Origin: Leptolyngbya sp. FACHB-261
GTDB lineage: Bacteria; Cyanobacteriota; Cyanobacteriia; FACHB-261
Direction of reading: 5' to 3'
Assembly: GCF_014696065.1 (NCBI RefSeq)
Contig: NZ_JACJPL010000018.1
Span: 1 to 64,000, forward strand
DNA length: 64,000 nucleotides
The notes below the pieces were generated by a model. It made no database searches and was not told the origin of the DNA. It saw only the letters and a program-made list of their open reading frames with translations. Position numbers and translations under genes: made by a program. Shown here one piece after another: positions 1 to 64,000 of the stretch (within the stretch, counting starts at the first letter, position 1; each line of letters begins with the position of its first letter).

Positions 1-541
1 GGGCAGTCCTCGGTGGCAAGCAAGGCAGCTGAGTGCGCGGCAGCGGTGGGAGATTGAGCAGAAGTTGCCCGCTAACCTCCCCGATGCCCAACTCATCGAC
101 TCCATTCAGCTGAGAGATCTACTAGAAGCCTTGCACCAGTGGTCTCAGGCCAAACTGCCAGCAGCAGAGCGGGTGCCGTTGAGCGATGCAGTGGAGGAGC
201 ACATCATCAGTCGTTTGCTGCACTCGCAGACCATGCTCAAGATTGAGAATGCTTGGGGCTTGCCTCTGTTCGCTCTGCTCAAAGCCTCCTATGCCCCTCA
301 AGGACTCGAAGAACGGGTCTTTACCTCCGTTGAAGACACGGCTAACTACTTCCGCCTGATGAAAGAGTGGGCCAATCGTTCTCCTCACACCATGCGCATT
401 ATCGAAGAGTTAGATGTGCCTCTAGAGCGGCTCGAAGAAGCTATGAATGAGCTCGATATCTTGGTCCGTTCCTGGGCTAATCGTTATCATCAAGCAGGCA
501 GCAAAGCCATGACTATCCAAATGGCTTTTGGTGAAAAATAA
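1..541 (+). CDS. C-terminal part of an unknown protein, cut by the left window edge
   Basis: The frame is open from the first bases of the window to a TAA at 539-541, so the gene very likely starts outside. A TTG at 65 could give a 158-aa protein, but the residues before it (ending ARQRWEIEQK) read as ordinary coding sequence and there is no ribosome binding site. The visible part is soluble and mostly helical by composition, with no signal peptide, membrane segment or catalytic motif that I recognise. The C-terminal third is rich in Glu, Leu and Arg and may form helices. I do not recognise the family. It is followed by 345 bp without a gene before the SPOR-like gene, so it is probably a separate transcription unit. 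Confidence 0.6.
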   Translation, partial: GSPRWQARQLSARQRWEIEQKLPANLPDAQLIDSIQLRDLLEALHQWSQAKLPAAERVPLSDAVEEHIISRLLHSQTMLKIENAWGLPLFALLKASYAPQGLEERVFTSVEDTANYFRLMKEWANRSPHTMRIIEELDVPLERLEEAMNELDILVRSWANRYHQAGSKAMTIQMAFGEK

Positions 542-886
542 GCTTCATTTACAGCCTATTAGGCTATCGCTCGTTTCTGGCTCGTTATTGCAGCCCAACA
601 GCCCAAGTTTTTGTCTACTTAATAATGAATTAGCCTTAAGAGTGCTAGCTCTTATGATTTCTATTAGCTAGTTCTAGTGCTAGCACGCTATCAACCTCTA
701 ATTTGAGATTAAAGCCAACTAGTTGCTTAGCAGTTGCTTATGTTCGCTCTGGCTGAGCCCAGTTTTTGTTGCCCAGATGAGTCCGAGAATCTCTAGATTT
801 AGCGCGAGCATCAAGTTGGATGCCTTTAGTACACAACAGTCGAGGCAGCGTTCGCTAGTTAAGCAAAAAGCTTGGGAGATGGCGCA
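542..886. other. Intergenic region without a recognised gene
   Basis: About 345 bp of lower G+C. AGTGCTAGC occurs twice (about 641 and 677), the second time as the palindrome GTGCTAGCAC. The 20-mer AGTTGCTTAGCAGTTGCTTA at 721-740 recurs with two changes at 6593-6612. Short frames here have no start context or family features. The promoter of the SPOR-ftsI unit presumably lies here, but I see no clear box. Confidence 0.4.
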
Positions 887-1630
887 GTGTTGCAGGAAAT
901 CAAAATTACTGGTTACTGGTTATTGGCTCACAGTCTAAGCTGCGCCTTACTCAGTCAGCCGGTACTAGCGCAGACCAGCTTGAGCGTGCAGTTGGGCGCA
1001 CTGGTTTCGCCGCCCTCCCTTCGCCTCGCCGCGCAGACTCCCTCTGCCAATACACTGCCCCCGCCCCTCCCAGCTCCCACTCGTCCCATTGAGCTGGAAT
1101 TCCGACGACCGGAGCGTTCAACTGAGGCAGGGCAGTATTTAGTTTACGTTCCTGCTGCCAGTGGGGCCTTGCTCAGCCGAGTTCGCACTCTGGTTCCTGA
1201 CGCCTTTGCCACGCAATTGGGGGGGCGCAGTGTGGTTCAAGCTGGGCGCTTTGCGCAGGAAAATAACGCCCGCAGTCTGGTGCAGGCACTCGCTCAGGCA
1301 GGCGTCTCTGCTCAAGTGATTCGCTTGGCCCAACTGGGGATCACAGCCGGATCTGCCCAAACTTCTGGCCAAATACCTGGCCAAATACCCGGTCAAGCAC
1401 CTGAATCGCCATCTAGCAGTTCTGAAGCCCCCGAAGCAGCTTCTGGCTCAGCCACTCCAGGTGTTCCCCCTCTCGCTTCGGCCTCCGAAGCCAGCCGCAT
1501 CTGCCCTCAAGGTTTAGTGATCAACGGCTCCCCGGGGCAAATGATCCAGGTCGTTGTCTTGCCCGCCGGTTCAGGGGAACCAATTGTGCGGCAATTCACG
1601 CTGGGGCCTCAATCCGCTCTGCGTTGCTAA
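887..1630 (+). CDS. Secreted SPOR-domain-like protein upstream of ftsI
   Basis: A 247-aa exported protein if translation starts at GTG 887, which has GGGAG at 874-878 eight bases upstream; TTG 872 and TTG 890 are alternatives. A signal peptide of about 30 residues ends near PVLAQ. A proline-rich linker follows, then a segment of about 65 residues (YLVYVPAASG to SAQVIRL) with the beta-alpha-beta pattern and the 'QAGRFAQENNARSLVQALAQ' helix expected of SPOR-like domains. After that comes a Ser/Pro/Gly-rich linker and a short C-terminal segment with two cysteines. SPOR domains usually bind denuded peptidoglycan. ftsI starts six bases after the stop, so co-transcription and a role in cell wall or division are inferred. 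The SPOR assignment rests on pattern only. Confidence 0.65.
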   Translation: MLQEIKITGYWLLAHSLSCALLSQPVLAQTSLSVQLGALVSPPSLRLAAQTPSANTLPPPLPAPTRPIELEFRRPERSTEAGQYLVYVPAASGALLSRVRTLVPDAFATQLGGRSVVQAGRFAQENNARSLVQALAQAGVSAQVIRLAQLGITAGSAQTSGQIPGQIPGQAPESPSSSSEAPEAASGSATPGVPPLASASEASRICPQGLVINGSPGQMIQVVVLPAGSGEPIVRQFTLGPQSALRC

Positions 1631-1636
1631 GGTTTT

Positions 1637-3652
1637 ATGCGTTCTGCTTTACAGCCCTTGCGCGCTCCGCGCCGATCAACGCCATCTAGGCGACGCCGAA
1701 GTCCATCCAGATCCCCTCACTCCCCAACAAGGAGAGAAGCCAGAAGTCTAGCGACGCCTGCGTCTCTCAGGCGGCCCCTCAAGAGATCCCTCAGTCCAGC
1801 CCGCTTGCTCGCGGCCCGCTTAATCGTGACCTGGGCAGTATTGATGCTGGCTGTCACGGTGCTGGTGCTGCGGCTGGTCCAGGTTCAGGGGTTCCAGGCT
1901 TCAGATCTACGTCGTCAAGCTCAAGCTCAACAAACGGCCAGCCTTCAAACCTTAACCCCCCGTCGTCCCATCGTGGATCGGCAGGGTCAAGTGCTGGCGA
2001 TGGACGAATTAGTCTACACCCTCTACGCCCACCCACCACTGTTTCACGCTGCCCTCGCCCATTTAGCGAGTGTTTTAGCGCCCTTGTTGAACCGTTCTGA
2101 ACTAGAGCTGAGCACTCAGTTGCAGCAACCGGAAACGACCTTAACCTTGGCCTCAACCCTCTCGGAAAGCCAAGCTAAACGCATCGCCGCGCTGCAACTG
2201 GCGGGGCTAGAACTGGTGCCGAAATGGCGGCGGCGCTACCCCAACGGCGAGGTAGCTGCCACAGCTCTGGGGTACGTGGACCTAGACCACCAAGCCCAAG
2301 CGGGTCTCGAACTCAGCCAAGCGGCCCTGTTGCAATTACCCGCCCCCCAGATCCAGGCGCGCCAAACCGGGCAGGGGCTATTGGAGAGCGCTAGCTTACC
2401 AGCCGGTTTTAGTCGGATTGACACCAGCCAACTGCAGCTCAGCCTGGATCTCAACTGGCAACGCCTCACTCAAAATTTGCTGCACCAGACCGTGACTCAA
2501 TATGCGGCCAAGCGGGGCTGTGTCATCGTCATGGATCCGCTGACGGGCGAAATTCGGGTACTGGCCAGCGAACCCACCTACAACCCTAATCATTACTACG
2601 ACGCAGCAGTTGAACAGTTCAAGACTTGGGCGGCTACCGACTTGTTCGAGCCCGGTTCTACCTTCAAGCCCATCAACCTGGCAATTGCGCTAGAAGCAGG
2701 GGCCATTCAGCCCAGCGATCAGGTAGAGGACAGTGGCCGAATGACCGTTGCAGGAGAGCCAATCGAGAATTTTGACTATGCCACAGCTGGAGCGGTTGGG
2801 CCTTCGAGCCTCACCGACGTTCTGCGCCGCTCTAGCAATGTCGGTATGGTGCGCATCATGCAACGTCTGAAGCCAGAGACTTATTATAGTTGGTTGCGCT
2901 GGATTGGTTTAGAGCAGCCGACCGGCGTTGACCTGCCCCTGGAAACAACCGGTCAATTGAAGCCTGCTGAGGAGTTTTTGAACTCAGGACTGGAACCAGC
3001 TGTCGCCGCGTTTGGCCAAGGCTTGGAGTTGTCTCCGCTCAAACTGATCCAGTTGGCAGCAGCAGTAGCGAATGGCGGTTGGCTCATACGCCCTCATTTA
3101 GTGACGGGTTTGCGTCGGGCCGATGGGCCAACTCATTGGCAGCCGGAGGAGCCACCAGCCCGACAAATCTTTTCACCCACTTCGACCCAGGCCGTTATGG
3201 CCATGATGAAAGCCGTGGTCGAGCAGGGAACTGGGCAGAGCGCTCGCTTGCCGGGTTATTCTTTGGCAGGCAAAACGGGAACCGCACAAAAGGCAACCGC
3301 GGACGGCCAATATGGGACAGCACCGATTGTCAGTTTTGTCGGGTTACTTCCCATTGAGGCACCGTGCCTTGCCATTTTGGTTGTAGTCGACGAACCGCAA
3401 GGCGATGATGCCTCCGGCTCTACGGTAGCAGCACCACTCGCTAAGGCTGTATTGGAGCAAATTCTAGCAGTGCAAGGAATTGCCCCCGCCCCGCCTTCTA
3501 ACGCTGCTCCTACCCCTACTGCGCCTAAACCGACAGCAGCCTCTGCGCCTGAGGCAAGCCCTAATGCACCTAACTCTGATACAACTAGGGCTGATGAGAT
3601 TAGCGCTGATGAAATTAGTGCCGATGAGACGGGCGCTGAAAGCCAGTTTTAA
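1637..3652 (+). CDS. ftsI: Peptidoglycan D,D-transpeptidase FtsI (PBP2/PBP3 class)
   Basis: A 671-aa class B penicillin-binding protein that cross-links septal peptidoglycan in the periplasm. A basic, Ser/Arg-rich cytoplasmic head (residues 1-60) precedes one membrane segment (about 63-85, AARLIVTWAVLMLAV). A dimerisation/pedestal domain follows, then the transpeptidase domain with all three active-site motifs: SxxK as S341-T-F-K344, SxN as S399-S-N401 and KTG at 546-548. The arrangement is the family norm. The C-terminal 60 residues are a Pro/Ala-rich linker ending in an acidic tail with a repeated ADEIS unit, longer than in E. coli FtsI. It probably shares a transcript with the SPOR-like gene six bases upstream. 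The ATG at 1637 is the only good start. Confidence 0.93.
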   Translation: MRSALQPLRAPRRSTPSRRRRSPSRSPHSPTRREARSLATPASLRRPLKRSLSPARLLAARLIVTWAVLMLAVTVLVLRLVQVQGFQASDLRRQAQAQQTASLQTLTPRRPIVDRQGQVLAMDELVYTLYAHPPLFHAALAHLASVLAPLLNRSELELSTQLQQPETTLTLASTLSESQAKRIAALQLAGLELVPKWRRRYPNGEVAATALGYVDLDHQAQAGLELSQAALLQLPAPQIQARQTGQGLLESASLPAGFSRIDTSQLQLSLDLNWQRLTQNLLHQTVTQYAAKRGCVIVMDPLTGEIRVLASEPTYNPNHYYDAAVEQFKTWAATDLFEPGSTFKPINLAIALEAGAIQPSDQVEDSGRMTVAGEPIENFDYATAGAVGPSSLTDVLRRSSNVGMVRIMQRLKPETYYSWLRWIGLEQPTGVDLPLETTGQLKPAEEFLNSGLEPAVAAFGQGLELSPLKLIQLAAAVANGGWLIRPHLVTGLRRADGPTHWQPEEPPARQIFSPTSTQAVMAMMKAVVEQGTGQSARLPGYSLAGKTGTAQKATADGQYGTAPIVSFVGLLPIEAPCLAILVVVDEPQGDDASGSTVAAPLAKAVLEQILAVQGIAPAPPSNAAPTPTAPKPTAASAPEASPNAPNSDTTRADEISADEISADETGAESQF

Positions 3653-4148
3653 GTGCTTTGGCTTTTCAACTCTTAATAGTTCATCGTCCCATCGTCAATG
3701 ATTGCCAACTACTGAGAGCATTTAGCCGATCTAACATCACGACACAAATATTCCAGCTAATTTCAAACCAAGTTAACGGCAGCGTTTCAAACTTGTTTCC
3801 AGTTTTGCTCCTCGTAAGAACTACAGAAATTTCTCCGAGCAGTGTTAGGAAAATCACTTAACAAGCTAGTGACGATCATTACTCATTTCTGGGAATTCTT
3901 ATTTCTGCAGCGTGATTAGAAGAGCAAAATTTGACCTGTTCTCCTTTTAGAGCTATACCCAGCTTCATAGGTTACACAGCTAGAGCTAAGACCACTGCTC
4001 GGCTTATTGCAATTTGCCCCATTCCGAAAGTGCCGCTGCAAATGTGTCTCTCCTTGTGTCGTTCCTGTTGATTTAGAACTTCCAATGCCAAGTCCTCAAC
4101 GATTGAATCACAGCAGAGCAATTGCACTGCGGTTTGGAAGACCAGCCC
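3653..4148. other. Intergenic region, nothing recognised
   Basis: About 500 bp of low G+C between ftsI and the WD40 gene. I see no gene, no tRNA-like fold, no strong hairpin with a T-run and no convincing promoter. A frame on the minus strand (3972-4166) has no start context and is rejected. Confidence 0.4.
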
Positions 4149-6569
4149 ATGCATGATGCCAACCAATCTCCCTTTGAGCCTTTGTCAGATCAAGTGCGAC
4201 CAGACCAAAAGCAACCAGACCAAAAGCTACAGGACCATTGGCAAGCAGCCCTCAACCAAGCTCAAGAACGGGAAGCCAAACTGCGCTGGCAACTAGAGCA
4301 GAGTGAGCAGCGCCGCAAGCAAGCGATGTCCCGAGAATGGGCATTGCGAGCACTATCTTTGCTCTCGCAGGATTGGCAAATTGCGTTTCTAGTGGCGATG
4401 GCAGCACTAGAGGTCTATCCCAGCATTGAGGCCCAAAACAGCCTGCGGCGTATTCTCGCGGGTCCCCGTTTGCGTGCCCAGCTCAGTGGTCATGCCAATC
4501 AGGTTTGGCAGGGGGCTTGGAGTCCTGATGGTCAACTGATCCTGACGGTTAGCAACGATCACACGGCCCGACTTTGGCATGGTGTGACTGGGGAGGCGCT
4601 TGCCGTTCTTACTGGTCATGAGGGTGCAGTCTGGCAAGGAGCTTGGAGCCCTGACGCTCAGCAAATCCTGACCGTGAGCGATGATCACACGGCCCGGCTG
4701 TGGGATCGTAGTGGTCGGCTTTACCGTTGTCTGGAGCAGCATCGAGGCCCGGTAAACTGCGGGATCTGGAGCCCCGATGGCCAAGGGTTAGCAACAGCCA
4801 GCAGCGATCGCTGCATCCGACTCTGGGACTCCCAGGGCCAGGAGACCATGACCTTAACCGGGCATCAAGCGGCAATCTGGCACTTAGCTTGGCAACCGGG
4901 TCGTCAGCGGCTAGTGAGTGTCAGCTCCGATCACACAGCTCGGCTGTGGGATCTTCAGCAGGGCCAGCTCACGGTTTTAGTTGCCCATGAAGCTGCGGTT
5001 AATTATGCAGAGTGGAGCGCCGATGGGCGACGGCTGCTCACGGTTGGCGAGGACTGCACGGTTCGCCTCTGGTCTGAGGCTGGGGAGGAGCGAGCCGTTC
5101 TACAAGGCCACTCCGATCTGGTTTCCCATGCCACTTGGAGCAGTGATGGCTCAACGATTTTGACCGCAGAGGCCGATGGCACCGTCTGCCTCTGGGAAGC
5201 AGATGGTAGCCTGCGAACCACGATTCAGGCTCACCAAGGTGCCGTTAATCAAGCCATTTGGAGTCCCGATAGCAGCCATTTTCTGACGGTCAGCAACGAC
5301 CACACAGCTCGCCTCTGGGACGAGACCGGCCAAGCCTTAGCAGAACTGCACGGCCATCACGATTGGGTCAACCGAGGTGCCTGGAGCCCAGCCGGGGACC
5401 GCTGTCTAACCTTGAGCAATGATGGCAATGTGCGTTTGTGGGAGGCCGCCTTCCAGGAAGTGGCGCTGCTCGATCAGCACCGGGGACCAGTTTGGACAGG
5501 CAATTGGAGCCCCGATGGCAGCCTGCTCTTGACCACCAGTGACGATCGAACCGCTCAGATTTGGGCTAGTTCAGAGCAGACTTATGACCTAATTCAAGTT
5601 TTGAGCGAGCATACAGGTCCTATTTGGAACGGCAGTTGGAGCCCGGACAGCAGTCGGCTCCTCACTGTTAGTGATGATGGTACAGCTTGCCTGTGGGACC
5701 GCACTGGTCAGTTGCAACTGCGTCTGGTCGGCCATCAGGGACCTATCTGGAACGGGGCATGGAGCCCAAACGGCCAGCAGATCCTCACGGTCAGCGCTGA
5801 TCAGACCGCACGGCTATGGGAGACCCGACAAGGCCAAGAACTCTGCCAATTGCAAGGCCATCAAGCCTCGGTCTGGCACGGAGCCTGGAGTCCCGATGGT
5901 GCACAAATCCTGACCAGCAGCTTGGACAACACGGCTCGTCTCTGGCATCTGCACAACCCAGCACAGGCAGCGACCCAACTGCATGGCCACCAAGGTTCGG
6001 TCTGGCATGGAGCTTGGAGCCCGGATAGTAGGCGAGTTTTGACTGTCAGTTTTGATGGCACCGCTCGACTTTGGGACCGCACTGGCACCGCCCTGAGTAC
6101 CTTACAAGGTCATCAGAATTCTGTCCTACATGGAGCCTGGAGCCCCGATGGCAGCGCGATTTTGACCGTGAGCGCTGACCACACGGCCCGGATCTGGGAT
6201 GCTGAGGGCAATTTAGTCACCTGTTTGCAAGGACACCAGGATGTCGTGCGCTACGGCGCTTGGAGCCCTGATAGCCAACAGGTTGTCACGGTGAGCGACG
6301 ACCATACAGCCCGGATCTGGCGCCGCGAGGGACAGGAGCTAGCCCAGCTCCAGGGACATCAGAGCGCTGTGGTTCACGCCAGCTGGAGCCCTGATGGTCA
6401 GCTAGTCCTGACGACCAGTTCTGACCAGACAGCACGCTTGTGGTACGCAACGGTTGAGGGCTTGTGGCAGCTGGCCCGTCCCTACCGGATTCGCTCGCTC
6501 ACCACCCAGGAGTGCCAACAGTTTCTGGGCTTATCGCAGCAAGAGTACCAGCAGTTGATTTGCAGTTAG
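4149..6569 (+). CDS. WD40 repeat protein with 16 repeats
   Basis: An 806-aa protein from ATG 4149; an in-frame TTG at 4122 has no better context. Residues 1-100 are Gln/Glu/Arg-rich and likely coiled coil, followed by a helical stub (ALRALSLLSQDWQIAFLVAM) like the linker that precedes WD40 arrays in cyanobacterial STAND-type proteins. Sixteen repeats of about 41 residues follow, each with GH, WSPDG and D-TARLWD signatures, filling residues about 110-765. The end (RSLTTQECQQFLG) is the usual tail of these WD40 proteins. No kinase, NTPase, TIR or protease domain is present, so this is a scaffold without an effector. Sixteen blades do not fit one seven-bladed propeller, so two propellers are likely. 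The DNA repeats with a 123-126 bp period, so copy number may vary. Confidence 0.9.
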   Translation: MHDANQSPFEPLSDQVRPDQKQPDQKLQDHWQAALNQAQEREAKLRWQLEQSEQRRKQAMSREWALRALSLLSQDWQIAFLVAMAALEVYPSIEAQNSLRRILAGPRLRAQLSGHANQVWQGAWSPDGQLILTVSNDHTARLWHGVTGEALAVLTGHEGAVWQGAWSPDAQQILTVSDDHTARLWDRSGRLYRCLEQHRGPVNCGIWSPDGQGLATASSDRCIRLWDSQGQETMTLTGHQAAIWHLAWQPGRQRLVSVSSDHTARLWDLQQGQLTVLVAHEAAVNYAEWSADGRRLLTVGEDCTVRLWSEAGEERAVLQGHSDLVSHATWSSDGSTILTAEADGTVCLWEADGSLRTTIQAHQGAVNQAIWSPDSSHFLTVSNDHTARLWDETGQALAELHGHHDWVNRGAWSPAGDRCLTLSNDGNVRLWEAAFQEVALLDQHRGPVWTGNWSPDGSLLLTTSDDRTAQIWASSEQTYDLIQVLSEHTGPIWNGSWSPDSSRLLTVSDDGTACLWDRTGQLQLRLVGHQGPIWNGAWSPNGQQILTVSADQTARLWETRQGQELCQLQGHQASVWHGAWSPDGAQILTSSLDNTARLWHLHNPAQAATQLHGHQGSVWHGAWSPDSRRVLTVSFDGTARLWDRTGTALSTLQGHQNSVLHGAWSPDGSAILTVSADHTARIWDAEGNLVTCLQGHQDVVRYGAWSPDSQQVVTVSDDHTARIWRREGQELAQLQGHQSAVVHASWSPDGQLVLTTSSDQTARLWYATVEGLWQLARPYRIRSLTTQECQQFLGLSQQEYQQLICS

Positions 6570-6592
6570 TTTGGTTAATTTAGTGATTCAGT

Positions 6593-6629
6593 AGTTGCTC
6601 AGCAGTTGCTCACTAGTCACTGAGCAGCT
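6593..6629 (+). terminator. Hairpin after the WD40 gene
   Basis: AGTTGCTCAG (6593-6602) pairs with CTGAGCAGCT (6620-6629) with one G-U pair, 24 bases after the WD40 stop codon. No T-run follows, so intrinsic termination is uncertain; it may act as an RNA 3' end. Confidence 0.35.
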
Positions 6630-6683
6630 GACCAGAAGCCCAGTTTGATGCAGAGTGATTAGGCCAGCTGAAGAAAGGCCCGG

Positions 6684-8012
6684 ATGGCCATCACTCATGA
6701 TCGTTTAACATTTATGAACTGGGCCGATGGTTCTAATGAGGACAACATGGACAACCCAAGAGCCGATGCAACCGTTAGGGATCCTGGTGCAGCAACCCAA
6801 ATGCACTGGGCCTGTGCACTCTCCAAACGTGCATCCCTTGAGGCGGCTGTTGCCGAAGTTGCTGACCAGGCCCAACAAGACTTAGGCCCCTTTCCCCCGC
6901 ACTTAGGGCTATTCTTCGTCTCCAACACGTTTAGCAGCGACTATCCTCGCCTGCTGCCTCTGCTGCAAGAGCGCTTCCCCGACACTCTGTTGCTTGGTTG
7001 CTCTGGTTCTGGAGTTTTGGGTGCAGGTCACGAAATCGAGGGTGAACCGGCGCTCTCCCTCACCCTCGCCCATCTGCCTGAAGTCAACCTAACGCCTTTT
7101 TATCTGAGCGGTGAAACCCTGCCTGACCTCGACTCGCCACCGGAGCGTTGGGTTGAGCTAGTGGGGGTGCCTCCCCGTGACCAGCCTCATTTCATCCTGC
7201 TAGCCTCTCCTAGTTCAGCGGTGACTGACCTCCTGCAGGGGCTCGATTTCGCTTATCCCAGTGCCGTTAAGGTCGGCGGCTTAGCCAGCGGCGGTCGTGC
7301 CCTCGAAAGTTATGGGCTGTTCTATAACCGGCTAGAGCACACCGGCATTCTAGGCTTGGCCTTGACCGGCAATATTGCTGTTGAGTCTGTGGTCGCTCAG
7401 GGCTGTCGTCCGATTGGTGAGACGCTTCAAATCACCGAAGTTGAGCGCAACAACATCATTGTCAAACTCGATAGTCGCTCTCCCTTGGAAGTGTTGCAGG
7501 AGACGGTAGCATCTCTCAGCGAGGCAGACCGGCAATTGGCCCAGCAAGCGCTGTTCGTTGGTGTGGCCACAGACCCCTTCAAGCTGAAGCTGGAGCATGG
7601 CGATTTTTTGATTCGTAACCTGATGGGGGTGGACCCGCGATCTGGAGCTTTGGCGATAGCCGATCGGGTTCGCCCTGGTCAGCGCATTCAGTTTCACCTG
7701 CGCGACGCCCGAACTTCAGCGGAAGATCTTGAGTTAGTGCTCAACCGCTTTTTGCGGAGTCGCTCTGACCGGGAGCCGGTAGGCGCTCTGATGTTCTCTT
7801 GCGTCGGTCGGGGCGCTGAGCTCTACGACGAAGTTGACTTCGATTCGAACCTGTTCAGCCGTCATTTCCAGGATGTGCCGCTTGGTGGCTTTTTCTGTAA
7901 CGGCGAAATCGGTCCAGTAGGAGGCACCACGTTCTTACATGGCTTTACCTCTGTCTTCGGTATCTTCAGCCCAGCGGCGCCTGAGCCAGACGAGCCAACG
8001 ACTCACCTGTGA
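6684..8012 (+). CDS. FIST-domain sensory protein
   Basis: A 442-aa soluble protein with a FIST N domain (about residues 45-245: TLLLGCSGSGVLGAGHEIEG, ending near KVGGLASGG) and a FIST C domain (about 265-425: IQFHLRDA, FSCVGRG, GGFFCNGEIGPV). FIST proteins are proposed small-ligand sensors acting in signal transduction; they occur alone or fused to kinases or cyclases. This one is standalone, and its ligand and partner are unknown. ATG 6684 has AAGAAAGG eight bases upstream; in-frame ATGs at 6714 and 6747 are possible. Its 3' end overlaps the 3' end of the convergent GNAT gene by 47 bp. Confidence 0.88.
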   Translation: MAITHDRLTFMNWADGSNEDNMDNPRADATVRDPGAATQMHWACALSKRASLEAAVAEVADQAQQDLGPFPPHLGLFFVSNTFSSDYPRLLPLLQERFPDTLLLGCSGSGVLGAGHEIEGEPALSLTLAHLPEVNLTPFYLSGETLPDLDSPPERWVELVGVPPRDQPHFILLASPSSAVTDLLQGLDFAYPSAVKVGGLASGGRALESYGLFYNRLEHTGILGLALTGNIAVESVVAQGCRPIGETLQITEVERNNIIVKLDSRSPLEVLQETVASLSEADRQLAQQALFVGVATDPFKLKLEHGDFLIRNLMGVDPRSGALAIADRVRPGQRIQFHLRDARTSAEDLELVLNRFLRSRSDREPVGALMFSCVGRGAELYDEVDFDSNLFSRHFQDVPLGGFFCNGEIGPVGGTTFLHGFTSVFGIFSPAAPEPDEPTTHL

Positions 8013-8472
8013 CGCGGCAGATGCGCCACTCATTCATGATCTGCGCGCCACAGCGCTGGTAGAAGCCGATTGCAGGCTCATTCCAATCCAGCACCGACCA
8101 TTCCAGGCGACCGCAGCCTCGCTCTACGGCCAGCTGTGCCAGGTGGGTCAGCAGCGCTTTGCCAAGCCCTAAGCCTCGATACTCCGGCTCAACAAATAGG
8201 TCTTCGAGGTAAATGCCGGGTGCGGTCAAAAAGGTGGAATAGTTGTGAAAAAACAAGGCGAAGCCAACGCTTTTGCCTTCTACTTCCGCCAGGATCACTT
8301 CAATATAAGCTCGGGCTCCAAACAGGTGTTCATGCAACTGCGTCAGGCTGCCGGTGACTTCATGAGACAGTTTTTCATAGGCCGCTAATGCCTTGATTAA
8401 GTGAAAGATAGTCTCGGTATCATCGGGCGTTGCGGGACGAAGCGTGTAAGTAGCGGACATAGCACCAGACAT
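7966..8472 (-). CDS. GNAT family N-acetyltransferase (spermidine/spermine acetyltransferase-like)
   Basis: A 168-aa protein from ATG 8472, or 164 aa from ATG 8460. A single GNAT fold: N-terminal TLRPATPDDTETIFHLIKAL and YEKL segment, beta-4 GIYLEDLFVEPEYRGLGLGK carrying the acetyl-CoA loop RGLGLGK, and the C-terminal LEWSVLDWNEPAIGFYQRCG typical of the SSAT/thialysine acetyltransferase subgroup. It would transfer acetyl from acetyl-CoA to a small amine; the substrate is not known. It lies downstream of the flv genes on the same strand but is separated from them by an intrinsic terminator, so it likely has its own promoter within 8473-8595. Its last 47 bp overlap the convergent FIST gene. Confidence 0.85.
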   Translation of the reverse strand: MSGAMSATYTLRPATPDDTETIFHLIKALAAYEKLSHEVTGSLTQLHEHLFGARAYIEVILAEVEGKSVGFALFFHNYSTFLTAPGIYLEDLFVEPEYRGLGLGKALLTHLAQLAVERGCGRLEWSVLDWNEPAIGFYQRCGAQIMNEWRICRVTGESLARLAQAPLG

Positions 8473-8595
8473 AATGGCAAGCACTGAGCAAACAGTTTCC
8501 TCATCATGCCTGCTCCATCGTGATCTGAATAGTCTGAGTAATCTGAATCGAACGGCTGCTCGCCGCTTCAACCCACAATCAAAAAGCCCTGCAAG

Positions 8596-8627
8596 AAAAA
8601 GCCCTGCAAGTCTGAATCACTTGCAGG
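8596..8627 (-). terminator. Rho-independent terminator of the flv operon
   Basis: On the minus strand CCTGCAAGT (8627-8619 complement) and ACTTGCAGG (8611-8603 complement) form a 9-bp stem with a 7-base loop, followed by GC and a T5 run. A second copy of the right arm with T-run follows at 8581-8595, as if the terminator tail had been duplicated. Confidence 0.8.
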
Positions 8628-8662
8628 AGCCTAAAGGGAGAGGAACAGGAGCTGATCGGCAA

Positions 8663-10384
8663 TCAGTAGTGATTACCCACTTTGCGGTGGTGCGTAGCCG
8701 TTAAACCCTCGGGGTGCGAGACCTTGCCCGACTCCACCACGGCGTAGACAATCCAATGGTCGGCTGTCTCCATTCGGCTTTGCACCTGGCACTCCAAATA
8801 GGCCAGGGCTTCGGCCAGGATCGGGCTACCATTGGCGGCCTCATAGGTTTTTACGCCAGCAAAGCGGTCTTCTCCGGGTGCAAATCGACGCAGGAAGTGA
8901 CGCATGAGCGGCAAATAGTTGCCTTCTTCGAGCACGTTAAGCACGAAGCGGTCGTTAACCTGCATCAGCGACTCAATAGCACGGTCCTTAGCCACAGCAA
9001 TACTGACACCCAGAGGCTCAAAACTGGCTTGAGACACCCAGGAGGCAATCATGGCACTGCTGACCCCAGCCCGACGAGCCGTGATCAAGTAAAGCCCACC
9101 GGCTAAACGGCCCACGGCCTTGTCTAGGTCATGGCTCAGGGACTTTGACTGTTGGATCAGCTTATCGCGGCTGAGTACTTGAGCCAGGTCAGTCCCGGCT
9201 TCTTCCAACACTTGCAACGTGGCGTTGGAGGGCTCGGTTTCAATGCGAATTGGCTCAAATGCCTGGATAAAGCCAGCATCTTTGAGTTGGTTGGCAATCA
9301 AGGTAATGGATTCGTCCTGGCCACCGCAGGATTCGAACAGGCCCGCCAGTTGCTTTTTATTGCCTGCCGCCAGAATGCTGCCGAGCGCTTGATAAGCCAG
9401 GTTGGGTCCCTCGCCCATAGCAGGCGGGGTACTCAACACAAAACCCGCTACCCGGCTGAGCACCGCCTGAATCTCATGGTCATCAGTGGAGCCTAGATTG
9501 ATCATCTCAGTAGCCACACCGGCCTTGCTGATCCCGTGGGCAATCGCCTGAGCTAAGGACGCACTGTGCCCGTAGTCTGCAATGTAGAAGACTGCAACTG
9601 TAGTCGTGGCCTGATCTTGCTTCTGGCTCCAATCGCGATAGCGCCGAGTTACCTCGACCACGTTGTTGCGGATCAGGGGGCCGTGTCCCGTGGCCAACAT
9701 ACTGATACTGAGCGGCTCCATACGCTTGAGCGCAGTCAGAACCGAACGGGCGTTGGGTCCCATCAAGCAGTCGTAGTAGTAGCGCAGGTCAGTTTCAAAC
9801 TCGGCCAAGTCATCATCTGCCAGACGCTCACTGCAATAGTGGGCACCAAAAGCATCACAGGTGTAGAGAATTTCGCTGGCTGGGTCGTAGGTAAAGATCG
9901 TGTCTGGCCAGTGCAAATTGGGGGCCATGATGAACTCTAGACAATGGCCATTGCCCAAATCTAATTTGTCACCGCCCTTCACGACCTGTAGTTTGAAGGG
10001 TCGGTGGATCATGTTTTCCAGAAATTGCCCCGCAATTTTGGAGCAAACCACTGTAGCATTCGGTGCTAATTCTAATAGCGTGCCGATCAAGCCACTGTGG
10101 TCCGGCTCAGTGTGGCTAGCAATAATGTAGTCAATTTGAGCCGGGTCGATTTGTTCGTGGAGCGAAGCCAAAAAAGGCTCCCGAAACTTCTCGTGGGAGG
10201 TATCAATTAAGGCAACTTTTTCGCCCTTAATTAAAAAGGCATTGTATGTGGTGCCATGTTCTAGGGCGTACTCAATATCAAACCGTTCGCGGTCCCAATC
10301 CTGGGAGCGGAACGCTGTGGTTGCGACACCAATTTCTGCAACCTGAACCGTTTTGAGGCTCTTTTTATCAGTCAGCATCACCAT
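8663..10384 (-). CDS. flv3: Diflavin flavoprotein, Flv3-like (canonical di-iron site)
   Basis: A 573-aa cyanobacterial flavodiiron protein with three domains: beta-lactamase-like (about 1-250), flavodoxin-like (about 260-400) and C-terminal flavin reductase (about 420-573). The iron ligands are present: H91-x-E93-x-D95-H96, H158, D177 and the His of GHGP. Flv1/Flv3 reduce O2 to water with electrons from the PSI acceptor side and protect PSI in fluctuating light. An intact ligand set is known for Flv3 and Flv4. Its partner 26 bp upstream has a degenerate site, and no sll0218-like gene lies between them, which favours Flv1/Flv3 over Flv2/Flv4. The stop is 36 bp before an intrinsic terminator. 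Diflavin identity is near certain; the number is less so. Confidence 0.85.
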   Translation of the reverse strand: MVMLTDKKSLKTVQVAEIGVATTAFRSQDWDRERFDIEYALEHGTTYNAFLIKGEKVALIDTSHEKFREPFLASLHEQIDPAQIDYIIASHTEPDHSGLIGTLLELAPNATVVCSKIAGQFLENMIHRPFKLQVVKGGDKLDLGNGHCLEFIMAPNLHWPDTIFTYDPASEILYTCDAFGAHYCSERLADDDLAEFETDLRYYYDCLMGPNARSVLTALKRMEPLSISMLATGHGPLIRNNVVEVTRRYRDWSQKQDQATTTVAVFYIADYGHSASLAQAIAHGISKAGVATEMINLGSTDDHEIQAVLSRVAGFVLSTPPAMGEGPNLAYQALGSILAAGNKKQLAGLFESCGGQDESITLIANQLKDAGFIQAFEPIRIETEPSNATLQVLEEAGTDLAQVLSRDKLIQQSKSLSHDLDKAVGRLAGGLYLITARRAGVSSAMIASWVSQASFEPLGVSIAVAKDRAIESLMQVNDRFVLNVLEEGNYLPLMRHFLRRFAPGEDRFAGVKTYEAANGSPILAEALAYLECQVQSRMETADHWIVYAVVESGKVSHPEGLTATHHRKVGNHY

Positions 10385-10410
10385 GATGTTGCATCCTCTC
10401 CAGCTCGGGG

Positions 10411-12147
10411 TTAGTAGTGGCTACCAGATTTGCGATGGTGAACCGCAGTTCGGCCCTTTTCATCAAAAACTTTGCCGGTATCGGCTGTGCAATAAAGCAG
10501 CCAGTGATCGCCGCACTCCATCATCTGAGTCACGGTGCATTCGAGATAGGACAACGAATCTTTTAAGATCGGTGCGCCGTTTGTTGCCTCTTGGGTTTCA
10601 ATCTCTGCAAAGCGGTCTTCGCCAGGGCCAAAGGGCTTGAGGAAATGCTTCATCAAGCCAATGTGGTTGCCATCGGCCAAGGCATTGAGCACGAAGCGGT
10701 CACCGGGATACATCAGAGAGCCGACTGCCCGCTCTTTGGCCACGGCAATAGTCAAACCGGGGGGGCTAAAGCTCGCCTGCACCACCCAGGAGGCCAACAT
10801 GGCACTGCGCACGCCATCGCGATTGGCAGTTACCACATAGAGGCCATTGGAAATGCGGCCCACTGCCTGCTCGGTATCGGTTGCGGGCTTCCGGCCTTGC
10901 TTGGCTTTGCGAGTCTTGCGTAGCGCTTGGCCAAAGTCAGTACCAATTTCTTCGCAGGTCTTGAGAACAACCTCGGTCGGTTTGAACTTCACGCGCAAGG
11001 GCGGAAAGCCAAAGGAGAAACCAGCGTCCTGAAGCTTGCTCTCCAACAGATCAATCGCCTCACCGCTCCAGCCAAAGGAGCCAAACACGCCTGCCAGTTG
11101 GCTCTTCTGAGCTGTGGCCAGAACAATGCCCAGGGCCGTCTGTACAGGGGTGGGAGCATGACCGCCCAGGGTTGGGGAGCCAATAATAAAGCCTGCCGAA
11201 CGCGCAATGGCTTCGCGAATTTCTTCCGAGTCAGCAAACTCGCAGTTGATCATCTCTACGGCAGCGCCGGTGCGCGTGATGCCTTGAGCAATCGCTTGAG
11301 CCAGGGTGGCAGTGCTGCCATAGGCCGAGGCGTAGAGCAAGGCCACGCTGGTGGTACGGCTGTTTTGCTCGTTCAGCCAGCCTCGGTAACGATTGGTCAG
11401 CTCATGCAGGTTGTAGCGGCTCAGAGGGCCATGCCCGGTGGCGTAAGTCGTGGCTTCTAAGGGAGTAATGCGATCCAAGATTTGCGTGACTCGCTTGGCA
11501 TGCGGCGCCATCAAGCAGTCAAAGTAATAACGCAAATCGACCTCGAAGCTGGTCATGCCTTCATCGAAGACCTGATCTGTGCACAGGTGTGCGCCAAAGA
11601 ACTTGTCGGTGTAGAGGATGCGTGTGCGCGGATCAAAGGTCATCAGACCATCGGGCCAGCGAGGGGTGGGAGCCGGGATAAATTTCAGCTTGTGGCCTTC
11701 ACCTAAATCCAGAACTTCATCACCACGTACCGCTTGAATCTCAGGCAGTTGGGGCAACTCCCGCAACAGCTCACGCAGAGATTGTTCGGCTGGTCCTGAG
11801 CAGAGAATTTTTACTTGAGGGGCCAGGGCCAACAAGGCTTCTAGAGTACGGGCGCGGTTTGGGTTGACATGTCCCAAAATCAGGTAGCGCAGCTGGGCCA
11901 GGTCTATCCGCTCCTGCAGGGCTTCGAGAAACAGGGCTGTGAAGGTCTCGCCAGGGGGATCAAACAGGGTCAGGCTGCCATCAGCGCTGCGAATCAGATA
12001 GGAATTGGCGGTGGTGCCGTGTTGCAGGGCGTACTCAATCTCAAACTTGATGCGCTTCAAGCTGCGACAGCGCAACACGGTTGTGTCAATACCAATCGGT
12101 AAAACCTGGACGTTACGCTGCTGTGGCTGAGCGATCAGTGAAACCAT
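10411..12147 (-). CDS. flv1: Diflavin flavoprotein, Flv1-like (degenerate di-iron site)
   Basis: A 578-aa paralogue of the next gene with the same three-domain layout. The metal site has diverged: the ligand motif reads HVNPNR (H93, N95, N97, R98), the next His is R163 and the bridging Asp is K182. Flv1 and Flv2 are known to lack canonical ligands and to work as heteromers with Flv3 and Flv4. The gene is first in a two-gene operon (26 bp gap), so stoichiometric expression with the Flv3-like partner is expected. Flv2 is the alternative name; a tree against known Flv1-4 would decide. The promoter lies within 12148-12427. Confidence 0.82.
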   Translation of the reverse strand: MVSLIAQPQQRNVQVLPIGIDTTVLRCRSLKRIKFEIEYALQHGTTANSYLIRSADGSLTLFDPPGETFTALFLEALQERIDLAQLRYLILGHVNPNRARTLEALLALAPQVKILCSGPAEQSLRELLRELPQLPEIQAVRGDEVLDLGEGHKLKFIPAPTPRWPDGLMTFDPRTRILYTDKFFGAHLCTDQVFDEGMTSFEVDLRYYFDCLMAPHAKRVTQILDRITPLEATTYATGHGPLSRYNLHELTNRYRGWLNEQNSRTTSVALLYASAYGSTATLAQAIAQGITRTGAAVEMINCEFADSEEIREAIARSAGFIIGSPTLGGHAPTPVQTALGIVLATAQKSQLAGVFGSFGWSGEAIDLLESKLQDAGFSFGFPPLRVKFKPTEVVLKTCEEIGTDFGQALRKTRKAKQGRKPATDTEQAVGRISNGLYVVTANRDGVRSAMLASWVVQASFSPPGLTIAVAKERAVGSLMYPGDRFVLNALADGNHIGLMKHFLKPFGPGEDRFAEIETQEATNGAPILKDSLSYLECTVTQMMECGDHWLLYCTADTGKVFDEKGRTAVHHRKSGSHY

Positions 12148-12427
12148 CAGTCTTGCCTCAGTTCCAAAGATTTATCAAGAAGGTTTGTTGAGAACTGTTA
12201 CCTTCTTTGCTTTCAACTTAGTCCTTTTTTGTTCAGCAGTCCAATTAGAAAATGCGATGGCTGAGTTTAGAAAGATTGCGAGAGATTAGTTGTCAAAACC
12301 AGAGGACTGGAGTAGAAAGGGGCTAGCCAATCTCAGAAAACACTAAATCTAGGGTTCCGGTACGTCAGGGTGTCTTCGACGCTCGTGGTTCGTTTGGTCC
12401 TCACAACCAGTCATCGGTGATTTTTCT

Positions 12428-12652
12428 ATGGCAACTCAACCTTCAGCGGCTTCTTCCAAGCTCCCCTCCACGATTTCGTCTGTGCAGTCCGAGCAGCTCG
12501 ATACTGACCGCGAACTGCTATTAGATATTCGACGCCGACTGTCTCTCTTGATCAACACCCGAGACCGGCAGGCAGTGACTACAGCGATGTATCACCTGCT
12601 TCAATCTGCGACCTTGCTGCAACGGGTATCGGCAACGCAACAAGGTAAATAA
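12428..12652 (+). CDS. Small conserved-looking protein of unknown function
   Basis: A 74-aa protein, divergent from the flv operon. It has a Ser/Thr/Pro-rich disordered head (1-25) and a helical body (DRELLLDIRRRLSLLINTRD and AMYHLLQSATLLQRV). No signal peptide, membrane segment or cysteine is present. The 280 bp between it and flv1 could hold two divergent promoters. Codon use and G+C match the neighbours, which supports a real gene. I do not recognise the family. Confidence 0.6.
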   Translation: MATQPSAASSKLPSTISSVQSEQLDTDRELLLDIRRRLSLLINTRDRQAVTTAMYHLLQSATLLQRVSATQQGK

Positions 12653-12705
12653 CTAGACCTGTTTTCAGGGACCTGATTAAAGGGACCTATTTAAGCTTAG
12701 CGAAT

Positions 12706-12733
12706 GGAAGGGAGACTTCTCGGCCTCCCTTCC
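12706..12733 (+). terminator. Hairpin between the small gene and htpG
   Basis: GGAAGGGAG (12706-12714) and CTCCCTTCC (12725-12733) form a perfect 9-bp stem with a 10-base loop. No T-run follows. It may still end the small gene's transcript. Confidence 0.35.
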
Positions 12734-12838
12734 GGAAAACCGACCCTAATCAGTACGGCTTACCGTGTGCCTTCTGGGCGACGGTCGGGCATCATGGACG
12801 GTGAAAAATCCAACCGATGATGGACTGGGACTGCCGCT

Positions 12839-14833
12839 ATGCTGGAACAGGGCACAATCAGTATTCATACTGAAAATATCTTCCCAATTATCAAGAAGTG
12901 GCTCTATTCAGATCATGAGATCTTTTTGCGGGAGCTAATTTCTAACGGTGTAGATGCCATCAATAAGTTGAAGATGGTGTCTTTTTCGGGTGAGTTTAGC
13001 GGCGAGGTCGATACCCCCGAAATCAACATTGCGATTGATAAAGACAAAAAGACCTTGTCGGTTACAGATACTGGCATTGGCATGACTGCCGATGAGGTCA
13101 AGAAGTACATCAACCAGGTCGCCTTTTCCAGCGCTGAAGAGTTTGTCGAGAAGTACAAAGGCAGCACCGATCAGCAAATCATCGGTCACTTTGGCTTGGG
13201 CTTCTACTCTTCGTTTATGGTGGCGTCCCAGGTTGAAATCGACACGCTGTCCTACCGTGAAGGCGCTCAGGCCGTTCATTGGTCTTGTGATGGCAGCACT
13301 GAATTTTCGATTACTGATTCTCAGCGCGATAGTCGAGGCACGACAGTCACCCTGACCCTACAGGATGAGGAAGCTGAGTATCTCGAAGAATCACGCATTC
13401 GCCAATTGATCCGCACCTATTGCGATTTCATTCCGGTGCCGATCAAACTCAATGGTGAAGTGGTCAATAAGCAGCGGGCCATCTGGAATGAGTCGCCTAG
13501 CAACTTGACCAAGGAAGACTATCTAGAGTTCTACCGCTATCTCTATCCCTTCCAGGAAGAACCCCTGTTCTGGATTCACCTAAACACGGATTATCCCTTC
13601 ATTGTGAAGGGCATTCTGTATTTCCCGAAGCTAAAGCCCGACGTTGATGTCACGAAGGGTCAGATCAAGCTGTTCTGCAATCAAGTGTTTGTCAGCGACA
13701 ACTGCGAGGAAGTCATTCCCCGTTTTCTGTTGCCTCTGCGCGGTGTGATCGACAGCTCTGACATTCCTTTGAACGTGTCGCGGAGCTTTTTGCAAGCTGA
13801 CCGCACCGTGCGTCGCATTGCCGATTACATCGCCAAGAAAGTTGGGGACCGGATCAAGGAACTGTACCGGGATGAACGCGAAGAATATATTCGCTGCTGG
13901 CAAGACATCGGCACGTTCATTAAGTTCGGCTCGATTAACGACGAAAAGTTCAAAAAGCAAGTCGAAGACATCCTGGTCTATCGCACTACCGCTAAAGTAG
14001 AACCCTCAGAGGCAGAGGCGGCTCCGGTTCAGGTGCAAGTCGAGGGTGAGGATGATGCTTGGAGCGATGTTAAACCTGGTTCGTCTACTAGCGAATCTAA
14101 CGGCATAACCACCAGTCCTCAAGGCAATTACACCACGATCAAGGATTATCTGGAGCGCAACAAAACGCGCCATGAAAACCGGATTTTCTACAGCACTGAC
14201 GAGACCAATCAGGCGACATACATTGCCCTACATACTTCACAGGCATTGGAAGTCCTGTTTATGGACTCGTTCATTGACTCGCACTTTGTGGGCTTCCTGG
14301 AGCGCGAGTACAGCGATGTCAAATTCTCGCGTGTGGATGCCGATCTTGATGAGAGCCTGATCAACAAAGACAACAACACGGAGTTGGTTGATCCGCGCAC
14401 CAACAAAACACGCAGTGAACAGCTTCAAGAGCTATTCAGAGATACGTTGAATAAGCCGAAGCTGGTGATCCGTACAGAAGCACTCAAATCGGAGTCAGTT
14501 CCAGCAATGGTGCTGCTGCCGGAAGCGCTGCGTCGTCTTCAGGAAATGAATGCCTTGATGATGCAGAAGACGATGGAGTTCCCCGAAGAACACACGTTGC
14601 TGATCAACACAGCCCACCCATTAGTGCAACACCTGACCACGCTCAGCCAGGGCAGTGTGATTACCGGCGAAGGCAGTTCTCCCAATCAAGAGCTGGTTTC
14701 CTTGATTTGCAATCACATCTATGACCTGGCTCTGATGGCGCAAAAGGGCTTCGATGCGGATGGTATGCGCACGTTCCTAGAGCGCTCCAATCAGGTGCTA
14801 ACCCAGCTAACCGCTAAGGCGGCGAATGGCTGA
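12839..14833 (+). CDS. htpG: Molecular chaperone HtpG (Hsp90)
   Basis: A 664-aa cytosolic Hsp90. The GHKL ATPase domain (1-230) has its motifs: FLRELISNGVDAINKL with the ATP-coordinating Asn, DTGIGMT, and GHFGLGFYSSF. The middle domain carries the conserved NVSRSFLQADRTVRRI segment, and the C-terminal domain provides dimerisation. The stretch around residues 390-425 is an acidic, low-complexity linker. Cyanobacterial HtpG is needed for heat and light stress tolerance and binds phycobilisome and porphyrin-pathway proteins. No CIRCE element is visible upstream; the 100 bp before the ATG can fold (CATCAT paired with ATGATG), but this is weak. An intrinsic terminator follows. Confidence 0.96.
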   Translation: MLEQGTISIHTENIFPIIKKWLYSDHEIFLRELISNGVDAINKLKMVSFSGEFSGEVDTPEINIAIDKDKKTLSVTDTGIGMTADEVKKYINQVAFSSAEEFVEKYKGSTDQQIIGHFGLGFYSSFMVASQVEIDTLSYREGAQAVHWSCDGSTEFSITDSQRDSRGTTVTLTLQDEEAEYLEESRIRQLIRTYCDFIPVPIKLNGEVVNKQRAIWNESPSNLTKEDYLEFYRYLYPFQEEPLFWIHLNTDYPFIVKGILYFPKLKPDVDVTKGQIKLFCNQVFVSDNCEEVIPRFLLPLRGVIDSSDIPLNVSRSFLQADRTVRRIADYIAKKVGDRIKELYRDEREEYIRCWQDIGTFIKFGSINDEKFKKQVEDILVYRTTAKVEPSEAEAAPVQVQVEGEDDAWSDVKPGSSTSESNGITTSPQGNYTTIKDYLERNKTRHENRIFYSTDETNQATYIALHTSQALEVLFMDSFIDSHFVGFLEREYSDVKFSRVDADLDESLINKDNNTELVDPRTNKTRSEQLQELFRDTLNKPKLVIRTEALKSESVPAMVLLPEALRRLQEMNALMMQKTMEFPEEHTLLINTAHPLVQHLTTLSQGSVITGEGSSPNQELVSLICNHIYDLALMAQKGFDADGMRTFLERSNQVLTQLTAKAANG

Positions 14834-14874
14834 GCTTAAAGCACTGTATCCAGCTCAATTCAATCTATAAGCAT

Positions 14875-14904
14875 GAGGGCACCCAACTGGGTGCTCTTTT
14901 CTTT
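14875..14904 (+). terminator. Rho-independent terminator of htpG
   Basis: GCACCC (14879-14884) and GGGTGC (14889-14894) close an AACT loop; G-U, G-C and A-T pairs extend the stem to about 9 bp, followed by TTTTCTTT. It lies 41 bp after the htpG stop. Confidence 0.85.
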
Positions 14905-15468
14905 GGGAGTTTTTTGATCTCTGGCTAATACCAGTTCACCTTTGAATCGCTACAGATTGACCCCTCCTAACCTCCCCTTAGCAAAGGGAGAAGCTGTAGG
15001 CGGTGGGGTTCTGTGAGTAGCTCTCATTGCAGGTAAGTGGGTATCAGCGTGAATTATTCTCTTTGAGTTTGTGCTGCTGATTGTCAGTGAGACGAGGCAG
15101 AATGCAGGCTGGGTAACGATTATTTCATTTCCGGCAAATCAGTGGTTGCCACAATTTGAGAAGGTTATGAATGATGTGCTGATGGTTATTTTTGAGCAGA
15201 AAAAACCATCAAGATTCAAATGGTGAAAGCTCGTATCAACTCATATTGATGAGAATGAAGTGCTAAGGACACATCGCCTCAAAAATATTCGTTACTGCTG
15301 TTTATCTTGATCGTTAATTTTAGCCGTTAATCATTATTGATCCTCTGTAAAAGAATCAGTTAACCTTCCTAGGGAGAGATAGCGAGCTCTAACTTTTATG
15401 AGAGGTTTTAAGACTTTGTTTTAGATAAACTCCACACAGGGTCAACTGGTGATTTTCTAAATGTTGCC
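14905..15468. other. Intergenic region, no gene seen
   Basis: About 560 bp. At 14959-15006 there is a cyanobacterial-type repeat fragment (CCCCTCCTAACCTCCCCTT, then AAGGGAG and GGTGGGG). The rest is lower in G+C with no reading frame of interest. The Crp-like gene's promoter should lie near the 3' end. Confidence 0.4.
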
Positions 15469-16221
15469 ATGCTTACTGAAAACCGATTGCTTGCCGCCTT
15501 GCCCCAAGAGGTGTTGGAGAGATTAGCCCCTCACCTGCAGCTAGTCGCGCTGCAAGCGGGGACCAGGCTTCACGAGGCTGGTGAAACTATCCAGGCTCTC
15601 TATTTCCCCATCGATTGCGGCCTCTCAATCACGATCACCATGAGTGATGGCAGGACAGCTGAAACGGGGCTGACGGGCAAGCGTGACGTGATTGGCATCA
15701 ATGCGATCATGGGCGGATGCACAACCACGCAAACCGCTTACGTTGTACAGCTTCCAGGCAACGCAATAAAGATCAACGCAAACGTGTTGCTGGACGAGTT
15801 CGATAGCAATAAGGCAGTGCGCGATGTGCTGTTACGTTACACTCAAGCCCTGATTGCACAGCTTTCGCAGACCACCGCCTGCAATAGCCTGCACCCTTTG
15901 GAGCAACGCTTGGCACGCTGGCTACTAGAAGCGCATGACCGCGTTGACAAGAAAAATCTGAGGCTGACGCATGAGCTTCTATCCGAGATGCTAGGCGTGC
16001 GCCGAGCTGGAGTTACTCAAGCAGCCCAAAAGCTTCAGGAAAGTGGGTTTATTCAATATGGTCGCGGCAGCGTTCACATCCTCGACTTGCCTGCACTGGA
16101 AGAGTTTGCCTGTGAGTGTTTCAGGACCGTCAAAGACGAATACGATCGCTTGATTGTCCCTAGACAACGGTTGTCTAGGGACAATCAAGCGATCAGAAAT
16201 AGTCAGCAAGCCTTGGCTTGA
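15469..16221 (+). CDS. Crp/Fnr-family transcription regulator with an extended C-terminus
   Basis: A 250-aa regulator with a cNMP-type jelly-roll (about 15-140) and a Crp-type winged helix (about 150-225; recognition region LLSEMLGVRRAGVTQAAQKL). The phosphate-binding cassette lacks the canonical Arg-Ser/Thr-Ala motif, so cAMP binding is unlikely. It belongs to the same subgroup as the two regulators at 34-35.8 kb, which share MLGVRRAGV and the CEC(F/Y) end. Those end at (F/Y)(N/D)RLL. Here about 25 residues follow, encoded by a perfect 51-bp palindrome (16144-16194), which suggests that the original end was altered by an inverted duplication. No partner gene is adjacent. Confidence 0.85.
   Translation: MLTENRLLAALPQEVLERLAPHLQLVALQAGTRLHEAGETIQALYFPIDCGLSITITMSDGRTAETGLTGKRDVIGINAIMGGCTTTQTAYVVQLPGNAIKINANVLLDEFDSNKAVRDVLLRYTQALIAQLSQTTACNSLHPLEQRLARWLLEAHDRVDKKNLRLTHELLSEMLGVRRAGVTQAAQKLQESGFIQYGRGSVHILDLPALEEFACECFRTVKDEYDRLIVPRQRLSRDNQAIRNSQQALA
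16144..16194. repeat. Perfect 51-bp palindrome (25-bp arms, one-base centre)
   Basis: The left arm at 16144-16168 begins GATCGCTTGATTG; the right arm at 16170-16194 is its exact reverse complement around G16169. It lies inside the 3' end of the Crp-like gene. Both strands therefore read as nearly the same peptide, with RLIVPRQ and LSRDNQAI. As RNA it would form a very stable hairpin. No T-run follows. Confidence 0.95.
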
Positions 16222-16598
16222 GGTCTTTCCCCGCTTCTTTCTCAGCTTCTATGGCAGCAGGCCCAGACCCTGCTGGTTCTGCCGATTGCTGGTCCTGATT
16301 TAGTTGCTTCCAAGTCATGGCTCGTTAGCTTGTAAGAAGAGGGAAGGGTACCGAGATACGCTCAAACTGAGGCCAAAACCTCAGTACGGAACGTGTTTTT
16401 TATTACGATCCCCATTTCAAAATTTCTATGCCCATAGCTCCACACGTTTCTTAAACAAAGTACAACTTCTGAGGGGGAGAACAAAATCCAACCCGCGCTT
16501 AAACTGCAACAAGTAGATTCACAACTTAGCCTGAGATTGTTAGATTGACTTCTACAAGTTTGTCCCATCTACTAAGCAAGCCTAATGTGGGGAAACCA
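16222..16598. other. Intergenic region, no gene seen
   Basis: About 377 bp between the Crp-like gene and the small protein gene. Only short frames without start signals. Nothing structured was noticed. Confidence 0.4.
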
Positions 16599-16853
16599 AT
16601 GAGTAGCCTCCGTATTGCAGAACCTATATTTAAGCAAGCGCAGAACGTACGAATTGCAGGACCTAGATTTAAGCAAGGGCAAAACGTATGTTTTATCGGA
16701 GGTGTAGGCATAATCAAAAGTTACCAGCCAGATATGGGAACCTGGTCTTATGCGGTGAGGATGGAGCTAGGGCCAGAACCGGATTTTGGCAGAATAGGAG
16801 ACGAGACAACGGTATTGCTGCTTGAAGAAGACCTTCAAGAGCATTCAGCTTAA
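16599..16853 (+). CDS. Small protein with an internal tandem duplication
   Basis: An 84-aa protein from ATG 16599, with GTGGGGAA just upstream; an in-frame ATG at 16545 is less likely. The body (FIGGVGIIKSYQPDMGTWSY, then MELGPEPDFGRIGDETTVLL) resembles a small family common in cyanobacteria that begins with a 'FKQGQNVRFIGG' type motif and may have an SH3-like beta fold. Here that N-terminal segment occurs twice (EPIFKQAQNVRIA, GPRFKQGQNV) because of a 39-bp tandem duplication. Function unknown. Confidence 0.65.
   Translation: MSSLRIAEPIFKQAQNVRIAGPRFKQGQNVCFIGGVGIIKSYQPDMGTWSYAVRMELGPEPDFGRIGDETTVLLLEEDLQEHSA
16611..16688 (+). repeat. Two tandem 39-bp copies inside a coding region
   Basis: Units 16611-16649 and 16650-16688 match at 34 of 39 positions and keep the reading frame. 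They encode RIAEPIFKQAQNV and RIAGPRFKQGQNV. Confidence 0.9.
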
Positions 16854-16954
16854 TTCTCCTGAACACTATTCTGCTTAGACTGTATCTGCAAGCAAGGCTG
16901 ATTTAGCTGTCTGTTATGCAGGATAAAAAGATTTAGGATAAATAGGAGTTTTAT

Positions 16955-17007
16955 GGGCACTCAAAGAGGGCGCAGGTATAGAGTGCCTGTGCCCTCTTTG
17001 AGTGCCC
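16955..17007. repeat. Long hairpin with 22-bp arms
   Basis: The left arm 16955-16976 (starts GGGCACTCAAAGAGGG) pairs with the right arm 16986-17007 across a 9-base loop. The only non-Watson-Crick position is a G-T, which would be a wobble pair in RNA. It lies about 100 bp after the small gene and may end its transcript. Confidence 0.9.
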
Positions 17008-17015
17008 CTATATTT

Positions 17016-17086
17016 AGCCCCCTAAATCCCCCAACTCTGGGGGACTTTTGCTTTGATTCCCCCCAGAATTGGGGGGTAGAGGGGCT
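17016..17086. repeat. C/G-run inverted-repeat element of cyanobacterial type
   Basis: The ends AGCCCCCTAAATCCCCCAA and TTGGGGGGTAGAGGGGCT are imperfect inverted repeats around an inner CCCCCAACTCTGGGGG hairpin. Related pieces occur at 19161-19181 and 41402-41436. Such elements are scattered through many cyanobacterial genomes; no protein is encoded. Confidence 0.7.
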
Positions 17087-17349
17087 TACTGAGTAAGGCG
17101 TGATACTTCTCAGGCAGCCTCTGAGCCGACTCTAAGCTAACTGAGCGGGAGGGAGCCAAGTGCGTCCTAAAGGCAAGCGTGCTCTGTATCACACAAGACA
17201 AAACTGACCCAAGGGTTATATAATTTCTTAATAATCAGATATACATTGAAACAGAAGGACATGTGTCAGTGTTACTGATTAAAGTCGCACGTCCCGGTAG
17301 TTATGAGAGCTGGCAAGAGATGAACAGGGATGGGAGCAGCCCGGACTAA

Positions 17350-17613
17350 ATGCCAAAAATCCATGTCAGCTTCTTCCCAAGGAAGCTTGGGGAGACAAGG
17401 TCGTGGTTGAATGTGCCCTCCGATCAAGTTTTAACGGTGGAGCAATTGCCCAAAACAGGGGACTATCTGGTGTATGGCAGCGAAACTGACTACTGGCAGG
17501 TCAAAGCAGTGACGTTAGCGGAGGGAGACTACCGCAGCTATGACGCAAGGATTGAAGCTACGCAAGTATTACCCGAAGACATCTTGCCACTCCCCAGGCA
17601 CAGGGTGTGGTAG
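17350..17613 (+). CDS. Small protein of unknown function
   Basis: An 87-aa protein from ATG 17350. The sequence (MPKIHVSFFPRKLG, DYLVYGSETDYWQVKAVTL, YRSYDARIEATQVLPEDI) suggests a small all-beta fold. No signal peptide, cysteines or metal motif. GGGAG lies 13 bases upstream, a loose spacing. It is followed closely by the 21-bp repeat array. I do not recognise the family. Confidence 0.5.
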   Translation: MPKIHVSFFPRKLGETRSWLNVPSDQVLTVEQLPKTGDYLVYGSETDYWQVKAVTLAEGDYRSYDARIEATQVLPEDILPLPRHRVW

Positions 17614-17652
17614 TCATGGTTGGCGTCAGTGACTGGGTGAATAGCGCTTTTG

Positions 17653-17830
17653 TTTAGTTTGAGGCCGCTGAAACTAGGTTTGAGGGCGACGACATTTAGT
17701 TTCATCCCGACAATATTTAGTTTGCGGACGCTGAAACTAGGTTTGAGCACGACAAAACTAGGTTTCAGCGCGCTTTAACTTGATTTCAGCGCGACAGCTT
17801 TTAGTTTGAGGGGGATTTAGCTTGATTTTT
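17653..17830. repeat. Degenerate 21-bp tandem repeat array, about eight units
   Basis: On the minus strand, units run close to GTCGCGCTCAAACTAAATTT with 20-22 bp spacing, e.g. GTCGTGCTCAAACCTAGTTT and GTCGGGATGAAACTAAATGT. Variable positions alternate mainly between CTC/CTG before AAAC and CTAGTTT/TAAATTT after it. Part of the array is open on the minus strand as heptapeptides (LKPSFS, MKLNVVA), but there is no start signal. It is not CRISPR: there are no spacers. Confidence 0.85.
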
Positions 17831-17934
17831 GGGCTGCGAAGGGTTGTGCAACAGCCACTTACCAGCTATCAGTCAAGGCAGCCTGCCAGAAAAGCTGCAA
17901 CCAGTTAAAGACTGTAGAGGCTGAGGGAATACTT

Positions 17935-18264
17935 CTAAGCTTTAGAGCGCAGCACTTTCAACTGCTCCTCAATGATCTGTGCCTGCCACTTAGCATTGCG
18001 TTCAATCATTTCGAGGGCACGGGCAGCAGTTGCCTCATCCAGGTTGCGGGTTCGCAGCAACTGAGTCAAGCCGAGCATTGTAGTCAGGGGCGTTCGCAGT
18101 TGGTGACCAAGAGTTGCCAGAAGCTCATCGCTGATGTTGCTTGCTATCGCGTTTCCACAACTACAGCTCCGGCTGCAATCAGAGGAGGCAGTACCTTGCT
18201 GCGGGTCTTCAGCCCAGGTAGCAACCGTGCGGCTGTCTTGAGTAGTGAACTGCAAATGATCCAT
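17935..18264 (-). CDS. Orphan HisKA (histidine kinase dimerisation) domain protein
   Basis: A 109-aa protein from ATG 18264. Residues about 46-108 are a HisKA domain with an intact H-box (LLATLGHQLRTPLTTMLG) and the second helix (IERNAKWQAQIIEEQL). The first 45 residues are low complexity with several Cys/Ser. There is no HATPase domain; the stop follows directly. It could be a phosphotransfer partner for another kinase or the remnant of a degraded kinase. A broken receiver domain lies 375 bp away, which favours decay of a two-component locus. Confidence 0.6.
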   Translation of the reverse strand: MDHLQFTTQDSRTVATWAEDPQQGTASSDCSRSCSCGNAIASNISDELLATLGHQLRTPLTTMLGLTQLLRTRNLDEATAARALEMIERNAKWQAQIIEEQLKVLRSKA

Positions 18265-18639
18265 CTGAAAATGCTCTTTGTTCTCTCAAGATCCTAAGCG
18301 ATTCTAAGAAAAAGGCTATAACCCAAGGAGGGGTTTTTAGCTTGACCTTGTGAGCGGACTGATTAATAACCTTCTAAGTACTGGAAAGCCCAGGTTATTG
18401 CCGATACTTCTGATTAATTGAACTAACATATCTGCTCTGTGAAAGATGGAAGAAAAGCCTACAGATTGTTTACCTTAGGCAACTATTTGTACTGGCTTTG
18501 TCTTAGCTAAAATTTTTGAGATTACTTTTTAATGCTCGTGGCAGCCATCACATTTAGTAAAGTTGTGAGTTCTCACAAAACCTCAAGTAGTATTGAGGGA
18601 TTGAGAGGTTTTTCCCGATTTAATGAATGGCTTTGGGGG
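18265..18639. other. Intergenic region, no gene seen
   Basis: About 375 bp of low G+C. An open stretch at 18532-18639 precedes the receiver remnant but shows no receiver sequence. Nothing else is recognised. Confidence 0.35.
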
Positions 18640-18853
18640 ATGCGTCGCCTCAGATTAGACCCTCGAACCAGCTCGACTCCGGTTGTTGCGGTCGCAGTGC
18701 CTAGCAATGGCGGGTGATCGAGAACGCATCCTAGCCGCTGGCTGCAAAGGTTATTTGCGCAAGCCCTATGTTCCGGAGGAGGTAGATGCAGTTATTAACC
18801 GGGTTCTGCGGCACTTCTACACCGTTCCTTCGAGCTATCGACAAGCAAGCTAA
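18640..18853 (+). pseudogene. Response-regulator receiver remnant with a frameshift
   Basis: Translation gives RLDPRTSSTPVVAV in one frame and, from about 18701, LAMAGDRERILAAGCKGYLRKPY in another, ending at TAA 18851. Together they match the C-terminal half of a receiver domain (beta-4, the conserved Lys of the RKPY motif, alpha-5). The half with the phospho-accepting Asp is missing. The match to the intact regulator at 33545-34033 (VTAMAMAGDRERLLA, SKPY) is clear. So the copy is 5' truncated and shifted near 18696-18703. Confidence 0.75.
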
Positions 18854-18991
18854 GCAACCGCAATAGAAAGCTATTGCATCTGACCAGTGACTCTGGTAAG
18901 TTAATATCTCAATTATTCAAAGGAGCATTTGCCTTACGAAAAAGCCGACCAAAAACTTATGCGCTACCCAAAAGCCTTAGCAACTTCTGGA

Positions 18992-19181
18992 TAGCTAACC
19001 CCCCAACTGTTCTATGTACAGTCAGGCGGCTGACAGGTGATTTTAACACCTCATTAGCCACCCCGGCTTGCTATGTCAAACCAGAGGGTGGCTAACTCTT
19101 TAGCGGTAACACCCGGTAAGGGCGAGGCAACCTCGCCCCTACCCACAACCGCATTGAAGGCCCCCCTAACCCCCCAATTCT
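18992..19181 (+). other. Conserved structured leader of two-gene module, copy A
   Basis: This block matches the reverse complement of 41404-41604 almost throughout, starting at TAGCTAACCCCCCAACTG; the longest identical tract is 52 bp (19103-19154). It contains successive potential hairpins: GTCAG/CTGAC (19021-19034), TTAGCCACCC/GGGTGGCTAA (about 19054-19095) and GCGGT/ACCGC enclosing the GGGCGAGG palindrome (19103-19152). No reading frame is conserved between the copies, so it is probably an RNA or DNA element. Confidence 0.75.
19120..19138. repeat. GC palindrome, family copy 1
   Basis: GGGCGAGG, spacer CAA, CCTCGCCC; perfect 8-bp arms. It lies within the leader of module copy A. Confidence 0.85.
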
Positions 19182-19223
19182 TTAAACCAAAACCTCACCA
19201 CCTACGGCACCTTCCCTTAGCAA

Positions 19224-19242
19224 GGGCGAGGCAACCTCGCCC
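19224..19242. repeat. GC palindrome, family copy 2
   Basis: GGGCGAGG, spacer CAA, CCTCGCCC; identical to copy 1 and about 85 bp further on. Confidence 0.85.
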
Positions 19243-19303
19243 CTACCTGATACCCGAAGCCGCAGGATTTTCAACCCCTCGATTTCAACAACGAATTTCG
19301 TAG

Positions 19304-19322
19304 GGGCGGGGTTTCCCCGCCC
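19304..19322. repeat. GC palindrome, family copy 3
   Basis: GGGCGGGG, spacer TTT, CCCCGCCC; the sixth base has changed to G with a matching C in the other arm. It lies 41 bp before gene 1 of copy A. Confidence 0.85.
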
Positions 19323-19362
19323 GGTGCAACACTACTGGTTCCCTTCTACAACCCGCATTCCC

Positions 19363-19746
19363 ATGCGCCATCTTTCTGCTGTCATTAATCCGCGTCAGCT
19401 CAAAATTCTGGCTACCGATATCGCCAACTACTTAGGCATTCCTCAAAGCCTAATTCTGCGCTTCGAGCAGTGGGCCAATGTCTTGTTTGTGCATCGCCAA
19501 GATCGCGGTGGTCAATTTATCAGCTATCGCCAACTCGCCTGCTGGCTCGAAGCCTGCATCGCAGCCATCCGCACCTGCCAAACTCATCAAGCCTTGCAAA
19601 CCCTAGGCCAACTGCTCAAAACCGAAACTCAACGCTTCAACTATCCCCAAGACACCATCGCCTACCTGCGTTGCCTCTGGCAGCAACACAAAGCACAACT
19701 CGATCTCAACCTCAACCTGCGCAGTTTCTATACCCCCATTCTCTAA
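19363..19746 (+). CDS. Module gene 1, copy A: unknown basic protein
   Basis: A 127-aa protein starting at ATG 19363, chosen because homology to copy B (40901-41290) runs through this ATG. The two proteins agree at about 84% of 127 positions. The sequence is rich in Arg, Gln and Leu and mainly helical. The most conserved parts are YLGIPQSLILRFE, WANVLFVHRQDRGGQFISYR and QHKAQLDLNLNLRSFYTP, the first two being candidate nucleic-acid contact surfaces. No catalytic motif (HUH, DDE, tyrosine recombinase) is visible. Gene 2 starts 12 bp later, so they are co-transcribed. I do not recognise the family. Confidence 0.75.
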   Translation: MRHLSAVINPRQLKILATDIANYLGIPQSLILRFEQWANVLFVHRQDRGGQFISYRQLACWLEACIAAIRTCQTHQALQTLGQLLKTETQRFNYPQDTIAYLRCLWQQHKAQLDLNLNLRSFYTPIL

Positions 19747-19758
19747 TCTCTAAGCCCC

Positions 19759-20094
19759 ATGACCTCTAATCTCTCCCCCGCCCAAATTCGCCTTGCCCTC
19801 TGGGACACAATCAGCCGGGATTTAACCCTGCCCGCTCAATCCAAAATTATCTTGTTAGTAATCGCCAATCTCACCGAGCCGCGCAGCTTCAAGGCCCGCA
19901 TTCCCATTTCCCTTATCGTCGTCCATGGTGGTTTACAGGAATCAGACGTGAGCCGCTTACTGCCAACTTTAGAAGCCAACCGTTGGGTCGAGAAAATGTT
20001 AGTGCCCTCTAGCTCAGGTTCTCCCCCGGTTACTCTCTATAACCTGACCCCTCCCTTAATTCGAACTGCTTTGCGCCGCGCTGGCAATTGCTAG
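19759..20094 (+). CDS. Module gene 2, copy A: small winged-helix-like protein
   Basis: A 111-aa protein homologous to 40545-40874. Pattern: helix 1 IRLALWDTISRDLTL, helix 2 SKIILLVIANLTEP, then IPISLIVVHGGLQESDVSRLLPTLEANRWVEK, whose latter part looks like a helix-turn-helix and wing, as in winged-helix domains of replication initiators and MarR-like proteins. DNA binding is inferred from pattern only. The C-terminal 30 residues diverge between copies (about 50% identical overall). It is translated 12 bp after gene 1; here no gene follows on the same strand, while in copy B a histidine kinase does. Confidence 0.72.
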   Translation: MTSNLSPAQIRLALWDTISRDLTLPAQSKIILLVIANLTEPRSFKARIPISLIVVHGGLQESDVSRLLPTLEANRWVEKMLVPSSSGSPPVTLYNLTPPLIRTALRRAGNC

Positions 20095-20128
20095 TTCCCT
20101 ATAGCTAATCTCGTCAGGCATAACTCAA

Positions 20129-20581
20129 TCAGGGCTTTGCTAATAATCCTTCCGCAACCCGTTTTAACCGGCGCAGTTGGGCTTGCATATCTTGCTGAGT
20201 CAAAGCAGCCGCAAAGGTGTTGAAGCCAAAACGCACCAGCGGATTGGGAATTTCAAACTCAAAACGATTGAGCAGACACGTACCACTGGCCTCTGGCTGG
20301 CACTCCCAACGATCGCAGCCACTAAAAAAACCCTGGAATCCCCAAACCACTAGACCCGGTTCGCGTTCTAGTACGACATTTTCCAACGTGGGTTTCAAGA
20401 TCGGAATCTGCACCACAAAACGGCTGCGAGTCCCCACTTCAGTGCTCCATTGACCCACAGGTTCGCAGCGCAAAGCCGGATTCAGCCAGCGATGCATTAG
20501 AGCCTGCTCCGTAATGCATCGCTCAACCAGTGTTGCCGGAGCCGCAATCTGAATCGATTGCTCAAAAACCTGACGACTCAA
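20129..20581 (-). CDS. SRPBCC (START-like) family protein
   Basis: A protein of about 150 aa with the polyketide-cyclase/START-like outline: N-terminal EQSIQIAAPATLVERCI with the 'IAAP' entry, a middle antiparallel sheet (RFVVQIPILKPTLENVVLE, LVVWGFQGF) and the long C-terminal helix (LTQQDMQAQLRRLKRVAEGL). Such proteins bind lipids or hydrophobic ligands. The start is uncertain: TTG 20581 is the first usable codon, and the DNA just upstream is a small direct repeat (CTCAAG plus CTTTTT-type units, three times in 20577-20620) with no ribosome site. It lies between module copy A and a histidine kinase. Confidence 0.75.
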   Translation of the reverse strand: MSRQVFEQSIQIAAPATLVERCITEQALMHRWLNPALRCEPVGQWSTEVGTRSRFVVQIPILKPTLENVVLEREPGLVVWGFQGFFSGCDRWECQPEASGTCLLNRFEFEIPNPLVRFGFNTFAAALTQQDMQAQLRRLKRVAEGLLAKP

Positions 20582-20659
20582 GGGCTTTTTCTCAAGGTTT
20601 TTCTCAAGTGCTTTTTCCTGCCTTTCCCAGGCCAGCTTGCTCTAGTTCAATACGCAAAC

Positions 20660-21634
20660 TCAAACTAAAACGGGTCGGTGGTAAAGCGGAATGCGCACCG
20701 TCACAGTCGAACCCAGCCCCTCACCCAAACTGTAAAAATGCACCTCGCCCCCCATCGCCTCCATCAATTGACGGCTAATCGTCAGACCGAGACCCAAGCC
20801 GCCATATTGCCGCGTACGAGCGCCATCCACCTGATAAAACGGTTGGAACAAACGCTCAGAGCGTTCTAAAGGAACGCCAATACCGGTATCGCAAATGTAG
20901 AGCGTCAGCAGATCGCTTTGCCAACCCACATTCAGGCTGATGCGAATGCTTCCCTCAGGCGTGAATTTAACCGCATTCCCCACCAGGTTGAGCAGCACTT
21001 GCAGCAGTCGATGGTGGTCCCCCTGCAAAATTATTTCGTCCTTAAGATTGGGGTGTTCAACCACCAATTCCAGACGCTTATGTTCAGCTTGAGGGCGAAC
21101 AATCCGCTCCACTTCAGTTAACAGTTCGCGCAGATTCACTGGCCCTGTATGCAATTTCAGATTACCAGCGTCTAGATTCCCTAAATCCAGCACGCCAGCA
21201 ATACATTCCAGCAGTCGCAACGAGGATTGATAGGCCTGTTCAATAAACTGGCTCTGCTCCTCGCTGCCATCGGTCATACCGTCCAGAACTAACTTCAATA
21301 GCCCGATCGTGCCATTGAGCGGCGTTCGCAGTTCGTGAGAAATATTGGCCAGAAATTCGTTGCGAATTCGCTCTGATTCTTGTGCGGCCTGACGCGCAGA
21401 CACCAATTCCTGCTCGCAGTGGCTCAGCCTCAGGCGAATCAAAGCCATTTGCTCACGCAAACGCTCAACTTGGTCCCAAGGATTGCCCTCTAAAGCGGGG
21501 TGACGTATGAGCTGCCGATCGATTCCGGCCAAACCTGAGCCACTCAGCTCGGGTGAGGACGACTCCGAAAATTCCGGTGCGAAAACACCAATCTGGCAGT
21601 CCGATGATTCTGGACGGCTGTGTTGACTCTTCAT
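20660..21634 (-). CDS. Soluble histidine kinase
   Basis: A 324-aa kinase from ATG 21634 (GTG 21640 is possible). Residues 1-50 are disordered, 55-90 coiled coil (DQVERLREQMALIRLRL). The HisKA domain follows with H100 in FLANISHELRTPLNG, then HATPase_c with N (NLVGNAVKF), G1 (CDTGIGVPLE), F (LFQPFYQVD) and G2 (GGLGLGLTI) boxes. All residues needed for autophosphorylation are present. No sensor domain or membrane segment is visible, so the input must come from a partner. No response regulator is adjacent. The hairpin 21806-21843 lies further upstream. Confidence 0.88.
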   Translation of the reverse strand: MKSQHSRPESSDCQIGVFAPEFSESSSPELSGSGLAGIDRQLIRHPALEGNPWDQVERLREQMALIRLRLSHCEQELVSARQAAQESERIRNEFLANISHELRTPLNGTIGLLKLVLDGMTDGSEEQSQFIEQAYQSSLRLLECIAGVLDLGNLDAGNLKLHTGPVNLRELLTEVERIVRPQAEHKRLELVVEHPNLKDEIILQGDHHRLLQVLLNLVGNAVKFTPEGSIRISLNVGWQSDLLTLYICDTGIGVPLERSERLFQPFYQVDGARTRQYGGLGLGLTISRQLMEAMGGEVHFYSLGEGLGSTVTVRIPLYHRPVLV

Positions 21635-21805
21635 CTGCACTCTGACCGAAGCGACCGCTTGAGGGATGGGGCAATCCTGTCTAATTCAAAGTCTAATTGA
21701 GCTGTCTGTGACCTCGACCACAAACTGCGTCAAATTCATACAAAAAATACATATTGTTAATCACTCTCAAGGATGAGGTAAAAGAAGATTGTACTAGCCT
21801 AGTCA

Positions 21806-21843
21806 AGCCGGTCAGAAGGGGAGATCCCCCCCTCTGACCGGCT
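21806..21843. terminator. Strong hairpin after the P-loop kinase gene
   Basis: AGCCGGTCAGA (21806-21816) and TCTGACCGGCT (21833-21843) form a perfect 11-bp stem, extended by G and C runs inside. It lies 15 bp after the stop of the minus-strand gene 21859-22359. No T-run follows on that strand, so it may be a 3' stabiliser or a factor-dependent end. Confidence 0.55.
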
Positions 21844-21858
21844 ATATCTAGTGCTATT

Positions 21859-22359
21859 TCAAAAGCTGGAAGGCTCCACAGAGTCTACCTGGCATCGGTT
21901 AGTTTGGCGGATTAAACCATCAAACCCCTCTGCCAGACTCGGGGGTGCCCCACTCAAGCGTCGATGCATACGCTCAATGACTGCTTCAGGAACCTGACGC
22001 AAACGGTCTTGGTTTCGTTGCAGACAGAGACACAGGGGCACATCTAACCACCAGCCCAGCACTCCCTCAAATCCGAAATTTCGGGCTTGAACAATCAAGC
22101 CGCGACGCTGGCGACGCACCACATTTGTCGCATCGTAGATGACACCCACTTCATCCTTTATCGCCTGATACCAGCGCTGCTCCACCTGCCTCCAGATAGA
22201 GTTCCACGGGCCTTGAGTCGATTCGTCGCCAAATAACTCAGCCCGAAGCGCATCTGTCGAAACCAGCAACCATTGCGAGTTTTGAGCATGCAGCATCCGG
22301 GCTAAAGTCGATTTGCCACTGGCGGGCAGACCAATCAGAATAATCAGTTGGCTAGGCAA
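21859..22359 (-). CDS. P-loop kinase-like ATPase (AAA_33 type)
   Basis: A 166-aa protein with Walker A GLPASGKSTL at residues 9-18, a Walker B-like segment (VGVIYDATNV) and a lid arginine region (RRQRRGLIVQ, RMHRRL). This is the small kinase fold related to polynucleotide kinase and zeta-toxin-like proteins. Substrate unknown. TTG 22359 is the only start in range. It begins 27 bp after chlI on the same strand and may be co-transcribed, but there is no functional link known to me. Confidence 0.75.
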   Translation of the reverse strand: MPSQLIILIGLPASGKSTLARMLHAQNSQWLLVSTDALRAELFGDESTQGPWNSIWRQVEQRWYQAIKDEVGVIYDATNVVRRQRRGLIVQARNFGFEGVLGWWLDVPLCLCLQRNQDRLRQVPEAVIERMHRRLSGAPPSLAEGFDGLIRQTNRCQVDSVEPSSF

Positions 22360-22386
22360 TTGGCTGGGTAATTAGCTGGGCAGAGC

Positions 22387-23478
22387 TTAACCTCTAGCCG
22401 CAGCAGGCACGCTACCGTTTTGCTCAAGCTCAGCCTCACTAATGCCAAACACCCGGTTGAAGACCTTATCGACCTTGTAGCCGGAGTCAATAGATTCCAA
22501 GGGGTCTTTGCGCAGACGGTGGCGCAGGCAGAGCGTGATCACCTGCTTAATATCACTAACCGTGACTTCGCTACGACCTTCAAAGGCGCACAGAGCCCGA
22601 GCAGCCCGATTGGTGACAATATCACCGCGCAAGCCATCAACATCTAGCTCAGAACAAACCTGAGAGATTTTGACCCGCAGATCGTAGGGCACGGTCACAG
22701 AGGGCAAGCGCGTTTGTGCTTCAACAATTTGCGCTTGCAGATGGATTTGAGCCTCGCGTTGAGCATCTAAAAACGACTGCGGGTTTTGGTCAAATTCGGT
22801 GCGCTGCTCCACAATTTGCACACGCAGGACCGGATCCTTAACTGTGCGAATCTCAGCATGCATGCCAAAGCGGTCTAACAACTGGGGCCGCAGTTCTCCT
22901 TCTTCTGGGTTGCCGGAGCCGACCAGCACAAACCGAGCTGGGTGACGAATAGAAATCCCTTCCCGCTCGACCGTGTTCCAACCGGAGGCCGCCGAGTCGA
23001 GCAGCACATCTACCAAGTGGTCATCAAGTAGGTTGACTTCGTCAACATAAAGGATGCCCCGGTTAGCTTTAGCCAATAGGCCAGGTTCAAAGGCTTTGAC
23101 CCCTTCTGCCAGCGCTTTTTCAATATCAATCGTGCCGCACACCCGATCTTCGGTTGCGCCCAGAGGCAAGTCCACCATAGGGACCTGTTTTTTGGCAATT
23201 CTTCGTTCCCCAGTAGCAGTGTAGGCGTCATCACCCATCAGCTCGGGATCGGTAGGGCTGGAATTAAAGGGGTCGTCGGCGATCACCTCGATTTCGGGAA
23301 GCAGGTCCGCTAACGCACGAATCGTGGTTGATTTGCCGGTACCCCGGTCACCCATAATCATTACCCCACCGACTTTGGGATCAATGACATTGAGAAGCAG
23401 CGCCAACTTCATCTCTTCCTGGCCGACGATGGCCGTAAAAGGAAAAACAGCGCGTTGGGCAAGGGCAGGGGTTGTCAC
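22387..23478 (-). CDS. chlI: Magnesium chelatase subunit ChlI
   Basis: A 363-aa AAA+ ATPase of the Mg-chelatase (ChlD, ChlH, ChlI), which inserts Mg2+ into protoporphyrin IX, the first step committed to chlorophyll. Motifs: [19 protein letters not shown], Walker [10 protein letters not shown], Walker [11 protein letters not shown], sensor 1 [10 protein letters not shown], arginine finger region [12 protein letters not shown], and sensor 2 near [17 protein letters not shown] 23478 is the chosen start: GAGG lies six bases upstream, and the protein then starts VTTPALAQ as in relatives. The TTG at 23508 has no ribosome site. Confidence 0.95.
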
Positions 23479-24023
23479 AGCAGGCCTCAATCTCAGAAAG
23501 GGTGGCAAGGATGCCCTCAGGCATCTCTTATCTTGCCACGAGTTCAGTCCCTGCTTTGAGCTGAGCTCAGTCTCGCAATTCTACCCAGCTCAAGCTCAAG
23601 AGCTGCACTTGTAGAGAGGCTTGTAGAGAGTTAGCCCTGCTGCGATCTCATCTCTGTGATCTCATTAGGATTTCAGGTGTGCTTAGCATTTGGCAGGTCT
23701 CGCCAATGGTTGAGGAGTCGTTGAAGAGCAATCCTTAGAGGAAGCCGAGCAGTAAACCTGGTTTTAATTCTCAGTAAGGTTTCAGTAACGTTAAAGTGGA
23801 GTAGAAGGAAAGGGTTTACCTTTCAATTAGTGAGCATATTTGCGTACAAATGGAAGCCTCAGCGCTTGGCGGCCAGGACTCCGATATTGAAATGATATTG
23901 AGGTCGCTGGTTGGCGATTGCAACAGTTTCCCTTAGAGTGATGTGAATGTACCGATCAGTGATGACCTATTAAGAGTTGCCATTAAAGCCAATGCCTAAC
24001 ATTGTGGACAAGGGAGCGTAGCA
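23479..24023. other. Divergent intergenic region chlI / acpS
   Basis: About 545 bp between two divergent genes; it must hold both promoters. I see no reading frame of interest and no clear operator palindrome. The acpS side is A+T-richer. Confidence 0.4.
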
Positions 24024-24464
24024 GTGAGCGCCAGTCCTCGATTGCCGACCACTGCCCAGATCGGTACAGATATTGTCTACATTCCCCGAATTGCTGCTGT
24101 AGTTGAGCAGTTCGGCCAACATTTTTTGGATAAAGTTTACACCCCCCAAGAGCAACAAGACGCCAAGCGTTCGGCTCGCCAAATTAACTCTCGTCTGGCT
24201 GGACGTTGGGCCGCTAAAGAGGCTGCCGTTAAGGCGCTGGGTACAGGCTGGCGTGGTGTAGGCTATCGAGATGTAGAAATTAAACGTAAGCCCAGTGGTG
24301 CACCAACCATCACCTTACACAACCGGGCATTAGCACTCGTTCATACGCGGCACCAAGAAAACTGGGAGTGGCAGGTGAGTTTTAGCCACGATGGAGACTA
24401 TGCCATTGCGACAGCCATTTTCGCTCCCTCTGTGGATTCGCTGTCCTCTAGCACACCGATATGA
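24024..24464 (+). CDS. acpS: Holo-[acyl-carrier-protein] synthase AcpS
   Basis: A 146-aa phosphopantetheinyl transferase that activates acyl carrier protein from CoA. The family signatures are the N-terminal GTDIVYIPRIAAV (Mg-binding Asp) and RLAGRWAAKEAAVKALGTG (catalytic WAAKEA). The C-terminal WQVSFSHDGDYAIATAI is typical. GTG 24024 is preceded by AAGGGAG. It overlaps pipX by four bases (ATGA), so translational coupling is likely. An operon acpS-pipX-pipY puts lipid synthesis beside nitrogen/carbon signalling. Confidence 0.93.
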   Translation: MSASPRLPTTAQIGTDIVYIPRIAAVVEQFGQHFLDKVYTPQEQQDAKRSARQINSRLAGRWAAKEAAVKALGTGWRGVGYRDVEIKRKPSGAPTITLHNRALALVHTRHQENWEWQVSFSHDGDYAIATAIFAPSVDSLSSSTPI

Positions 24465-24730
24465 GTCCTGAGAATTATCTCAATCATCCGACCTTTGGCC
24501 TGTTATCGAGCGTCTGTATCTTAGAGGAGAACCGCCAACTCTTCACCACTCTTTATGCACAACGATTATTCTTTTTAGTTACAACCAGTCCTGATGGTTT
24601 AGAGTTCGAGCCTCTGGGTCGAGTGGAGGCACGACTACTGATGGAAAACCATCTGCGCCGACTCCGCCGCAATGGGCAGCAAAATGAATATGCAAAACTC
24701 CAAGACACCTATAAGCGAACGTTTCCCTGA
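24461..24730 (+). CDS. pipX: PII-interacting protein PipX
   Basis: An 89-aa cyanobacterial co-activator. The Tudor-like domain covers about residues 1-55 (ENYLNHPTFGLLSSVC, QRLFFLVTT, FEPLGRVEARLLMENHLRRL), followed by two C-terminal helices. PipX binds PII (GlnB) when 2-oxoglutarate is low and NtcA when it is high, and boosts NtcA-dependent transcription. It begins in the ATGA overlap with acpS; pipY follows 3 bp after its stop. Confidence 0.93.
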   Translation: MSPENYLNHPTFGLLSSVCILEENRQLFTTLYAQRLFFLVTTSPDGLEFEPLGRVEARLLMENHLRRLRRNGQQNEYAKLQDTYKRTFP

Positions 24731-24733
24731 GCA

Positions 24734-25459
24734 ATGACTGCGCCGAATGCTCAAGATTTTGCCCCACAAGACCCAATTCAAGACTCAATTGCCCAACGGC
24801 TCCAACTGATTCAGGCTCAGCTGCCTCCTCAGGTACGCTTAATTGCCGTGAGCAAACAAGTTTCGCTGGAGAAAATGCGCTTGGCCTATGCGGCTGGTGT
24901 GCGCGACTTTGGCGAAAGTCAGGTGCAAGAAGTCGCCCACAAACATTCAGCTCTGAGCGATTTACCTGGGATTCGCTGGCACCTGATCGGACATCTGCAA
25001 AGCAACAAAGTTCGTCCGGCCATAGAGCTATTTGACTGGATTCACTCAGTTGATGATTTAAAACTGGCGCAACGCTTAGATCGGTTGGCGGGCGAATTGG
25101 GCAAGACCCCTAAAGTTTGCCTCCAAGTGAAGCTGCTGCCAGATCCCAATAAATATGGTTGGGAGGTTGACGCCCTACTCCAGGACCTCAAGCTGTTGAA
25201 CCAGTGCCAACATTTGCAGATCCTGGGCCTAATGACGATCTTGCCGTTTGGCTTGGCGGCAGAGGAAGCGCTTCGGGCATTTGAACAGGCTCGCGAATTG
25301 GCAGACCGCATTCGAGGCTTAGCTCTGCCTCAGATCCAAATGCAGGAGCTGTCAATGGGCATGTCAGGCGATTATCCCCAAGCCGTTGCGGCTGGGGCCA
25401 CGATGGTGCGCTTAGGGACAATCTTGTTCGGCGACCGTCCCCTTGCAGGCACGAGGTAG
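24734..25459 (+). CDS. pipY: PLP homeostasis protein PipY (YggS/PROSC family)
   Basis: A 241-aa TIM-barrel PLP-binding protein with no known catalysis, acting in vitamin B6 and amino-acid homeostasis. PLP lysine lies in LIAVSKQVSLEKM; other signatures are GVRDFGESQVQE, WHLIGHLQSNKV, GLMTILPFG and LSMGMSGDYPQAV. It sits 3 bp after pipX, the usual cyanobacterial arrangement, in which the two proteins are functionally linked. The stop codon lies inside the left arm of the terminator hairpin. Confidence 0.94.
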   Translation: MTAPNAQDFAPQDPIQDSIAQRLQLIQAQLPPQVRLIAVSKQVSLEKMRLAYAAGVRDFGESQVQEVAHKHSALSDLPGIRWHLIGHLQSNKVRPAIELFDWIHSVDDLKLAQRLDRLAGELGKTPKVCLQVKLLPDPNKYGWEVDALLQDLKLLNQCQHLQILGLMTILPFGLAAEEALRAFEQARELADRIRGLALPQIQMQELSMGMSGDYPQAVAAGATMVRLGTILFGDRPLAGTR

Positions 25460-25490
25460 GGACGCAGGTCATGCGCCCCTACCTCGTGCC
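25448..25490. terminator. Bidirectional-type hairpin between pipY and the sdh genes
   Basis: GGCACGAGGTAGGG (25448-25461) and CCCTACCTCGTGCC (25477-25490) form a perfect 14-bp stem; CGC/GCG can pair further in. It separates two convergent units. No T-run is present, so it is a hairpin-type end or a repeat element. Confidence 0.6.
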
Positions 25491-25514
25491 ATAAACATCC
25501 TTACTGCCTAGCCA

Positions 25515-26417
25515 CTAAGCTACAGCGACTCTGAGCTTGTCGAGCACAGGACGAGTGGAGACAATATGCCGGTCCAGGCCCAGCTTCTCCGGTTCGATCC
25601 CTAAGGCCAAGGCGACCAACTGGGGCAGGTGCAGCACTGGCAAGCCCAGCTTGCGACCGATCACCTTTTCTACCTCTGGCTGTCGCGAGTCCAGATTGAG
25701 GTGACACAGCGGGCAGGGAGTCACCAAACAATCAGCACCTGCTTCAATGGCAGCCGAGATGTGATTGCCAGCCATAGTGAACGACTGCTCAGTGGCGTAG
25801 CTGGAAAGCGGCCAGCCACAGCATTTGGTTCGTCCAGGGTAGTCTACGGGCTCGGCGCCCACAGCACGGAACAGGTTCTCCATTGACTGTGGGTTGTAGG
25901 GATCGTCAAAGCGGTTAGTCAGTTGACCCCGCAGCAGATAGCAGCCATAGAAAGAGGCGCATTTGAGACCACTGAGTTTGCGCGTGACGCGTCGCTGGAT
26001 CTCCTCTAGGCCATAGTCGCCGACCAGAACCCACAGCAGATGACGCACTTCGGTGGTGCCGTGATAGCAGGCACCCTCAGGCTCCAGGAGACGGTTCACC
26101 TGATCGACGTAATCGGGGTTGCTGGTCTTGAACCCCTTCAGTCGCTCATCCACATGGCCAATCACGCCTTGGCAAGTGCTGCAATGCGTCAGCATTGGCA
26201 GATTCAACTCTTCAGCTAAGGCAATGTTCCGGGCATTCACTGAATCTTCGAGCAGGCGAGAGTCCTCTTTAAAAGTGCCTGAGCCGCAGCAGGAGGCTTT
26301 TTTGAGTTCGACTAACTCAATTCCTAAAGCACGGGTGAGTTCAGCAGTTGATAAATACAGTTCCCGGCAGGCGCCCTGAGCAACACAGCCGGGGTAGTAA
26401 GCGTAGCGGTGCGACAT
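25515..26417 (-). CDS. HdrB-like membrane-anchoring subunit of succinate dehydrogenase (SdhC/SdhE type)
   Basis: A 300-aa protein with two CCG (cysteine-rich) domains: CCGSGTF with HCSTCQG in the N-terminal half and CCGWPL with CPLCHLN in the C-terminal half. These motifs bind non-cubane [4Fe-4S] clusters in heterodisulfide reductase HdrB and in class E succinate:quinone reductases. The gene follows sdhB with a 4-bp gap, as in cyanobacteria where SdhB and this subunit accompany SdhA. Electron transfer from succinate to quinone is inferred. No transmembrane helix is visible, which fits the amphipathic anchoring proposed for class E enzymes. Confidence 0.85.
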
Positions 26418-26421
26418 AGGT

Positions 26422-27441
26422 TTAGTCTTTTAAGTTTTCTTGTTGTTCGACGGTTTCAATTAGCTTGCGCACAGCTGGCGTTCCTTCTGAGCGATCAAAG
26501 CGCCAGGGAAACTTACGATTGCGCAGCATTGCTAAGCCTAAGGGCACTAAGCTAAACAGGCCCTTGAGGTCGCGGAAGGAGTTCCCTAAAACCGTTAAGC
26601 CAAAGCGACGTTCATCAACCCAACCACCCTGCTTAACTAGGTCAACCATCGTTTTACGGTGGCGAATTGCGCGGGCAGTTTGCGGGGTTGGGTCTACTGG
26701 CATTTGATCGCGCTGCAAAATCTCGTTCTTGATTTTGCCAATTTGATCCATTGGCGCGACATCCATCGGGCACACTTCATTGCAGTAGAAGCAACGAGTA
26801 CAGCCCCAGACGCCAGCTGTTCCTTGGCTATAAGTTTCAAGGCGAGCTTCAGTTGCAGTATCTCGGGAATCGGCAACCCAGCGGTAAGCCTTTGCCAAGG
26901 CATGGGGCCCGACAAAAGTCGGATCGACCTCACGGGCATTGCACTCCGAGTAACAAGCTCCACAGAGAATGCAATTTCCCATCTGGTTGAGACGGTCTCG
27001 ATCTTGAGGGCTCTGCAAAAATTCCCGTTCGGGTACCTGGCGTGCAGCTGTACTCACATAGGGTTGAACTGCCTCCAAGTTGTCCCAAAACGAACTCATG
27101 TCTACAACTAAATCTTTGATGACCGGCATGTTACCCATAGGCGCGACCGTAATTACAGGGTCTTCGCCGGGTTTTACCTGTCCCAAGCTTTCGAGGCGCT
27201 GTACTTCACCAGCTACATTTTCTTTGCAGGCTAAGGCAGAACGTCCATTAATCCGCATTGAGCAACTGCCGCAGATTGTGTTGCGACAGTTTTTACGGTA
27301 AGCCAAAGTACCGTCCTGGCTCCACTTGATCTGGTTCAGACAATCCAGGATTGTGTTGGCTGGCTCAACGTCCAAGTGGTAGCTGGCAAGGTGCGGAGAC
27401 TCGCCCCGATTCTGGCGGATGACCTTAAACAAAACTTTCAT
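26422..27441 (-). CDS. sdhB: Succinate dehydrogenase/fumarate reductase iron-sulfur subunit
   Basis: A 339-aa electron-transfer subunit. The N-terminal ferredoxin domain carries the [2Fe-2S] cysteines ([11 protein letters not shown] and a later C). The C-terminal domain carries [4Fe-4S]/[3Fe-4S] ligands ([23 protein letters not shown]). The last about 90 residues extend beyond typical 240-aa SdhB, as in cyanobacterial homologues. It is translated from ATG 27441 and is followed by the HdrB-like gene. SdhA is not in the window. It would feed electrons into the thylakoid plastoquinone pool. Confidence 0.92.
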
Positions 27442-27923
27442 AGCGACTTAACAGGCTGAAACAGCCGATGCAAACAGGGACTTGCTGATCTGGTCTTAGC
27501 TCTGGCTAGGATAGCCTCTCAGAAAATTCCTGTGTCTCTTAAGGTTTGGTGAAAAGTTTGATAAAGGGTTTGAGGCAACGCTTCCATCGGGGTTCAACCA
27601 AAGGTTGGCCAGAGGTTCAACAAGATTGCCAACGCTTGGACAAAGATTTGAGCGCCTAGCTAAGCATTGCTCAACCGATTGAGCTAACCGATTGACCTAA
27701 CCCGTTGAGCTAACCTGTTGAGCAACGGACAGACCAACTCACGGTTATTGAAATAAGCCCCTGCGAGTTCTTACTGAGCCTGAACCATATCTGCCTCAAT
27801 TGCTCCGCTTGAAATTTGTGATTTTTGAATCAATCTTGGTTTAAACAAAAAATATTTTTGTAAGCAGATTCCAGTTAGCTCTTTTCTTCGCTATTCTAGA
27901 TTGAGTAAATTTCTGCACGCCCT
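27442..27923. other. Divergent intergenic region sdhB / cyAbrB
   Basis: About 480 bp with promoters for both genes expected. It contains four 13-bp repeats (27674-27725) and several GGTT/TTGG-rich short direct repeats upstream of them. No reading frame of interest. Confidence 0.45.
27674..27725. repeat. Four tandem 13-bp units
   Basis: Units ACCGATTGAGCTA, ACCGATTGACCTA, ACCCGTTGAGCTA and ACCTGTTGAGCAA lie head to tail between the divergent sdhB and cyAbrB genes, about 200 bp before cyAbrB. Confidence 0.9.
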
Positions 27924-28355
27924 ATGAGCAAAACGGCTACTGCCCCCCTGACAGGCAAAGCTTTGCTGCAAAAAGTAAAAGACCTTGCCTCGCTTCCACG
28001 CCGCGAAAAGGCAAAACGTTGTGGTTACTACACCAAGACCAAAAGCGGTCAGGTTCGGGTCAATCTAACGGAATTCTACGATGCATTGCTGGCTGCTCGT
28101 GGTACCCAGCTCAGTCCTGAAACCAGCAAAGATGGTCGGGGTCGTGAACCAACCTATAAGGTTACGGTGCATAAGAATGGGCAGATCGTCATTGGTGCTG
28201 CCTATACAGAAGAGATGGATCTCCAGCCTGGTGATGAATTCATTATCAAGCTGGGCTACAAACACATTCATCTCGTTCCGGTTGGTCCAGAGGACGAAGA
28301 GGATGCTGTTGAGGTTGCTGCTTCTAAGAACGGACGTAACGGCACAGGCAAATAA
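27924..28355 (+). CDS. cyAbrB-type transcription regulator
   Basis: A 143-aa DNA-binding protein of the cyanobacterial AbrB family. N-terminal cyAbrB-specific region: LTGKALLQKVKDLASLPRRE and KRCGYYTKTKSGQVRVNLTEF. C-terminal AbrB-like swapped-hairpin region: EPTYKVTVHKNGQIVIG and LQPGDEFIIKLGYKHIHLV, the reverse domain order from Bacillus AbrB. cyAbrB proteins repress or balance carbon/nitrogen genes and hydrogenase. The acidic tail ends GRNGTGK. ATG 27924 is the natural start. Which of cyAbrB1 or cyAbrB2 it is needs a tree. Confidence 0.9.
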   Translation: MSKTATAPLTGKALLQKVKDLASLPRREKAKRCGYYTKTKSGQVRVNLTEFYDALLAARGTQLSPETSKDGRGREPTYKVTVHKNGQIVIGAAYTEEMDLQPGDEFIIKLGYKHIHLVPVGPEDEEDAVEVAASKNGRNGTGK

Positions 28356-28437
28356 GCCGGCAAATAAGCCATTGGCACAGGGACTGAGCCTTAAGCAATT
28401 CGCTTTTTCTGTCATCGGTCCCTGATTTGTTAATGGG

Positions 28438-29142
28438 TTAGCGCCAGCAATAGGGCACGCAGATGCGCATCGGCAGATCGCGACTATCTGTTTCGGGTGG
28501 ACCAATACTGATCAAGTCGCCAGCCAAAGCAGCGAGTGCACAAACGCAGGCGTCGAGGATATCATCTCGCTGAACTTGTGAGCGCTGGGTGGCCTTAACC
28601 GCCTCCTGGTAAAGCTTCTGCAATGCCTGGTTTCCTAGCAAGGACCAGCGTATCTGTTGCCCCTGCTGCGTCTTTTTAGACGGTAGGGGATGCCCGTTAT
28701 TTAGAGCTGCAAACAGAACCTCTGGATGGGTTTCATAAACCCACTCAGAGGCTCCAGGTGTTTGCAGGTGCTGATGGTCAATTTGGGCGATCTTGTCCGT
28801 GATGTTGAACGTCTGGTGCGAAATTCCTTTGCCTGCATACTGCCGCGAAAGTTGATTGGCAGCGCTGTAGTTTAGCGGCCATTGCTCGATCACTCCTCGT
28901 ACCGGAACTGGAAACACACGACTGGTTGCTCCTGGTAGATATTGCCGAGCAACCCGGTCGCAAGCACGGCTTTCTAAACCATTGGGCAAACCAATGGGTA
29001 TATCAATAGCTAGGCGGACAACACCCAACTGCCTTAAAGTAGCCAAGTTAAGTTCAGCTTGAATCTGCCAGGAAAATCGTGTTGAACTGTGGGCAATCAC
29101 ACAGAACCAACCCTGACGACAACCATCAACTCCCCAAAACAC
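28438..29142 (-). CDS. DUF429 family protein
   Basis: A 234-aa protein from GTG 29142. Features of the family: start FWGVDGCRQGWFCVI (RNase H-like first strand with a conserved Asp), RLAIDIPIGLPNG (second Asp), ACDRVARQYL, VYETHPEVLFAAL, and the late RDDILDACVCALAAL with two Asp. The set of four acidic residues suggests an RNase H-like fold, possibly a nuclease, but no function has been shown to my knowledge. It lies convergent to cyAbrB and upstream of nothing related. Confidence 0.8.
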   Translation of the reverse strand: MFWGVDGCRQGWFCVIAHSSTRFSWQIQAELNLATLRQLGVVRLAIDIPIGLPNGLESRACDRVARQYLPGATSRVFPVPVRGVIEQWPLNYSAANQLSRQYAGKGISHQTFNITDKIAQIDHQHLQTPGASEWVYETHPEVLFAALNNGHPLPSKKTQQGQQIRWSLLGNQALQKLYQEAVKATQRSQVQRDDILDACVCALAALAGDLISIGPPETDSRDLPMRICVPYCWR

Positions 29143-29196
29143 CGGTCTAATTGCTCGCTCAGTAGATGTAGATGATGAGTAAATTAGTGAGCCAGA

Positions 29197-30543
29197 TTAA
29201 TCGGCCAGGAGTTGGGGGCTAAATCGTAGGGCTTGCCCTCGCACCTCAGAATTGACCTTGCCATGCTCGTACACAACTTGGCCTCCCACAATTGTGATTA
29301 CAGGCCAGCCCGTTAATGGCCAACCCTCAAAAGGGCTCCAACCAGATTTGGTCAGTAAGTCCTCACGTTTCACTGGCTTGACCTGATCTAAATCCACCAG
29401 AACTAGATCGGCATCGTAACCAACCGCGAGTTTACCTTTATTGGCAATTCCATAAGCGGCTGCCACATTGGTTGACATCCAAGTTGCCACTTGGCTCACT
29501 GAACAACGGCCCTGTTGAGCAGCAGTCAGCATGAGGGGCAATGAAGTTTCTACTCCCGGCATACCGGACGGCGAGTCAGGATAAGTTTTGGCTTTTTCTT
29601 CTAGGGTGTGAGGCGCATGATCAGTCGCAATGAAGTTGAGAATCCCCTCCTGTAAGCCCTGCCAAAGTACAGCATTGTCGTGTTCAGAGCGCAGGGGCGG
29701 ATTCATTTGAGCCAAAGTGCCAATGCGCTCGTAAGCGCTGGTGTTCAGCAACAAATGTTGGGGAGTTACCTCAGCGGTTACCCAGGCAGGTTTATCTTGC
29801 CGCAACAGCTCCACTTCTTCAGCTGTAGAAAGGTGCAAGATGTGCAAACGTCTTTGGTATTTCTTAGAAAGTTTAAGCGCCAGTTGAGTAGCTTCCAATG
29901 CCGCCTGATTGTCTTGAATTTGCGAATGCACTGCTGGTTCTGTACGACCGGCAAATGCTTCTCGCCGGGCTCGAATACGTGCTTGATTCTCAGCATGAAC
30001 GGCAATCAGTCGCGTACCGGTAGCGAAGATTGGCTCCAGCGCAGACTCATCATCAATTAATAAAGGTCCTGACATTGAACCCATAAATATTTTGATCCCG
30101 CAGGCGGGCGCTGCCGTATTCACTTCCATCAAGTTGTCAACAGTCGCGCCAATGAAAAAGCCATAATTGACGACGCACTTTTGCGCAGCCCGATCCAGCT
30201 TGTCTTGCAAAAGTGCTTGTGTGGTGGTTAGAGGTCGAGTATTGGGCATCTCCAAAAACGACGTTACCCCGCCCTTGGCACAGGCATGGCTGGCGGTTCG
30301 CAAGTCTTCTTTATGCTCCAAGCCTGGTTCTCGAAAATGAACTTGGGGATCGATCACACCGGGCAGCAGCCACAATCCTGTGGCCTCAATCACCCGGTCT
30401 GCACCACCCGAAAGCTCAGAGCCGATCTCGACAATTTGCCCCTGTTCCACCCGCAGATCGCCCTGCATGGGCTCTTGGTCGGGCAAGACTAGATGAGCAC
30501 CTCGAATCAATAGGCTGGGTGTTGGGCTCGTTGGTAGGTTCAT
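29197..30543 (-). CDS. pyrC: Dihydroorotase
   Basis: A 448-aa amidohydrolase of the class I dihydroorotase/allantoinase type, which closes carbamoyl-aspartate to dihydroorotate in pyrimidine synthesis. Metal site: DPQVHFREPG (HxR), the carboxylated Lys in GIKIFMGS, His in IAVHAENQ and LHILHLST, and Asp in IATDHAPHT. ATG 30543 is preferred because AGGAG lies nine bases upstream and MNLPTSPTPSLLIRGAHLV follows; the upstream TTG/ATG frame to 30609 would be unusual. Divergent from the glycerol dehydrogenase-like gene with 134 bp between. Hydantoinase is the main alternative, but the residues fit dihydroorotase. Confidence 0.88.
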   Translation of the reverse strand: MNLPTSPTPSLLIRGAHLVLPDQEPMQGDLRVEQGQIVEIGSELSGGADRVIEATGLWLLPGVIDPQVHFREPGLEHKEDLRTASHACAKGGVTSFLEMPNTRPLTTTQALLQDKLDRAAQKCVVNYGFFIGATVDNLMEVNTAAPACGIKIFMGSMSGPLLIDDESALEPIFATGTRLIAVHAENQARIRARREAFAGRTEPAVHSQIQDNQAALEATQLALKLSKKYQRRLHILHLSTAEEVELLRQDKPAWVTAEVTPQHLLLNTSAYERIGTLAQMNPPLRSEHDNAVLWQGLQEGILNFIATDHAPHTLEEKAKTYPDSPSGMPGVETSLPLMLTAAQQGRCSVSQVATWMSTNVAAAYGIANKGKLAVGYDADLVLVDLDQVKPVKREDLLTKSGWSPFEGWPLTGWPVITIVGGQVVYEHGKVNSEVRGQALRFSPQLLAD

Positions 30544-30677
30544 GACAATAGGCTCCTGTATTAGTGGCGTTTGGTGCTTAAGACTAAGGGGCGTTGCTAG
30601 CAGGATCACTACCCCACTCGATAGAGTTGGAGAAGGGCAAGTTACTCCCTAATCCCAATATCCCAGTCTTCTCTGTC

Positions 30678-31817
30678 ATGAGTTCTGACTATTCCAGTGT
30701 TCTGACCGCTTTAAGTGTGGCTCCGGCTCAAGTGGTGCGCGGCAATGGTGTGCTGGCTCAAGCAATTGCCAGCATTACTCGCCTGGGCCAGCGGCCTTTG
30801 GTGCTTGGCGGTCAACAGTCTCTGCCCACCGTTCACAACTGCTTGAACACCGCTTTAGGTGAAGCAGCTCACTGGACCACCTACGGTCGCGATTGCAGTG
30901 AGCCAGAACTAGCGCGTCTGCGGCAAGAAGTGAGTGCGCACGCGGCCGATCTGATCATTGGTGTCGGCGGTGGCAAAGCGCTTGATACAGCCAAACTAAT
31001 TGCCCATCAGTGCGGGTTACCAGTAGTCACCATTCCCACTACCGGAGCGACCTGCGCGGCCTGGACTGCCCTGTCTAATGTTTACTCGCCAGCAGGCGCC
31101 TTCCAGTACGATGTGCCTCTGCCGCACTGCCCTGAATTGCTGATCTTGGACTATGAGCTAGTCGCCACGGCCCCCCGCCGCACTCTGGTCGCTGGCATTG
31201 GCGATGCGCTGGCCAAGTGGTACGAAGCCTCGGTTAGCAGTGGCTATTCGAAGCAGACCCTCGTAATTGCGGCTGTGCAACAGGCTCGCGTGTTGCGGGA
31301 TATTTTGTTTCAAAGCTCGGCAGACGCATTGGCGCAGCCTGGTTCCGATGTTTGGCGGGAAGTTGTCGATGCCACAGTGCTAATGGCCGGCATGATCGGC
31401 GGATTAGGCGGAGCTCAGTGCCGTACCGTGGCTGCTCACGCCGTACACAATGGCCTCACGCACCTGCTGCAAGCGCACGATATTTTGCATGGGGAGAAAG
31501 TTGCTTACGGCATCCTGGTGCAGTTACGCCTGGAGGAATTTGAAGGCAACCAGTTGGCTGCAACCGCGCGCCAACAGTTGCTGAAGTTCTACAGCGAGTT
31601 GGGATTGCCATGCAGTCTGGCCGACCTAGGCTTAACTGGCATCACGCTCACCGAGTTGCAGCGGGCAGCTGAAGTGGCCTGCGCACCCGCCTCGGACATT
31701 CACCGCCTGCCGTTTGAGGTTACGCCAGAGGTTCTGCTGGCGGCAATGGTGTCTACCACCAGCCGTCTGCCTAGCCGCCGGGACGAGAGTGGCATCTCTG
31801 CCCCGACCGCTAGCTGA
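30678..31817 (+). CDS. Iron-containing alcohol/glycerol dehydrogenase-like protein
   Basis: A 379-aa enzyme of the GldA-like group. NAD-binding: VGGGKALDTAK and TIPTTGATCAAWTALS. Metal ligands: Asp in GIGDALAKW, His in VAAHAVHNG and His in LHGEKVAYG. It probably oxidises glycerol or a similar polyol with NAD+. ATG 30678 starts SSDYSSVLTALSVAPAQVVR, matching the family N-terminus; the longer frame to 30594 is in pyrC's promoter region. Convergent with the GT4 gene 31873-32949 with 55 bp between; no clear terminator hairpin lies there. Confidence 0.86.
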   Translation: MSSDYSSVLTALSVAPAQVVRGNGVLAQAIASITRLGQRPLVLGGQQSLPTVHNCLNTALGEAAHWTTYGRDCSEPELARLRQEVSAHAADLIIGVGGGKALDTAKLIAHQCGLPVVTIPTTGATCAAWTALSNVYSPAGAFQYDVPLPHCPELLILDYELVATAPRRTLVAGIGDALAKWYEASVSSGYSKQTLVIAAVQQARVLRDILFQSSADALAQPGSDVWREVVDATVLMAGMIGGLGGAQCRTVAAHAVHNGLTHLLQAHDILHGEKVAYGILVQLRLEEFEGNQLAATARQQLLKFYSELGLPCSLADLGLTGITLTELQRAAEVACAPASDIHRLPFEVTPEVLLAAMVSTTSRLPSRRDESGISAPTAS

Positions 31818-31872
31818 CGCTTCACAGGTCTGTATGTCTCTGGGTCTCTAGCTCGACTTTTCTGGCTCAGCT

Positions 31873-32949
31873 CTAGGCAACCAAAACCGGCGCGCTCTTG
31901 AGCTTGCCATTGCTCGCCATGCGCTCGTCGATCACTTGACGGTAGGCTGCCTCATAGCGGTCCACCATGCGCTGCACGCTGAACTGGTTGACGACATGCT
32001 CCCGGCAATTAGCACGGCTGAGAAGGCTAGCTGGCCCAATGAAGTCAACCATCTCGGTCACCTCATTGGCCAGAAAACCGGTCTGACCGTGAGCAACCAG
32101 CTCTGGGGCAGCGCCCTGACGCATTGCGAGGACAGGCGTGCCGCAAGCCATCGACTCGATCATCCCCAGGCCAAAAGGCTGAGGCCGGGTGATGGGACAC
32201 AGAGTTGCCAGGGCTCCTCCCAGCAGCTCATTCTTTTCGGCACGGGAGACTTCGCCGAGATAGGTGATCTGCTTGCCGTCGATTTGCGGGTGGAGCACGT
32301 CGTGAAAGAAGTCTCGGTTTGAGGCATCTACCTTGCCTGCCATCAGCAGCGGTAGCCCAGCTTCCTTAGCAACTTGAATCGCCAAGTGCGGTCCTTTCTC
32401 ACGAGACATGCGTCCTACAAAGGCTAAATAGGCAGGCCTCTGTGCTGTTGCCCGAAAGGGATAAGCAGCTGGGTCAATGCCGTTGTGGACTGTGCTGATG
32501 TAATTCAAGCGAGGGCAGGGATTGCGCTGAGCTTCACTAACTGAGACGTAGGGCTGATGCGCAAATTGATTGAATACTAGCTCCGTCTCGGGCGTGAACA
32601 TGTGGTGGAGCGTGTGCAGAGTGGGCGTTTTGACCAGTTCTGCCAGGGCTAAGGCTGAGTGGTCTACATGGCTGTGTAGAATATCGAATTGATGCAATTT
32701 GCCGTAGGCTTGAGACAGTTGCAGAACCTCAAAGGCCCTGTAGTCCTTAACACCTGAATCCTGACGCAGGGAATAGGAGCAGGGAGCACAGAGGGTAGCG
32801 CGAGTTTTGGAATCGCCCGAAGCAAACAGAGTGACCTCGTGCCCACGCCGCACCAACTCCTCAGTTAGCAGACTCACGGCCAATTCCACGCCGCCATAGC
32901 CGGAGGGAGGCACTGGCTCCCACAGAGGCGCGATTTGCGCGATCCACAT
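31873..32949 (-). CDS. Glycosyltransferase family 4
   Basis: A 358-aa GT-B enzyme. The N-terminal Rossmann domain (IAQIAPLWEPVPPSGYGGVE, the GG donor loop) and the C-terminal domain with PAYLAFVGRMSREKGPHLAI and the EX7E motif (FGLGMIESMACGTPVLAMRQGAAPE). ATG 32949 has AAGGAGC eight bases upstream, better than the TTG at 32955. These proteins make glycolipids or exopolysaccharide. It stands alone here, away from the polysaccharide locus at 49-64 kb. Confidence 0.88.
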   Translation of the reverse strand: MWIAQIAPLWEPVPPSGYGGVELAVSLLTEELVRRGHEVTLFASGDSKTRATLCAPCSYSLRQDSGVKDYRAFEVLQLSQAYGKLHQFDILHSHVDHSALALAELVKTPTLHTLHHMFTPETELVFNQFAHQPYVSVSEAQRNPCPRLNYISTVHNGIDPAAYPFRATAQRPAYLAFVGRMSREKGPHLAIQVAKEAGLPLLMAGKVDASNRDFFHDVLHPQIDGKQITYLGEVSRAEKNELLGGALATLCPITRPQPFGLGMIESMACGTPVLAMRQGAAPELVAHGQTGFLANEVTEMVDFIGPASLLSRANCREHVVNQFSVQRMVDRYEAAYRQVIDERMASNGKLKSAPVLVA

Positions 32950-33526
32950 TTTCAAAGCTCCTTTTATTTAATTTGGCTCAGGCATTCATAGAGTCCTAGC
33001 TAATAAAGAATAAAAGTTTAACAGCGTGATCTCTTCTTCCAAGAGAGAGAGCCAGCTTTCGCTGTTCTCTAGTCTCAAAGCCCTATCAATCACTTTGATG
33101 TATTTGATACAAAATGGTCCTCACAGAAATCATACTTGGTAGTCTTGAGCATTAGAAATTAGAAGTTTTTGGCTAATCTCAACCCACCTTCTAAACTTTT
33201 GATTGGTCTTCAATAGTCACAGCAAACAGTCAAAAATAAGCGTCAAGATGTCCTAAAACCCAACTGGAGTCTAGGCGATTAGATCAAGTAGCAAGATGTT
33301 GTTTTGAAATTGATTGCACATCCTAAATTCTTTTAGTACACAACCGGACGGATAGAAGCATGGTTGAGCCTAGTTACTAGTAACGACTAGACGAGCGACG
33401 TTTTTATGTACGCTACAGTACACGAAAAAGGTTTTTGATAGCTTGCTTGCTGTTGCTTAATTGCTTTTGATTTAGCTAGAATGCTTGAGGCAAAGCACAA
33501 TTTATGACAAGATTGTCTAGCCTAAA
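32950..33526. other. Divergent intergenic region, GT4 / response regulator
   Basis: About 577 bp of low G+C, no reading frame of interest. Near 33407-33422 it has a TGTA-N8-TACA palindrome. The 33441-33470 stretch repeats GCTTGCTTGCTGTTGCTT. Confidence 0.45.
33407..33422. promoter_or_regulatory. Possible NtcA-type operator TGTA-N8-TACA
   Basis: The sequence TGTACGCTACAGTACA fits the NtcA consensus GTA-N8-TAC with one extra matching base each side. TAGCTT at 33439-33444 fits a TAN3T -10 box, but the spacing (17 bases) is shorter than the typical 22-23. It is 120 bp before the start of the regulator gene. Inferred only. Confidence 0.4.
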
Positions 33527-34033
33527 GTGTTCACCCAAATCAGCATGAACAGTATGAATAGAGAGGATGCTGTTCTTCAGAGTTCAGCTCAAGGGCTTGT
33601 CCTCAGCGCGGAGGTGAACATTGCAGAGGTGAACATCATTGATGGTCAGCCCCTGATCCTGACGGTAGACGATCAAGATGACAATCGCATGCTGAGTGCG
33701 CTCATCCTAGAAGGGCTGGGTTGTTCTTACATCAGTGCCTGTGACGGAGAGACCGCTCTAGAGCTTAGCCGGTTCTACCAACCCGCCTTGATCCTGCTCG
33801 ATATTACATTGCCACATCTAAGTGGTGTAGAAGTGCTTCAGAAGCTCAGGCAAAATCCTGAAACCTCAAAAATTCCAATCATTGCGGTCACAGCTATGGC
33901 TATGGCTGGTGACCGTGAACGTCTTTTGGCAGTAGGTTTTGATGACTATGTCAGCAAGCCCTACACGATTGAGGAGCTAGAGGCGCGGATTCAACATAAC
34001 CTCAACTCCTCCTCTGCTCCTGCCTTGTGCTAG
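33527..34033 (+). CDS. Single-domain response regulator
   Basis: A 168-aa receiver protein from GTG 33527; ATG 33545 would give 162 aa. The first 40 residues are an unusual leader with a duplicated EVNI segment (AEVNIAEVNI). The receiver has its acidic pocket D48-D49, phospho-acceptor D92 (ILLDITLP), and K144 (SKPY). No output domain. Such proteins are CheY-like or phosphorelay intermediates. No kinase is adjacent on this strand. The broken receiver at 18640-18853 is a relative. Possible nitrogen control through the upstream NtcA-like site is speculative. Confidence 0.87.
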   Translation: MFTQISMNSMNREDAVLQSSAQGLVLSAEVNIAEVNIIDGQPLILTVDDQDDNRMLSALILEGLGCSYISACDGETALELSRFYQPALILLDITLPHLSGVEVLQKLRQNPETSKIPIIAVTAMAMAGDRERLLAVGFDDYVSKPYTIEELEARIQHNLNSSSAPALC

Positions 34034-34057
34034 TCGCTTGTGAGTTGCTCATGGCCC

Positions 34058-34771
34058 TTACTGCAGTAGACGATTAAACTCTGTCTTGGCCACTCGGTAG
34101 CATTCGCAAGACACAGCTTCTAAGCTCTGGCGATCAATTACTGTTATTTGCCCCCGGCTATAGCGAATCAGCCCAGCTTTCTGTAGGGCGCTGGCCACTT
34201 CACTGACTCCCGCGCGGCGTACGCCCAGCATTTGAGCCAGAAATTCCTGGGTGAGTTGAAACTGATCAGAGCGCACGCGGTCATGGGTCATCAGCAGCCA
34301 GCGACCACAGCGTTGCTCGATTGAGTGCAGGCAATTGCAGGCTGCAGAGCGAGCCATTTGCACCATTAGGGTATGGGTATAGCGCTGGAGCAGGTTATAA
34401 AGTGCACGCTTGCGGTTCTGGCTCACTTCCACCCGAAAGTTTTCTGCACTGATGCGCACCCCTTCACCGCGAACTTGTACAAATGCTTTGACGGGGGTTT
34501 TGACTGTCCCTAGAAACACTGGTAGGCCGACCATGCCTTCACTACCCACCGTTGCTGTTTCGACTGCTGTTCCATCAGCCATCAAGGTCAATAAGGAAAC
34601 AATTCCAGAATGCGGAAAATAAACATAGTCGATGGGTTCATAAGGCTCGTAAAGAACTTGTTTAAGCTCTAGAGAGACAGGCTCCAAATAGGGAAGTAAA
34701 AGCTCGTATTCAGCTTGAGGTACAGCGGCCAGAAGCCGATTCTCAGTTCCAGGCGACAGATTTGCAGACAC
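34058..34771 (-). CDS. Crp/Fnr-family regulator, copy 1
   Basis: A 237-aa regulator, jelly-roll sensor (about 15-140) and winged helix (about 165-230, LAQMLGVRRAGVSEVASAL). It is a close paralogue of the gene at 35078-35803. The DNA is nearly identical over about 170 bp covering the linker and HTH, with one exact tract of about 53 bp. No canonical cAMP-binding Arg is visible. Start GTG 34771. The two genes are in tandem, 306 bp apart, with a TTGCCA-T-TGGCAA palindrome at 34913-34925 between them that could be a Crp-type operator. Confidence 0.87.
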   Translation of the reverse strand: MSANLSPGTENRLLAAVPQAEYELLLPYLEPVSLELKQVLYEPYEPIDYVYFPHSGIVSLLTLMADGTAVETATVGSEGMVGLPVFLGTVKTPVKAFVQVRGEGVRISAENFRVEVSQNRKRALYNLLQRYTHTLMVQMARSAACNCLHSIEQRCGRWLLMTHDRVRSDQFQLTQEFLAQMLGVRRAGVSEVASALQKAGLIRYSRGQITVIDRQSLEAVSCECYRVAKTEFNRLLQ

Positions 34772-35077
34772 TCAAAGCGCTCAATAGTGTAGCTAGCTGT
34801 AGAAATCAGGGCAGCTCCCAACATTAAGCTTTATAACTCTGGCACCTGCATCTGTCCAGGCAGGCAAACGAGTCTGTGCCCTAGGTCACGAATAAGCTTA
34901 ATACTTTCTCAATTGCCATTGGCAAACCAGAATGAGTCATCAATCCACAGCAATACAACAGCAATATCACAGCAATAAAAAGGCCGCTCAAGGTTGCTCG
35001 ATATGCTGGCGTTTAGGATTCATTTAGCGTTATCAATGCTTTAGTAAAGATGATCAAAACTGCCTTGAAGGTTTTGA
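34772..35077. other. Intergenic region between two Crp-like genes
   Basis: 306 bp. One perfect palindrome TTGCCATTGGCAA (34913-34925) and no reading frame of interest. A promoter for copy 1 is expected. Confidence 0.4.
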
Positions 35078-35803
35078 TCAAATGTTCTTCAGCAGTAAAC
35101 GATCGAACTCTGCCTTAACCACCTGGTAGCATTCGCAAGAAACCGCTTCTAAACCAGGTCGATCTAACACCGTAATCTGACCCCGGGTGTAGCGAATCAA
35201 CCCAGATCTCTGCAACACACTAGCAACCTCACTGACCCCTGCGCGTCGCACTCCTAGCATTTGGGCCAGAAATTCTTGGGTGAGTTGAAACTGATCAGAG
35301 CGCACGCGGTCATGGGTCATCAGCAGCCAACGACTACAGCGTTGCTCGATTGAGTGCAGACGATTGCAGGCCGCAGAGTGAGCCATTTGCACCATCAGGG
35401 CATGGGTATAGCGCTGGAGCAGGCTGTAGAGTGCACCGTTGCGGTTGAGCTCTGCTCGGAATACTTCCGCATTCAGGCGTAGGCCCTCACCAGGAACCTG
35501 CATTACAGCTCTATCAGGTGTACGAGCAGCTCCTAAGAATACCGGCAGACCGACGATGCCCTCGTTGCCCACCGTTGCTGCTTCTACCGCTGAACCATTA
35601 GCCATCGGCGTGAGGAGAGAGCCAACGCCACGTTGAATGAAATAGACGTAGTCAATGGGTTGGTTAGACTCATAGAAAACCCACTTCAGTTCTAGAGAAA
35701 CAGGCTCCAAATAAGGAAGCAGCCGCTCATATTCGCTCCGCGGCAGACCTGCTAGGATTCGGTTCTCAACTTCGGTTTGTAGATTGTTACCCACAGTCGT
35801 CAA
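35078..35803 (-). CDS. Crp/Fnr-family regulator, copy 2
   Basis: A 241-aa paralogue of copy 1, same architecture; the HTH-coding DNA is almost the same while the N-terminal halves are more diverged. The start is TTG 35803 or GTG 35794. It ends with VKAEFDRLLL plus three residues. In this window it is the third member of a subgroup that shares ML-GVRRAGV and CEC(Y/F) with the gene at 15469. The target genes are unknown. The 214 bp before the aminotransferase gene may hold two divergent promoters. Confidence 0.87.
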   Translation of the reverse strand: MTTVGNNLQTEVENRILAGLPRSEYERLLPYLEPVSLELKWVFYESNQPIDYVYFIQRGVGSLLTPMANGSAVEAATVGNEGIVGLPVFLGAARTPDRAVMQVPGEGLRLNAEVFRAELNRNGALYSLLQRYTHALMVQMAHSAACNRLHSIEQRCSRWLLMTHDRVRSDQFQLTQEFLAQMLGVRRAGVSEVASVLQRSGLIRYTRGQITVLDRPGLEAVSCECYQVVKAEFDRLLLKNI

Positions 35804-36017
35804 CTGATACAGCTTGACCGCGTGACCTCATACCCAGACAATCACCGTCGAAAGAGTGACTGCGACTACTGATCTCACTCGATTGTTCCGCTCTTGTCAT
35901 CCTCCCAACGAAGGGAGCGACCTACAGCCTATAAAGGACAGCTACAGCTCCGTAGTAAAGTTTTAAGATCACGAGTTTCACACCCCAGCTCCGAGCTGCC
36001 TGCTCTCTAGACCCGCC

Positions 36018-37217
36018 ATGATGAACGACTGGCTCAATCCTGCTCAACGCCTAGGTAGTCTGCCGCCCTACGTTTTTGCCCGTCTAGACGAATTGAAGGC
36101 CCGAGCCAGAGAACAGGGACTAGATTTGATCGACCTAGGCATGGGCAACCCCGATGGCCCTACCCCAGAACCCGTGGTCGAAGCAGCCGTTACAGCCCTG
36201 CGCGATAGCCGTAATCATGGTTACCCACCCTTTGAGGGCACTGCCAGCTTCCGCCGCACGATTACTGAGTGGTATCTACGCCGCTACAACGTCTCGCTAG
36301 ATCCGGAAGGGGAAGCTCTACCCTTACTCGGCTCGAAGGAAGGCTTAACCCATTTGGCGCTGGCCTACATCAACCCTGGCGACCTCGTGCTGGTGCCTAG
36401 TCCTGCCTATCCAGCCCACTTCCGCGGGCCGTTGATTGCTGGCGCTGAGATTTACCCAATTGTGCTTAAGCGCGAGCAGGACTGGTTGATTGATTTAGGT
36501 AGCATTCCTGAAGATGTGGCCCGCCGCGCTCGCGTGCTCTACTTCAATTACCCCAGCAATCCCACTGCTGCGACTGCACCCCGCGAGTTCTTCAAAGACA
36601 TTGTCGCTTTTGCGCAGAAGTACCAGATTCTCCTGGTCCACGACCTTTGCTACGCCGAACTAGCCTTTGATGGCTATCAACCTACCAGTTTGTTAGAGAT
36701 TCCTGGCGGTAAGGACATTGGTGTTGAGTTTCACACCCTGTCTAAGACCTACAACATGGCCGGTTGGCGGGTGGGCTTTGTAGTCGGTAACCGACACGTG
36801 ATCCAAGGCTTGCGCACCCTCAAGACAAACCTGGACTACGGCATCTTTGCCGCGTTGCAAACGGCAGCAGAAACCGCTCTCAATCTCCCTGAGCACTACC
36901 TGCAAGCGGTGCAGCAGCGCTACATCACCCGCCGTGATTTTCTGATCGAGGGCTTGGCTAAGCTAGGCTGGTCAGTTCCCAAAACTCGCGCCACCATGTA
37001 CCTTTGGGTGCCCTGCCCACCGGGAATTGGATCCACTGACTTTGCGCTGAACGTGCTGGAACAAACTGGTGTGGTTTTGACCCCAGGCAATGCTTTCGGC
37101 TCTGGCGGCGAGGGCTATGTGCGGGTCAGCCTGATTACTGACTGCGACCGCCTGGGCGAAGCTCTACAGCGTTGGCAAAAAGCGGGCATTCACTACGGCA
37201 TGGGCTCTACAGCCTGA
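36018..37217 (+). CDS. Class I/II PLP aminotransferase (aspartate/alanine type)
   Basis: A 399-aa fold type I aminotransferase. IDLGMGNPDGPTPEPVVEAA, YPPFEGTASFRRTI, YFNYPSNPTAATAP (substrate Asn), VHDLCYAELAFDG (Asp that pairs with the PLP ring), and HTLSKTYNMAGWRVGF with the Schiff-base Lys. The C-terminal GSGGEGYVRVSLITD carries the substrate carboxylate-binding Arg. Likely transfers amino groups between Asp/Ala or a related acid and 2-oxoglutarate; exact substrate cannot be read from sequence. ATG at 36018 (or 36021). It is monocistronic as far as can be seen. Confidence 0.88.
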   Translation: MMNDWLNPAQRLGSLPPYVFARLDELKARAREQGLDLIDLGMGNPDGPTPEPVVEAAVTALRDSRNHGYPPFEGTASFRRTITEWYLRRYNVSLDPEGEALPLLGSKEGLTHLALAYINPGDLVLVPSPAYPAHFRGPLIAGAEIYPIVLKREQDWLIDLGSIPEDVARRARVLYFNYPSNPTAATAPREFFKDIVAFAQKYQILLVHDLCYAELAFDGYQPTSLLEIPGGKDIGVEFHTLSKTYNMAGWRVGFVVGNRHVIQGLRTLKTNLDYGIFAALQTAAETALNLPEHYLQAVQQRYITRRDFLIEGLAKLGWSVPKTRATMYLWVPCPPGIGSTDFALNVLEQTGVVLTPGNAFGSGGEGYVRVSLITDCDRLGEALQRWQKAGIHYGMGSTA

Positions 37218-37671
37218 GCTATATGCCTGAGCTTTACGGCCTGAGTGTAACAATCCATGAGTGACTGCTCCTCAAAAGTGAGAGAAAAACTTAAAAAATG
37301 AACTAAAAGTGAAAAGCCGCTACACTGGGATCACTCAGTGAAGGCCTGTGACGGCTGGATGGCTCTATGACTCCTGCTCAAATCTTCTCCTTGTGCGCTT
37401 TTAGTTTTATTTTGATCGGGACTGGGCGTCGGCTTAGCTCGTCGGTAGGAGTCCAGTCAACTAGTTCCAGCCAAAGTTGTTCTGGCCTCGAGCAGATCGC
37501 AGCCGATCCCTGGCAGTAGGCAGTAGCTTTAACCAGCAGCCGTTTCAAGCATTGGTTAAGTCTTGGCCTGTTGGCTTGAGTGACCCGTTCGGCCCAAAGC
37601 CCTTTGACTACTTCTGAATACTTAGTTGTAACTACTTTCAGGACAGCGCACCAAGGTTCTAGCATCAAGGC
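37218..37671. other. Region between aminotransferase and response regulator
   Basis: About 454 bp. Apart from a possible small minus-strand gene at 37378-37665, nothing is recognised. The OmpR-type regulator starts at 37672, so its promoter must lie here and overlap that frame. Confidence 0.35.
37378..37665 (-). CDS. Doubtful small ORF of unknown function
   Basis: A 95-aa basic frame from ATG 37665, divergent from the regulator at 37672 with only six bases between starts. The sequence (KLKAHKEKI end, LWLELVDWTPTDELSRRPVP) is plausible protein but has no recognisable domain and no ribosome site. It may be a chance frame across the regulator's promoter. Confidence 0.25.
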   Translation of the reverse strand: MLEPWCAVLKVVTTKYSEVVKGLWAERVTQANRPRLNQCLKRLLVKATAYCQGSAAICSRPEQLWLELVDWTPTDELSRRPVPIKIKLKAHKEKI

Positions 37672-38361
37672 ATGCGGATCCTCTTGGTTGATGATGAAGC
37701 TGAACTGGCTGACCCTCTGTCGCGGCTGCTCCGGCACCAGGGTTACAGCGTTGATGTGACCTATGACGGAAACCACGGCGAGCTGCTAGCTCAGCAAGGC
37801 GGCTATGACCTGCTGATTCTAGATTGGATGCTGCCTGGGCAGTCTGGTCTCACCATTTGTGAAGGTCTGCGACTCAACGGGGACTCAACCCCTGTACTCT
37901 TTCTCACAGCCCGCGATACGGTTGATGACCGTGTGCAGGGTCTCGACAGCGGCGCAGACGATTATTTGGTTAAGCCCTTTGAGTTGCGCGAGCTGTTAGC
38001 GCGGGTACGGGCTCTGCTGCGACGACCCATCACATTAGAACAACCCCGCTTGCAAGTTGATGACTTGACGCTAGACCGCAGTAATCAGGTGGCCTATCGC
38101 CAAGGCCGTCTGATTGACCTATCGGAGAAGGAGTACCAACTGCTGGAATACTTCATGCGTCAACCCGGCCAACTTCTTAGCCATGAACAGATTCAGCAGC
38201 ACCTCTGGCCGACCAAGGAGGGCAATGAGCCCCCTGCTAGCAATGTTTTGGCGGCGCAAGTCCGGCTGCTCCGGCGCAAAATCGAGGGTGCGGGTGAAGT
38301 GTCCTTGATCCACACGGTGTATGGCAAAGGTTATCGCTTTGGGCCGACAAAATTGGAATAG
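37672..38361 (+). CDS. OmpR/PhoB-family response regulator
   Basis: A 229-aa regulator: receiver (1-120) with D7-D8, phospho-acceptor D51 (LILDWMLPG), Thr in FLTARD and K101 (LVKPF); winged-helix trans_reg_C (about 130-225) with LSEKEYQLLEYFMRQPGQLL and LIHTVYGKGYRF. It resembles the RppA/NrsR group of cyanobacterial regulators, whose kinase usually lies next door; here no kinase follows, and a glutaredoxin gene lies on the opposite strand. ATG 37672 is a clear start. Confidence 0.92.
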   Translation: MRILLVDDEAELADPLSRLLRHQGYSVDVTYDGNHGELLAQQGGYDLLILDWMLPGQSGLTICEGLRLNGDSTPVLFLTARDTVDDRVQGLDSGADDYLVKPFELRELLARVRALLRRPITLEQPRLQVDDLTLDRSNQVAYRQGRLIDLSEKEYQLLEYFMRQPGQLLSHEQIQQHLWPTKEGNEPPASNVLAAQVRLLRRKIEGAGEVSLIHTVYGKGYRFGPTKLE

Positions 38362-38537
38362 GGGCAAAGCAACGCTCTACCCCCGAAATCTGGCTACTGA
38401 ATCTAGTGTGTAGCTTCTGCCCTTTTATTCCAGCTGGTCAATTAAGCTGGCTAACGAGTTCTAGCTCAAATCAGGCTCGCTTGGCGAGTCTGTCTAGCTG
38501 GCCGCTTTAGCCTGCCGGTCTAGCTGGCCAATCAGGC

Positions 38538-38861
38538 TCAGGAGGCGATGGCCACTTCCACCATGGGTTGCAGTTCGCCGTTTTGGTACAGCTCGATCAG
38601 AATATCGGAGCCGCCGACAAACTGACCGTCGATGTAGACCTGGGGAATTGTGGGCCAGTTGGAATACTCTTTAATGCCCTGGCGAATTTCTGGATCTTCG
38701 AGCACATCCACGGTGGAGAAGGGTGCTCCCAAGGAGTTGAAGATCTGGACAGCGTTGTTGGAGAAGCCGCACTGGGGCATTAGCTTATTGCCCTTCATGA
38801 AAATGACGATTTTGTCTTGAGCAACCAGGCTCTCAATGCGCTGCTTCAGTTCTGGAGTCAT
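38538..38861 (-). CDS. grxD: Monothiol glutaredoxin (Grx4/GrxD type)
   Basis: A 107-aa CGFS glutaredoxin. Active site CGFS at residues 31-34 in [33 protein letters not shown] with the cis-Pro and glutathione-binding GG; single thiol. CGFS glutaredoxins hold and transfer [2Fe-2S] clusters and often act with BolA, which is not adjacent here. The upstream region (38430-38537) has repeats of AGCTGGC and a CTCGC/GCGAG hairpin. Confidence 0.92.
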
Positions 38862-38939
38862 CTTTAACTTCTACCCTCAGTCTTAAGTCTCGGCTTCCAT
38901 TGTATGAGCCATTGTCAGGGTTCGGAGTTGGGCTGTGCT

Positions 38940-40484
38940 TCAGGCCTCGCTGGGATTATGCACTGGCAATAGGACGCTGAAGTTGGACCCTTCGCCCTCG
39001 CGGCTGCGTACGGTCACTGAGCCACCACAACGCAACAGCAAGCGCTGCACAATCGCCAACCCCAGACCCACACCCCCGGTATCTTGCATACTGGTGCGCA
39101 CCCGATAAAAGCGGTCAAAGATGCGGGGCAACTCCTGCGGCGGAATACCAACGCCCGTATCACGAACTTCCAGTTGGACATATTCGCCCTGCGCCCTTGC
39201 CCGTACCCAGACACGACCACCAAAGGGGGTGAACTTGATGCTGTTATCAATCAGGTTGATCACGATTTGGCGCAGGTCGGAACTGTGGCAGAGGACGGTG
39301 GGCAGGTCAGTCGGAATCGCGTAAGTCAGCACGATGCCTTTTTCTAGGGCAACGGGTTGGTAGGTGCTGGCTAGCCCCGGCACGATTTCTGCCAAGTTCA
39401 GAGGTCGGATCTCAGTTTCGACCAGACCTTGATCGAGGTTGACGAGAGCGACCAGACCATTCACCAGCGAGCCCTGACGGACGCATTCATCGCTGAGCAC
39501 TTTCATGTAGCGCTGTCGCTGGGGCGGCTTGAGGGCCGGAGCTTGGATTAAGGATAGAGCGGTTTTCATGTTGGTGATTGGTGTGCGCAATTCCTGAGCT
39601 ACCAAGCTCAGAAACTCGTCCTTTAAGCGCAGACTGTTAAGCAGCTCTTCATTTCTCAGGCGCAGTTCTTCGGCCACGTCTGCCTGCTGCCGCAAGGCGG
39701 TCCCTTCCTGGCTCAACTCTTCTTGCTGTGCCAGCAGACCTGTGACTAGGCTGCTGACCAGCTCAGGCACTTCACCCGGTTGGGGAGCCAGTTCAGTGAC
39801 CAGCTCATCCCAAGTTTGAATAGCGCTGGCTCGGGTGGAGGCCGGTAACGCTTCGAGCAGGACAGGACGCAGACCATCCAGACTATTGCGCACAGTTGTC
39901 ATATCGAAGGAGCACAGGGTCAGCAAGACGCGCTTATTGCTGGCCGTGCTGGCCGTACTGGCCAGTTGGCTAAGACTGGGTGCTGGTACTGGTAGTGGGC
40001 TGAGGGTTTCGTCGTCGGTGCGAGGGTGATGGGCAAGCAGCAGAACTGCAAACTCAGAGCAGAGTATTAAGAGAAAATCCTCTCGGCTCAGCCGATGCGC
40101 CGCCGGGAGACGGACCCAGGTGAGCTGCGGCAAATCGATTAGCCCTTCTAGAAGCTCTTCAGTCGAGTCCAGTGCCTCTAAACCATTGGTTGCGGGCTTA
40201 GCCTTGCCCTCTTCAGAGGTGCCTTCAGCGCTGCTAAACAAATAGAGTTGGCTCGCTGACTCAGCCAAGTTCTGATAGCGTTCTATCTCGCCCAACTGCG
40301 GAAAACTACCGGGCAATTTGGCGCAAACCAAGGCCGGAGCGCGCCGCTCAATCAGCAGATCCATCAGCAACCGACAGGCCGACATCAGAGTTCTAGAACT
40401 GATTTGCAGGGGTTCGGCAACAGTGCCAGTCTGATTTAAAACCAGCTCATAGAGCGAGGCGTGGGGCGGCAGAGTTTGACTCAT
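38940..40484 (-). CDS. DICT-domain histidine kinase lacking the phospho-acceptor His
   Basis: A 514-aa protein from ATG 40484 (ATG 40544 is possible and would abut the stop of module gene 2). The DICT sensory domain (about 5-120: SLYELVLNQTG, SRTLMSACRLLMDLLIERR) and a GAF-like/linker region lead to the HisKA domain and HATPase_c (NLIDNSIKFTPFGG, RDTGVGIPP, GVGLGLAIVQ). The H-box reads FLSLVAQELRTPIT: the usual His is Gln (codon 39594-39596). ATP-binding residues look intact. It may therefore bind ATP and sense, but cannot take part in standard His autophosphorylation. It is directly downstream of module copy B. Confidence 0.86.
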   Translation of the reverse strand: MSQTLPPHASLYELVLNQTGTVAEPLQISSRTLMSACRLLMDLLIERRAPALVCAKLPGSFPQLGEIERYQNLAESASQLYLFSSAEGTSEEGKAKPATNGLEALDSTEELLEGLIDLPQLTWVRLPAAHRLSREDFLLILCSEFAVLLLAHHPRTDDETLSPLPVPAPSLSQLASTASTASNKRVLLTLCSFDMTTVRNSLDGLRPVLLEALPASTRASAIQTWDELVTELAPQPGEVPELVSSLVTGLLAQQEELSQEGTALRQQADVAEELRLRNEELLNSLRLKDEFLSLVAQELRTPITNMKTALSLIQAPALKPPQRQRYMKVLSDECVRQGSLVNGLVALVNLDQGLVETEIRPLNLAEIVPGLASTYQPVALEKGIVLTYAIPTDLPTVLCHSSDLRQIVINLIDNSIKFTPFGGRVWVRARAQGEYVQLEVRDTGVGIPPQELPRIFDRFYRVRTSMQDTGGVGLGLAIVQRLLLRCGGSVTVRSREGEGSNFSVLLPVHNPSEA

Positions 40485-40544
40485 GGGGGCAGGCACTGAG
40501 GGCGACTGCCCTTTATGATGCCCAAGTTGCTCGATTCCGCACAT

Positions 40545-40874
40545 TTACGGTTCGGGTAGGCCCGTACTCCCACGCAAAGCTCGCTGCCACAGTTGAGGGG
40601 AAAGGTTGTAGAGCCGAAGTCTGTGGCCTGCGTCAGATAAGAATCTGCTGCTCTCAATCCAATGGCAGGCTTCAAGAGGCGGCAGTAACCTACTCAGTTC
40701 GGATTGCTGCAAGTTGCACTTAAGAACGAGCAGGGAGATAGGAATATTGGCACGGCTACTGCGCGGATCGGTGTAGTTAGCAATGACCAGCAAAATGCTT
40801 TTGGAGGGGGTGGAGAGATGCAAGTCACGGGTGATGCAATCCCAGAGGGCAAGGCGGATTTGGTCGGGATTCAT
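40545..40874 (-). CDS. Module gene 2, copy B: small winged-helix-like protein
   Basis: A 109-aa homologue of 19759-20094. Conserved parts: QIRLALWDCITRDLHL, SILLVIANYTDPRS, NIPISLLVLKCNLQQSELSR and LPPLEACHWIES, a helix-turn-helix-like pattern. It starts 26 bp after gene 1 and its TAA (40547-40545) is followed at once by an in-frame ATG at 40544 of the kinase gene, so a three-gene transcript gene1-gene2-kinase is probable in this copy. Confidence 0.72.
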   Translation of the reverse strand: MNPDQIRLALWDCITRDLHLSTPSKSILLVIANYTDPRSSRANIPISLLVLKCNLQQSELSRLLPPLEACHWIESSRFLSDAGHRLRLYNLSPQLWQRALRGSTGLPEP

Positions 40875-40900
40875 TGGAGGTTGAGGTTAGGGATTGGGGG

Positions 40901-41290
40901 TTAAGGGTTGGGATTGGGTGTGTAGAAACTGCGCAGATTAAGGTTGAGATCTAGCTGGGCTTTGTGTTGCTGCCAGAGACGGCGCAGATAGGCAATGACA
41001 TCGGGGGGATAGCTAAACCGTTGGATTTCGGTTTTGAGCAGTTGGCCCAGGTCTTGCAAGGCTTGGTGAGTTTTGCAAGCCTGAATAGCTTCAATGCAGG
41101 CTTGCAGCCAGCAACCTAATTGGCGATAGCTAATGAATTGCCCACCGCGATCTTGGCGATGCACAAACAAGACATTGGCCCACGGTTCAAAGCGCAAAAT
41201 TAGGCTTTGGGGAATGCCTAGATAGGTAGCGATAGATTCACGCAAGATCTTGAGTTTGTGCGGATTAATGACAGCAGAAAAATGGCGCAT
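40901..41290 (-). CDS. Module gene 1, copy B: unknown basic protein
   Basis: A 129-aa homologue of 19363-19746, ATG 41290 chosen by homology (MRHFSAVINP versus MRHLSAVINP); an upstream in-frame start to 41344 is not shared. About 84% of positions agree. WANVLFVHRQDRGGQFISYR is unchanged between copies, and a 41-bp tract of DNA is identical there. Unlike copy A, the C-terminus has PNPNP. Function unknown. Confidence 0.75.
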   Translation of the reverse strand: MRHFSAVINPHKLKILRESIATYLGIPQSLILRFEPWANVLFVHRQDRGGQFISYRQLGCWLQACIEAIQACKTHQALQDLGQLLKTEIQRFSYPPDVIAYLRRLWQQHKAQLDLNLNLRSFYTPNPNP

Positions 41291-41403
41291 GGGAATGCGA
41301 ATGGTAGAAAAAACGTTGAGCGTTTCTGGCCCCCCGGCTCCCAATTCTGGGAGGAGGAAGAGAATGATTGAAGGTTTAATGCAGTGACAAAAATCAGTTC
41401 CAG

Positions 41404-41604
41404 TTCCCCCAAGGATTGGGGGGGCTAGGGGGGCCAGTATGCGGTTGTGGGTAGGGGCGAGGTTGCCTCGCCCTTACCGGGTGTTACCGCCAAAAAGTGT
41501 TAGCCACCCCGGTGATTTGCCAATGCAAGTCGGGGTGGCTAAGTCGGTGTTAAAATCACCTGTCAGCCGCCTGACTGCGTCTCGTGCAGTTGGGGGGTTA
41601 GCTA
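41404..41604 (-). other. Conserved structured leader of two-gene module, copy B
   Basis: Reverse complement of the leader at 18992-19181. Copy B holds a perfect 12-bp stem TTAGCCACCCCG/CGGGGTGGCTAA where copy A keeps only 10 bp, and the same GTCAG-GCGG-CTGAC and GCGGT/ACCGC-enclosed palindrome. The outer end begins TAGCTAACCCCCCAACTG (41604 downwards). Confidence 0.75.
41455..41473. repeat. GC palindrome, family copy 4
   Basis: GGGCGAGG, spacer TTG, CCTCGCCC. It is the reverse complement of copy 1 and lies in the module B leader. Confidence 0.85.
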
Positions 41605-41753
41605 CTCAGAGGTTGGTCATAGCCTTTGAGTGGCGCTAAGTTTTTTATGTTCTTTGGGCTCTTTTCGTTTAGACAAATCCTCTGCTGACAATGGGGTTAA
41701 ATTATCAGAGATAGAGAGCCCACGCAATAGTTACCGACCAAATTCTTCGGTAG

Positions 41754-41772
41754 GGGCGCGGAGACCGCGCCC
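41754..41772. repeat. GC palindrome, family copy 5
   Basis: GGGCGCGG, spacer AGA, CCGCGCCC. The sixth base is C with G opposite, so pairing is kept while sequence differs. Confidence 0.85.
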
Positions 41773-41818
41773 TGTTTTCAGAAATTAAGCAGTTATGGTC
41801 TTGCTAATATCAGGCACC

Positions 41819-42235
41819 TTAACGCGGCTGTTGGCCCATAAATACAACGCGAATTTGGTTGCGCTGAAATACGCCTGGAACGCTAACTTGAGCCGAAGCT
41901 TTGGGCATTGCTACACATCGCGCCGCGTCAGAGGCTTCATTATGGGCATTGAGAGCCGTCACATAAATTGTGGCGCGATTACCCTGCACTACAGGTTGAG
42001 AAATCAGAGGCATTAGCGAATCAAGACAACCTTGCAAAGCAAACTCAAGTATGACGCGAGTTTCGGATCCTGTTACGGCCTCTCCAAGGGGCACACGCGC
42101 GCGCTCAATCTTGGTAATTCTGCCCTCGATTGGCACCAATTGAGTGGTTCGCGCCGGTGGGGTTAATACTTGTGCTGAAGCACTGGCCGCAACTGCAAGC
42201 AACCCAACCGTCAAACCTAAAACACGAGTCAACAT
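41819..42235 (-). CDS. Secreted protein of unknown function
   Basis: A 138-aa protein from ATG 42235 with a clear signal peptide (MLTRVLGLTVGLLAVAASASA, cleavage after ASA-Q). The mature part of about 115 residues has two cysteines (GCLDSL and RCVAM) that could form a disulfide, and beta-rich segments (IEGRITKIERARVP, ETRVILEFALQG, IRVVFMG). I do not recognise the family. A 12-bp stem hairpin lies 22 bp upstream in the probable 5' UTR. No neighbour on this strand nearby. Confidence 0.6.
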   Translation of the reverse strand: MLTRVLGLTVGLLAVAASASAQVLTPPARTTQLVPIEGRITKIERARVPLGEAVTGSETRVILEFALQGCLDSLMPLISQPVVQGNRATIYVTALNAHNEASDAARCVAMPKASAQVSVPGVFQRNQIRVVFMGQQPR

Positions 42236-42256
42236 AAATATGTTCCCAAAAACAGG

Positions 42257-42300
42257 ACTCCTCAGCAGGAGTGCACATAAATCTTGCTCTGCTGAGGAGT
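42257..42300 (-). promoter_or_regulatory. Hairpin in the 5' region of the secreted-protein gene
   Basis: ACTCCTCAGCAG (42257-42268) and CTGCTGAGGAGT (42289-42300) form a perfect 12-bp stem with a 20-base loop. It lies between DUF3288 and the secreted protein on their common strand; it may terminate the pur transcript or control the secreted gene. Confidence 0.5.
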
Positions 42301-42388
42301 TGGACATAAGCTGTGAGACGCTATCGGCTCATAGCAAGTTCCAGTTATGAGCCCCAGTTATGAGCCGAATGGAACCTGCCCAATTTGG

Positions 42389-42700
42389 CTATGCCCAGTC
42401 TTCGCGCCGCGCGCCTTCGCCGCGATACACTTGCGCTGCCGCGTGGATGATGCGGGTGCGTTCAAGCAGTTCTGGCTCTGTTAAGCTCCAATTCTGCAGC
42501 ACTTTGTCCAGATCGGTCTGGATATCTCGCGCACCCGGAAAACCCTGGTAACGGATGCGCAGACGAGCCAGCTCAGCCAGGTTGCGGTCGTTGGGCTCCC
42601 CTTCTAGCAGTTGATTGACAATGTCTCGGTCAATCCGATAGAGCGGGTGGTCCTGATCTTTGCCCTGAGCGTCTTTTTTCGCGTTTTTGGCGTCGGCCAT
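42389..42700 (-). CDS. DUF3288 family protein
   Basis: A 103-aa cyanobacterial protein: DHPLYRIDRDIVNQLLEGE, DRNLAELARLRIRYQGFPGA and DLDKVLQNWSLTEPELLE. Lys/Asp-rich head, acidic-basic helical body. It starts 3 bp after purQ stops, so it is last in the pur operon. The family's function is not known to me; linkage to purQ suggests nucleotide metabolism, which is inference only. Confidence 0.8.
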   Translation of the reverse strand: MADAKNAKKDAQGKDQDHPLYRIDRDIVNQLLEGEPNDRNLAELARLRIRYQGFPGARDIQTDLDKVLQNWSLTEPELLERTRIIHAAAQVYRGEGARREDWA

Positions 42701-42703
42701 GCC

Positions 42704-43405
42704 TTACCCCGCTAGTGCCGGCACTGCACTCAGCACACTCTCAAACAATTTCACGCCGTCAGTCCCACCCAAGCAAGGATCGGCAGCTCGCTCTGGATGC
42801 GGCATCATACCCAACACATTGCCCGTGCGGTTGCAAATACCTGCGATGTTGGCCAGAGAGCCATTGGGGTTGCTATCAGCAGTGACTTCGCCAGTCGCTG
42901 AGCAGTAGCGGAACACAATTTGGCGATTGTCTTCTAGCTCAGCTAACACATCGGGCTCAGCGTAGTAGCAGCCTTCGCCGTGGGCAATGGGCAGAGTAAT
43001 CGTTTCGCCCTGGCTGTACTGGCGTGTCCAGGCTAGATCTGTGCGTTCAACTCGCAGCGCAGTGCGGTCGCAGATGAAGTGCAGATCGCGGTTGCGAATC
43101 AGCGCCCCAGGTAGCAGCCCCGCTTCGGTCAGAATTTGAAAACCATTGCAAACACCCAAGACGTAGCCGCCGCGGTTAGCATGCTCACGCACCGCTTGCA
43201 TCACTGGTGCGAAGCGAGCCAGCGCCCCGCAGCGCAGATAATCCCCATAGCTGAAGCCGCCTGGAATCACAATCACATCCAGGTCAGACAGATCCGTTTC
43301 TTGGTGCCAGACCATACGGGTCGGCTGGTCCAGAATGCCCCGCGTTACCGTCGCCACGTCCCGGTCACAGTTAGAACCAGGAAACACAATGATGCCGAAC
43401 TTCAT
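42704..43405 (-). CDS. purQ: Phosphoribosylformylglycinamidine synthase glutaminase subunit PurQ
   Basis: A 233-aa class I glutamine amidotransferase of purine synthesis; it supplies ammonia to PurL to make FGAM from FGAR. Nucleophile C86 in VLGVCNGFQIL, catalytic His/Glu in MMPHPERA, oxyanion region IPGGFSYGDYLRCG. ATG 43405. In cyanobacteria purS normally lies directly upstream; here the frameshifted glycoside hydrolase (43441-44728) sits between. It works with PurS and PurL. Confidence 0.95.
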   Translation of the reverse strand: MKFGIIVFPGSNCDRDVATVTRGILDQPTRMVWHQETDLSDLDVIVIPGGFSYGDYLRCGALARFAPVMQAVREHANRGGYVLGVCNGFQILTEAGLLPGALIRNRDLHFICDRTALRVERTDLAWTRQYSQGETITLPIAHGEGCYYAEPDVLAELEDNRQIVFRYCSATGEVTADSNPNGSLANIAGICNRTGNVLGMMPHPERAADPCLGGTDGVKLFESVLSAVPALAG

Positions 43406-43440
43406 GCTTTAACTCTTGCCCAGCCTCCCCATGATAAGCT

Positions 43441-44728
43441 TCACCGCTCCAGCAAGAGTGGCGTCTGGCCAATCTCAAGTTGCTGCGCAGTTAAGGGGCG
43501 GCGTTGACCCGATAGATCACGGACCTGCCGCACGTTCCAGGCAGGGGGAATCTCTAGTGCAGTGGGCCCGTGAGGATTCCAGACAACCCAGCCGCTGTAG
43601 CCACCCGGACGGGTAATCCGACAGATCCAAGTGTCATCCAAGGTCACTCGATAGTCCGGCATAGCCGCGCCGACTAACCAGCGCTGAATCTCGATATAAG
43701 CTTGAGCCGCAGCCGTGGGCGTCTTGCGATCCTCGTTAACCAAGCGCAGACCCACGAAATTGAAATTGTCCCAGGCATACCAATAGAACCGGCTCACTCC
43801 CAAGGCCCAATGCACCAGGCAGGACCGGGCAACATAAGCTCGCCCCACTTCATCAGAGAGCAAGCCGTCTTCTAGGGAACCAAAGCCCAGTTCGGTATCC
43901 CAAAGCGGTTTACGACTTTGGCCGTGGCGAGCCATGATCGTCTGCACCTGCCGTACTAAAGGCACCAAACTGCTTTCCAGTTCTAGCTGGCCGGTATAGA
44001 AATGAAAGCCAATCACGTCGGCATAGTTGCCGCCACCTTTCGCGAGGTATTGCTCTAGCCAACGAGGTCCGCCGATACCCGCTTGGGCACTGCTGCGGTT
44101 GGGCAGAGTGGCGGAAGGCGACACCACCACAATCGCAGGATCCACAGCTTTAAGAACGAGATAGGCTTCGCGCGACAGTTCCAGCATCTTGTCGATGCTG
44201 CCCGTGTAAAAGCCCTTAAGGTTAGGCTCGTTCCAGATTTCGTAGTAGCGGATTTTGCCCTTATAGCGTGTGGCAACGGTGCGCACATAATTGCGCCAGT
44301 CTTCAAGGTTGCGCGGCTCAGCAGCGATGCTGGGGATGTTGTAAATCGACTCGTCGGTAGGGCGGGCCGAGGCCCAGGCCGGGGGGGAACTGTAGCGGCA
44401 GCAGGATCTCGACTTGGTGCTCCTGGGCCAGCGCGACATAGCGGTCCAGCTTGCTGAAGTCCCAGCGGCCTTTCTCCGGTTCTAAGTAGGACCAGCCCAC
44501 ATAAGCGTCGTGCAAGCGCCAGCTGGCGAATGGCACTGTGGGCCAGGGCGTTACCCCTGCCGCCTCGTGGATATGCATGCCAAACAGATCGGACGGGATA
44601 GCTTGCCTGCGCAGAATGTCTGGTCGCTGGTCAGCGGCTTCAGGCACCGAGATCGACCAGGCAACCAACGGGCTGCCAGTCGCGATCACAGCTGTCAATG
44701 CAAATCCCAGGCAGCGAGCAATGTTCAC
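43441..44728 (-). pseudogene. Secreted clan GH-A glycoside hydrolase split by a homopolymer frameshift
   Basis: Two overlapping frames join into one 428-aa protein if one base is removed from the run of seven G at 44381-44387. Signal peptide MNIARCLGFALTAVIATGSP, then LFGMHIHEA, YYEIWNEPNLKGF (acid/base Glu in NEP) and LWDTELGFGS (nucleophile Glu); this resembles GH39/GH5-type TIM-barrel hydrolases. The break lies between PLQFP and PAWASARPTDESI. Both catalytic Glu are downstream of the shift. It could be a real lesion, phase variation or a sequencing error. It lies 28 bp after purS and 35 bp before purQ. Confidence 0.82.
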
Positions 44729-44756
44729 GGGTGGCGCAGGGGCAAGCCAGGCTCCT

Positions 44757-45041
44757 TCAACCTGCCCCCACCTCGGTCAGCTCAAACCGATAGTTCTCGA
44801 TGACTGGATTGGCAAGCAGCTGGTCGCATAGACGGTCGATCTGAGTCCGGGCGCTGTCCTCCGTGTCTGCCGCTAGCTTTACCTCAACGTATTTGCCAAT
44901 GCGGACATCGCCAACACTGGCATATCCGAGTTGCTGCGCGCCTGCCTTAACGGCAGTACCAGCCGTATCTAGAACCGAGGGGCGTAGCGTGACGTAGATT
45001 TGGGCTTGATATTGCTTGCTCAAGACAGTACCGAATGACAA
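44757..45041 (-). CDS. purS: Phosphoribosylformylglycinamidine synthase subunit PurS
   Basis: A 94-aa protein with the PurS signature YQAQIYVTLRPSVLDTAGTAV, KAGAQQLGYASVGDVRIGKY and a C-terminal CDQLLANPVIENYRFEL. PurS bridges PurQ and PurL. Starts: TTG 45041 (AGGGA nine bases upstream) or TTG 45023. First gene of the purS-GH-purQ-DUF3288 unit. Confidence 0.9.
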   Translation of the reverse strand: MSFGTVLSKQYQAQIYVTLRPSVLDTAGTAVKAGAQQLGYASVGDVRIGKYVEVKLAADTEDSARTQIDRLCDQLLANPVIENYRFELTEVGAG

Positions 45042-45283
45042 GTGCAGTAATCCCTGATTTTATCTTGTTCTCTGTAGGTGCTCTGATCTAAATTCTGTGA
45101 GCCTAGAGCAATAAGGGCTTTTAAACTAGCCCAGTCGGGTGATCTTAGCGAATTATTAGTCGCGTTCACAGCACTAACACATCTCTAACAAACGACTGAC
45201 ATAGTGCAAACCTAGTTTGAACTTAGAGCAAGGGATAAAGATTAAACCCTAGTTCGTACAATAGTTCTAACAGGAGAAAGACC

Positions 45284-45772
45284 ATGAAAGGAATATTCAA
45301 AGGTGCATTATTAGCCGGTGTATTAGTGACAGGGCTAGCCGGAACAACGCTGATAGCAACCCAGCCTGCAGAGGCTATTGTGCTACCAGCACAGCGCGTC
45401 CAATTTGCTCCCGGTGCCGACGCAGTTAGGGATTTGGATGGCAACACTGACGCCTGAACTCAAGCAGGAGATCAATAGCGATCCCAATAGTGGCATCACA
45501 ACGCAAGAAGATCATGGCGTTTTGATTGTTGGCGTTACCCTAATCCTCCAGCGGCACAAGCTGGGGTGCGAGCTGGAGATATTATCGAGCAGATTAATGA
45601 CCAACCCGTTACTGACACCGATGCGGCTCAGAAACAAGTTCAAGCTAGTTCAATCGGTAGCAATCTGACATTGCAACTTCGTCGTAACGGTCAGGAGCTG
45701 AAGATTAACGCACGAATAGGCAATTTCCCTACACAGCCCGCCATCCAGGAGCAAGAGAATTCAGCGAACTGA
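45284..45772 (+). pseudogene. Remnant of an HtrA/HhoA-type protease: signal peptide joined to a broken PDZ domain
   Basis: ATG 45284 has AGGAG upstream and encodes a 57-aa peptide with a signal peptide (GALLAGVLVTGLAGTTL, then TQPAEA) ending at TGA 45455. In other frames the PDZ domain of HhoA/HtrA follows: LTPELKQEINSDPNSGI, GVLIVGVT, then after one lost base at the C-run 45538-45540, AAQAGVRAGDIIEQINDQPV and LQLRRNGQELKINARIG. The trypsin-like protease domain is absent. So an internal deletion plus at least two frame breaks have occurred. The 57-aa secreted peptide could still be made. Confidence 0.72.
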
Positions 45773-45933
45773 TTGAAATTGCAAATCGAAATTGTGTACA
45801 CATCGGCCCAGTTCTAGTCAAGCTTGTTGCGGTCTGGGCCACGATACCAAGCTAGAACTAACGATGATACTCACCTCAAGTAACCACACCAGGTACTCAC
45901 ACCCGAAATCCAGCTTTTGTGAGGGGCTCAAAT

Positions 45934-46570
45934 AATGATTAAGAGCGCTTTTTCTGCCTCTAATCCCTGGACGGAAACTGTTAAAACCTTAGGCATCAGT
46001 ATTCTGCTACTCTAGGGATTCAGACCTTTGTTGCTGAGGCTTTCTATATTCCTTCAAGGTCAATGCTGCCCACCCTACAAACCAATGATCGACTGTTAGT
46101 TGATCGGCTAGTTACGACTTTCAGAGCCGCAGCGGGGAGATATTGTAGTTTTCAAACCGCCTATTTCCGCAGAAGAGCAAGGTTTTCACGATGACTTCAT
46201 CAAGCGAGTCATCGGTTTGCCAGGAGATCTTGTTTCAGTTCATAACGGCCTGGTTTTCGTCAACGGTAAGCCTTTACAGGAGCCCTATGTTGAAAGCCCC
46301 CCAAACTACACTTGGGGACCGGAGCGAGTTCCCCAAGGTCAATATCTAGTCCTAGGCGACAATCGCAACGACAGCTATGACAGCCATTTCTGGGGCTTTG
46401 TCCCCCGCAACCAGATCATCGGTCGAGCTGTCTTCCGATTCTGGCCTTGGCAACGACTAGGCGAATTAGGACCGACCCTCAAGCAGGCCGAGGCTCAGTC
46501 CATTCCCGTACAGACAGACACTGTTTCGCAGTCTACATCTCAAAAAGTTAATTTCAAAGTTACGGATTAA
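45934..46570 (+). pseudogene. lepB: Signal peptidase I (LepB) with two frameshifts
   Basis: ATG 45934 begins NPWTETVKTLGISILLL then TAG. Continuing in frame 2 gives IQTFVAEAFYIPSRSMLPTL, with the catalytic Ser at 46060-46062; in frame 3 from about 46113 comes RGDIVVFKPPISAEE, FIKRVIGLPGD (catalytic Lys at 46202-46204), GDNRNDSYDSHFWGFVP and the end. Together this is a nearly complete thylakoid/plasma-membrane signal peptidase I. It has lost bases near 46011-46018 and 46105-46115. The TAA at 46568-46570 closes it. A functional signal peptidase must be elsewhere in the genome. Confidence 0.82.
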
Positions 46571-47033
46571 AAGTTATAGATTGAACGATGTCGAACAGAC
46601 ATCAAGCTTGTTCACGAAGCTAACCTATCGCTACCAAATAGTTAACGCACACCAGCAATAATTTAAATTCAGACAGTCAGTTTTGGAGAATCTCTGCTGC
46701 TCCAATGCTCAGTAGGTGCCGCACGCCATTAGCAATTCATTGCTAAAACTTTAGCAGGAACCAAACATATCTAACACTAATCAAGCCCCCGCAGAGGGAT
46801 TAGTCTGCCTCCCTTTCGCTAACCAGTTGAGTAAACTATGTCACATTACAGCTTATCCTCTCGCTTTTAGCCAGGACATCACTTCTGAGCCTCAGAGGAA
46901 GCAAGCTTTCTGACACGGACTGCTCCCTCAGGGCTATATCGTCAGGAGCGAAATGTCTCATCATTTGAGAGGCTTTAGACCTGTAAGCCAGATCCTTTAA
47001 GCTAGAGCCTTCCCTTCGTTCCTCCCTGTTCTG
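46571..47033. other. Intergenic region before selO
   Basis: About 463 bp with no gene. It carries a perfect 8-bp palindrome TTAGCAAT-TC-ATTGCTAA (46729-46746). The ATG of selO at 47034 has no strong ribosome site. Confidence 0.4.
46729..46746. promoter_or_regulatory. Perfect palindrome, possible operator upstream of selO
   Basis: TTAGCAAT, TC, ATTGCTAA; 8-bp arms with two-base centre, 288 bp before the selO start. Binding protein unknown. Confidence 0.35.
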
Positions 47034-48464
47034 ATGACGCCTAACCCCTTCCTAACCCTCAACTACGAGCCAGCCCTAGAAGCGCTAGGCAATGACTATT
47101 TTGATGAGGTCAATGCGGCGGAATTCCCCACTCATCTCCTGAGATTTCGCAATAATGACCTGCTGCCGCTCATGGGTCTAAACCCTCACGCAGTGAGCGA
47201 TCAAGATTTCATTGAGGCGTTTGGCAAGTTTGAGGGCAGACAACCCCTATTGGCCCTGCGCTACCACGGCTATCAATTTGGCGAATACAACTCACGGCTG
47301 GGTGATGGTCGCGGTTTTCTCTATGGCCAAATTCGTGGCACTGACGGCGAGCTTTACGATTTGGGAACTAAGGGCTCTGGTCAAACTCCCTACTCACGTG
47401 GCGCTGATGGACGACTGACCCTCAAAGGTGGAATGCGCGAAGTTTTAGCCGCCGAAGCGTTGCATGAATTGGGCGTACGCACATCCCGTTGTTTGAGCAT
47501 GATCGAAACCGGCGAACAACTCTGGCGCGGTGATGAGCCTTCGCCAACGCGATCATCGGTGATGGTGCGTTTTAACCGCTCACATATTCGCTTTGGAACC
47601 TTCGAACGGCTGCACACTCTAGGACGTAAAGACCTAGTCGAGAAGCTACTGCGCCACGTAATCGAGCAGTATTATCCGGACCTGCGCGGTGAGACCGATG
47701 CCTACGCACTGTTCTATGCCCAACTGGTCAAACGGGTGGCAGAATTAGCTGCGCAATGGATGTCAGTAGGCTTTTGTCATGCTGTGCTCAATACCGACAA
47801 TATGTCGATCACCGGTGAGAGCTTCGACTATGGCCCCTATGCCTTCATTCCCACTTACGACACCCGTTTCACCGCTGCCTATTTCGACTATTACGGACGA
47901 TACAGTTACGGCAATCAACCTGGTATTTGCCGCCTGAATTTGGAAATGTTGCAGCGTCCTTTGGCAATGGTGATTCCGGAAGCTGATTTGGAGACAGGGC
48001 TAGCTCCTTTTGTTGAGCATTACTACTTGGCCTATTACCAGTGCATGATCAACAAACTGGGATTTGATCTGCCTCAACCCAGCTCCCAAACCGAAGATTT
48101 ATTAGAGCAAACCATTCGCTTTTTAGCAGAAACTCAAGTCGGGTACCACCGCTTTTTCTGGGAGCTGGCCCGACAGTTTTCTAGCCTCTGGCGCGACGAT
48201 CCAGGCCATATTCTCAGTGAAATCGATTTTTTACCTGAGCCAGGACAGCAGGCATTGCTAGAGCCTTGGCGCGTCCATTACCATCAATTGCTCTCTCAAG
48301 TTCCCGAAAGTGAACTGGAGCAGGTAGCGCAGCGCTTGCGCCAGCATAATCCTGAAACTGCCCTACTTAGGCCCGAAATTGAAGCCGTTTGGGAACCGAT
48401 TGCACAAGAAGACAACTGGCAACCCTTCTATGATCTGCTCAAACGGCTGCGGGTTCCCCACTAG
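47034..48464 (+). CDS. selO: Protein adenylyltransferase SelO (YdiU family)
   Basis: A 476-aa pseudokinase-fold enzyme that transfers AMP from ATP to protein Ser/Thr/Tyr. Family landmarks: [77 protein letters not shown] (metal-binding Asn/Asp, active site) and [12 protein letters not shown]. Length is the family norm. It is convergent with the TPR gene with 8 bp between stops (48464 and 48473). Confidence 0.93.
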
Positions 48465-48472
48465 GCTTACCG

Positions 48473-49747
48473 CTAACGCGCCTTGAGTCGCTGAAGACTG
48501 GACAGAGCCTGCTGGTAAAGCTCCCCCGTTTTGCCCTGGGCCTGAAGCAGCTCTGCTGCCTTCTGCAAATTTTTGAGCGCTGGCTGCCAATCGCCTAGTT
48601 GCTCGTAGGTTAACCCCCGCTCCAGATAGGCCTTGGCGAAATTTACATCCAGGCTCACTGCCTTGGTGTAATCCTCCACAGCAGTTGGGTATTCGGCCAG
48701 TCTAGACCGGAGATGCCCTCGGTTGTAGTAGGCAATCGCGTTATTGGCGTCAATGCGGAGCACCTGGCTGTAGTCCTCCAAGGCACCCTGGAGATCGCCC
48801 AAGCTTTCGCGAACCTGACCTCGCAGGTTATAAGCAGCAATATAGTTCGGGCTAAGCTTGAGGGCTTGATTGAGATCTTCTAATGCCACTTCTGTGTCAC
48901 CCTGACGATCGAGCACAGCAGCCCGCTGGTAATAAGCCGTATGGTCTTTGGGATTAATGCGCAAAGTCTGGGTGAAGTCATCGATAGCCGCCTGTGTCTC
49001 CCCCTGCTCAGCTAGGACTGCTCCCCGGCAAAGGTAACTGCGAGCGTGGTTAGCATCAAGCTGAAGCGCTCGGTCATAGTCAGCGATTGCGTTCTGCAGT
49101 TCACCCAGGCCGAAGTAAACATTGCCTCGATCGCAAAAAGCATCCACAGAACTGGGGTTGAGCTGCACAGCTTGGCTCAAATCTATCAGTGCCCCCTGAT
49201 AGTCGCCCAGGTTGTAGCGGCAAATGCCCCGACCATAGTAGACATCGGCATGCTCTGGTGCTAGCGCCAAAGCCTGGTCATAATCGGTGATTGCTCCATT
49301 GAAATCTCCTAGACTACGGCGCAGATTGCCACGGTTGATATAAGCACTGAACAGCTGGGGATCTAACCGCAGAGCCTGATTAAAGTCCTCAAGCGTTTTC
49401 TGGATGTTGCCCAAATAGTAGTAAGCTCCTCCCCGATTGGCATAGGCATCGGCATTATTAGGATCCACGCGTAGCGCTTGATTAAAGTCGAGCACAGCAC
49501 CGCCGTAGTCCCCCTGCCGCATCTTACTGATGCCCTGGCCCAAAAAGTCCGCCAAAAAGCCTGGCGGTGGCGCCTGGCTCTCGCCCGGCTCGGCTGCTGA
49601 CGCGGTCGAACTGGGTTCGACGATACTGCTAGCCTGCTGCTCAGGAGTCGCAACCGGGACAGGACGTTTCTTCACTGCTTGCGACCGCCAGTAAACAAGA
49701 GCAGCCACGCTTGCTAGGACCAGCAACACGACGAGCAGAACTTCCAT
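48473..49747 (-). CDS. Membrane-anchored TPR protein
   Basis: A 424-aa protein: one N-terminal membrane segment (LLVVLLVLASVAALVYW), a Ser/Ala/Pro linker to about residue 65, then ten 34-residue TPR units (e.g. AYANRGGAYYYLGNI, ALRLDP) to residue about 415. TPR arrays mediate protein-protein contacts. The topology (anchor first, helical repeats after) suggests a scaffold facing the cytoplasm or lumen. It is the first gene after selO on the minus strand and lies at the edge of the polysaccharide locus; a link to it is not shown. Confidence 0.87.
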   Translation of the reverse strand: MEVLLVVLLVLASVAALVYWRSQAVKKRPVPVATPEQQASSIVEPSSTASAAEPGESQAPPPGFLADFLGQGISKMRQGDYGGAVLDFNQALRVDPNNADAYANRGGAYYYLGNIQKTLEDFNQALRLDPQLFSAYINRGNLRRSLGDFNGAITDYDQALALAPEHADVYYGRGICRYNLGDYQGALIDLSQAVQLNPSSVDAFCDRGNVYFGLGELQNAIADYDRALQLDANHARSYLCRGAVLAEQGETQAAIDDFTQTLRINPKDHTAYYQRAAVLDRQGDTEVALEDLNQALKLSPNYIAAYNLRGQVRESLGDLQGALEDYSQVLRIDANNAIAYYNRGHLRSRLAEYPTAVEDYTKAVSLDVNFAKAYLERGLTYEQLGDWQPALKNLQKAAELLQAQGKTGELYQQALSSLQRLKAR

Positions 49748-49966
49748 GCAAGCTCCTCAAATCCGGGGGAACAGGCTGCCTAACAGCACCGGATCTTATT
49801 GTATGGGTCTACTCGAGGGCTCAGTCATCAGGCACAAGGGTTAGCTGAACTAAGAGGCTTAGGCGCTACTGCTGAATATTGCCCGTACCATCCTTGATTA
49901 CTGAATTGTGGGAAGCTTGTCATTGCAAAGCATGAGTCGGTTTGGAGCGTGAAAATAGAAAGGCTA

Positions 49967-51550
49967 CTAAATTTTGACAGCATCCAAGACAGAGCCCAAT
50001 TCACCTCTGTGCTCATAAATGTAAAAGGCTCTAGATCCCGATCTCCACTGATAAGAGTAATTGTCTAGCACGGTTTGCAAAAATCTTTCTCGGAGAAGAA
50101 CTTGTGAAGAACCAGCAATAGCTTGACTCGTTCCTGTTTCCAGAGGTTGATTCAATTGAACAACAGGGAAATAGCCTGACTTCAAAGCATCAATGGTTTC
50201 GCCTTCATCAAGTTTACCTGTTGCCGTCATTTGACCTGCCATAAACGGATCATAAACAAAAGGCTTTTTAGCCAAGTAACAAAGCAGGAGGTCCTCACAG
50301 ATGGCTAAACCAGGCTGGTTAGCAAGAAATTTTACATCTTCAAGATAAATTTGCTCTAAAGCCTCAAGCCTATAGTAAGCGGCTAGAAAGTTGTTCTCTT
50401 GCACAACATATCTAACTGTCATTGCCAATATGCTTAAGCTTAAGACTATTGGCATTGCCGAGCAAGCTACATCAAGCAACTGCTTTTGGAGTTGATTGAT
50501 CACATTTCCGGCTTGGCGTACTCTAACTTGATTCAAGTAGGACAAGAGCATGCCAGCAGCAATCGACAGGCTAATATAGGCATCAAAGAACATATTAAAA
50601 TTTGTTCCGTCGCCACCTATGGCATAAAACCCAACTAGTATAGATAGGAGCAAATACAGGGAGACAACTCTAAGCTGCTCTCGACTGAGAGCATAAACTA
50701 ACCAAGGCATAGTAGCTAGCAGAGGAATTACTAGCCTTTTTGTCATTACTAAACCCTTGCCCACAAAGAGTCGATCTAAGCGATAAAGCCGACTACTGCT
50801 TACTTGGTCTAGAAAGCCAATACCTGCTACTGTACAAGTGATGACGGTAAAAGCTCCAATCAGCAGAGCAAAATAGACAAGCCACCTTAAAAATTTTTGG
50901 CGAGAACGCAATAGCAGATCTATTGTAATAGCGATTGGTAGCGCGATTAAATTGTGTTTCGTAAATAGTCCCAAAGCAACGAAGCTTGCAACCATTAAAA
51001 GATTGCAATTATCGGCGGGCTTACGCAAATAGCACAAAAGTCCACCTGTCACAAAGGCATGCGCAAGCAATTGCGGATCATTCATGCCAACATAATCATT
51101 GGAAAAGGCCCCAAACAGAGCCAGACAAAAAATACCAGAGAAGACGGCATCAAAGGGTCTGCCGCCCAATTGCTTGACAGCTTGACTAACACCTAGAGAT
51201 ACTACTAAAAGAGCAAGGAAAGAGATATAACGCCCTGCTTGTAACGGATCGCCCAAAAGCTTGCCAATGCCACCAACAATATAGAAAGATAGAGGTGGAT
51301 AGTTTACTGCGGTCCATTGGCTCTGACTTTGATACAAATCTAGGTTAGAGAATGCTTTGAGAGCATAATATGCGTTCCAGCCCTCATTGTAATTGATAGG
51401 CAGTTTCAATCCGATTCTTAAAATCGGTAACACCAACAAAAAGGAGGAAGCTAAGACCAACAAGCACAAGGCTATCAGAGGCAAAAATTTTAGCCATATG
51501 GGGCTATGGCCTAAGACGTCTTGGCCTCTTAGCTTATTAGTAGGAAGCAC
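49967..51550 (-). CDS. Multi-spanning GT-C type glycosyltransferase (PMT-like)
   Basis: A 527-aa membrane protein with about ten to twelve membrane segments, starting LPLIALCLLVLASSFLLVLP. The first loop has LPINYNEGWNAYY with the DE/NEG acidic motif of GT-C enzymes, and later EMG-like loops (YVGMNDPQLLAHAF, ITCTVAGIGFL). It probably transfers sugar from a lipid carrier. Start GTG 51550. It is the gene immediately after the exosortase gene on the same strand (18 bp gap), as in polysaccharide/exosortase loci. Confidence 0.78.
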   Translation of the reverse strand: MLPTNKLRGQDVLGHSPIWLKFLPLIALCLLVLASSFLLVLPILRIGLKLPINYNEGWNAYYALKAFSNLDLYQSQSQWTAVNYPPLSFYIVGGIGKLLGDPLQAGRYISFLALLVVSLGVSQAVKQLGGRPFDAVFSGIFCLALFGAFSNDYVGMNDPQLLAHAFVTGGLLCYLRKPADNCNLLMVASFVALGLFTKHNLIALPIAITIDLLLRSRQKFLRWLVYFALLIGAFTVITCTVAGIGFLDQVSSSRLYRLDRLFVGKGLVMTKRLVIPLLATMPWLVYALSREQLRVVSLYLLLSILVGFYAIGGDGTNFNMFFDAYISLSIAAGMLLSYLNQVRVRQAGNVINQLQKQLLDVACSAMPIVLSLSILAMTVRYVVQENNFLAAYYRLEALEQIYLEDVKFLANQPGLAICEDLLLCYLAKKPFVYDPFMAGQMTATGKLDEGETIDALKSGYFPVVQLNQPLETGTSQAIAGSSQVLLRERFLQTVLDNYSYQWRSGSRAFYIYEHRGELGSVLDAVKI

Positions 51551-51568
51551 TCGTATATTTTTTCTAAA

Positions 51569-52471
51569 CTACTTAATAGATTTCTGAGGCAAGATACCCA
51601 TCACTGCATAGTAGTAAATGGTGAAAAGGATTGATGAGAAGATCTGTCCGCCCCAAGCACCATGCCAAAACTTGAAGGGCTCTGGTCCCCACTCAACCGC
51701 AGCAATCGTTACCAGCATGATTCGAGGCACGTTAAAAATCAGGGCTAGGATTGCTCCTACAATGGCTAGTCCTGTAGTCATGCGCCAGTTTTGCCTCAAA
51801 ACCAAGCCTAGAAGAATGCCGGTCAGAGCCATGGTCACTGCCATGTTGAAGCCATTACAGCCCCACTCAACCAGGACTGACCCCTTGGGTAACGAGATAT
51901 AAGGCCCTGTAGCGGTAGCTTGTTTCCCGATCAATTGCAGGGCATAACTTCCCAACCAAGCCATTAACCGTTCGACACACTGAGGGGGAGTAAGCGCCCG
52001 CCACAAGTGCTCAATCATAATATCTGGGGCTGGATGCACACTCAGAACTACCAGAAAAACAGGGCGTGGGTAGTTTTGAAAAAAGGCCAGGCCCCAAGAA
52101 CTCAAGGCAATACCCACTAAGACCAACAAGCAGAGCAAGGACTGGGGCCAAAAAGCAAAGCGGCAGAAGGGAAAAAGAGCAGAACTTGCCAGGATTAGAA
52201 TGTACCCTAATTGCCGGTCTTCGCAAGGAGCTTGGAGACTACTTAGCCGTTGCCGTTGCTGCCACAGCTCTTGAAGAGCTAAGAACATGGCAGCCACAAG
52301 AATCAGGGGGGTTGCAATACCCTTTTCAGTTCGATGAAAGGATTCAACAAGCCACACTGGCAAATAGCACAGCCCTATCAGCAGACCGCCCAATACAATC
52401 TTGGAATGAGCGGTCCTGAGGCTCTCTCGTAGCAGCCCCCAACTCATTTGGTCTAATTGTGGCCAATTCAT
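51569..52471 (-). CDS. Cyanobacterial exosortase
   Basis: A 300-aa integral membrane cysteine transpeptidase-like protein. Catalytic triad positions: C205 in VEWGCNGFN, R250 in FNVPRIML and H270 in FWHGAWGG, with membrane helices around them. Exosortases cleave C-terminal PEP-CTERM-like signals and attach the protein to a glycolipid or polysaccharide. A PTPA-CTERM-type substrate (53301-53963) and an HpsJ-like protein lie next to it on the same strand. Family branch (cyanoexosortase A/B/C) needs comparison. Confidence 0.88.
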   Translation of the reverse strand: MNWPQLDQMSWGLLRESLRTAHSKIVLGGLLIGLCYLPVWLVESFHRTEKGIATPLILVAAMFLALQELWQQRQRLSSLQAPCEDRQLGYILILASSALFPFCRFAFWPQSLLCLLVLVGIALSSWGLAFFQNYPRPVFLVVLSVHPAPDIMIEHLWRALTPPQCVERLMAWLGSYALQLIGKQATATGPYISLPKGSVLVEWGCNGFNMAVTMALTGILLGLVLRQNWRMTTGLAIVGAILALIFNVPRIMLVTIAAVEWGPEPFKFWHGAWGGQIFSSILFTIYYYAVMGILPQKSIK

Positions 52472-52500
52472 AGGACGCGGCTCCTGGTTAACGCTCAGGA

Positions 52501-53091
52501 TTAGCCCTTAGATAAACGTGCTCCGCAACGGCCCAAGCTAATCAGGCCGAATCCGACTGCAATTAAATTACCAATGCTGGAAATACCTGTTTTGAGAATG
52601 CCAGTCTTGGCCCCTTGTCGTAATGTCTCAGCACGGCTGGCAACAATATTTGAAGCTTGTTGCAATTGCTCCGGTGTGAGATTGCGCGCAGCTTGAGGGT
52701 TAGCCTGGGTACTCTGAATTTGAGTTTGTAGTTGAGCCGCTTGCGCAGTGATATTCTTGTCAGTCTGCTGTTGTAGAGTTAAACTATCACGAATCAACAA
52801 AATACAGGAAAGATGAAAAACAATCCCCAAAATCAAACAGATTAAGGTTAGTTGCTTTATTAAGTTGCGGCTACCATAAATGGTTAGAGCTGTGCCAAAC
52901 AGCAAGATTATGCTTCGGTCACCTAATTGTTGCAAAAAGCCGATCCGCCACTCAAGGTTACCAAAATCTGGTGGAAAGCCCAGCGCAAGCATATCGATGA
53001 CGAAGCCAGCCAGACAGGTGAAACCCACAATTCGGCAGAGAATTTTTGCACCGGACGAACTTCCAGAATTGGGGACAGAGGTCGTGGCCAT
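52501..53091 (-). CDS. HpsJ-like membrane protein next to exosortase
   Basis: A 196-aa protein from ATG 53091. Membrane segments: LCRIVGFTCLAGFVIDMLAL, RSIILLFGTALTIYG, LTLICLILGIVFHLS and C-terminal ISSIGNLIAVGFGLISLG. A periplasmic/cytosolic coiled region lies between (QQQTDKNITAQAAQLQTQIQ). This pattern fits HpsJ-family proteins that accompany cyanoexosortases; first described with hormogonium polysaccharide secretion. It starts 29 bp after the exosortase stop region on the same strand. Function in sorting is inferred. Confidence 0.7.
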   Translation of the reverse strand: MATTSVPNSGSSSGAKILCRIVGFTCLAGFVIDMLALGFPPDFGNLEWRIGFLQQLGDRSIILLFGTALTIYGSRNLIKQLTLICLILGIVFHLSCILLIRDSLTLQQQTDKNITAQAAQLQTQIQSTQANPQAARNLTPEQLQQASNIVASRAETLRQGAKTGILKTGISSIGNLIAVGFGLISLGRCGARLSKG

Positions 53092-53300
53092 AGGTGATGA
53101 CTCGCTGTGATAGAAGGAGAAACGCCATGCAGGCAAACACTACATCCTACAGGCGTCTCAAATAGAATTCCGGAACTCTCAAACTCACGAAAAAGGGTGG
53201 CGCTCGGATCAGGTATTCAATGAGGAGCAGCCACCCCCCAACGACTTGCTAATGGTTAGCGACTAAGCCTTGTAATTGGGCAATATCACTAGCACTAACA

Positions 53301-53963
53301 TTAAGCCTTGGCTTCAGCTTTCTCAGCCTCACCTTGCTTGCGCTTGCGCACAATACCGAGACCGAGACCTACCAAGCCGGGAAGCAGGGCAGGCGCAGGA
53401 ACGGCGGTGATGTCACCAGAGAACGAGCCATTAGACCGAAACTGTGAAGTGTAAGCGCCTTCGCCAAACAGTTCTCCACCATTGCGGATGAAGTTGCCCT
53501 CAATACCAGCAATGAAGCCATCAACGTTACCACCGAGAGGGTTGGTGACCGTCGTTTTCCTCAGGGCGAAATCAGTAAGATCGAAGCTGAGGGCTTTGCC
53601 GTTTAAAGTTAAGCCTGAGATAAAGCTAGTTACCGGTGAGGTGATGCTTCCATTCTCCAACGTCAGGGTCTTGAAGATAGCAGAGCCTGTTAAGCTAGTA
53701 AAACTTCCCGTACTGCCACCTTCAGTACCACCATCGAAGATATTGATAGTGTTGAATTTTAGAGTGGTAGTGCCACTCAAATCCCTTGTCGCTCCCGATG
53801 CATTGGTGAGGGAGTAGGTGCCAGCAAAGCTAAGTACACTATTGCCCAAAATTTGGGTTTTGGGACCTAGTGAAGCAGCTTGAGCAGGGGCAGTTGCCAT
53901 TGATGCACCAGTCACCAGTGCAGCAGCAAGCGTTGCCTTAAGGCCAATCGTTTTGAGACTCAT
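53301..53963 (-). CDS. PTPA-CTERM secreted protein, likely exosortase substrate
   Basis: A 220-aa protein with signal peptide (LKATLAAALVTGASM, cleavage after AQA) and a Thr/Ser/Gly-rich beta body (LSGTTTLKFNTINIFDGG). The C-terminal sorting signal is VPAPA (188-192), hydrophobic LLPGLVGLGLGIV (193-205) and RKRK (206-209), followed by a short acidic-basic tail (QGEAEKAEAKA), which is longer than usual for this class. It would be the target of the adjacent exosortase. Cargo role unknown, perhaps a matrix or sheath protein. Confidence 0.85.
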   Translation of the reverse strand: MSLKTIGLKATLAAALVTGASMATAPAQAASLGPKTQILGNSVLSFAGTYSLTNASGATRDLSGTTTLKFNTINIFDGGTEGGSTGSFTSLTGSAIFKTLTLENGSITSPVTSFISGLTLNGKALSFDLTDFALRKTTVTNPLGGNVDGFIAGIEGNFIRNGGELFGEGAYTSQFRSNGSFSGDITAVPAPALLPGLVGLGLGIVRKRKQGEAEKAEAKA

Positions 53964-54410
53964 GTTTGGAACCTACCTAAATGTGCGTTTGTTCGGTTTG
54001 GAATCGTTCAGAACGTTGGTAGGCTACCCAATCCCAATGGGCTGACACTTATTATTTCGTGTCAATTGCAGTAGGTATTCAGATTGAGTAACCTACATTG
54101 CCCAACTACTTCCCTGTTCCAATTCTGTTTGAGGTTTTCAGGAAACTTCTCAGCGGGTAGCCTAACACTGCACCCCTGGGTAGAACCCGAACAAGCCCCA
54201 GCATCTGCACTACAAGAGTAGTTAACAAATTCACTGAGGCAGCTTGATGGTAGATATTCCCATACTAAGTGAAATTACTGGTCCAGAGCACCAAAGGGCT
54301 ACAGCTTCACAAGATTTTTATATAAAAGGAGTATTTAGCACTATCAGAAGAGGTTAAAACTCTTGCCAATCTGCATTTTGTTCCAGGGTGTTCGGATTCG
54401 CCTACTTTAT
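53964..54410. other. Upstream region of the PTPA-CTERM gene
   Basis: About 447 bp, no gene. It has the inverted repeat TGACAC-N10-GTGTCA (54043-54064) and GGTAGGCTACC nearby (about 54017-54028), both possible operators for the secreted-protein gene. Confidence 0.45.
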
Positions 54411-55367
54411 TTAGCTGCTTACATTGGTTGAGGGAGCTGTTTGCAGATGTTGTTCCAGAAGATCCAAAATCTTTGTGTCTTGTCGCTCATCGAATTTGCG
54501 AGCAAAGTGCTTATTAGAGGCTACTAGTTCATCGAAGTCCTCAACGCCCAAAATGGCTGGATAAGGCGGTCTCCACGAGACATAGCGCTTATTCTCATTA
54601 CAGATTTTTAACGAGTCCTCATTCAGCAAAATTGTTTGAAAGAAAGATTCATCTGGAATCAACGTGTGCCGGTAGTGATCCACAAAGGCTGGATGGCTTT
54701 GCACAAATTGGTGGATATGTTCGATGCAACGATAGGACAGTGTATGCCATTGCGAACCTGCATAGCAATGGAAATCAGAGCTAAATGGAGTCACAGCACA
54801 ACGTAAGCCTAATCTGGCACCAAACCGTCCAGACTTGACTCGCAGGAGAGGCTGCCAGTCACGGTTGACGATGCGATATAGCTTATAGAAAACTGGTTTT
54901 AACTCTGAGGGCATTTTGTAATAGCGATAGAAATAGCGCTCTATACCCTGGGTCTTACCCCAATTCCAAGCCGTAGAGGGCGGATCCTCTGATGGGAAAT
55001 ACTCTATAAAGCCGTCATACTCAGTATTCTGTAAAAACTGTTCGATTTGGTTGACAGGTTGAATCGGATAATCTTGACCTGAGAGCAGAACTAGCCAGTC
55101 AAACTCAATTTTATTAGCCATTAACCAGCGAATACAGTGAAGCTCCATCTCAATCATGGAGAAGTCTCCCCATAAAACTGAAACGTAATCTTTCAGGATG
55201 TAGACCTGGCTAAGCGATTCAAAGGCAGCTGGATCAAGACGGGAGCTGGAGTGGTCATGGTGAATCAGAATTTGGCACTCAGGGCTACCCGCTTTTAGAG
55301 TTCTCACCAATCTGATGACTTGTTCTGGATTACTGTGGGATGCAATCAGATAGAGAACTTTAGTCAT
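54411..55367 (-). CDS. Core-2/I-branching type beta-GlcNAc transferase (GT14-like)
   Basis: A 318-aa enzyme from ATG 55367 (the longer frame to 55451 overlaps the upstream gene). Core-2-like landmarks: KVLYLIASHSNPEQVIRLVR, CQILIHHDHS, VSVLWGDFSMIEMELHCIRW, LLSGQDYPIQP, AGSQWHTLSYRCIEHI and IPDESFFQTIL. It adds branching sugars, probably on exopolysaccharide. Part of a minus-strand string of sugar-transfer genes. Confidence 0.85.
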   Translation of the reverse strand: MTKVLYLIASHSNPEQVIRLVRTLKAGSPECQILIHHDHSSSRLDPAAFESLSQVYILKDYVSVLWGDFSMIEMELHCIRWLMANKIEFDWLVLLSGQDYPIQPVNQIEQFLQNTEYDGFIEYFPSEDPPSTAWNWGKTQGIERYFYRYYKMPSELKPVFYKLYRIVNRDWQPLLRVKSGRFGARLGLRCAVTPFSSDFHCYAGSQWHTLSYRCIEHIHQFVQSHPAFVDHYRHTLIPDESFFQTILLNEDSLKICNENKRYVSWRPPYPAILGVEDFDELVASNKHFARKFDERQDTKILDLLEQHLQTAPSTNVSS

Positions 55368-55419
55368 GACTCTGCTTCTAAGCTTAAACGTGGGCTCAAA
55401 CCAAGCTGAATGGGTATAG

Positions 55420-56616
55420 CTAATTGGGTACAGATTGCAGGGCTTGGTCAAAGGTTGCCAAGAGCGCTTCTAGCGAGAATGTTGCTCGTGCATGAGCCGC
55501 TCCCCGTTCTGCTAATGCTTGAGCTGCGCCAGAGTCAGCTAGTAGTTTCTCAATCGCGCTGGCTAGAGCTTGAGCGTCGCCCGGTGGTACCAGACAGCCA
55601 GTGACACCATCCTCAATTAACTCCGTCGACGCACCGGCTGCGGTCGCTACGACAGGTCGTCTTGCCAACTGACCTTCCACAATCACTCGACCAAACGGCT
55701 CTGGCTCAGTAGAGGTATGGGCCACAATGTCGCATGCAGCCATGAGCGCAGGCACATCACTACGAAAGCCAACCCAATGCACCCGACCTGCTAACTCAGG
55801 CAAGGCAGCCAGAGTTTTGAGTTGGGCCGTGTACTCCACCTCACCAAACAGTGCTTCGCCAACTAAAAGCACATGCACATTTGGCAGCTGGCGAGCTGCT
55901 TCTAGGAGGACATGCTGTCCCTTCCAATAAGACAAGCGGCTAAACACCCCAACGAGCGGAGCTTCACCCACGCCAAGCTCATGGCGAATTGCTAAGGACT
56001 GCGCCGGGTCTAGCCGGTCAAACACCTCGACTGGCAAACCGTTATAAACCAATGTCACTAGGTCCGGCCTGCCACCCGCAGCAACAAAAGCTTGACCCGT
56101 AGCGCGTGAATTAACCAAAACCCGAGCGGCACAGCGATTGGCCAGGGTTACGGCAAGGCGACGGTTCAAACCGCTGAAGTGGCGAGCGGTTAAAATATCA
56201 CGCAGGTGCCAAACCACTGGTGGACCGCCGATTAGCCTGGCCAGTGCCGCCGCCACAAACGCCTTTTGGGAGTTCGCATGCACCAACTCAAAGTCGCATG
56301 CTAAAGTCGCTACTCGATGTGCCATCCAACCCAAGGCTGGAAAGACTTTGAGGGCACCGAAGCGATCAGAGGTACGGACAGACAGGGCAGCCTCAGGCGC
56401 AAGGTTAACCACTACCGGCACCCCGGCAGCCTCCAATCGCTCCCGGAAGGGACCATCGGCAAACAAAAGCACCTGGCTTGTTTGCCGATAAGCCGTCGCC
56501 AAATCGAGCAAGCTTAACTCTGCACCCCCCAATACCGCAGCATGGTCGACAAATAGCACTCGACGGCGGGTCGAGGGTTCAGACCTCAAGCCTTCAAACT
56601 TCTGCTCACAGTTCAT
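55420..56616 (-). CDS. Glycosyltransferase family 4 (A)
   Basis: A 398-aa GT-B transferase: RRVLFVDHAAVLGGAELSLL (donor GG), LVYNGLP, LVGVFSRLSYWKGQHVLLEA and a C-terminal EX7E-type segment (FGRVIVEGQLARRPVVATAA). It overlaps the preceding GT4 gene by four bases (ATGA at 56613-56616), so the two are translationally coupled. Acceptor unknown. Confidence 0.9.
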   Translation of the reverse strand: MNCEQKFEGLRSEPSTRRRVLFVDHAAVLGGAELSLLDLATAYRQTSQVLLFADGPFRERLEAAGVPVVVNLAPEAALSVRTSDRFGALKVFPALGWMAHRVATLACDFELVHANSQKAFVAAALARLIGGPPVVWHLRDILTARHFSGLNRRLAVTLANRCAARVLVNSRATGQAFVAAGGRPDLVTLVYNGLPVEVFDRLDPAQSLAIRHELGVGEAPLVGVFSRLSYWKGQHVLLEAARQLPNVHVLLVGEALFGEVEYTAQLKTLAALPELAGRVHWVGFRSDVPALMAACDIVAHTSTEPEPFGRVIVEGQLARRPVVATAAGASTELIEDGVTGCLVPPGDAQALASAIEKLLADSGAAQALAERGAAHARATFSLEALLATFDQALQSVPN

Positions 56617-57761
56617 ACCGCATCGCCTGTCAGAGCCGCTTGGTACACTGACTTGACTCGACTAGCAATCACGGGCCAAGTGTAGTGTTGCTGCACGTAA
56701 TCTATGCAGGCTTGCTCGCTGGGTAGCTGACGCAGCCCGGAGAGGGCTTCCGAAATCCCTTGAGCTAGGTGCTCAGCTGCACTGCTCTCAAACACCAAAT
56801 CTTCAGAAAAAGGCCGCAGAATTTCGGGAATGCTGTCGACTGGTGTTCCCAGAACTGGCGTTCCAGCCGCCAGTGACTCGATCACAATCAAGCCAAACCC
56901 TTCTAGAGCCACGGTTGGAACGACTGAAAAGTTAGCGGCGCGGTACGCTAGTGCCAAATCCTGGTCGGAGACAAAGCCTAGCAAGCGTACATTTTCAGTC
57001 AGGTTTAGTTCTTCAATCTGAGCTTGCAGCGTGGTTCCTAGAGCGCCTTTACCGGCAATCATTAACAGGGCATCCGGATGCTCGCGCCGGACTTGAGCCA
57101 TAGCTGCGATCAGGTTCTCCAAGCCCATGCGCTTCGCTAACCGGCGTACAGCTAGCAAGATGGGGCGATCTTGAGGCCAACCCAATTGCGTCCGGGCCAC
57201 GCTGCGGGGCAACGTGGGGTCAAAGCGCTCAACGGCCACGCCGGGGGGTACAACGTGAATGCGCTCCAAGGGCACACCATACTCTCGGTTCAGGATGTTG
57301 CGGAACGCCTCAGACAGCACAATGAACTGGGTCATGCGTCGATAGGCTGTTTGCTCCAGCTGCCGCTTAAACCAGGTGGAAAGGGTTTTACCCCCTTCTA
57401 CCCGACCTTCAAGCGCCCAGGGTCCCTGAAAATGCATTACCAAAGGCCGCCTACCTAAGCGGTCGAGAACTGGAAAGGTGTACAGCGCAAAGTGCGAGAC
57501 CACCAGAGGGTAATTTTCTTCTGCCAAAGCTTTCCCCACCGCTTGACGAACCCCTCGCCACCGTTGCAGCAGAGAAGCTTCGCGAGGCGCAAAGGCTTGC
57601 ACCTGTCCGCCTGAGGTTTGGGCGACCGCAGGTGAACCCGCAACTAAGCCACGCATCTGCACCCCTGCCGCTGGCAGGTATTGCATGCAGTCGTAATAAA
57701 CCCGATTGAGCCCCCCGGCCTGCTCCGGGAACCAGCCCATACCAAGTTGTAATGTTTTCAC
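56613..57761 (-). CDS. Glycosyltransferase family 4 (B)
   Basis: A 382-aa GT-B transferase from GTG 57761. LQLGMGWFPEQAGGLNRVYYD at the N-terminus, ILLAVRRLAKRMGLENLIAA, and EGFGLIVIESLAAGTPVLGTPV with the EX7E Glu pair. It couples by ATGA to the next gene and starts 29 bp after the O-antigen-ligase-like gene stops. Confidence 0.9.
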   Translation of the reverse strand: MKTLQLGMGWFPEQAGGLNRVYYDCMQYLPAAGVQMRGLVAGSPAVAQTSGGQVQAFAPREASLLQRWRGVRQAVGKALAEENYPLVVSHFALYTFPVLDRLGRRPLVMHFQGPWALEGRVEGGKTLSTWFKRQLEQTAYRRMTQFIVLSEAFRNILNREYGVPLERIHVVPPGVAVERFDPTLPRSVARTQLGWPQDRPILLAVRRLAKRMGLENLIAAMAQVRREHPDALLMIAGKGALGTTLQAQIEELNLTENVRLLGFVSDQDLALAYRAANFSVVPTVALEGFGLIVIESLAAGTPVLGTPVDSIPEILRPFSEDLVFESSAAEHLAQGISEALSGLRQLPSEQACIDYVQQHYTWPVIASRVKSVYQAALTGDAV

Positions 57762-57790
57762 AGCAAATGCTCCTCAACCAGGTTGCAGTT

Positions 57791-59173
57791 TCACGAAAGG
57801 GAACGAGGCAAAACCGAGGGCGAGTAAAGCCGACCGTCTGATAGTATTCGCGCTGAATCCATAGCAACACCTCGCTGTTTTTTTTGCCATTGGTAGTATT
57901 TACCAGCCGATAAACTCATGGCCAGGAAAGCCCAGGAAGTCATTCCCGCCACACCAATAAATGTATTACTGAAGATCAACTGGATAACCCCAGTGATGGC
58001 AATACTACGAGCAGCATCTGCAAACAGATCTACACTTCTGGGTAGGTAGCTCAAAGAACGAATAAGTAGCCAGACGAGACCGATGAGATAAGGAAGCCCT
58101 CCTAACCAGCCAAGGGAGAACAACACATCGAGAACGCCACTATCCAGAATGCCTAACTCACCCAGTTCCCCTCCTGAAGCCAGCTTCGTTGCCAAACCTG
58201 TTTTGCCCAAACCGGCTCCCATTGGGTTTACCAATGCGTTCGAGAGGAAGTCTGCATAAAGGGTTGAGCGAGCATTAAAGCTAGAGTCACTCTGAACATT
58301 GGAAAGGCTATTAACTCGGGAATTGATTGTGCTAGAGAATGGGCCCATACTAGCTAGCGGTACAACCAAGATTCCCAGCAACAGTAGCGTCAAGATGAGG
58401 CGGAACTGGAAGCGTACCTTCATAAACGTGGCAAAGGTGAGCAAGCTGAGCATCCAACCAGCCCAACTTGCTCTGACCATCGATAGCAGGAACGATAGAT
58501 AGCCAGGTCCGGCTGCTGCCAAAACTAGCGTGCCCTTAGCACTAAATAGGAGCAGTAGCCCTGTTGCCATAACCCCAGCAAAGGGACCTGGGGAATTCAT
58601 AGTACTAAATACTCGAATTTGCAGCGGGGCAGGGGAGCCAATTGAGCCCATTTTGGAACTGGTCATCCAGTAGGTATCCCAGGGAGGCGCAATCATAAAT
58701 TGCACAACACCATAGGCCCCTAAGATGAGAACGCTCCAGAGAAAAGTATTAAGCATTACTTTTCGATAGGGCAGATAAGAGCGCCAGTTAACAAACAGGT
58801 GAACGCCAAAAACAATGGGGAACAGCCAGTTAAACAAAGCAAAGGTTGCTGAGGGAAGTGACCCAGTCACTGCGCCTACCAAAAAGCTATAAACAACCCC
58901 CAGTAAGCACAGGCCAAAAGGCACCATATCTGACAATGTTACGGTTGGGGGTAGCCGCCGCAGGCTCAGGCAGGCCAGCCCCGTTACTAGGTGGGGAGCC
59001 AGGATAATCGGGCTGGTGGTTTGATAGCCTACTTTGTAGTCAACTAGACGACGCAGCTCAGGCGCAAGAAACCATAGCCACCAGGTGTAGCTGATGTAGG
59101 AAAGTGGATGCTTTTGGTAAAGGTAAAAACCAACAAAAAAGAGCAGTAGAGCACACAAAACACTGACAATCAT
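57791..59173 (-). CDS. O-antigen ligase/polymerase-like membrane protein
   Basis: A 460-aa integral membrane protein of 10-12 helices. A large periplasmic loop and FNARSTLYADFLSNALVNPM, GAGLGKTGLA plus GILDSGVLDVLFSLGWLGGL resemble the Wzy_C/O-antigen ligase region. It would polymerise or transfer lipid-linked glycans for exopolysaccharide. The C-terminal 30 residues are soluble. It follows a GT2 gene by 15 bp. Confidence 0.82.
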   Translation of the reverse strand: MIVSVLCALLLFFVGFYLYQKHPLSYISYTWWLWFLAPELRRLVDYKVGYQTTSPIILAPHLVTGLACLSLRRLPPTVTLSDMVPFGLCLLGVVYSFLVGAVTGSLPSATFALFNWLFPIVFGVHLFVNWRSYLPYRKVMLNTFLWSVLILGAYGVVQFMIAPPWDTYWMTSSKMGSIGSPAPLQIRVFSTMNSPGPFAGVMATGLLLLFSAKGTLVLAAAGPGYLSFLLSMVRASWAGWMLSLLTFATFMKVRFQFRLILTLLLLGILVVPLASMGPFSSTINSRVNSLSNVQSDSSFNARSTLYADFLSNALVNPMGAGLGKTGLATKLASGGELGELGILDSGVLDVLFSLGWLGGLPYLIGLVWLLIRSLSYLPRSVDLFADAARSIAITGVIQLIFSNTFIGVAGMTSWAFLAMSLSAGKYYQWQKKQRGVAMDSARILSDGRLYSPSVLPRSLS

Positions 59174-59188
59174 AAAAATACCGGCAAC

Positions 59189-60007
59189 TCATTTGCCGGA
59201 TAGGGGTTTTTGATTCTTCCAATGAAGCTCATAGACCTTCATTTCCTGAAGAAATTCGTAGTAGCTCCAAAAACCTGCTACTGCAAAGCCTGCCGCCCCT
59301 TTGCGATAGAGACCCTGCACAATATACTTCTGCAAAAAGCGGGCTGGTGGCCGTAGAAGCAAGCGGGCCCAGCTGAACTTTCTGCCCGCAAGATACGCCT
59401 TTTGTGCCTCTAGATCTGTGTATTTGTTGAAGCGCCTGACATGGTCTTCAATGCTGCGAAAGCCATGATGCCAAAGGGTGCCAGGTAGCTTGCCCACAGT
59501 GGCATTACCAACGTCTGGTTCTTCATGCACCAAAACTTCTTTGATACTGAAGACTTCTTTGTTGTAGAGCCGGATGAGGTAACCGCCTTTGGGGAGCCAG
59601 GTTCCTAGAAAATCGCCGATTCTGTACACAGAAAAAGCATCGACTCCAGGGACAGGTTGCTTTTTCCAATTTCTGAGCGAAGCGGCTAGCTCCTCACTCA
59701 CAACTTCGTCGGAGTCAATAAAAAAGATCCAGGCATGGGTAGCTTTCTGCGCCCCAAAGTTACGCTGCCTCGCGTAACCTGGCCAGGGATTGACATAGAC
59801 GGTGCAGCCCAAAGTCTCTGCTGTCTGAACGGTAGTATCCTGGCTGCCGCCATCGATCACTACAATTTCATCAGCGAAGCCTTGGCAGGAGCGAATTGCT
59901 TGAGCAATTCGCTCTTCTTCGTCCTGGGCAATAATCACCACTGAAATGCAAGGACTGGCAGTCGCAGCAGTCGGGGCTAGACCTGAACGGGTTTCAGAGC
60001 GAGTCAT
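59189..60007 (-). CDS. Glycosyltransferase family 2 (A)
   Basis: A 272-aa GT-A transferase: ISVVIIAQDEEERIAQAI, DEIVVIDGGSQDTTV (first Asp pair), WIFFIDSDEVV (DxD-like metal site) and FGAQKATH. Related to LPS heptose/glucose transferases (WaaE/KdtX type). ATG 60007 lies in the ATGA overlap with the next gene (60004). Likely acts on the same polysaccharide. Confidence 0.88.
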   Translation of the reverse strand: MTRSETRSGLAPTAATASPCISVVIIAQDEEERIAQAIRSCQGFADEIVVIDGGSQDTTVQTAETLGCTVYVNPWPGYARQRNFGAQKATHAWIFFIDSDEVVSEELAASLRNWKKQPVPGVDAFSVYRIGDFLGTWLPKGGYLIRLYNKEVFSIKEVLVHEEPDVGNATVGKLPGTLWHHGFRSIEDHVRRFNKYTDLEAQKAYLAGRKFSWARLLLRPPARFLQKYIVQGLYRKGAAGFAVAGFWSYYEFLQEMKVYELHWKNQKPLSGK

Positions 60008-60939
60008 TGAAAGCTCCTTAGAGCGAGCAGTGCCGAGAATTTGCCGCGCTGTACCGTAAAGCAGCGCAACCAGGCCAGCGCCCCAAAGGGAACAGTAAAC
60101 CGCATCGCCTGGAGAATCCCGGGTGATTTGCGCGTACCAATGAGCAATGACCAGGATAAGTACAGGGCCCGTCGGCTGGCCGGTAGATAATCCAACAGCA
60201 CGAGCGCCTCGTTGAAGCTGGAATCGTAAACAGCAGGCAGAGCACTGTCGAAGTGGCCCACCCGGTCATCGCCCCAACGCGAGCCCTCGTAGTGGTCTAC
60301 CGCTACAGCTGGGTCGTAGATCAGTTTGTAGCCCGCTCGTTTGACAGCCAAGCTAAAGGCAAGGTCGTTATTAACTTGGGCACCTGTGCCGCGTAGACGC
60401 TCATCAAAACGCAAGCCTGCGATGGCCGTACGTCGGTAGCTCATATTGGCTCCTTTGAGGATGTCCACCTCACGAGCGGAGCCAGTGCCTAAATGGTGGT
60501 TTCCAATCACACGGCCAAACCACTGCACTTGGCCTACGGTCTCGCGGGTGCCGCTTTCGATCCGATCTTCGTGGCGAATCCAATCTCGTCCGCCCACACC
60601 ACCAACCTGGCTGTCGGCTAAAAAGTGGGCTTCTATGCGAGACAGCCAGTCAGTTCGAGGAGCAGCATCATCATCGGTGATAGCGATAATTTCGCCCTGG
60701 GCAGCGTCCAAGCCAGCATTGAGCGCAGCAACCTGTCCAGGGACAGTAACCTTAACAGTACGCAGGTTCAATGACTGAGGGTCATAATCTTGGAGAAAGG
60801 CCCAAGTCTCGGCATCCGTGTCCCGAGCGATAACCAGAACCTCATCAGCAGGCCGGTTTTGCTGCTGCAGCATGCTTAGACAACGGGCCAGATCCTGCGG
60901 ACGACGGTATGTAGGAACGAGAACGGTGATAGTCAGCAT
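60004..60939 (-). CDS. Glycosyltransferase family 2 (B)
   Basis: A 311-aa GT-A transferase: LTITVLVPTYRRPQDLARCL, ITDDDAAPRTDWL (metal site), GGVGGRDWI and ILKGANMSYRRTAI. Family 2 enzymes of this pattern (GGVGGRD) make processive or single transfers in exopolysaccharide. It overlaps the next gene by four bases. Its own upstream region of 124 bp separates it from the hydrolase. Confidence 0.88.
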   Translation of the reverse strand: MLTITVLVPTYRRPQDLARCLSMLQQQNRPADEVLVIARDTDAETWAFLQDYDPQSLNLRTVKVTVPGQVAALNAGLDAAQGEIIAITDDDAAPRTDWLSRIEAHFLADSQVGGVGGRDWIRHEDRIESGTRETVGQVQWFGRVIGNHHLGTGSAREVDILKGANMSYRRTAIAGLRFDERLRGTGAQVNNDLAFSLAVKRAGYKLIYDPAVAVDHYEGSRWGDDRVGHFDSALPAVYDSSFNEALVLLDYLPASRRALYLSWSLLIGTRKSPGILQAMRFTVPFGALAWLRCFTVQRGKFSALLALRSFQ

Positions 60940-61064
60940 AGGCGTAAGTCTGTGCCGGGTAGCAAAGGTGAGTTCCGCTCCCTGTTCAACTGTTCTCCAA
61001 CCTGAGAGCTAATCAGGACATTCCTTACGGCGATTTCAGCTAAGCAGATGTGCAAACCCAGACA

Positions 61065-62357
61065 CTAAGCGGGCGTTAGCTTGACTACTAGGGGATAATC
61101 AGGCACATTGAGTCTGAGCTGTTGAGGCATTCTATATTGTTGCCCTGGATTAGTTGTATCAATATCTGAATAGATCACTACGTCTTTGATTTTTTGATTC
61201 AGAGTTAGCGTAATCGGTTCGCTCCGAACCGTAAAAGCTCTGTTTCTGATACGGTCAAAACTGGGAGCTTCCAGCCACAGAAGCAGATAGAAAGTACCGT
61301 CTCGCTTCTGTAAAAGGGTATGATGAATCTTCCTAAGGTTGCCTCTCAAGGTGTAGTCTAAATTATCCAGAGAGAATTGAGGCCCTGGGTCTTTTAAGAG
61401 GGAGATTAACTTCTTCAAATTTGTAAAGGCAGGTTTTGGTGAACCATCATTATGCAAAATTCCAAAATTGGCCTCTCGATCTCTGGGTCTAACGCGTTGA
61501 TCAATAAATTCGTAGGAAAAGGTTCTAACAACACCAGCGTTGAAGCACTCTAAAAAAAGTCTGGGTATATATTTCCCTTGAACATTTTCAGGAATGGGCC
61601 GATCAGAACCAGCTCCGCCGGTATGGTAACCGGTTTCAGTCGCGATAATCGGCTTGCCTACCGTCGGTTTTGAGCGATTTGCAATCTCATTCTTAATATT
61701 GCCGTTGCCTGGATGGTGAGGATAACTATAGGGATGCATGTTGCCATGAGTTACCCAGGGTCGAAGATCACCAATCCGGGTACTAGAGTCCCCTTTAATA
61801 AAAGAAGGACCTAAGATAGGTAGGCGGCTGGTTGCTCGATTCTGGCTAAACTCAGCCTTGAGTTGTTGCATGTAATCCCGCAACGCTGGCACCCATTGCT
61901 TAGGGTCTCGGTTGCGGGCATCATACTCGTTGGGCCCTTCAACCGCCTCCATAGCATCGCCTAGTCGCTGCGCGAGTTCTACGGCTTGCTTAGGCGTCAC
62001 CCAACCGATTCCTGCAATTAGCGTGCTACGGATGTTAACAGAGGCAAGTTCCTTGAGCCGATTGTAATATCTCTCACGGTTTAGGACCATGCCATCGCGG
62101 ATATGCCGGATGCCTAGCTCTTGCAGCTGTGGCTTAATAATCGTCTCGTATCCCCGACCATAGGGAGTCTGATCATAAGTTAAGTGGACATTGACGCCAA
62201 TAGAGTCAACAAAGGCATCTGCACTGCGAGCCCGCTCCGACTGGTTCTGTACTTTGGGCAGAAATAGACTAGCGCAGATCAGCAAGCTGGCTAGCAAGAA
62301 ACCTGCTGTCAATTGAGCCAGCCGTAGATTACGACGCCTACCCCCGAAGACTCTCAT
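61065..62357 (-). CDS. Membrane-anchored clan GH-A glycoside hydrolase
   Basis: A 430-aa protein from ATG 62357, four-base overlap (ATGA) with the upstream GT2 gene. An N-terminal anchor or signal (LAQLTAGFLLASLLICASLF) is followed by a TIM-barrel hydrolase: SIGVNVHLTYDQTPYG, VEGPNEYDARN with acid/base E144, and IIATETGYHTGG with nucleophile E241. A small beta domain ends it. It may trim or edit exopolysaccharide as it is made or released. The similar hydrolase at 43441-44728 is frameshifted, so this may be the active one in the window. Confidence 0.85.
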   Translation of the reverse strand: MRVFGGRRRNLRLAQLTAGFLLASLLICASLFLPKVQNQSERARSADAFVDSIGVNVHLTYDQTPYGRGYETIIKPQLQELGIRHIRDGMVLNRERYYNRLKELASVNIRSTLIAGIGWVTPKQAVELAQRLGDAMEAVEGPNEYDARNRDPKQWVPALRDYMQQLKAEFSQNRATSRLPILGPSFIKGDSSTRIGDLRPWVTHGNMHPYSYPHHPGNGNIKNEIANRSKPTVGKPIIATETGYHTGGAGSDRPIPENVQGKYIPRLFLECFNAGVVRTFSYEFIDQRVRPRDREANFGILHNDGSPKPAFTNLKKLISLLKDPGPQFSLDNLDYTLRGNLRKIHHTLLQKRDGTFYLLLWLEAPSFDRIRNRAFTVRSEPITLTLNQKIKDVVIYSDIDTTNPGQQYRMPQQLRLNVPDYPLVVKLTPA

Positions 62358-63322
62358 TGCGGTATCCCTGTGATTTGACGCGTCAGGGCTTGGGATGTCA
62401 GGCTTAATGCCATCGCAGCACAGGAACGCAGGCTGAAATCGCCTCTCATTGCTCGCCATAAATAAAAACGTGCCCGTTCAATCTCTCCAGTTCGCAATAA
62501 GGCGATGCCTAGAGTTGTGTTGGCATGAGCCCATTTTTTCTGGAAATAGGGCCTAAACTCTCTTAAGCGGGTATCCTCCATAAACCGTTCGTAGCAGAAG
62601 ATGCCAGAGTTCGCCTTGCGGATCTTGGCTTGGGCATTGCGACTGCCACTAGTCATCGTTTCAGACTGTGGGTGAATGCGATAGAGGGTTAGCCGTTCGG
62701 GGCAGTAATAAGCACCACGGCCTGAACGACAGGCTAAGTAGGTTAGATAGTAGTCCCAATAAACGCCTACCTCCCGCAGTTCTAGCAAATTAATCATTTC
62801 ACGGCGAATGACAGCCGAGGAAGCTGGTGATACAGCCTGATGCACTAGCCCTAGGTCATAAAAGGGTTGATAGATGCCTTCTTTGAGCTGGTTCCGATAC
62901 CACCGTTTGCTGTTTTGCTCAGTCTCTTGCTGATCAACATTGCCGTTCGCGTCAATAATATAGTGATCGCAAAAAGCCAGAGCCAATTCTGGCTGCTGGA
63001 CAAGAGGAAGCACTAGCTTCTCTAAGAAATTCTCATTCCATAAATCGTCATCATTTAAGCAGGCGATATACTCGCCTTGTGCCTGCTCAAAAGCATGAGC
63101 GACATTCAAAGCCACCCCGAGATTCTTTGAGTTGCGCCGCAAGCGAATGCGAGGATCATTCAAATCCTCAATCAAAGCCTGAGGACTTTCAGGGCTACAG
63201 TCATCAGAGACGATGACTTCAAAATTTTGATATGTCTGCCGAAGGACGCTCTTGAGCGCTTCTTTTAAATAAGCCAGACGATTGTAGGTTGGGATGATGA
63301 CACTAATTAAAGGCTGCTGCAA
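62354..63322 (-). CDS. Glycosyltransferase family 2 (C)
   Basis: A 322-aa GT-A transferase: ISVIIPTYNRLAYLKEALKS, EVIVSDDCSPES, ACLNDDDLWNENFLEKL (metal site), then PASSAVIRREM and YWDYYLTYLAC. The C-terminal 60 residues are helical (FMEDTRLREFRPYF). Translationally coupled to the hydrolase downstream. Its start is 68 bp after the partial GT4 gene at the window edge. Confidence 0.88.
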   Translation of the reverse strand: MQQPLISVIIPTYNRLAYLKEALKSVLRQTYQNFEVIVSDDCSPESPQALIEDLNDPRIRLRRNSKNLGVALNVAHAFEQAQGEYIACLNDDDLWNENFLEKLVLPLVQQPELALAFCDHYIIDANGNVDQQETEQNSKRWYRNQLKEGIYQPFYDLGLVHQAVSPASSAVIRREMINLLELREVGVYWDYYLTYLACRSGRGAYYCPERLTLYRIHPQSETMTSGSRNAQAKIRKANSGIFCYERFMEDTRLREFRPYFQKKWAHANTTLGIALLRTGEIERARFYLWRAMRGDFSLRSCAAMALSLTSQALTRQITGIPQ

Positions 63323-63389
63323 TTTAGTACCTTAAGGTATTGTCTCAGTGCTTTACAGACTGTGCTCTACCTGGATGAGAAAATCCTGG

Positions 63390-64000
63390 TTAGGTAGTGC
63401 TCAGCAGTACTTTTTCAATTCCATCTACAGTCCCACTAAGGCTGAAATTGCGTAAGACATGATCACGGCTTCTCTCGCCTAGTTGAGGATCTGTGTTTTT
63501 CCAATCTATAGTTCGACTCAAAATTCTAAACAGGTCTTCTTCATCCCCAGGTAGAGAAAGAAAATGCTGAAATTCACTGGTCAAAATTTCAGGAATTCCT
63601 CCAACTTTACTAGCTACAACAGGTGTGCCACAAGCCATTGATTCAATAATCGTTCTCCCGAAGGGTTCCGACCAGAGGCTAGGCAAAACTGTAACGTCAC
63701 TGACCCGATAAAGAGAACTTGGATTTTGAACGTGACCAAGGAAAGTTACTTTTCGATCTATTCCTAACTCGATCGACAGCCGTTTTAATTCGCCTTCATA
63801 TTCTCCGTCCTGGAGTAAAGGTTTTCCAGCGATCAGCAAATGCTTGTCGCTCTGGCCTTCTTTCAGAAGCAATGAGAATGCTCTCATTAGAGTTTCAATT
63901 CCCTTGACTCTATCGAGTCTTCCCACATATAAAATGACCTTGGTATTTCTCAAGATACCAAGGTCATCTCTGCGAGCAGTCAGATTATCTGAGGGCTTGA
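63390..64000 (-). CDS. Glycosyltransferase family 4 (C), N-terminus outside the window
   Basis: Frame open through the right edge: residues before the TTG at 63953 (DNLTARRDDLGILRN) continue it, so the gene begins outside. Visible: VILYVGRLDRVKGIETLMRA, LGHVQNPSSLYRVSD and EPFGRTIIESMACGTPVVAS with the EX7E Glu pair, i.e. the C-terminal half of a GT-B transferase. It completes the string of sugar-transfer genes. Confidence 0.9.
   Translation of the reverse strand, partial: KPSDNLTARRDDLGILRNTKVILYVGRLDRVKGIETLMRAFSLLLKEGQSDKHLLIAGKPLLQDGEYEGELKRLSIELGIDRKVTFLGHVQNPSSLYRVSDVTVLPSLWSEPFGRTIIESMACGTPVVASKVGGIPEILTSEFQHFLSLPGDEEDLFRILSRTIDWKNTDPQLGERSRDHVLRNFSLSGTVDGIEKVLLSTT

Follow-up and report, generated by a model that had tools for sequence, protein, structure and literature searches.

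How does a perfect palindrome come to lie within the last codons of a bacterial gene, and what can it do there? We examined this question in a window of 64,000 nucleotides from Leptolyngbya sp. FACHB-261 (contig NZ_JACJPL010000018.1, positions 1 to 64,000), which contains such a palindrome at 16144–16194. The palindrome consists of a left arm (16144–16168, plus strand), a single central G (16169, assigned to neither strand) and a right arm (16170–16194, plus strand) that is the exact reverse complement of the left arm, which gives 25+1+25 (51) bases with 100% complementary arms. The symmetry breaks off sharply on both sides: GAATAC precedes the palindrome, GATC stands at each of its ends, and AGAAATAG follows it. 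At the given base composition, approximately 1e-10 such structures are expected by chance per 64 kb and approximately 1e-8 per 6.95-Mb genome. The first-pass annotation, which reported a perfect 51-bp palindrome with 25-bp arms around one base, was therefore correct on this point. The reading that we prefer, with a probability of about 0.68, is that a replication template switch at the 3′ terminus of the gene produced the palindrome, a local inverted duplication present in single copy.

The host gene (15469–16221, plus strand) was delimited using the ORF list, Pfam and homologues; it encodes 250 amino acids and ends with a TGA stop codon at 16219–16221. The Pfam search of its product returned HTH_Crp_2 (E 2e-17) and cNMP_binding (E 3e-6, barely at the cut-off). 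On these domain matches, a cNMP-binding-like domain and a Crp-type HTH, the product is probably a Crp/Fnr-type regulator, and the earlier placement of the palindrome in the 3′ end of a Crp-like gene is confirmed. The 3′ edge of the palindrome is 27 nt short of the end of the gene and lies inside the coding frame; according to the sequence and the ORF list, the last 8 codons and the stop codon (16195–16221, plus strand) follow it. Six paralogues in the genome (6.95 Mb, 36 contigs) show 42–48% identity with the host protein and align up to query residue 229–232. For the paralogues at 34061 and 35084, the alignment stops at residue 230–232, and the palindrome indeed lies past the point where these two end, as had been noted before. 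Homologues with 59–67% identity end in EYDRLLG followed by a short variable tail, and their typical DNA at the gene end is tacGATCGCTTGctggg. The DNA and protein tails of 88 homologues place the end of the shared region at the conserved Y-D-R-L codons (TAC GAT CGC TTG; 16141–16152, plus strand). We sought closer relatives in the class, among 59 relatives, in the families or orders of the best hits and in GTDB contigs, and none exceeded approximately 67% identity. A search of plasmid records returned distant Crp homologues only; for a homologue from the same class, the highest-ranking plasmid match lay in Calothrix.

Several further features were observed downstream of the host gene. A non-coding-looking region (16357–16651) is 77% identical to G000:C30:31874-32169, which is located approximately 1.4 kb from another Crp-family paralogue. 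Two tandem 39-bp units with 87% identity (16611–16688) lie within a small ORF (16599–16853) for which no Pfam match was found. A second strong hairpin (16952–17010), approximately 750 bp downstream, has 25-nt arms that are 92% complementary and a 9-nt spacer.

We compared the C-terminal tails of 88 distinct homologues, host included. The tail past conserved codon 228 has 22 residues in the host protein versus 2–16 residues in all of the others and is thus the longest of the 88. No other tail being as long, the case of a long C-terminus shared by all orthologues without a palindrome was checked and not found. Because the tails of the homologues already have 2–16 residues, the net gain here is roughly 7–15 residues, and the previous estimate of about 25 extra residues was too high. 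The palindrome is located in the variable tail past the shared end of the family, and this freedom of the sequence beyond DRLLG accounts for its tolerance. When the center and the right arm (26 bp, 16169–16194) were removed in silico, the frame stopped after 235 codons, a usual length in the family, at a TAG (16200–16202, plus strand) that is out of frame in the present gene and is a candidate former stop. Removal of 24, 23 and 25 bp gave 242, 236 and 269 codons, respectively, the last of which is unlikely. The 26-, 24- and 23-bp removals all yield lengths within or near the family range, and it is by itself not very improbable that some tested frame reaches a stop in this range. Judged from these frames, the palindrome event probably displaced the old stop and carried the frame past the TAG, which agrees with the earlier suggestion that the stop region had been altered.

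The arms differ in age where this can be determined. The palindrome begins exactly at GATCGCTTG, which forms the outer left arm and corresponds to the D-R-L codons of the family. Since these first 9 nt of the left arm are old coding sequence, the matching outer right arm, CAAGCGATC, is the derived copy; its counterpart is absent from the homologues without hairpins. This polarity is limited to the outer 9 nt, and the inner 16 nt cannot be polarized. The inner left arm (ATTGTCCC...) does not follow the consensus of the family (CTGGG...); the event may accordingly have taken more than one step, perhaps with a short inverted repeat already in place as its seed.

Template switching places a reverse-complement copy beside its source and can produce a perfect stem in one event (PMC8794818). 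At this locus, a reverse-complement copy adjoins its source with perfect pairing, and, for the outer 9 nt only, one arm is ancestral and the other is derived. In such an event, the polymerase would have copied through the last conserved codons, jumped to the nascent or the opposite strand, and synthesized the reverse complement of the segment, with the older short repeat possibly serving as a seed or being perfected in the process, before returning to the original template; the exact switch points are ones that we infer. The outcome would be a perfect palindrome, a reading frame that probably continues beyond the old stop codon, a regulator longer by the residues estimated above, and an mRNA with a 24-bp hairpin just before the stop codon. 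A simple switch leaves the central base unexplained unless another base was also changed or a repeat was already present.

The arms are confined to this locus. A 24-mer of the arm gave no second match in the whole genome with up to 3 mismatches, and the sole blastn match of the palindrome was its own complement. These results indicate that the arms are single-copy in the genome and that the palindrome is not a repeat element. We also surveyed 2.41 Mb (35%) of the genome for palindromes, using mechanically called ORFs. Six of the longest palindromes in this sample were all different, and each arm was confined to its own palindrome; local events would be expected to leave such single, unrelated palindromes. 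The 2.41 Mb contain four perfect palindromes with 24 or more bases in each arm (arm/spacer 29/0, 25/7, 24/4 and 25/1). The 29/0 (58 bp) and 24/4 palindromes are outside genes, the 25/7 palindrome directly follows a stop codon, and the 25/1 palindrome at 16144–16194 is the only one of the four within an intact long ORF. The size of the palindrome is not exceptional for the genome, but its intragenic position is unusual. The earlier statement, argued from the instability of long palindromes, that it required a very recent origin, selection or special tolerance was overstated, because the same 2.41 Mb holds both a perfect 58-bp palindrome lacking a spacer and a further one whose arms measure 25 bp. 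With 156 occurrences in 2.41 Mb, the HIP1 octamer GCGATCGC is approximately 4 times over-represented in the genome, which points to a cyanobacterium.

The 25/7/25 palindrome (L156:12646-12702; G000:C27) lies right after the stop of another gene; translated in a single frame, both of its arms match the end of a DUF4351 domain (PF14261, E 2e-8), apparently a gene fragment. The spacerless 58-bp palindrome (L117:11680-11737; G000:C15) is situated approximately 18 bp before an ORF and shortly 3′ of the 3′ end of an apparent tRNA gene.

Hairpins also occur on the same codons in relatives of the host gene. Four further homologues (L201, L036, L226 and L243) carry perfect hairpins whose left arm starts on or just before the same conserved codons. 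The hairpin of L201 is TCGCTTGCTGG TTT CCAGCAAGCGA, and its entire left arm, TCGCTTGCTGG, matches the family consensus. The arm/spacer sizes are 15/5 for L036, 19/5 for L226 and 10/8 for L243, and L036 and L226 have the same hairpin, differing by three compensated pair changes. Within the coding DNA of the same loci (288 kb), there are only two more distinct hairpins of such size that begin in a CDS. The expected number of hairpins in the family tails is 0.06 at the rate of these loci and 0.19 at the rate of the host genome, and three or four origins are therefore unlikely by chance (P approximately 1e-3 to 5e-7), in a statistic whose region was defined after the first cases had been seen and whose gene number (approximately 110) is approximate. 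On a tree of 215 rows representing approximately 108 genes, most of them present twice owing to two queries, the hairpin genes occupy scattered positions and require five changes, at least three of which are forced by strongly supported branches; the sister duplicates leave this count unaltered. Another compensated form, TTACTGGGC-(ATGAA or AAAAA)-GCCCAGTAA, was matched at the DNA level in many genomes of one genus (g107). It is often paired with a second related hairpin approximately 925 bp away (for example, G511:C19:16524-16546 and 17452-17474), and such pairs may mark where the coding regions of tandem Crp-family genes end. We tentatively suggest, as a possibility short of an even chance, that perfect hairpins have arisen repeatedly at the 3′ coding end of this Crp-family gene. 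In this view, the last conserved codons would have become one arm in separate lineages, the free C-terminal tail would encode the other, and compensated changes would then have preserved the hairpin in some genomes.

Three other origins of the palindrome were weighed and appear very improbable. Fold-back chimeras formed during assembly or library preparation can yield perfect palindromes, but this palindrome is short, lies far inside a 560-kb contig, has a different unique sequence on each side and loses its symmetry after 25 bp; moreover, comparable hairpins occupy the same place in homologues from other genomes, and we regard an artefact as highly unlikely. Insertion of a mobile palindromic repeat comparable to the Rickettsia palindromic elements would also leave a palindrome in frame and near a gene end; the lack of a second genome copy and the presence of the gene's own conserved codons in the left arm make this explanation less credible still. 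Nor is there much to recommend an operator-like protein-binding site, for example for a Crp-type dimer: although the odd-centered core GACAAC-G-GTTGTC has the form of a dimer site, it was found once in 2.41 Mb and at the 3′ end of a gene, and 51 bp of perfect symmetry is more than binding needs, so this is as remote as the mobile repeat.

The more serious alternative concerns the RNA. The predicted RNA fold of the palindrome has a 24-bp stem and a 3-nt loop (approximately -51 kcal/mol, z -8.5), which bears out the earlier expectation of an RNA hairpin; the predicted DNA fold of one strand reaches -32 kcal/mol. The Rfam search of the palindrome returned microRNA models alone, far under their gathering scores, as is typical for any long hairpin. 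No U-tract follows the stem on either strand (AGAAATAG follows on the plus strand), and no terminator-like site was called. A canonical intrinsic terminator was accordingly rejected, since the stable GC-containing hairpin is present but the U-tract is not. Across 1959 stops, hairpins with arms of at least 10 bases begin within the final 75 nt of the coding sequence in 4 cases. In 80 rows the hairpin begins at the stop or beyond it, including 20 with a T-rich tail; hairpins between convergent genes are scored for both. Hairpins 3′ of genes are thus common in this genome and often U-poor, and a start inside the gene is rare. Cyanobacteria lack Rho, and in Synechococcus elongatus 22% of the transcription units end at a hairpin with a U-tract, while 46% of the defined ends without a U-tract are structured (PMC13289151). 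The likeliest effect of the hairpin would be as a structure of the RNA 3′ end (protection, processing or pausing) rather than as a classical terminator.

It may be argued that the coding-end hairpins of the family are kept by selection to terminate, protect or attenuate the transcript, with template switching merely supplying them. Same-codon hairpins in five homologues (host included) versus two at other sites in the 288 kb of coding sequence, the three compensated pairs of L036/L226, the further compensated form recurring in many g107 genomes, the lack of Rho in cyanobacteria, and the figures for hairpin and structured ends in one species (PMC13289151) speak for this proposal. However, the closest homologues of the host gene have no hairpin at all, the hairpin at 16144–16194 lacks a U-tract, renewed template switching could also give compensated changes, and the g107 matches stand at the DNA level only. 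We consider selection for an RNA element rather doubtful as the explanation, though far less so than the three origins above; for the hairpin in the window, a neutral young scar and a role at the RNA 3′ end are equally compatible with the data. The template switch remains our preferred reading, and it agrees with the single copy, the perfect arms, their sharp ends, the old outer left arm and the probable displacement of the stop: the palindrome is real and unusual within a gene, yet it fits a known mutation process.

If so, the locus would provide a clean bacterial example in which one copying error lengthens a protein and equips the mRNA with a strong hairpin. Since the same codons bear hairpins in homologues, the family forms a natural series for testing whether gene-end hairpins, as terminators or stability elements, arise from the last codons of genes, and this recurrence in relatives is the part worth following. 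Transcript ending is poorly understood in the bacterial group of the host. If the recurrence is true, these hairpins would represent a coding-embedded RNA 3′-end signal in Rho-less bacteria, of which 16144–16194 would be the longest case.

The palindrome resembles several known systems in part. The template-switch hairpins described by Monttinen and Loytynoja (2022, PMC8794818) likewise have a reverse-complement copy beside the source and a perfect stem formed in one event, but they concern RNA genes with reconstructed ancestors, whereas the present palindrome lies where a bacterial coding sequence ends, and its ancestor is not observed. The intrinsic terminators share a very stable hairpin at the gene end, but here neither strand has a U-tract and the stem precedes the stop codon. 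The Rickettsia palindromic elements (described in PMC6649704) also lie within protein-coding genes; those elements are transposable repeats, whereas this palindrome is single-copy and made of the gene's own codons. The coding palindromes of nematomorph mitochondria (PMC6649704) are also perfect inverted repeats within translated genes; they occur in many genes and hold conserved residues in both arms, whereas here the conserved residues are in the left arm only and the right arm forms the free tail.
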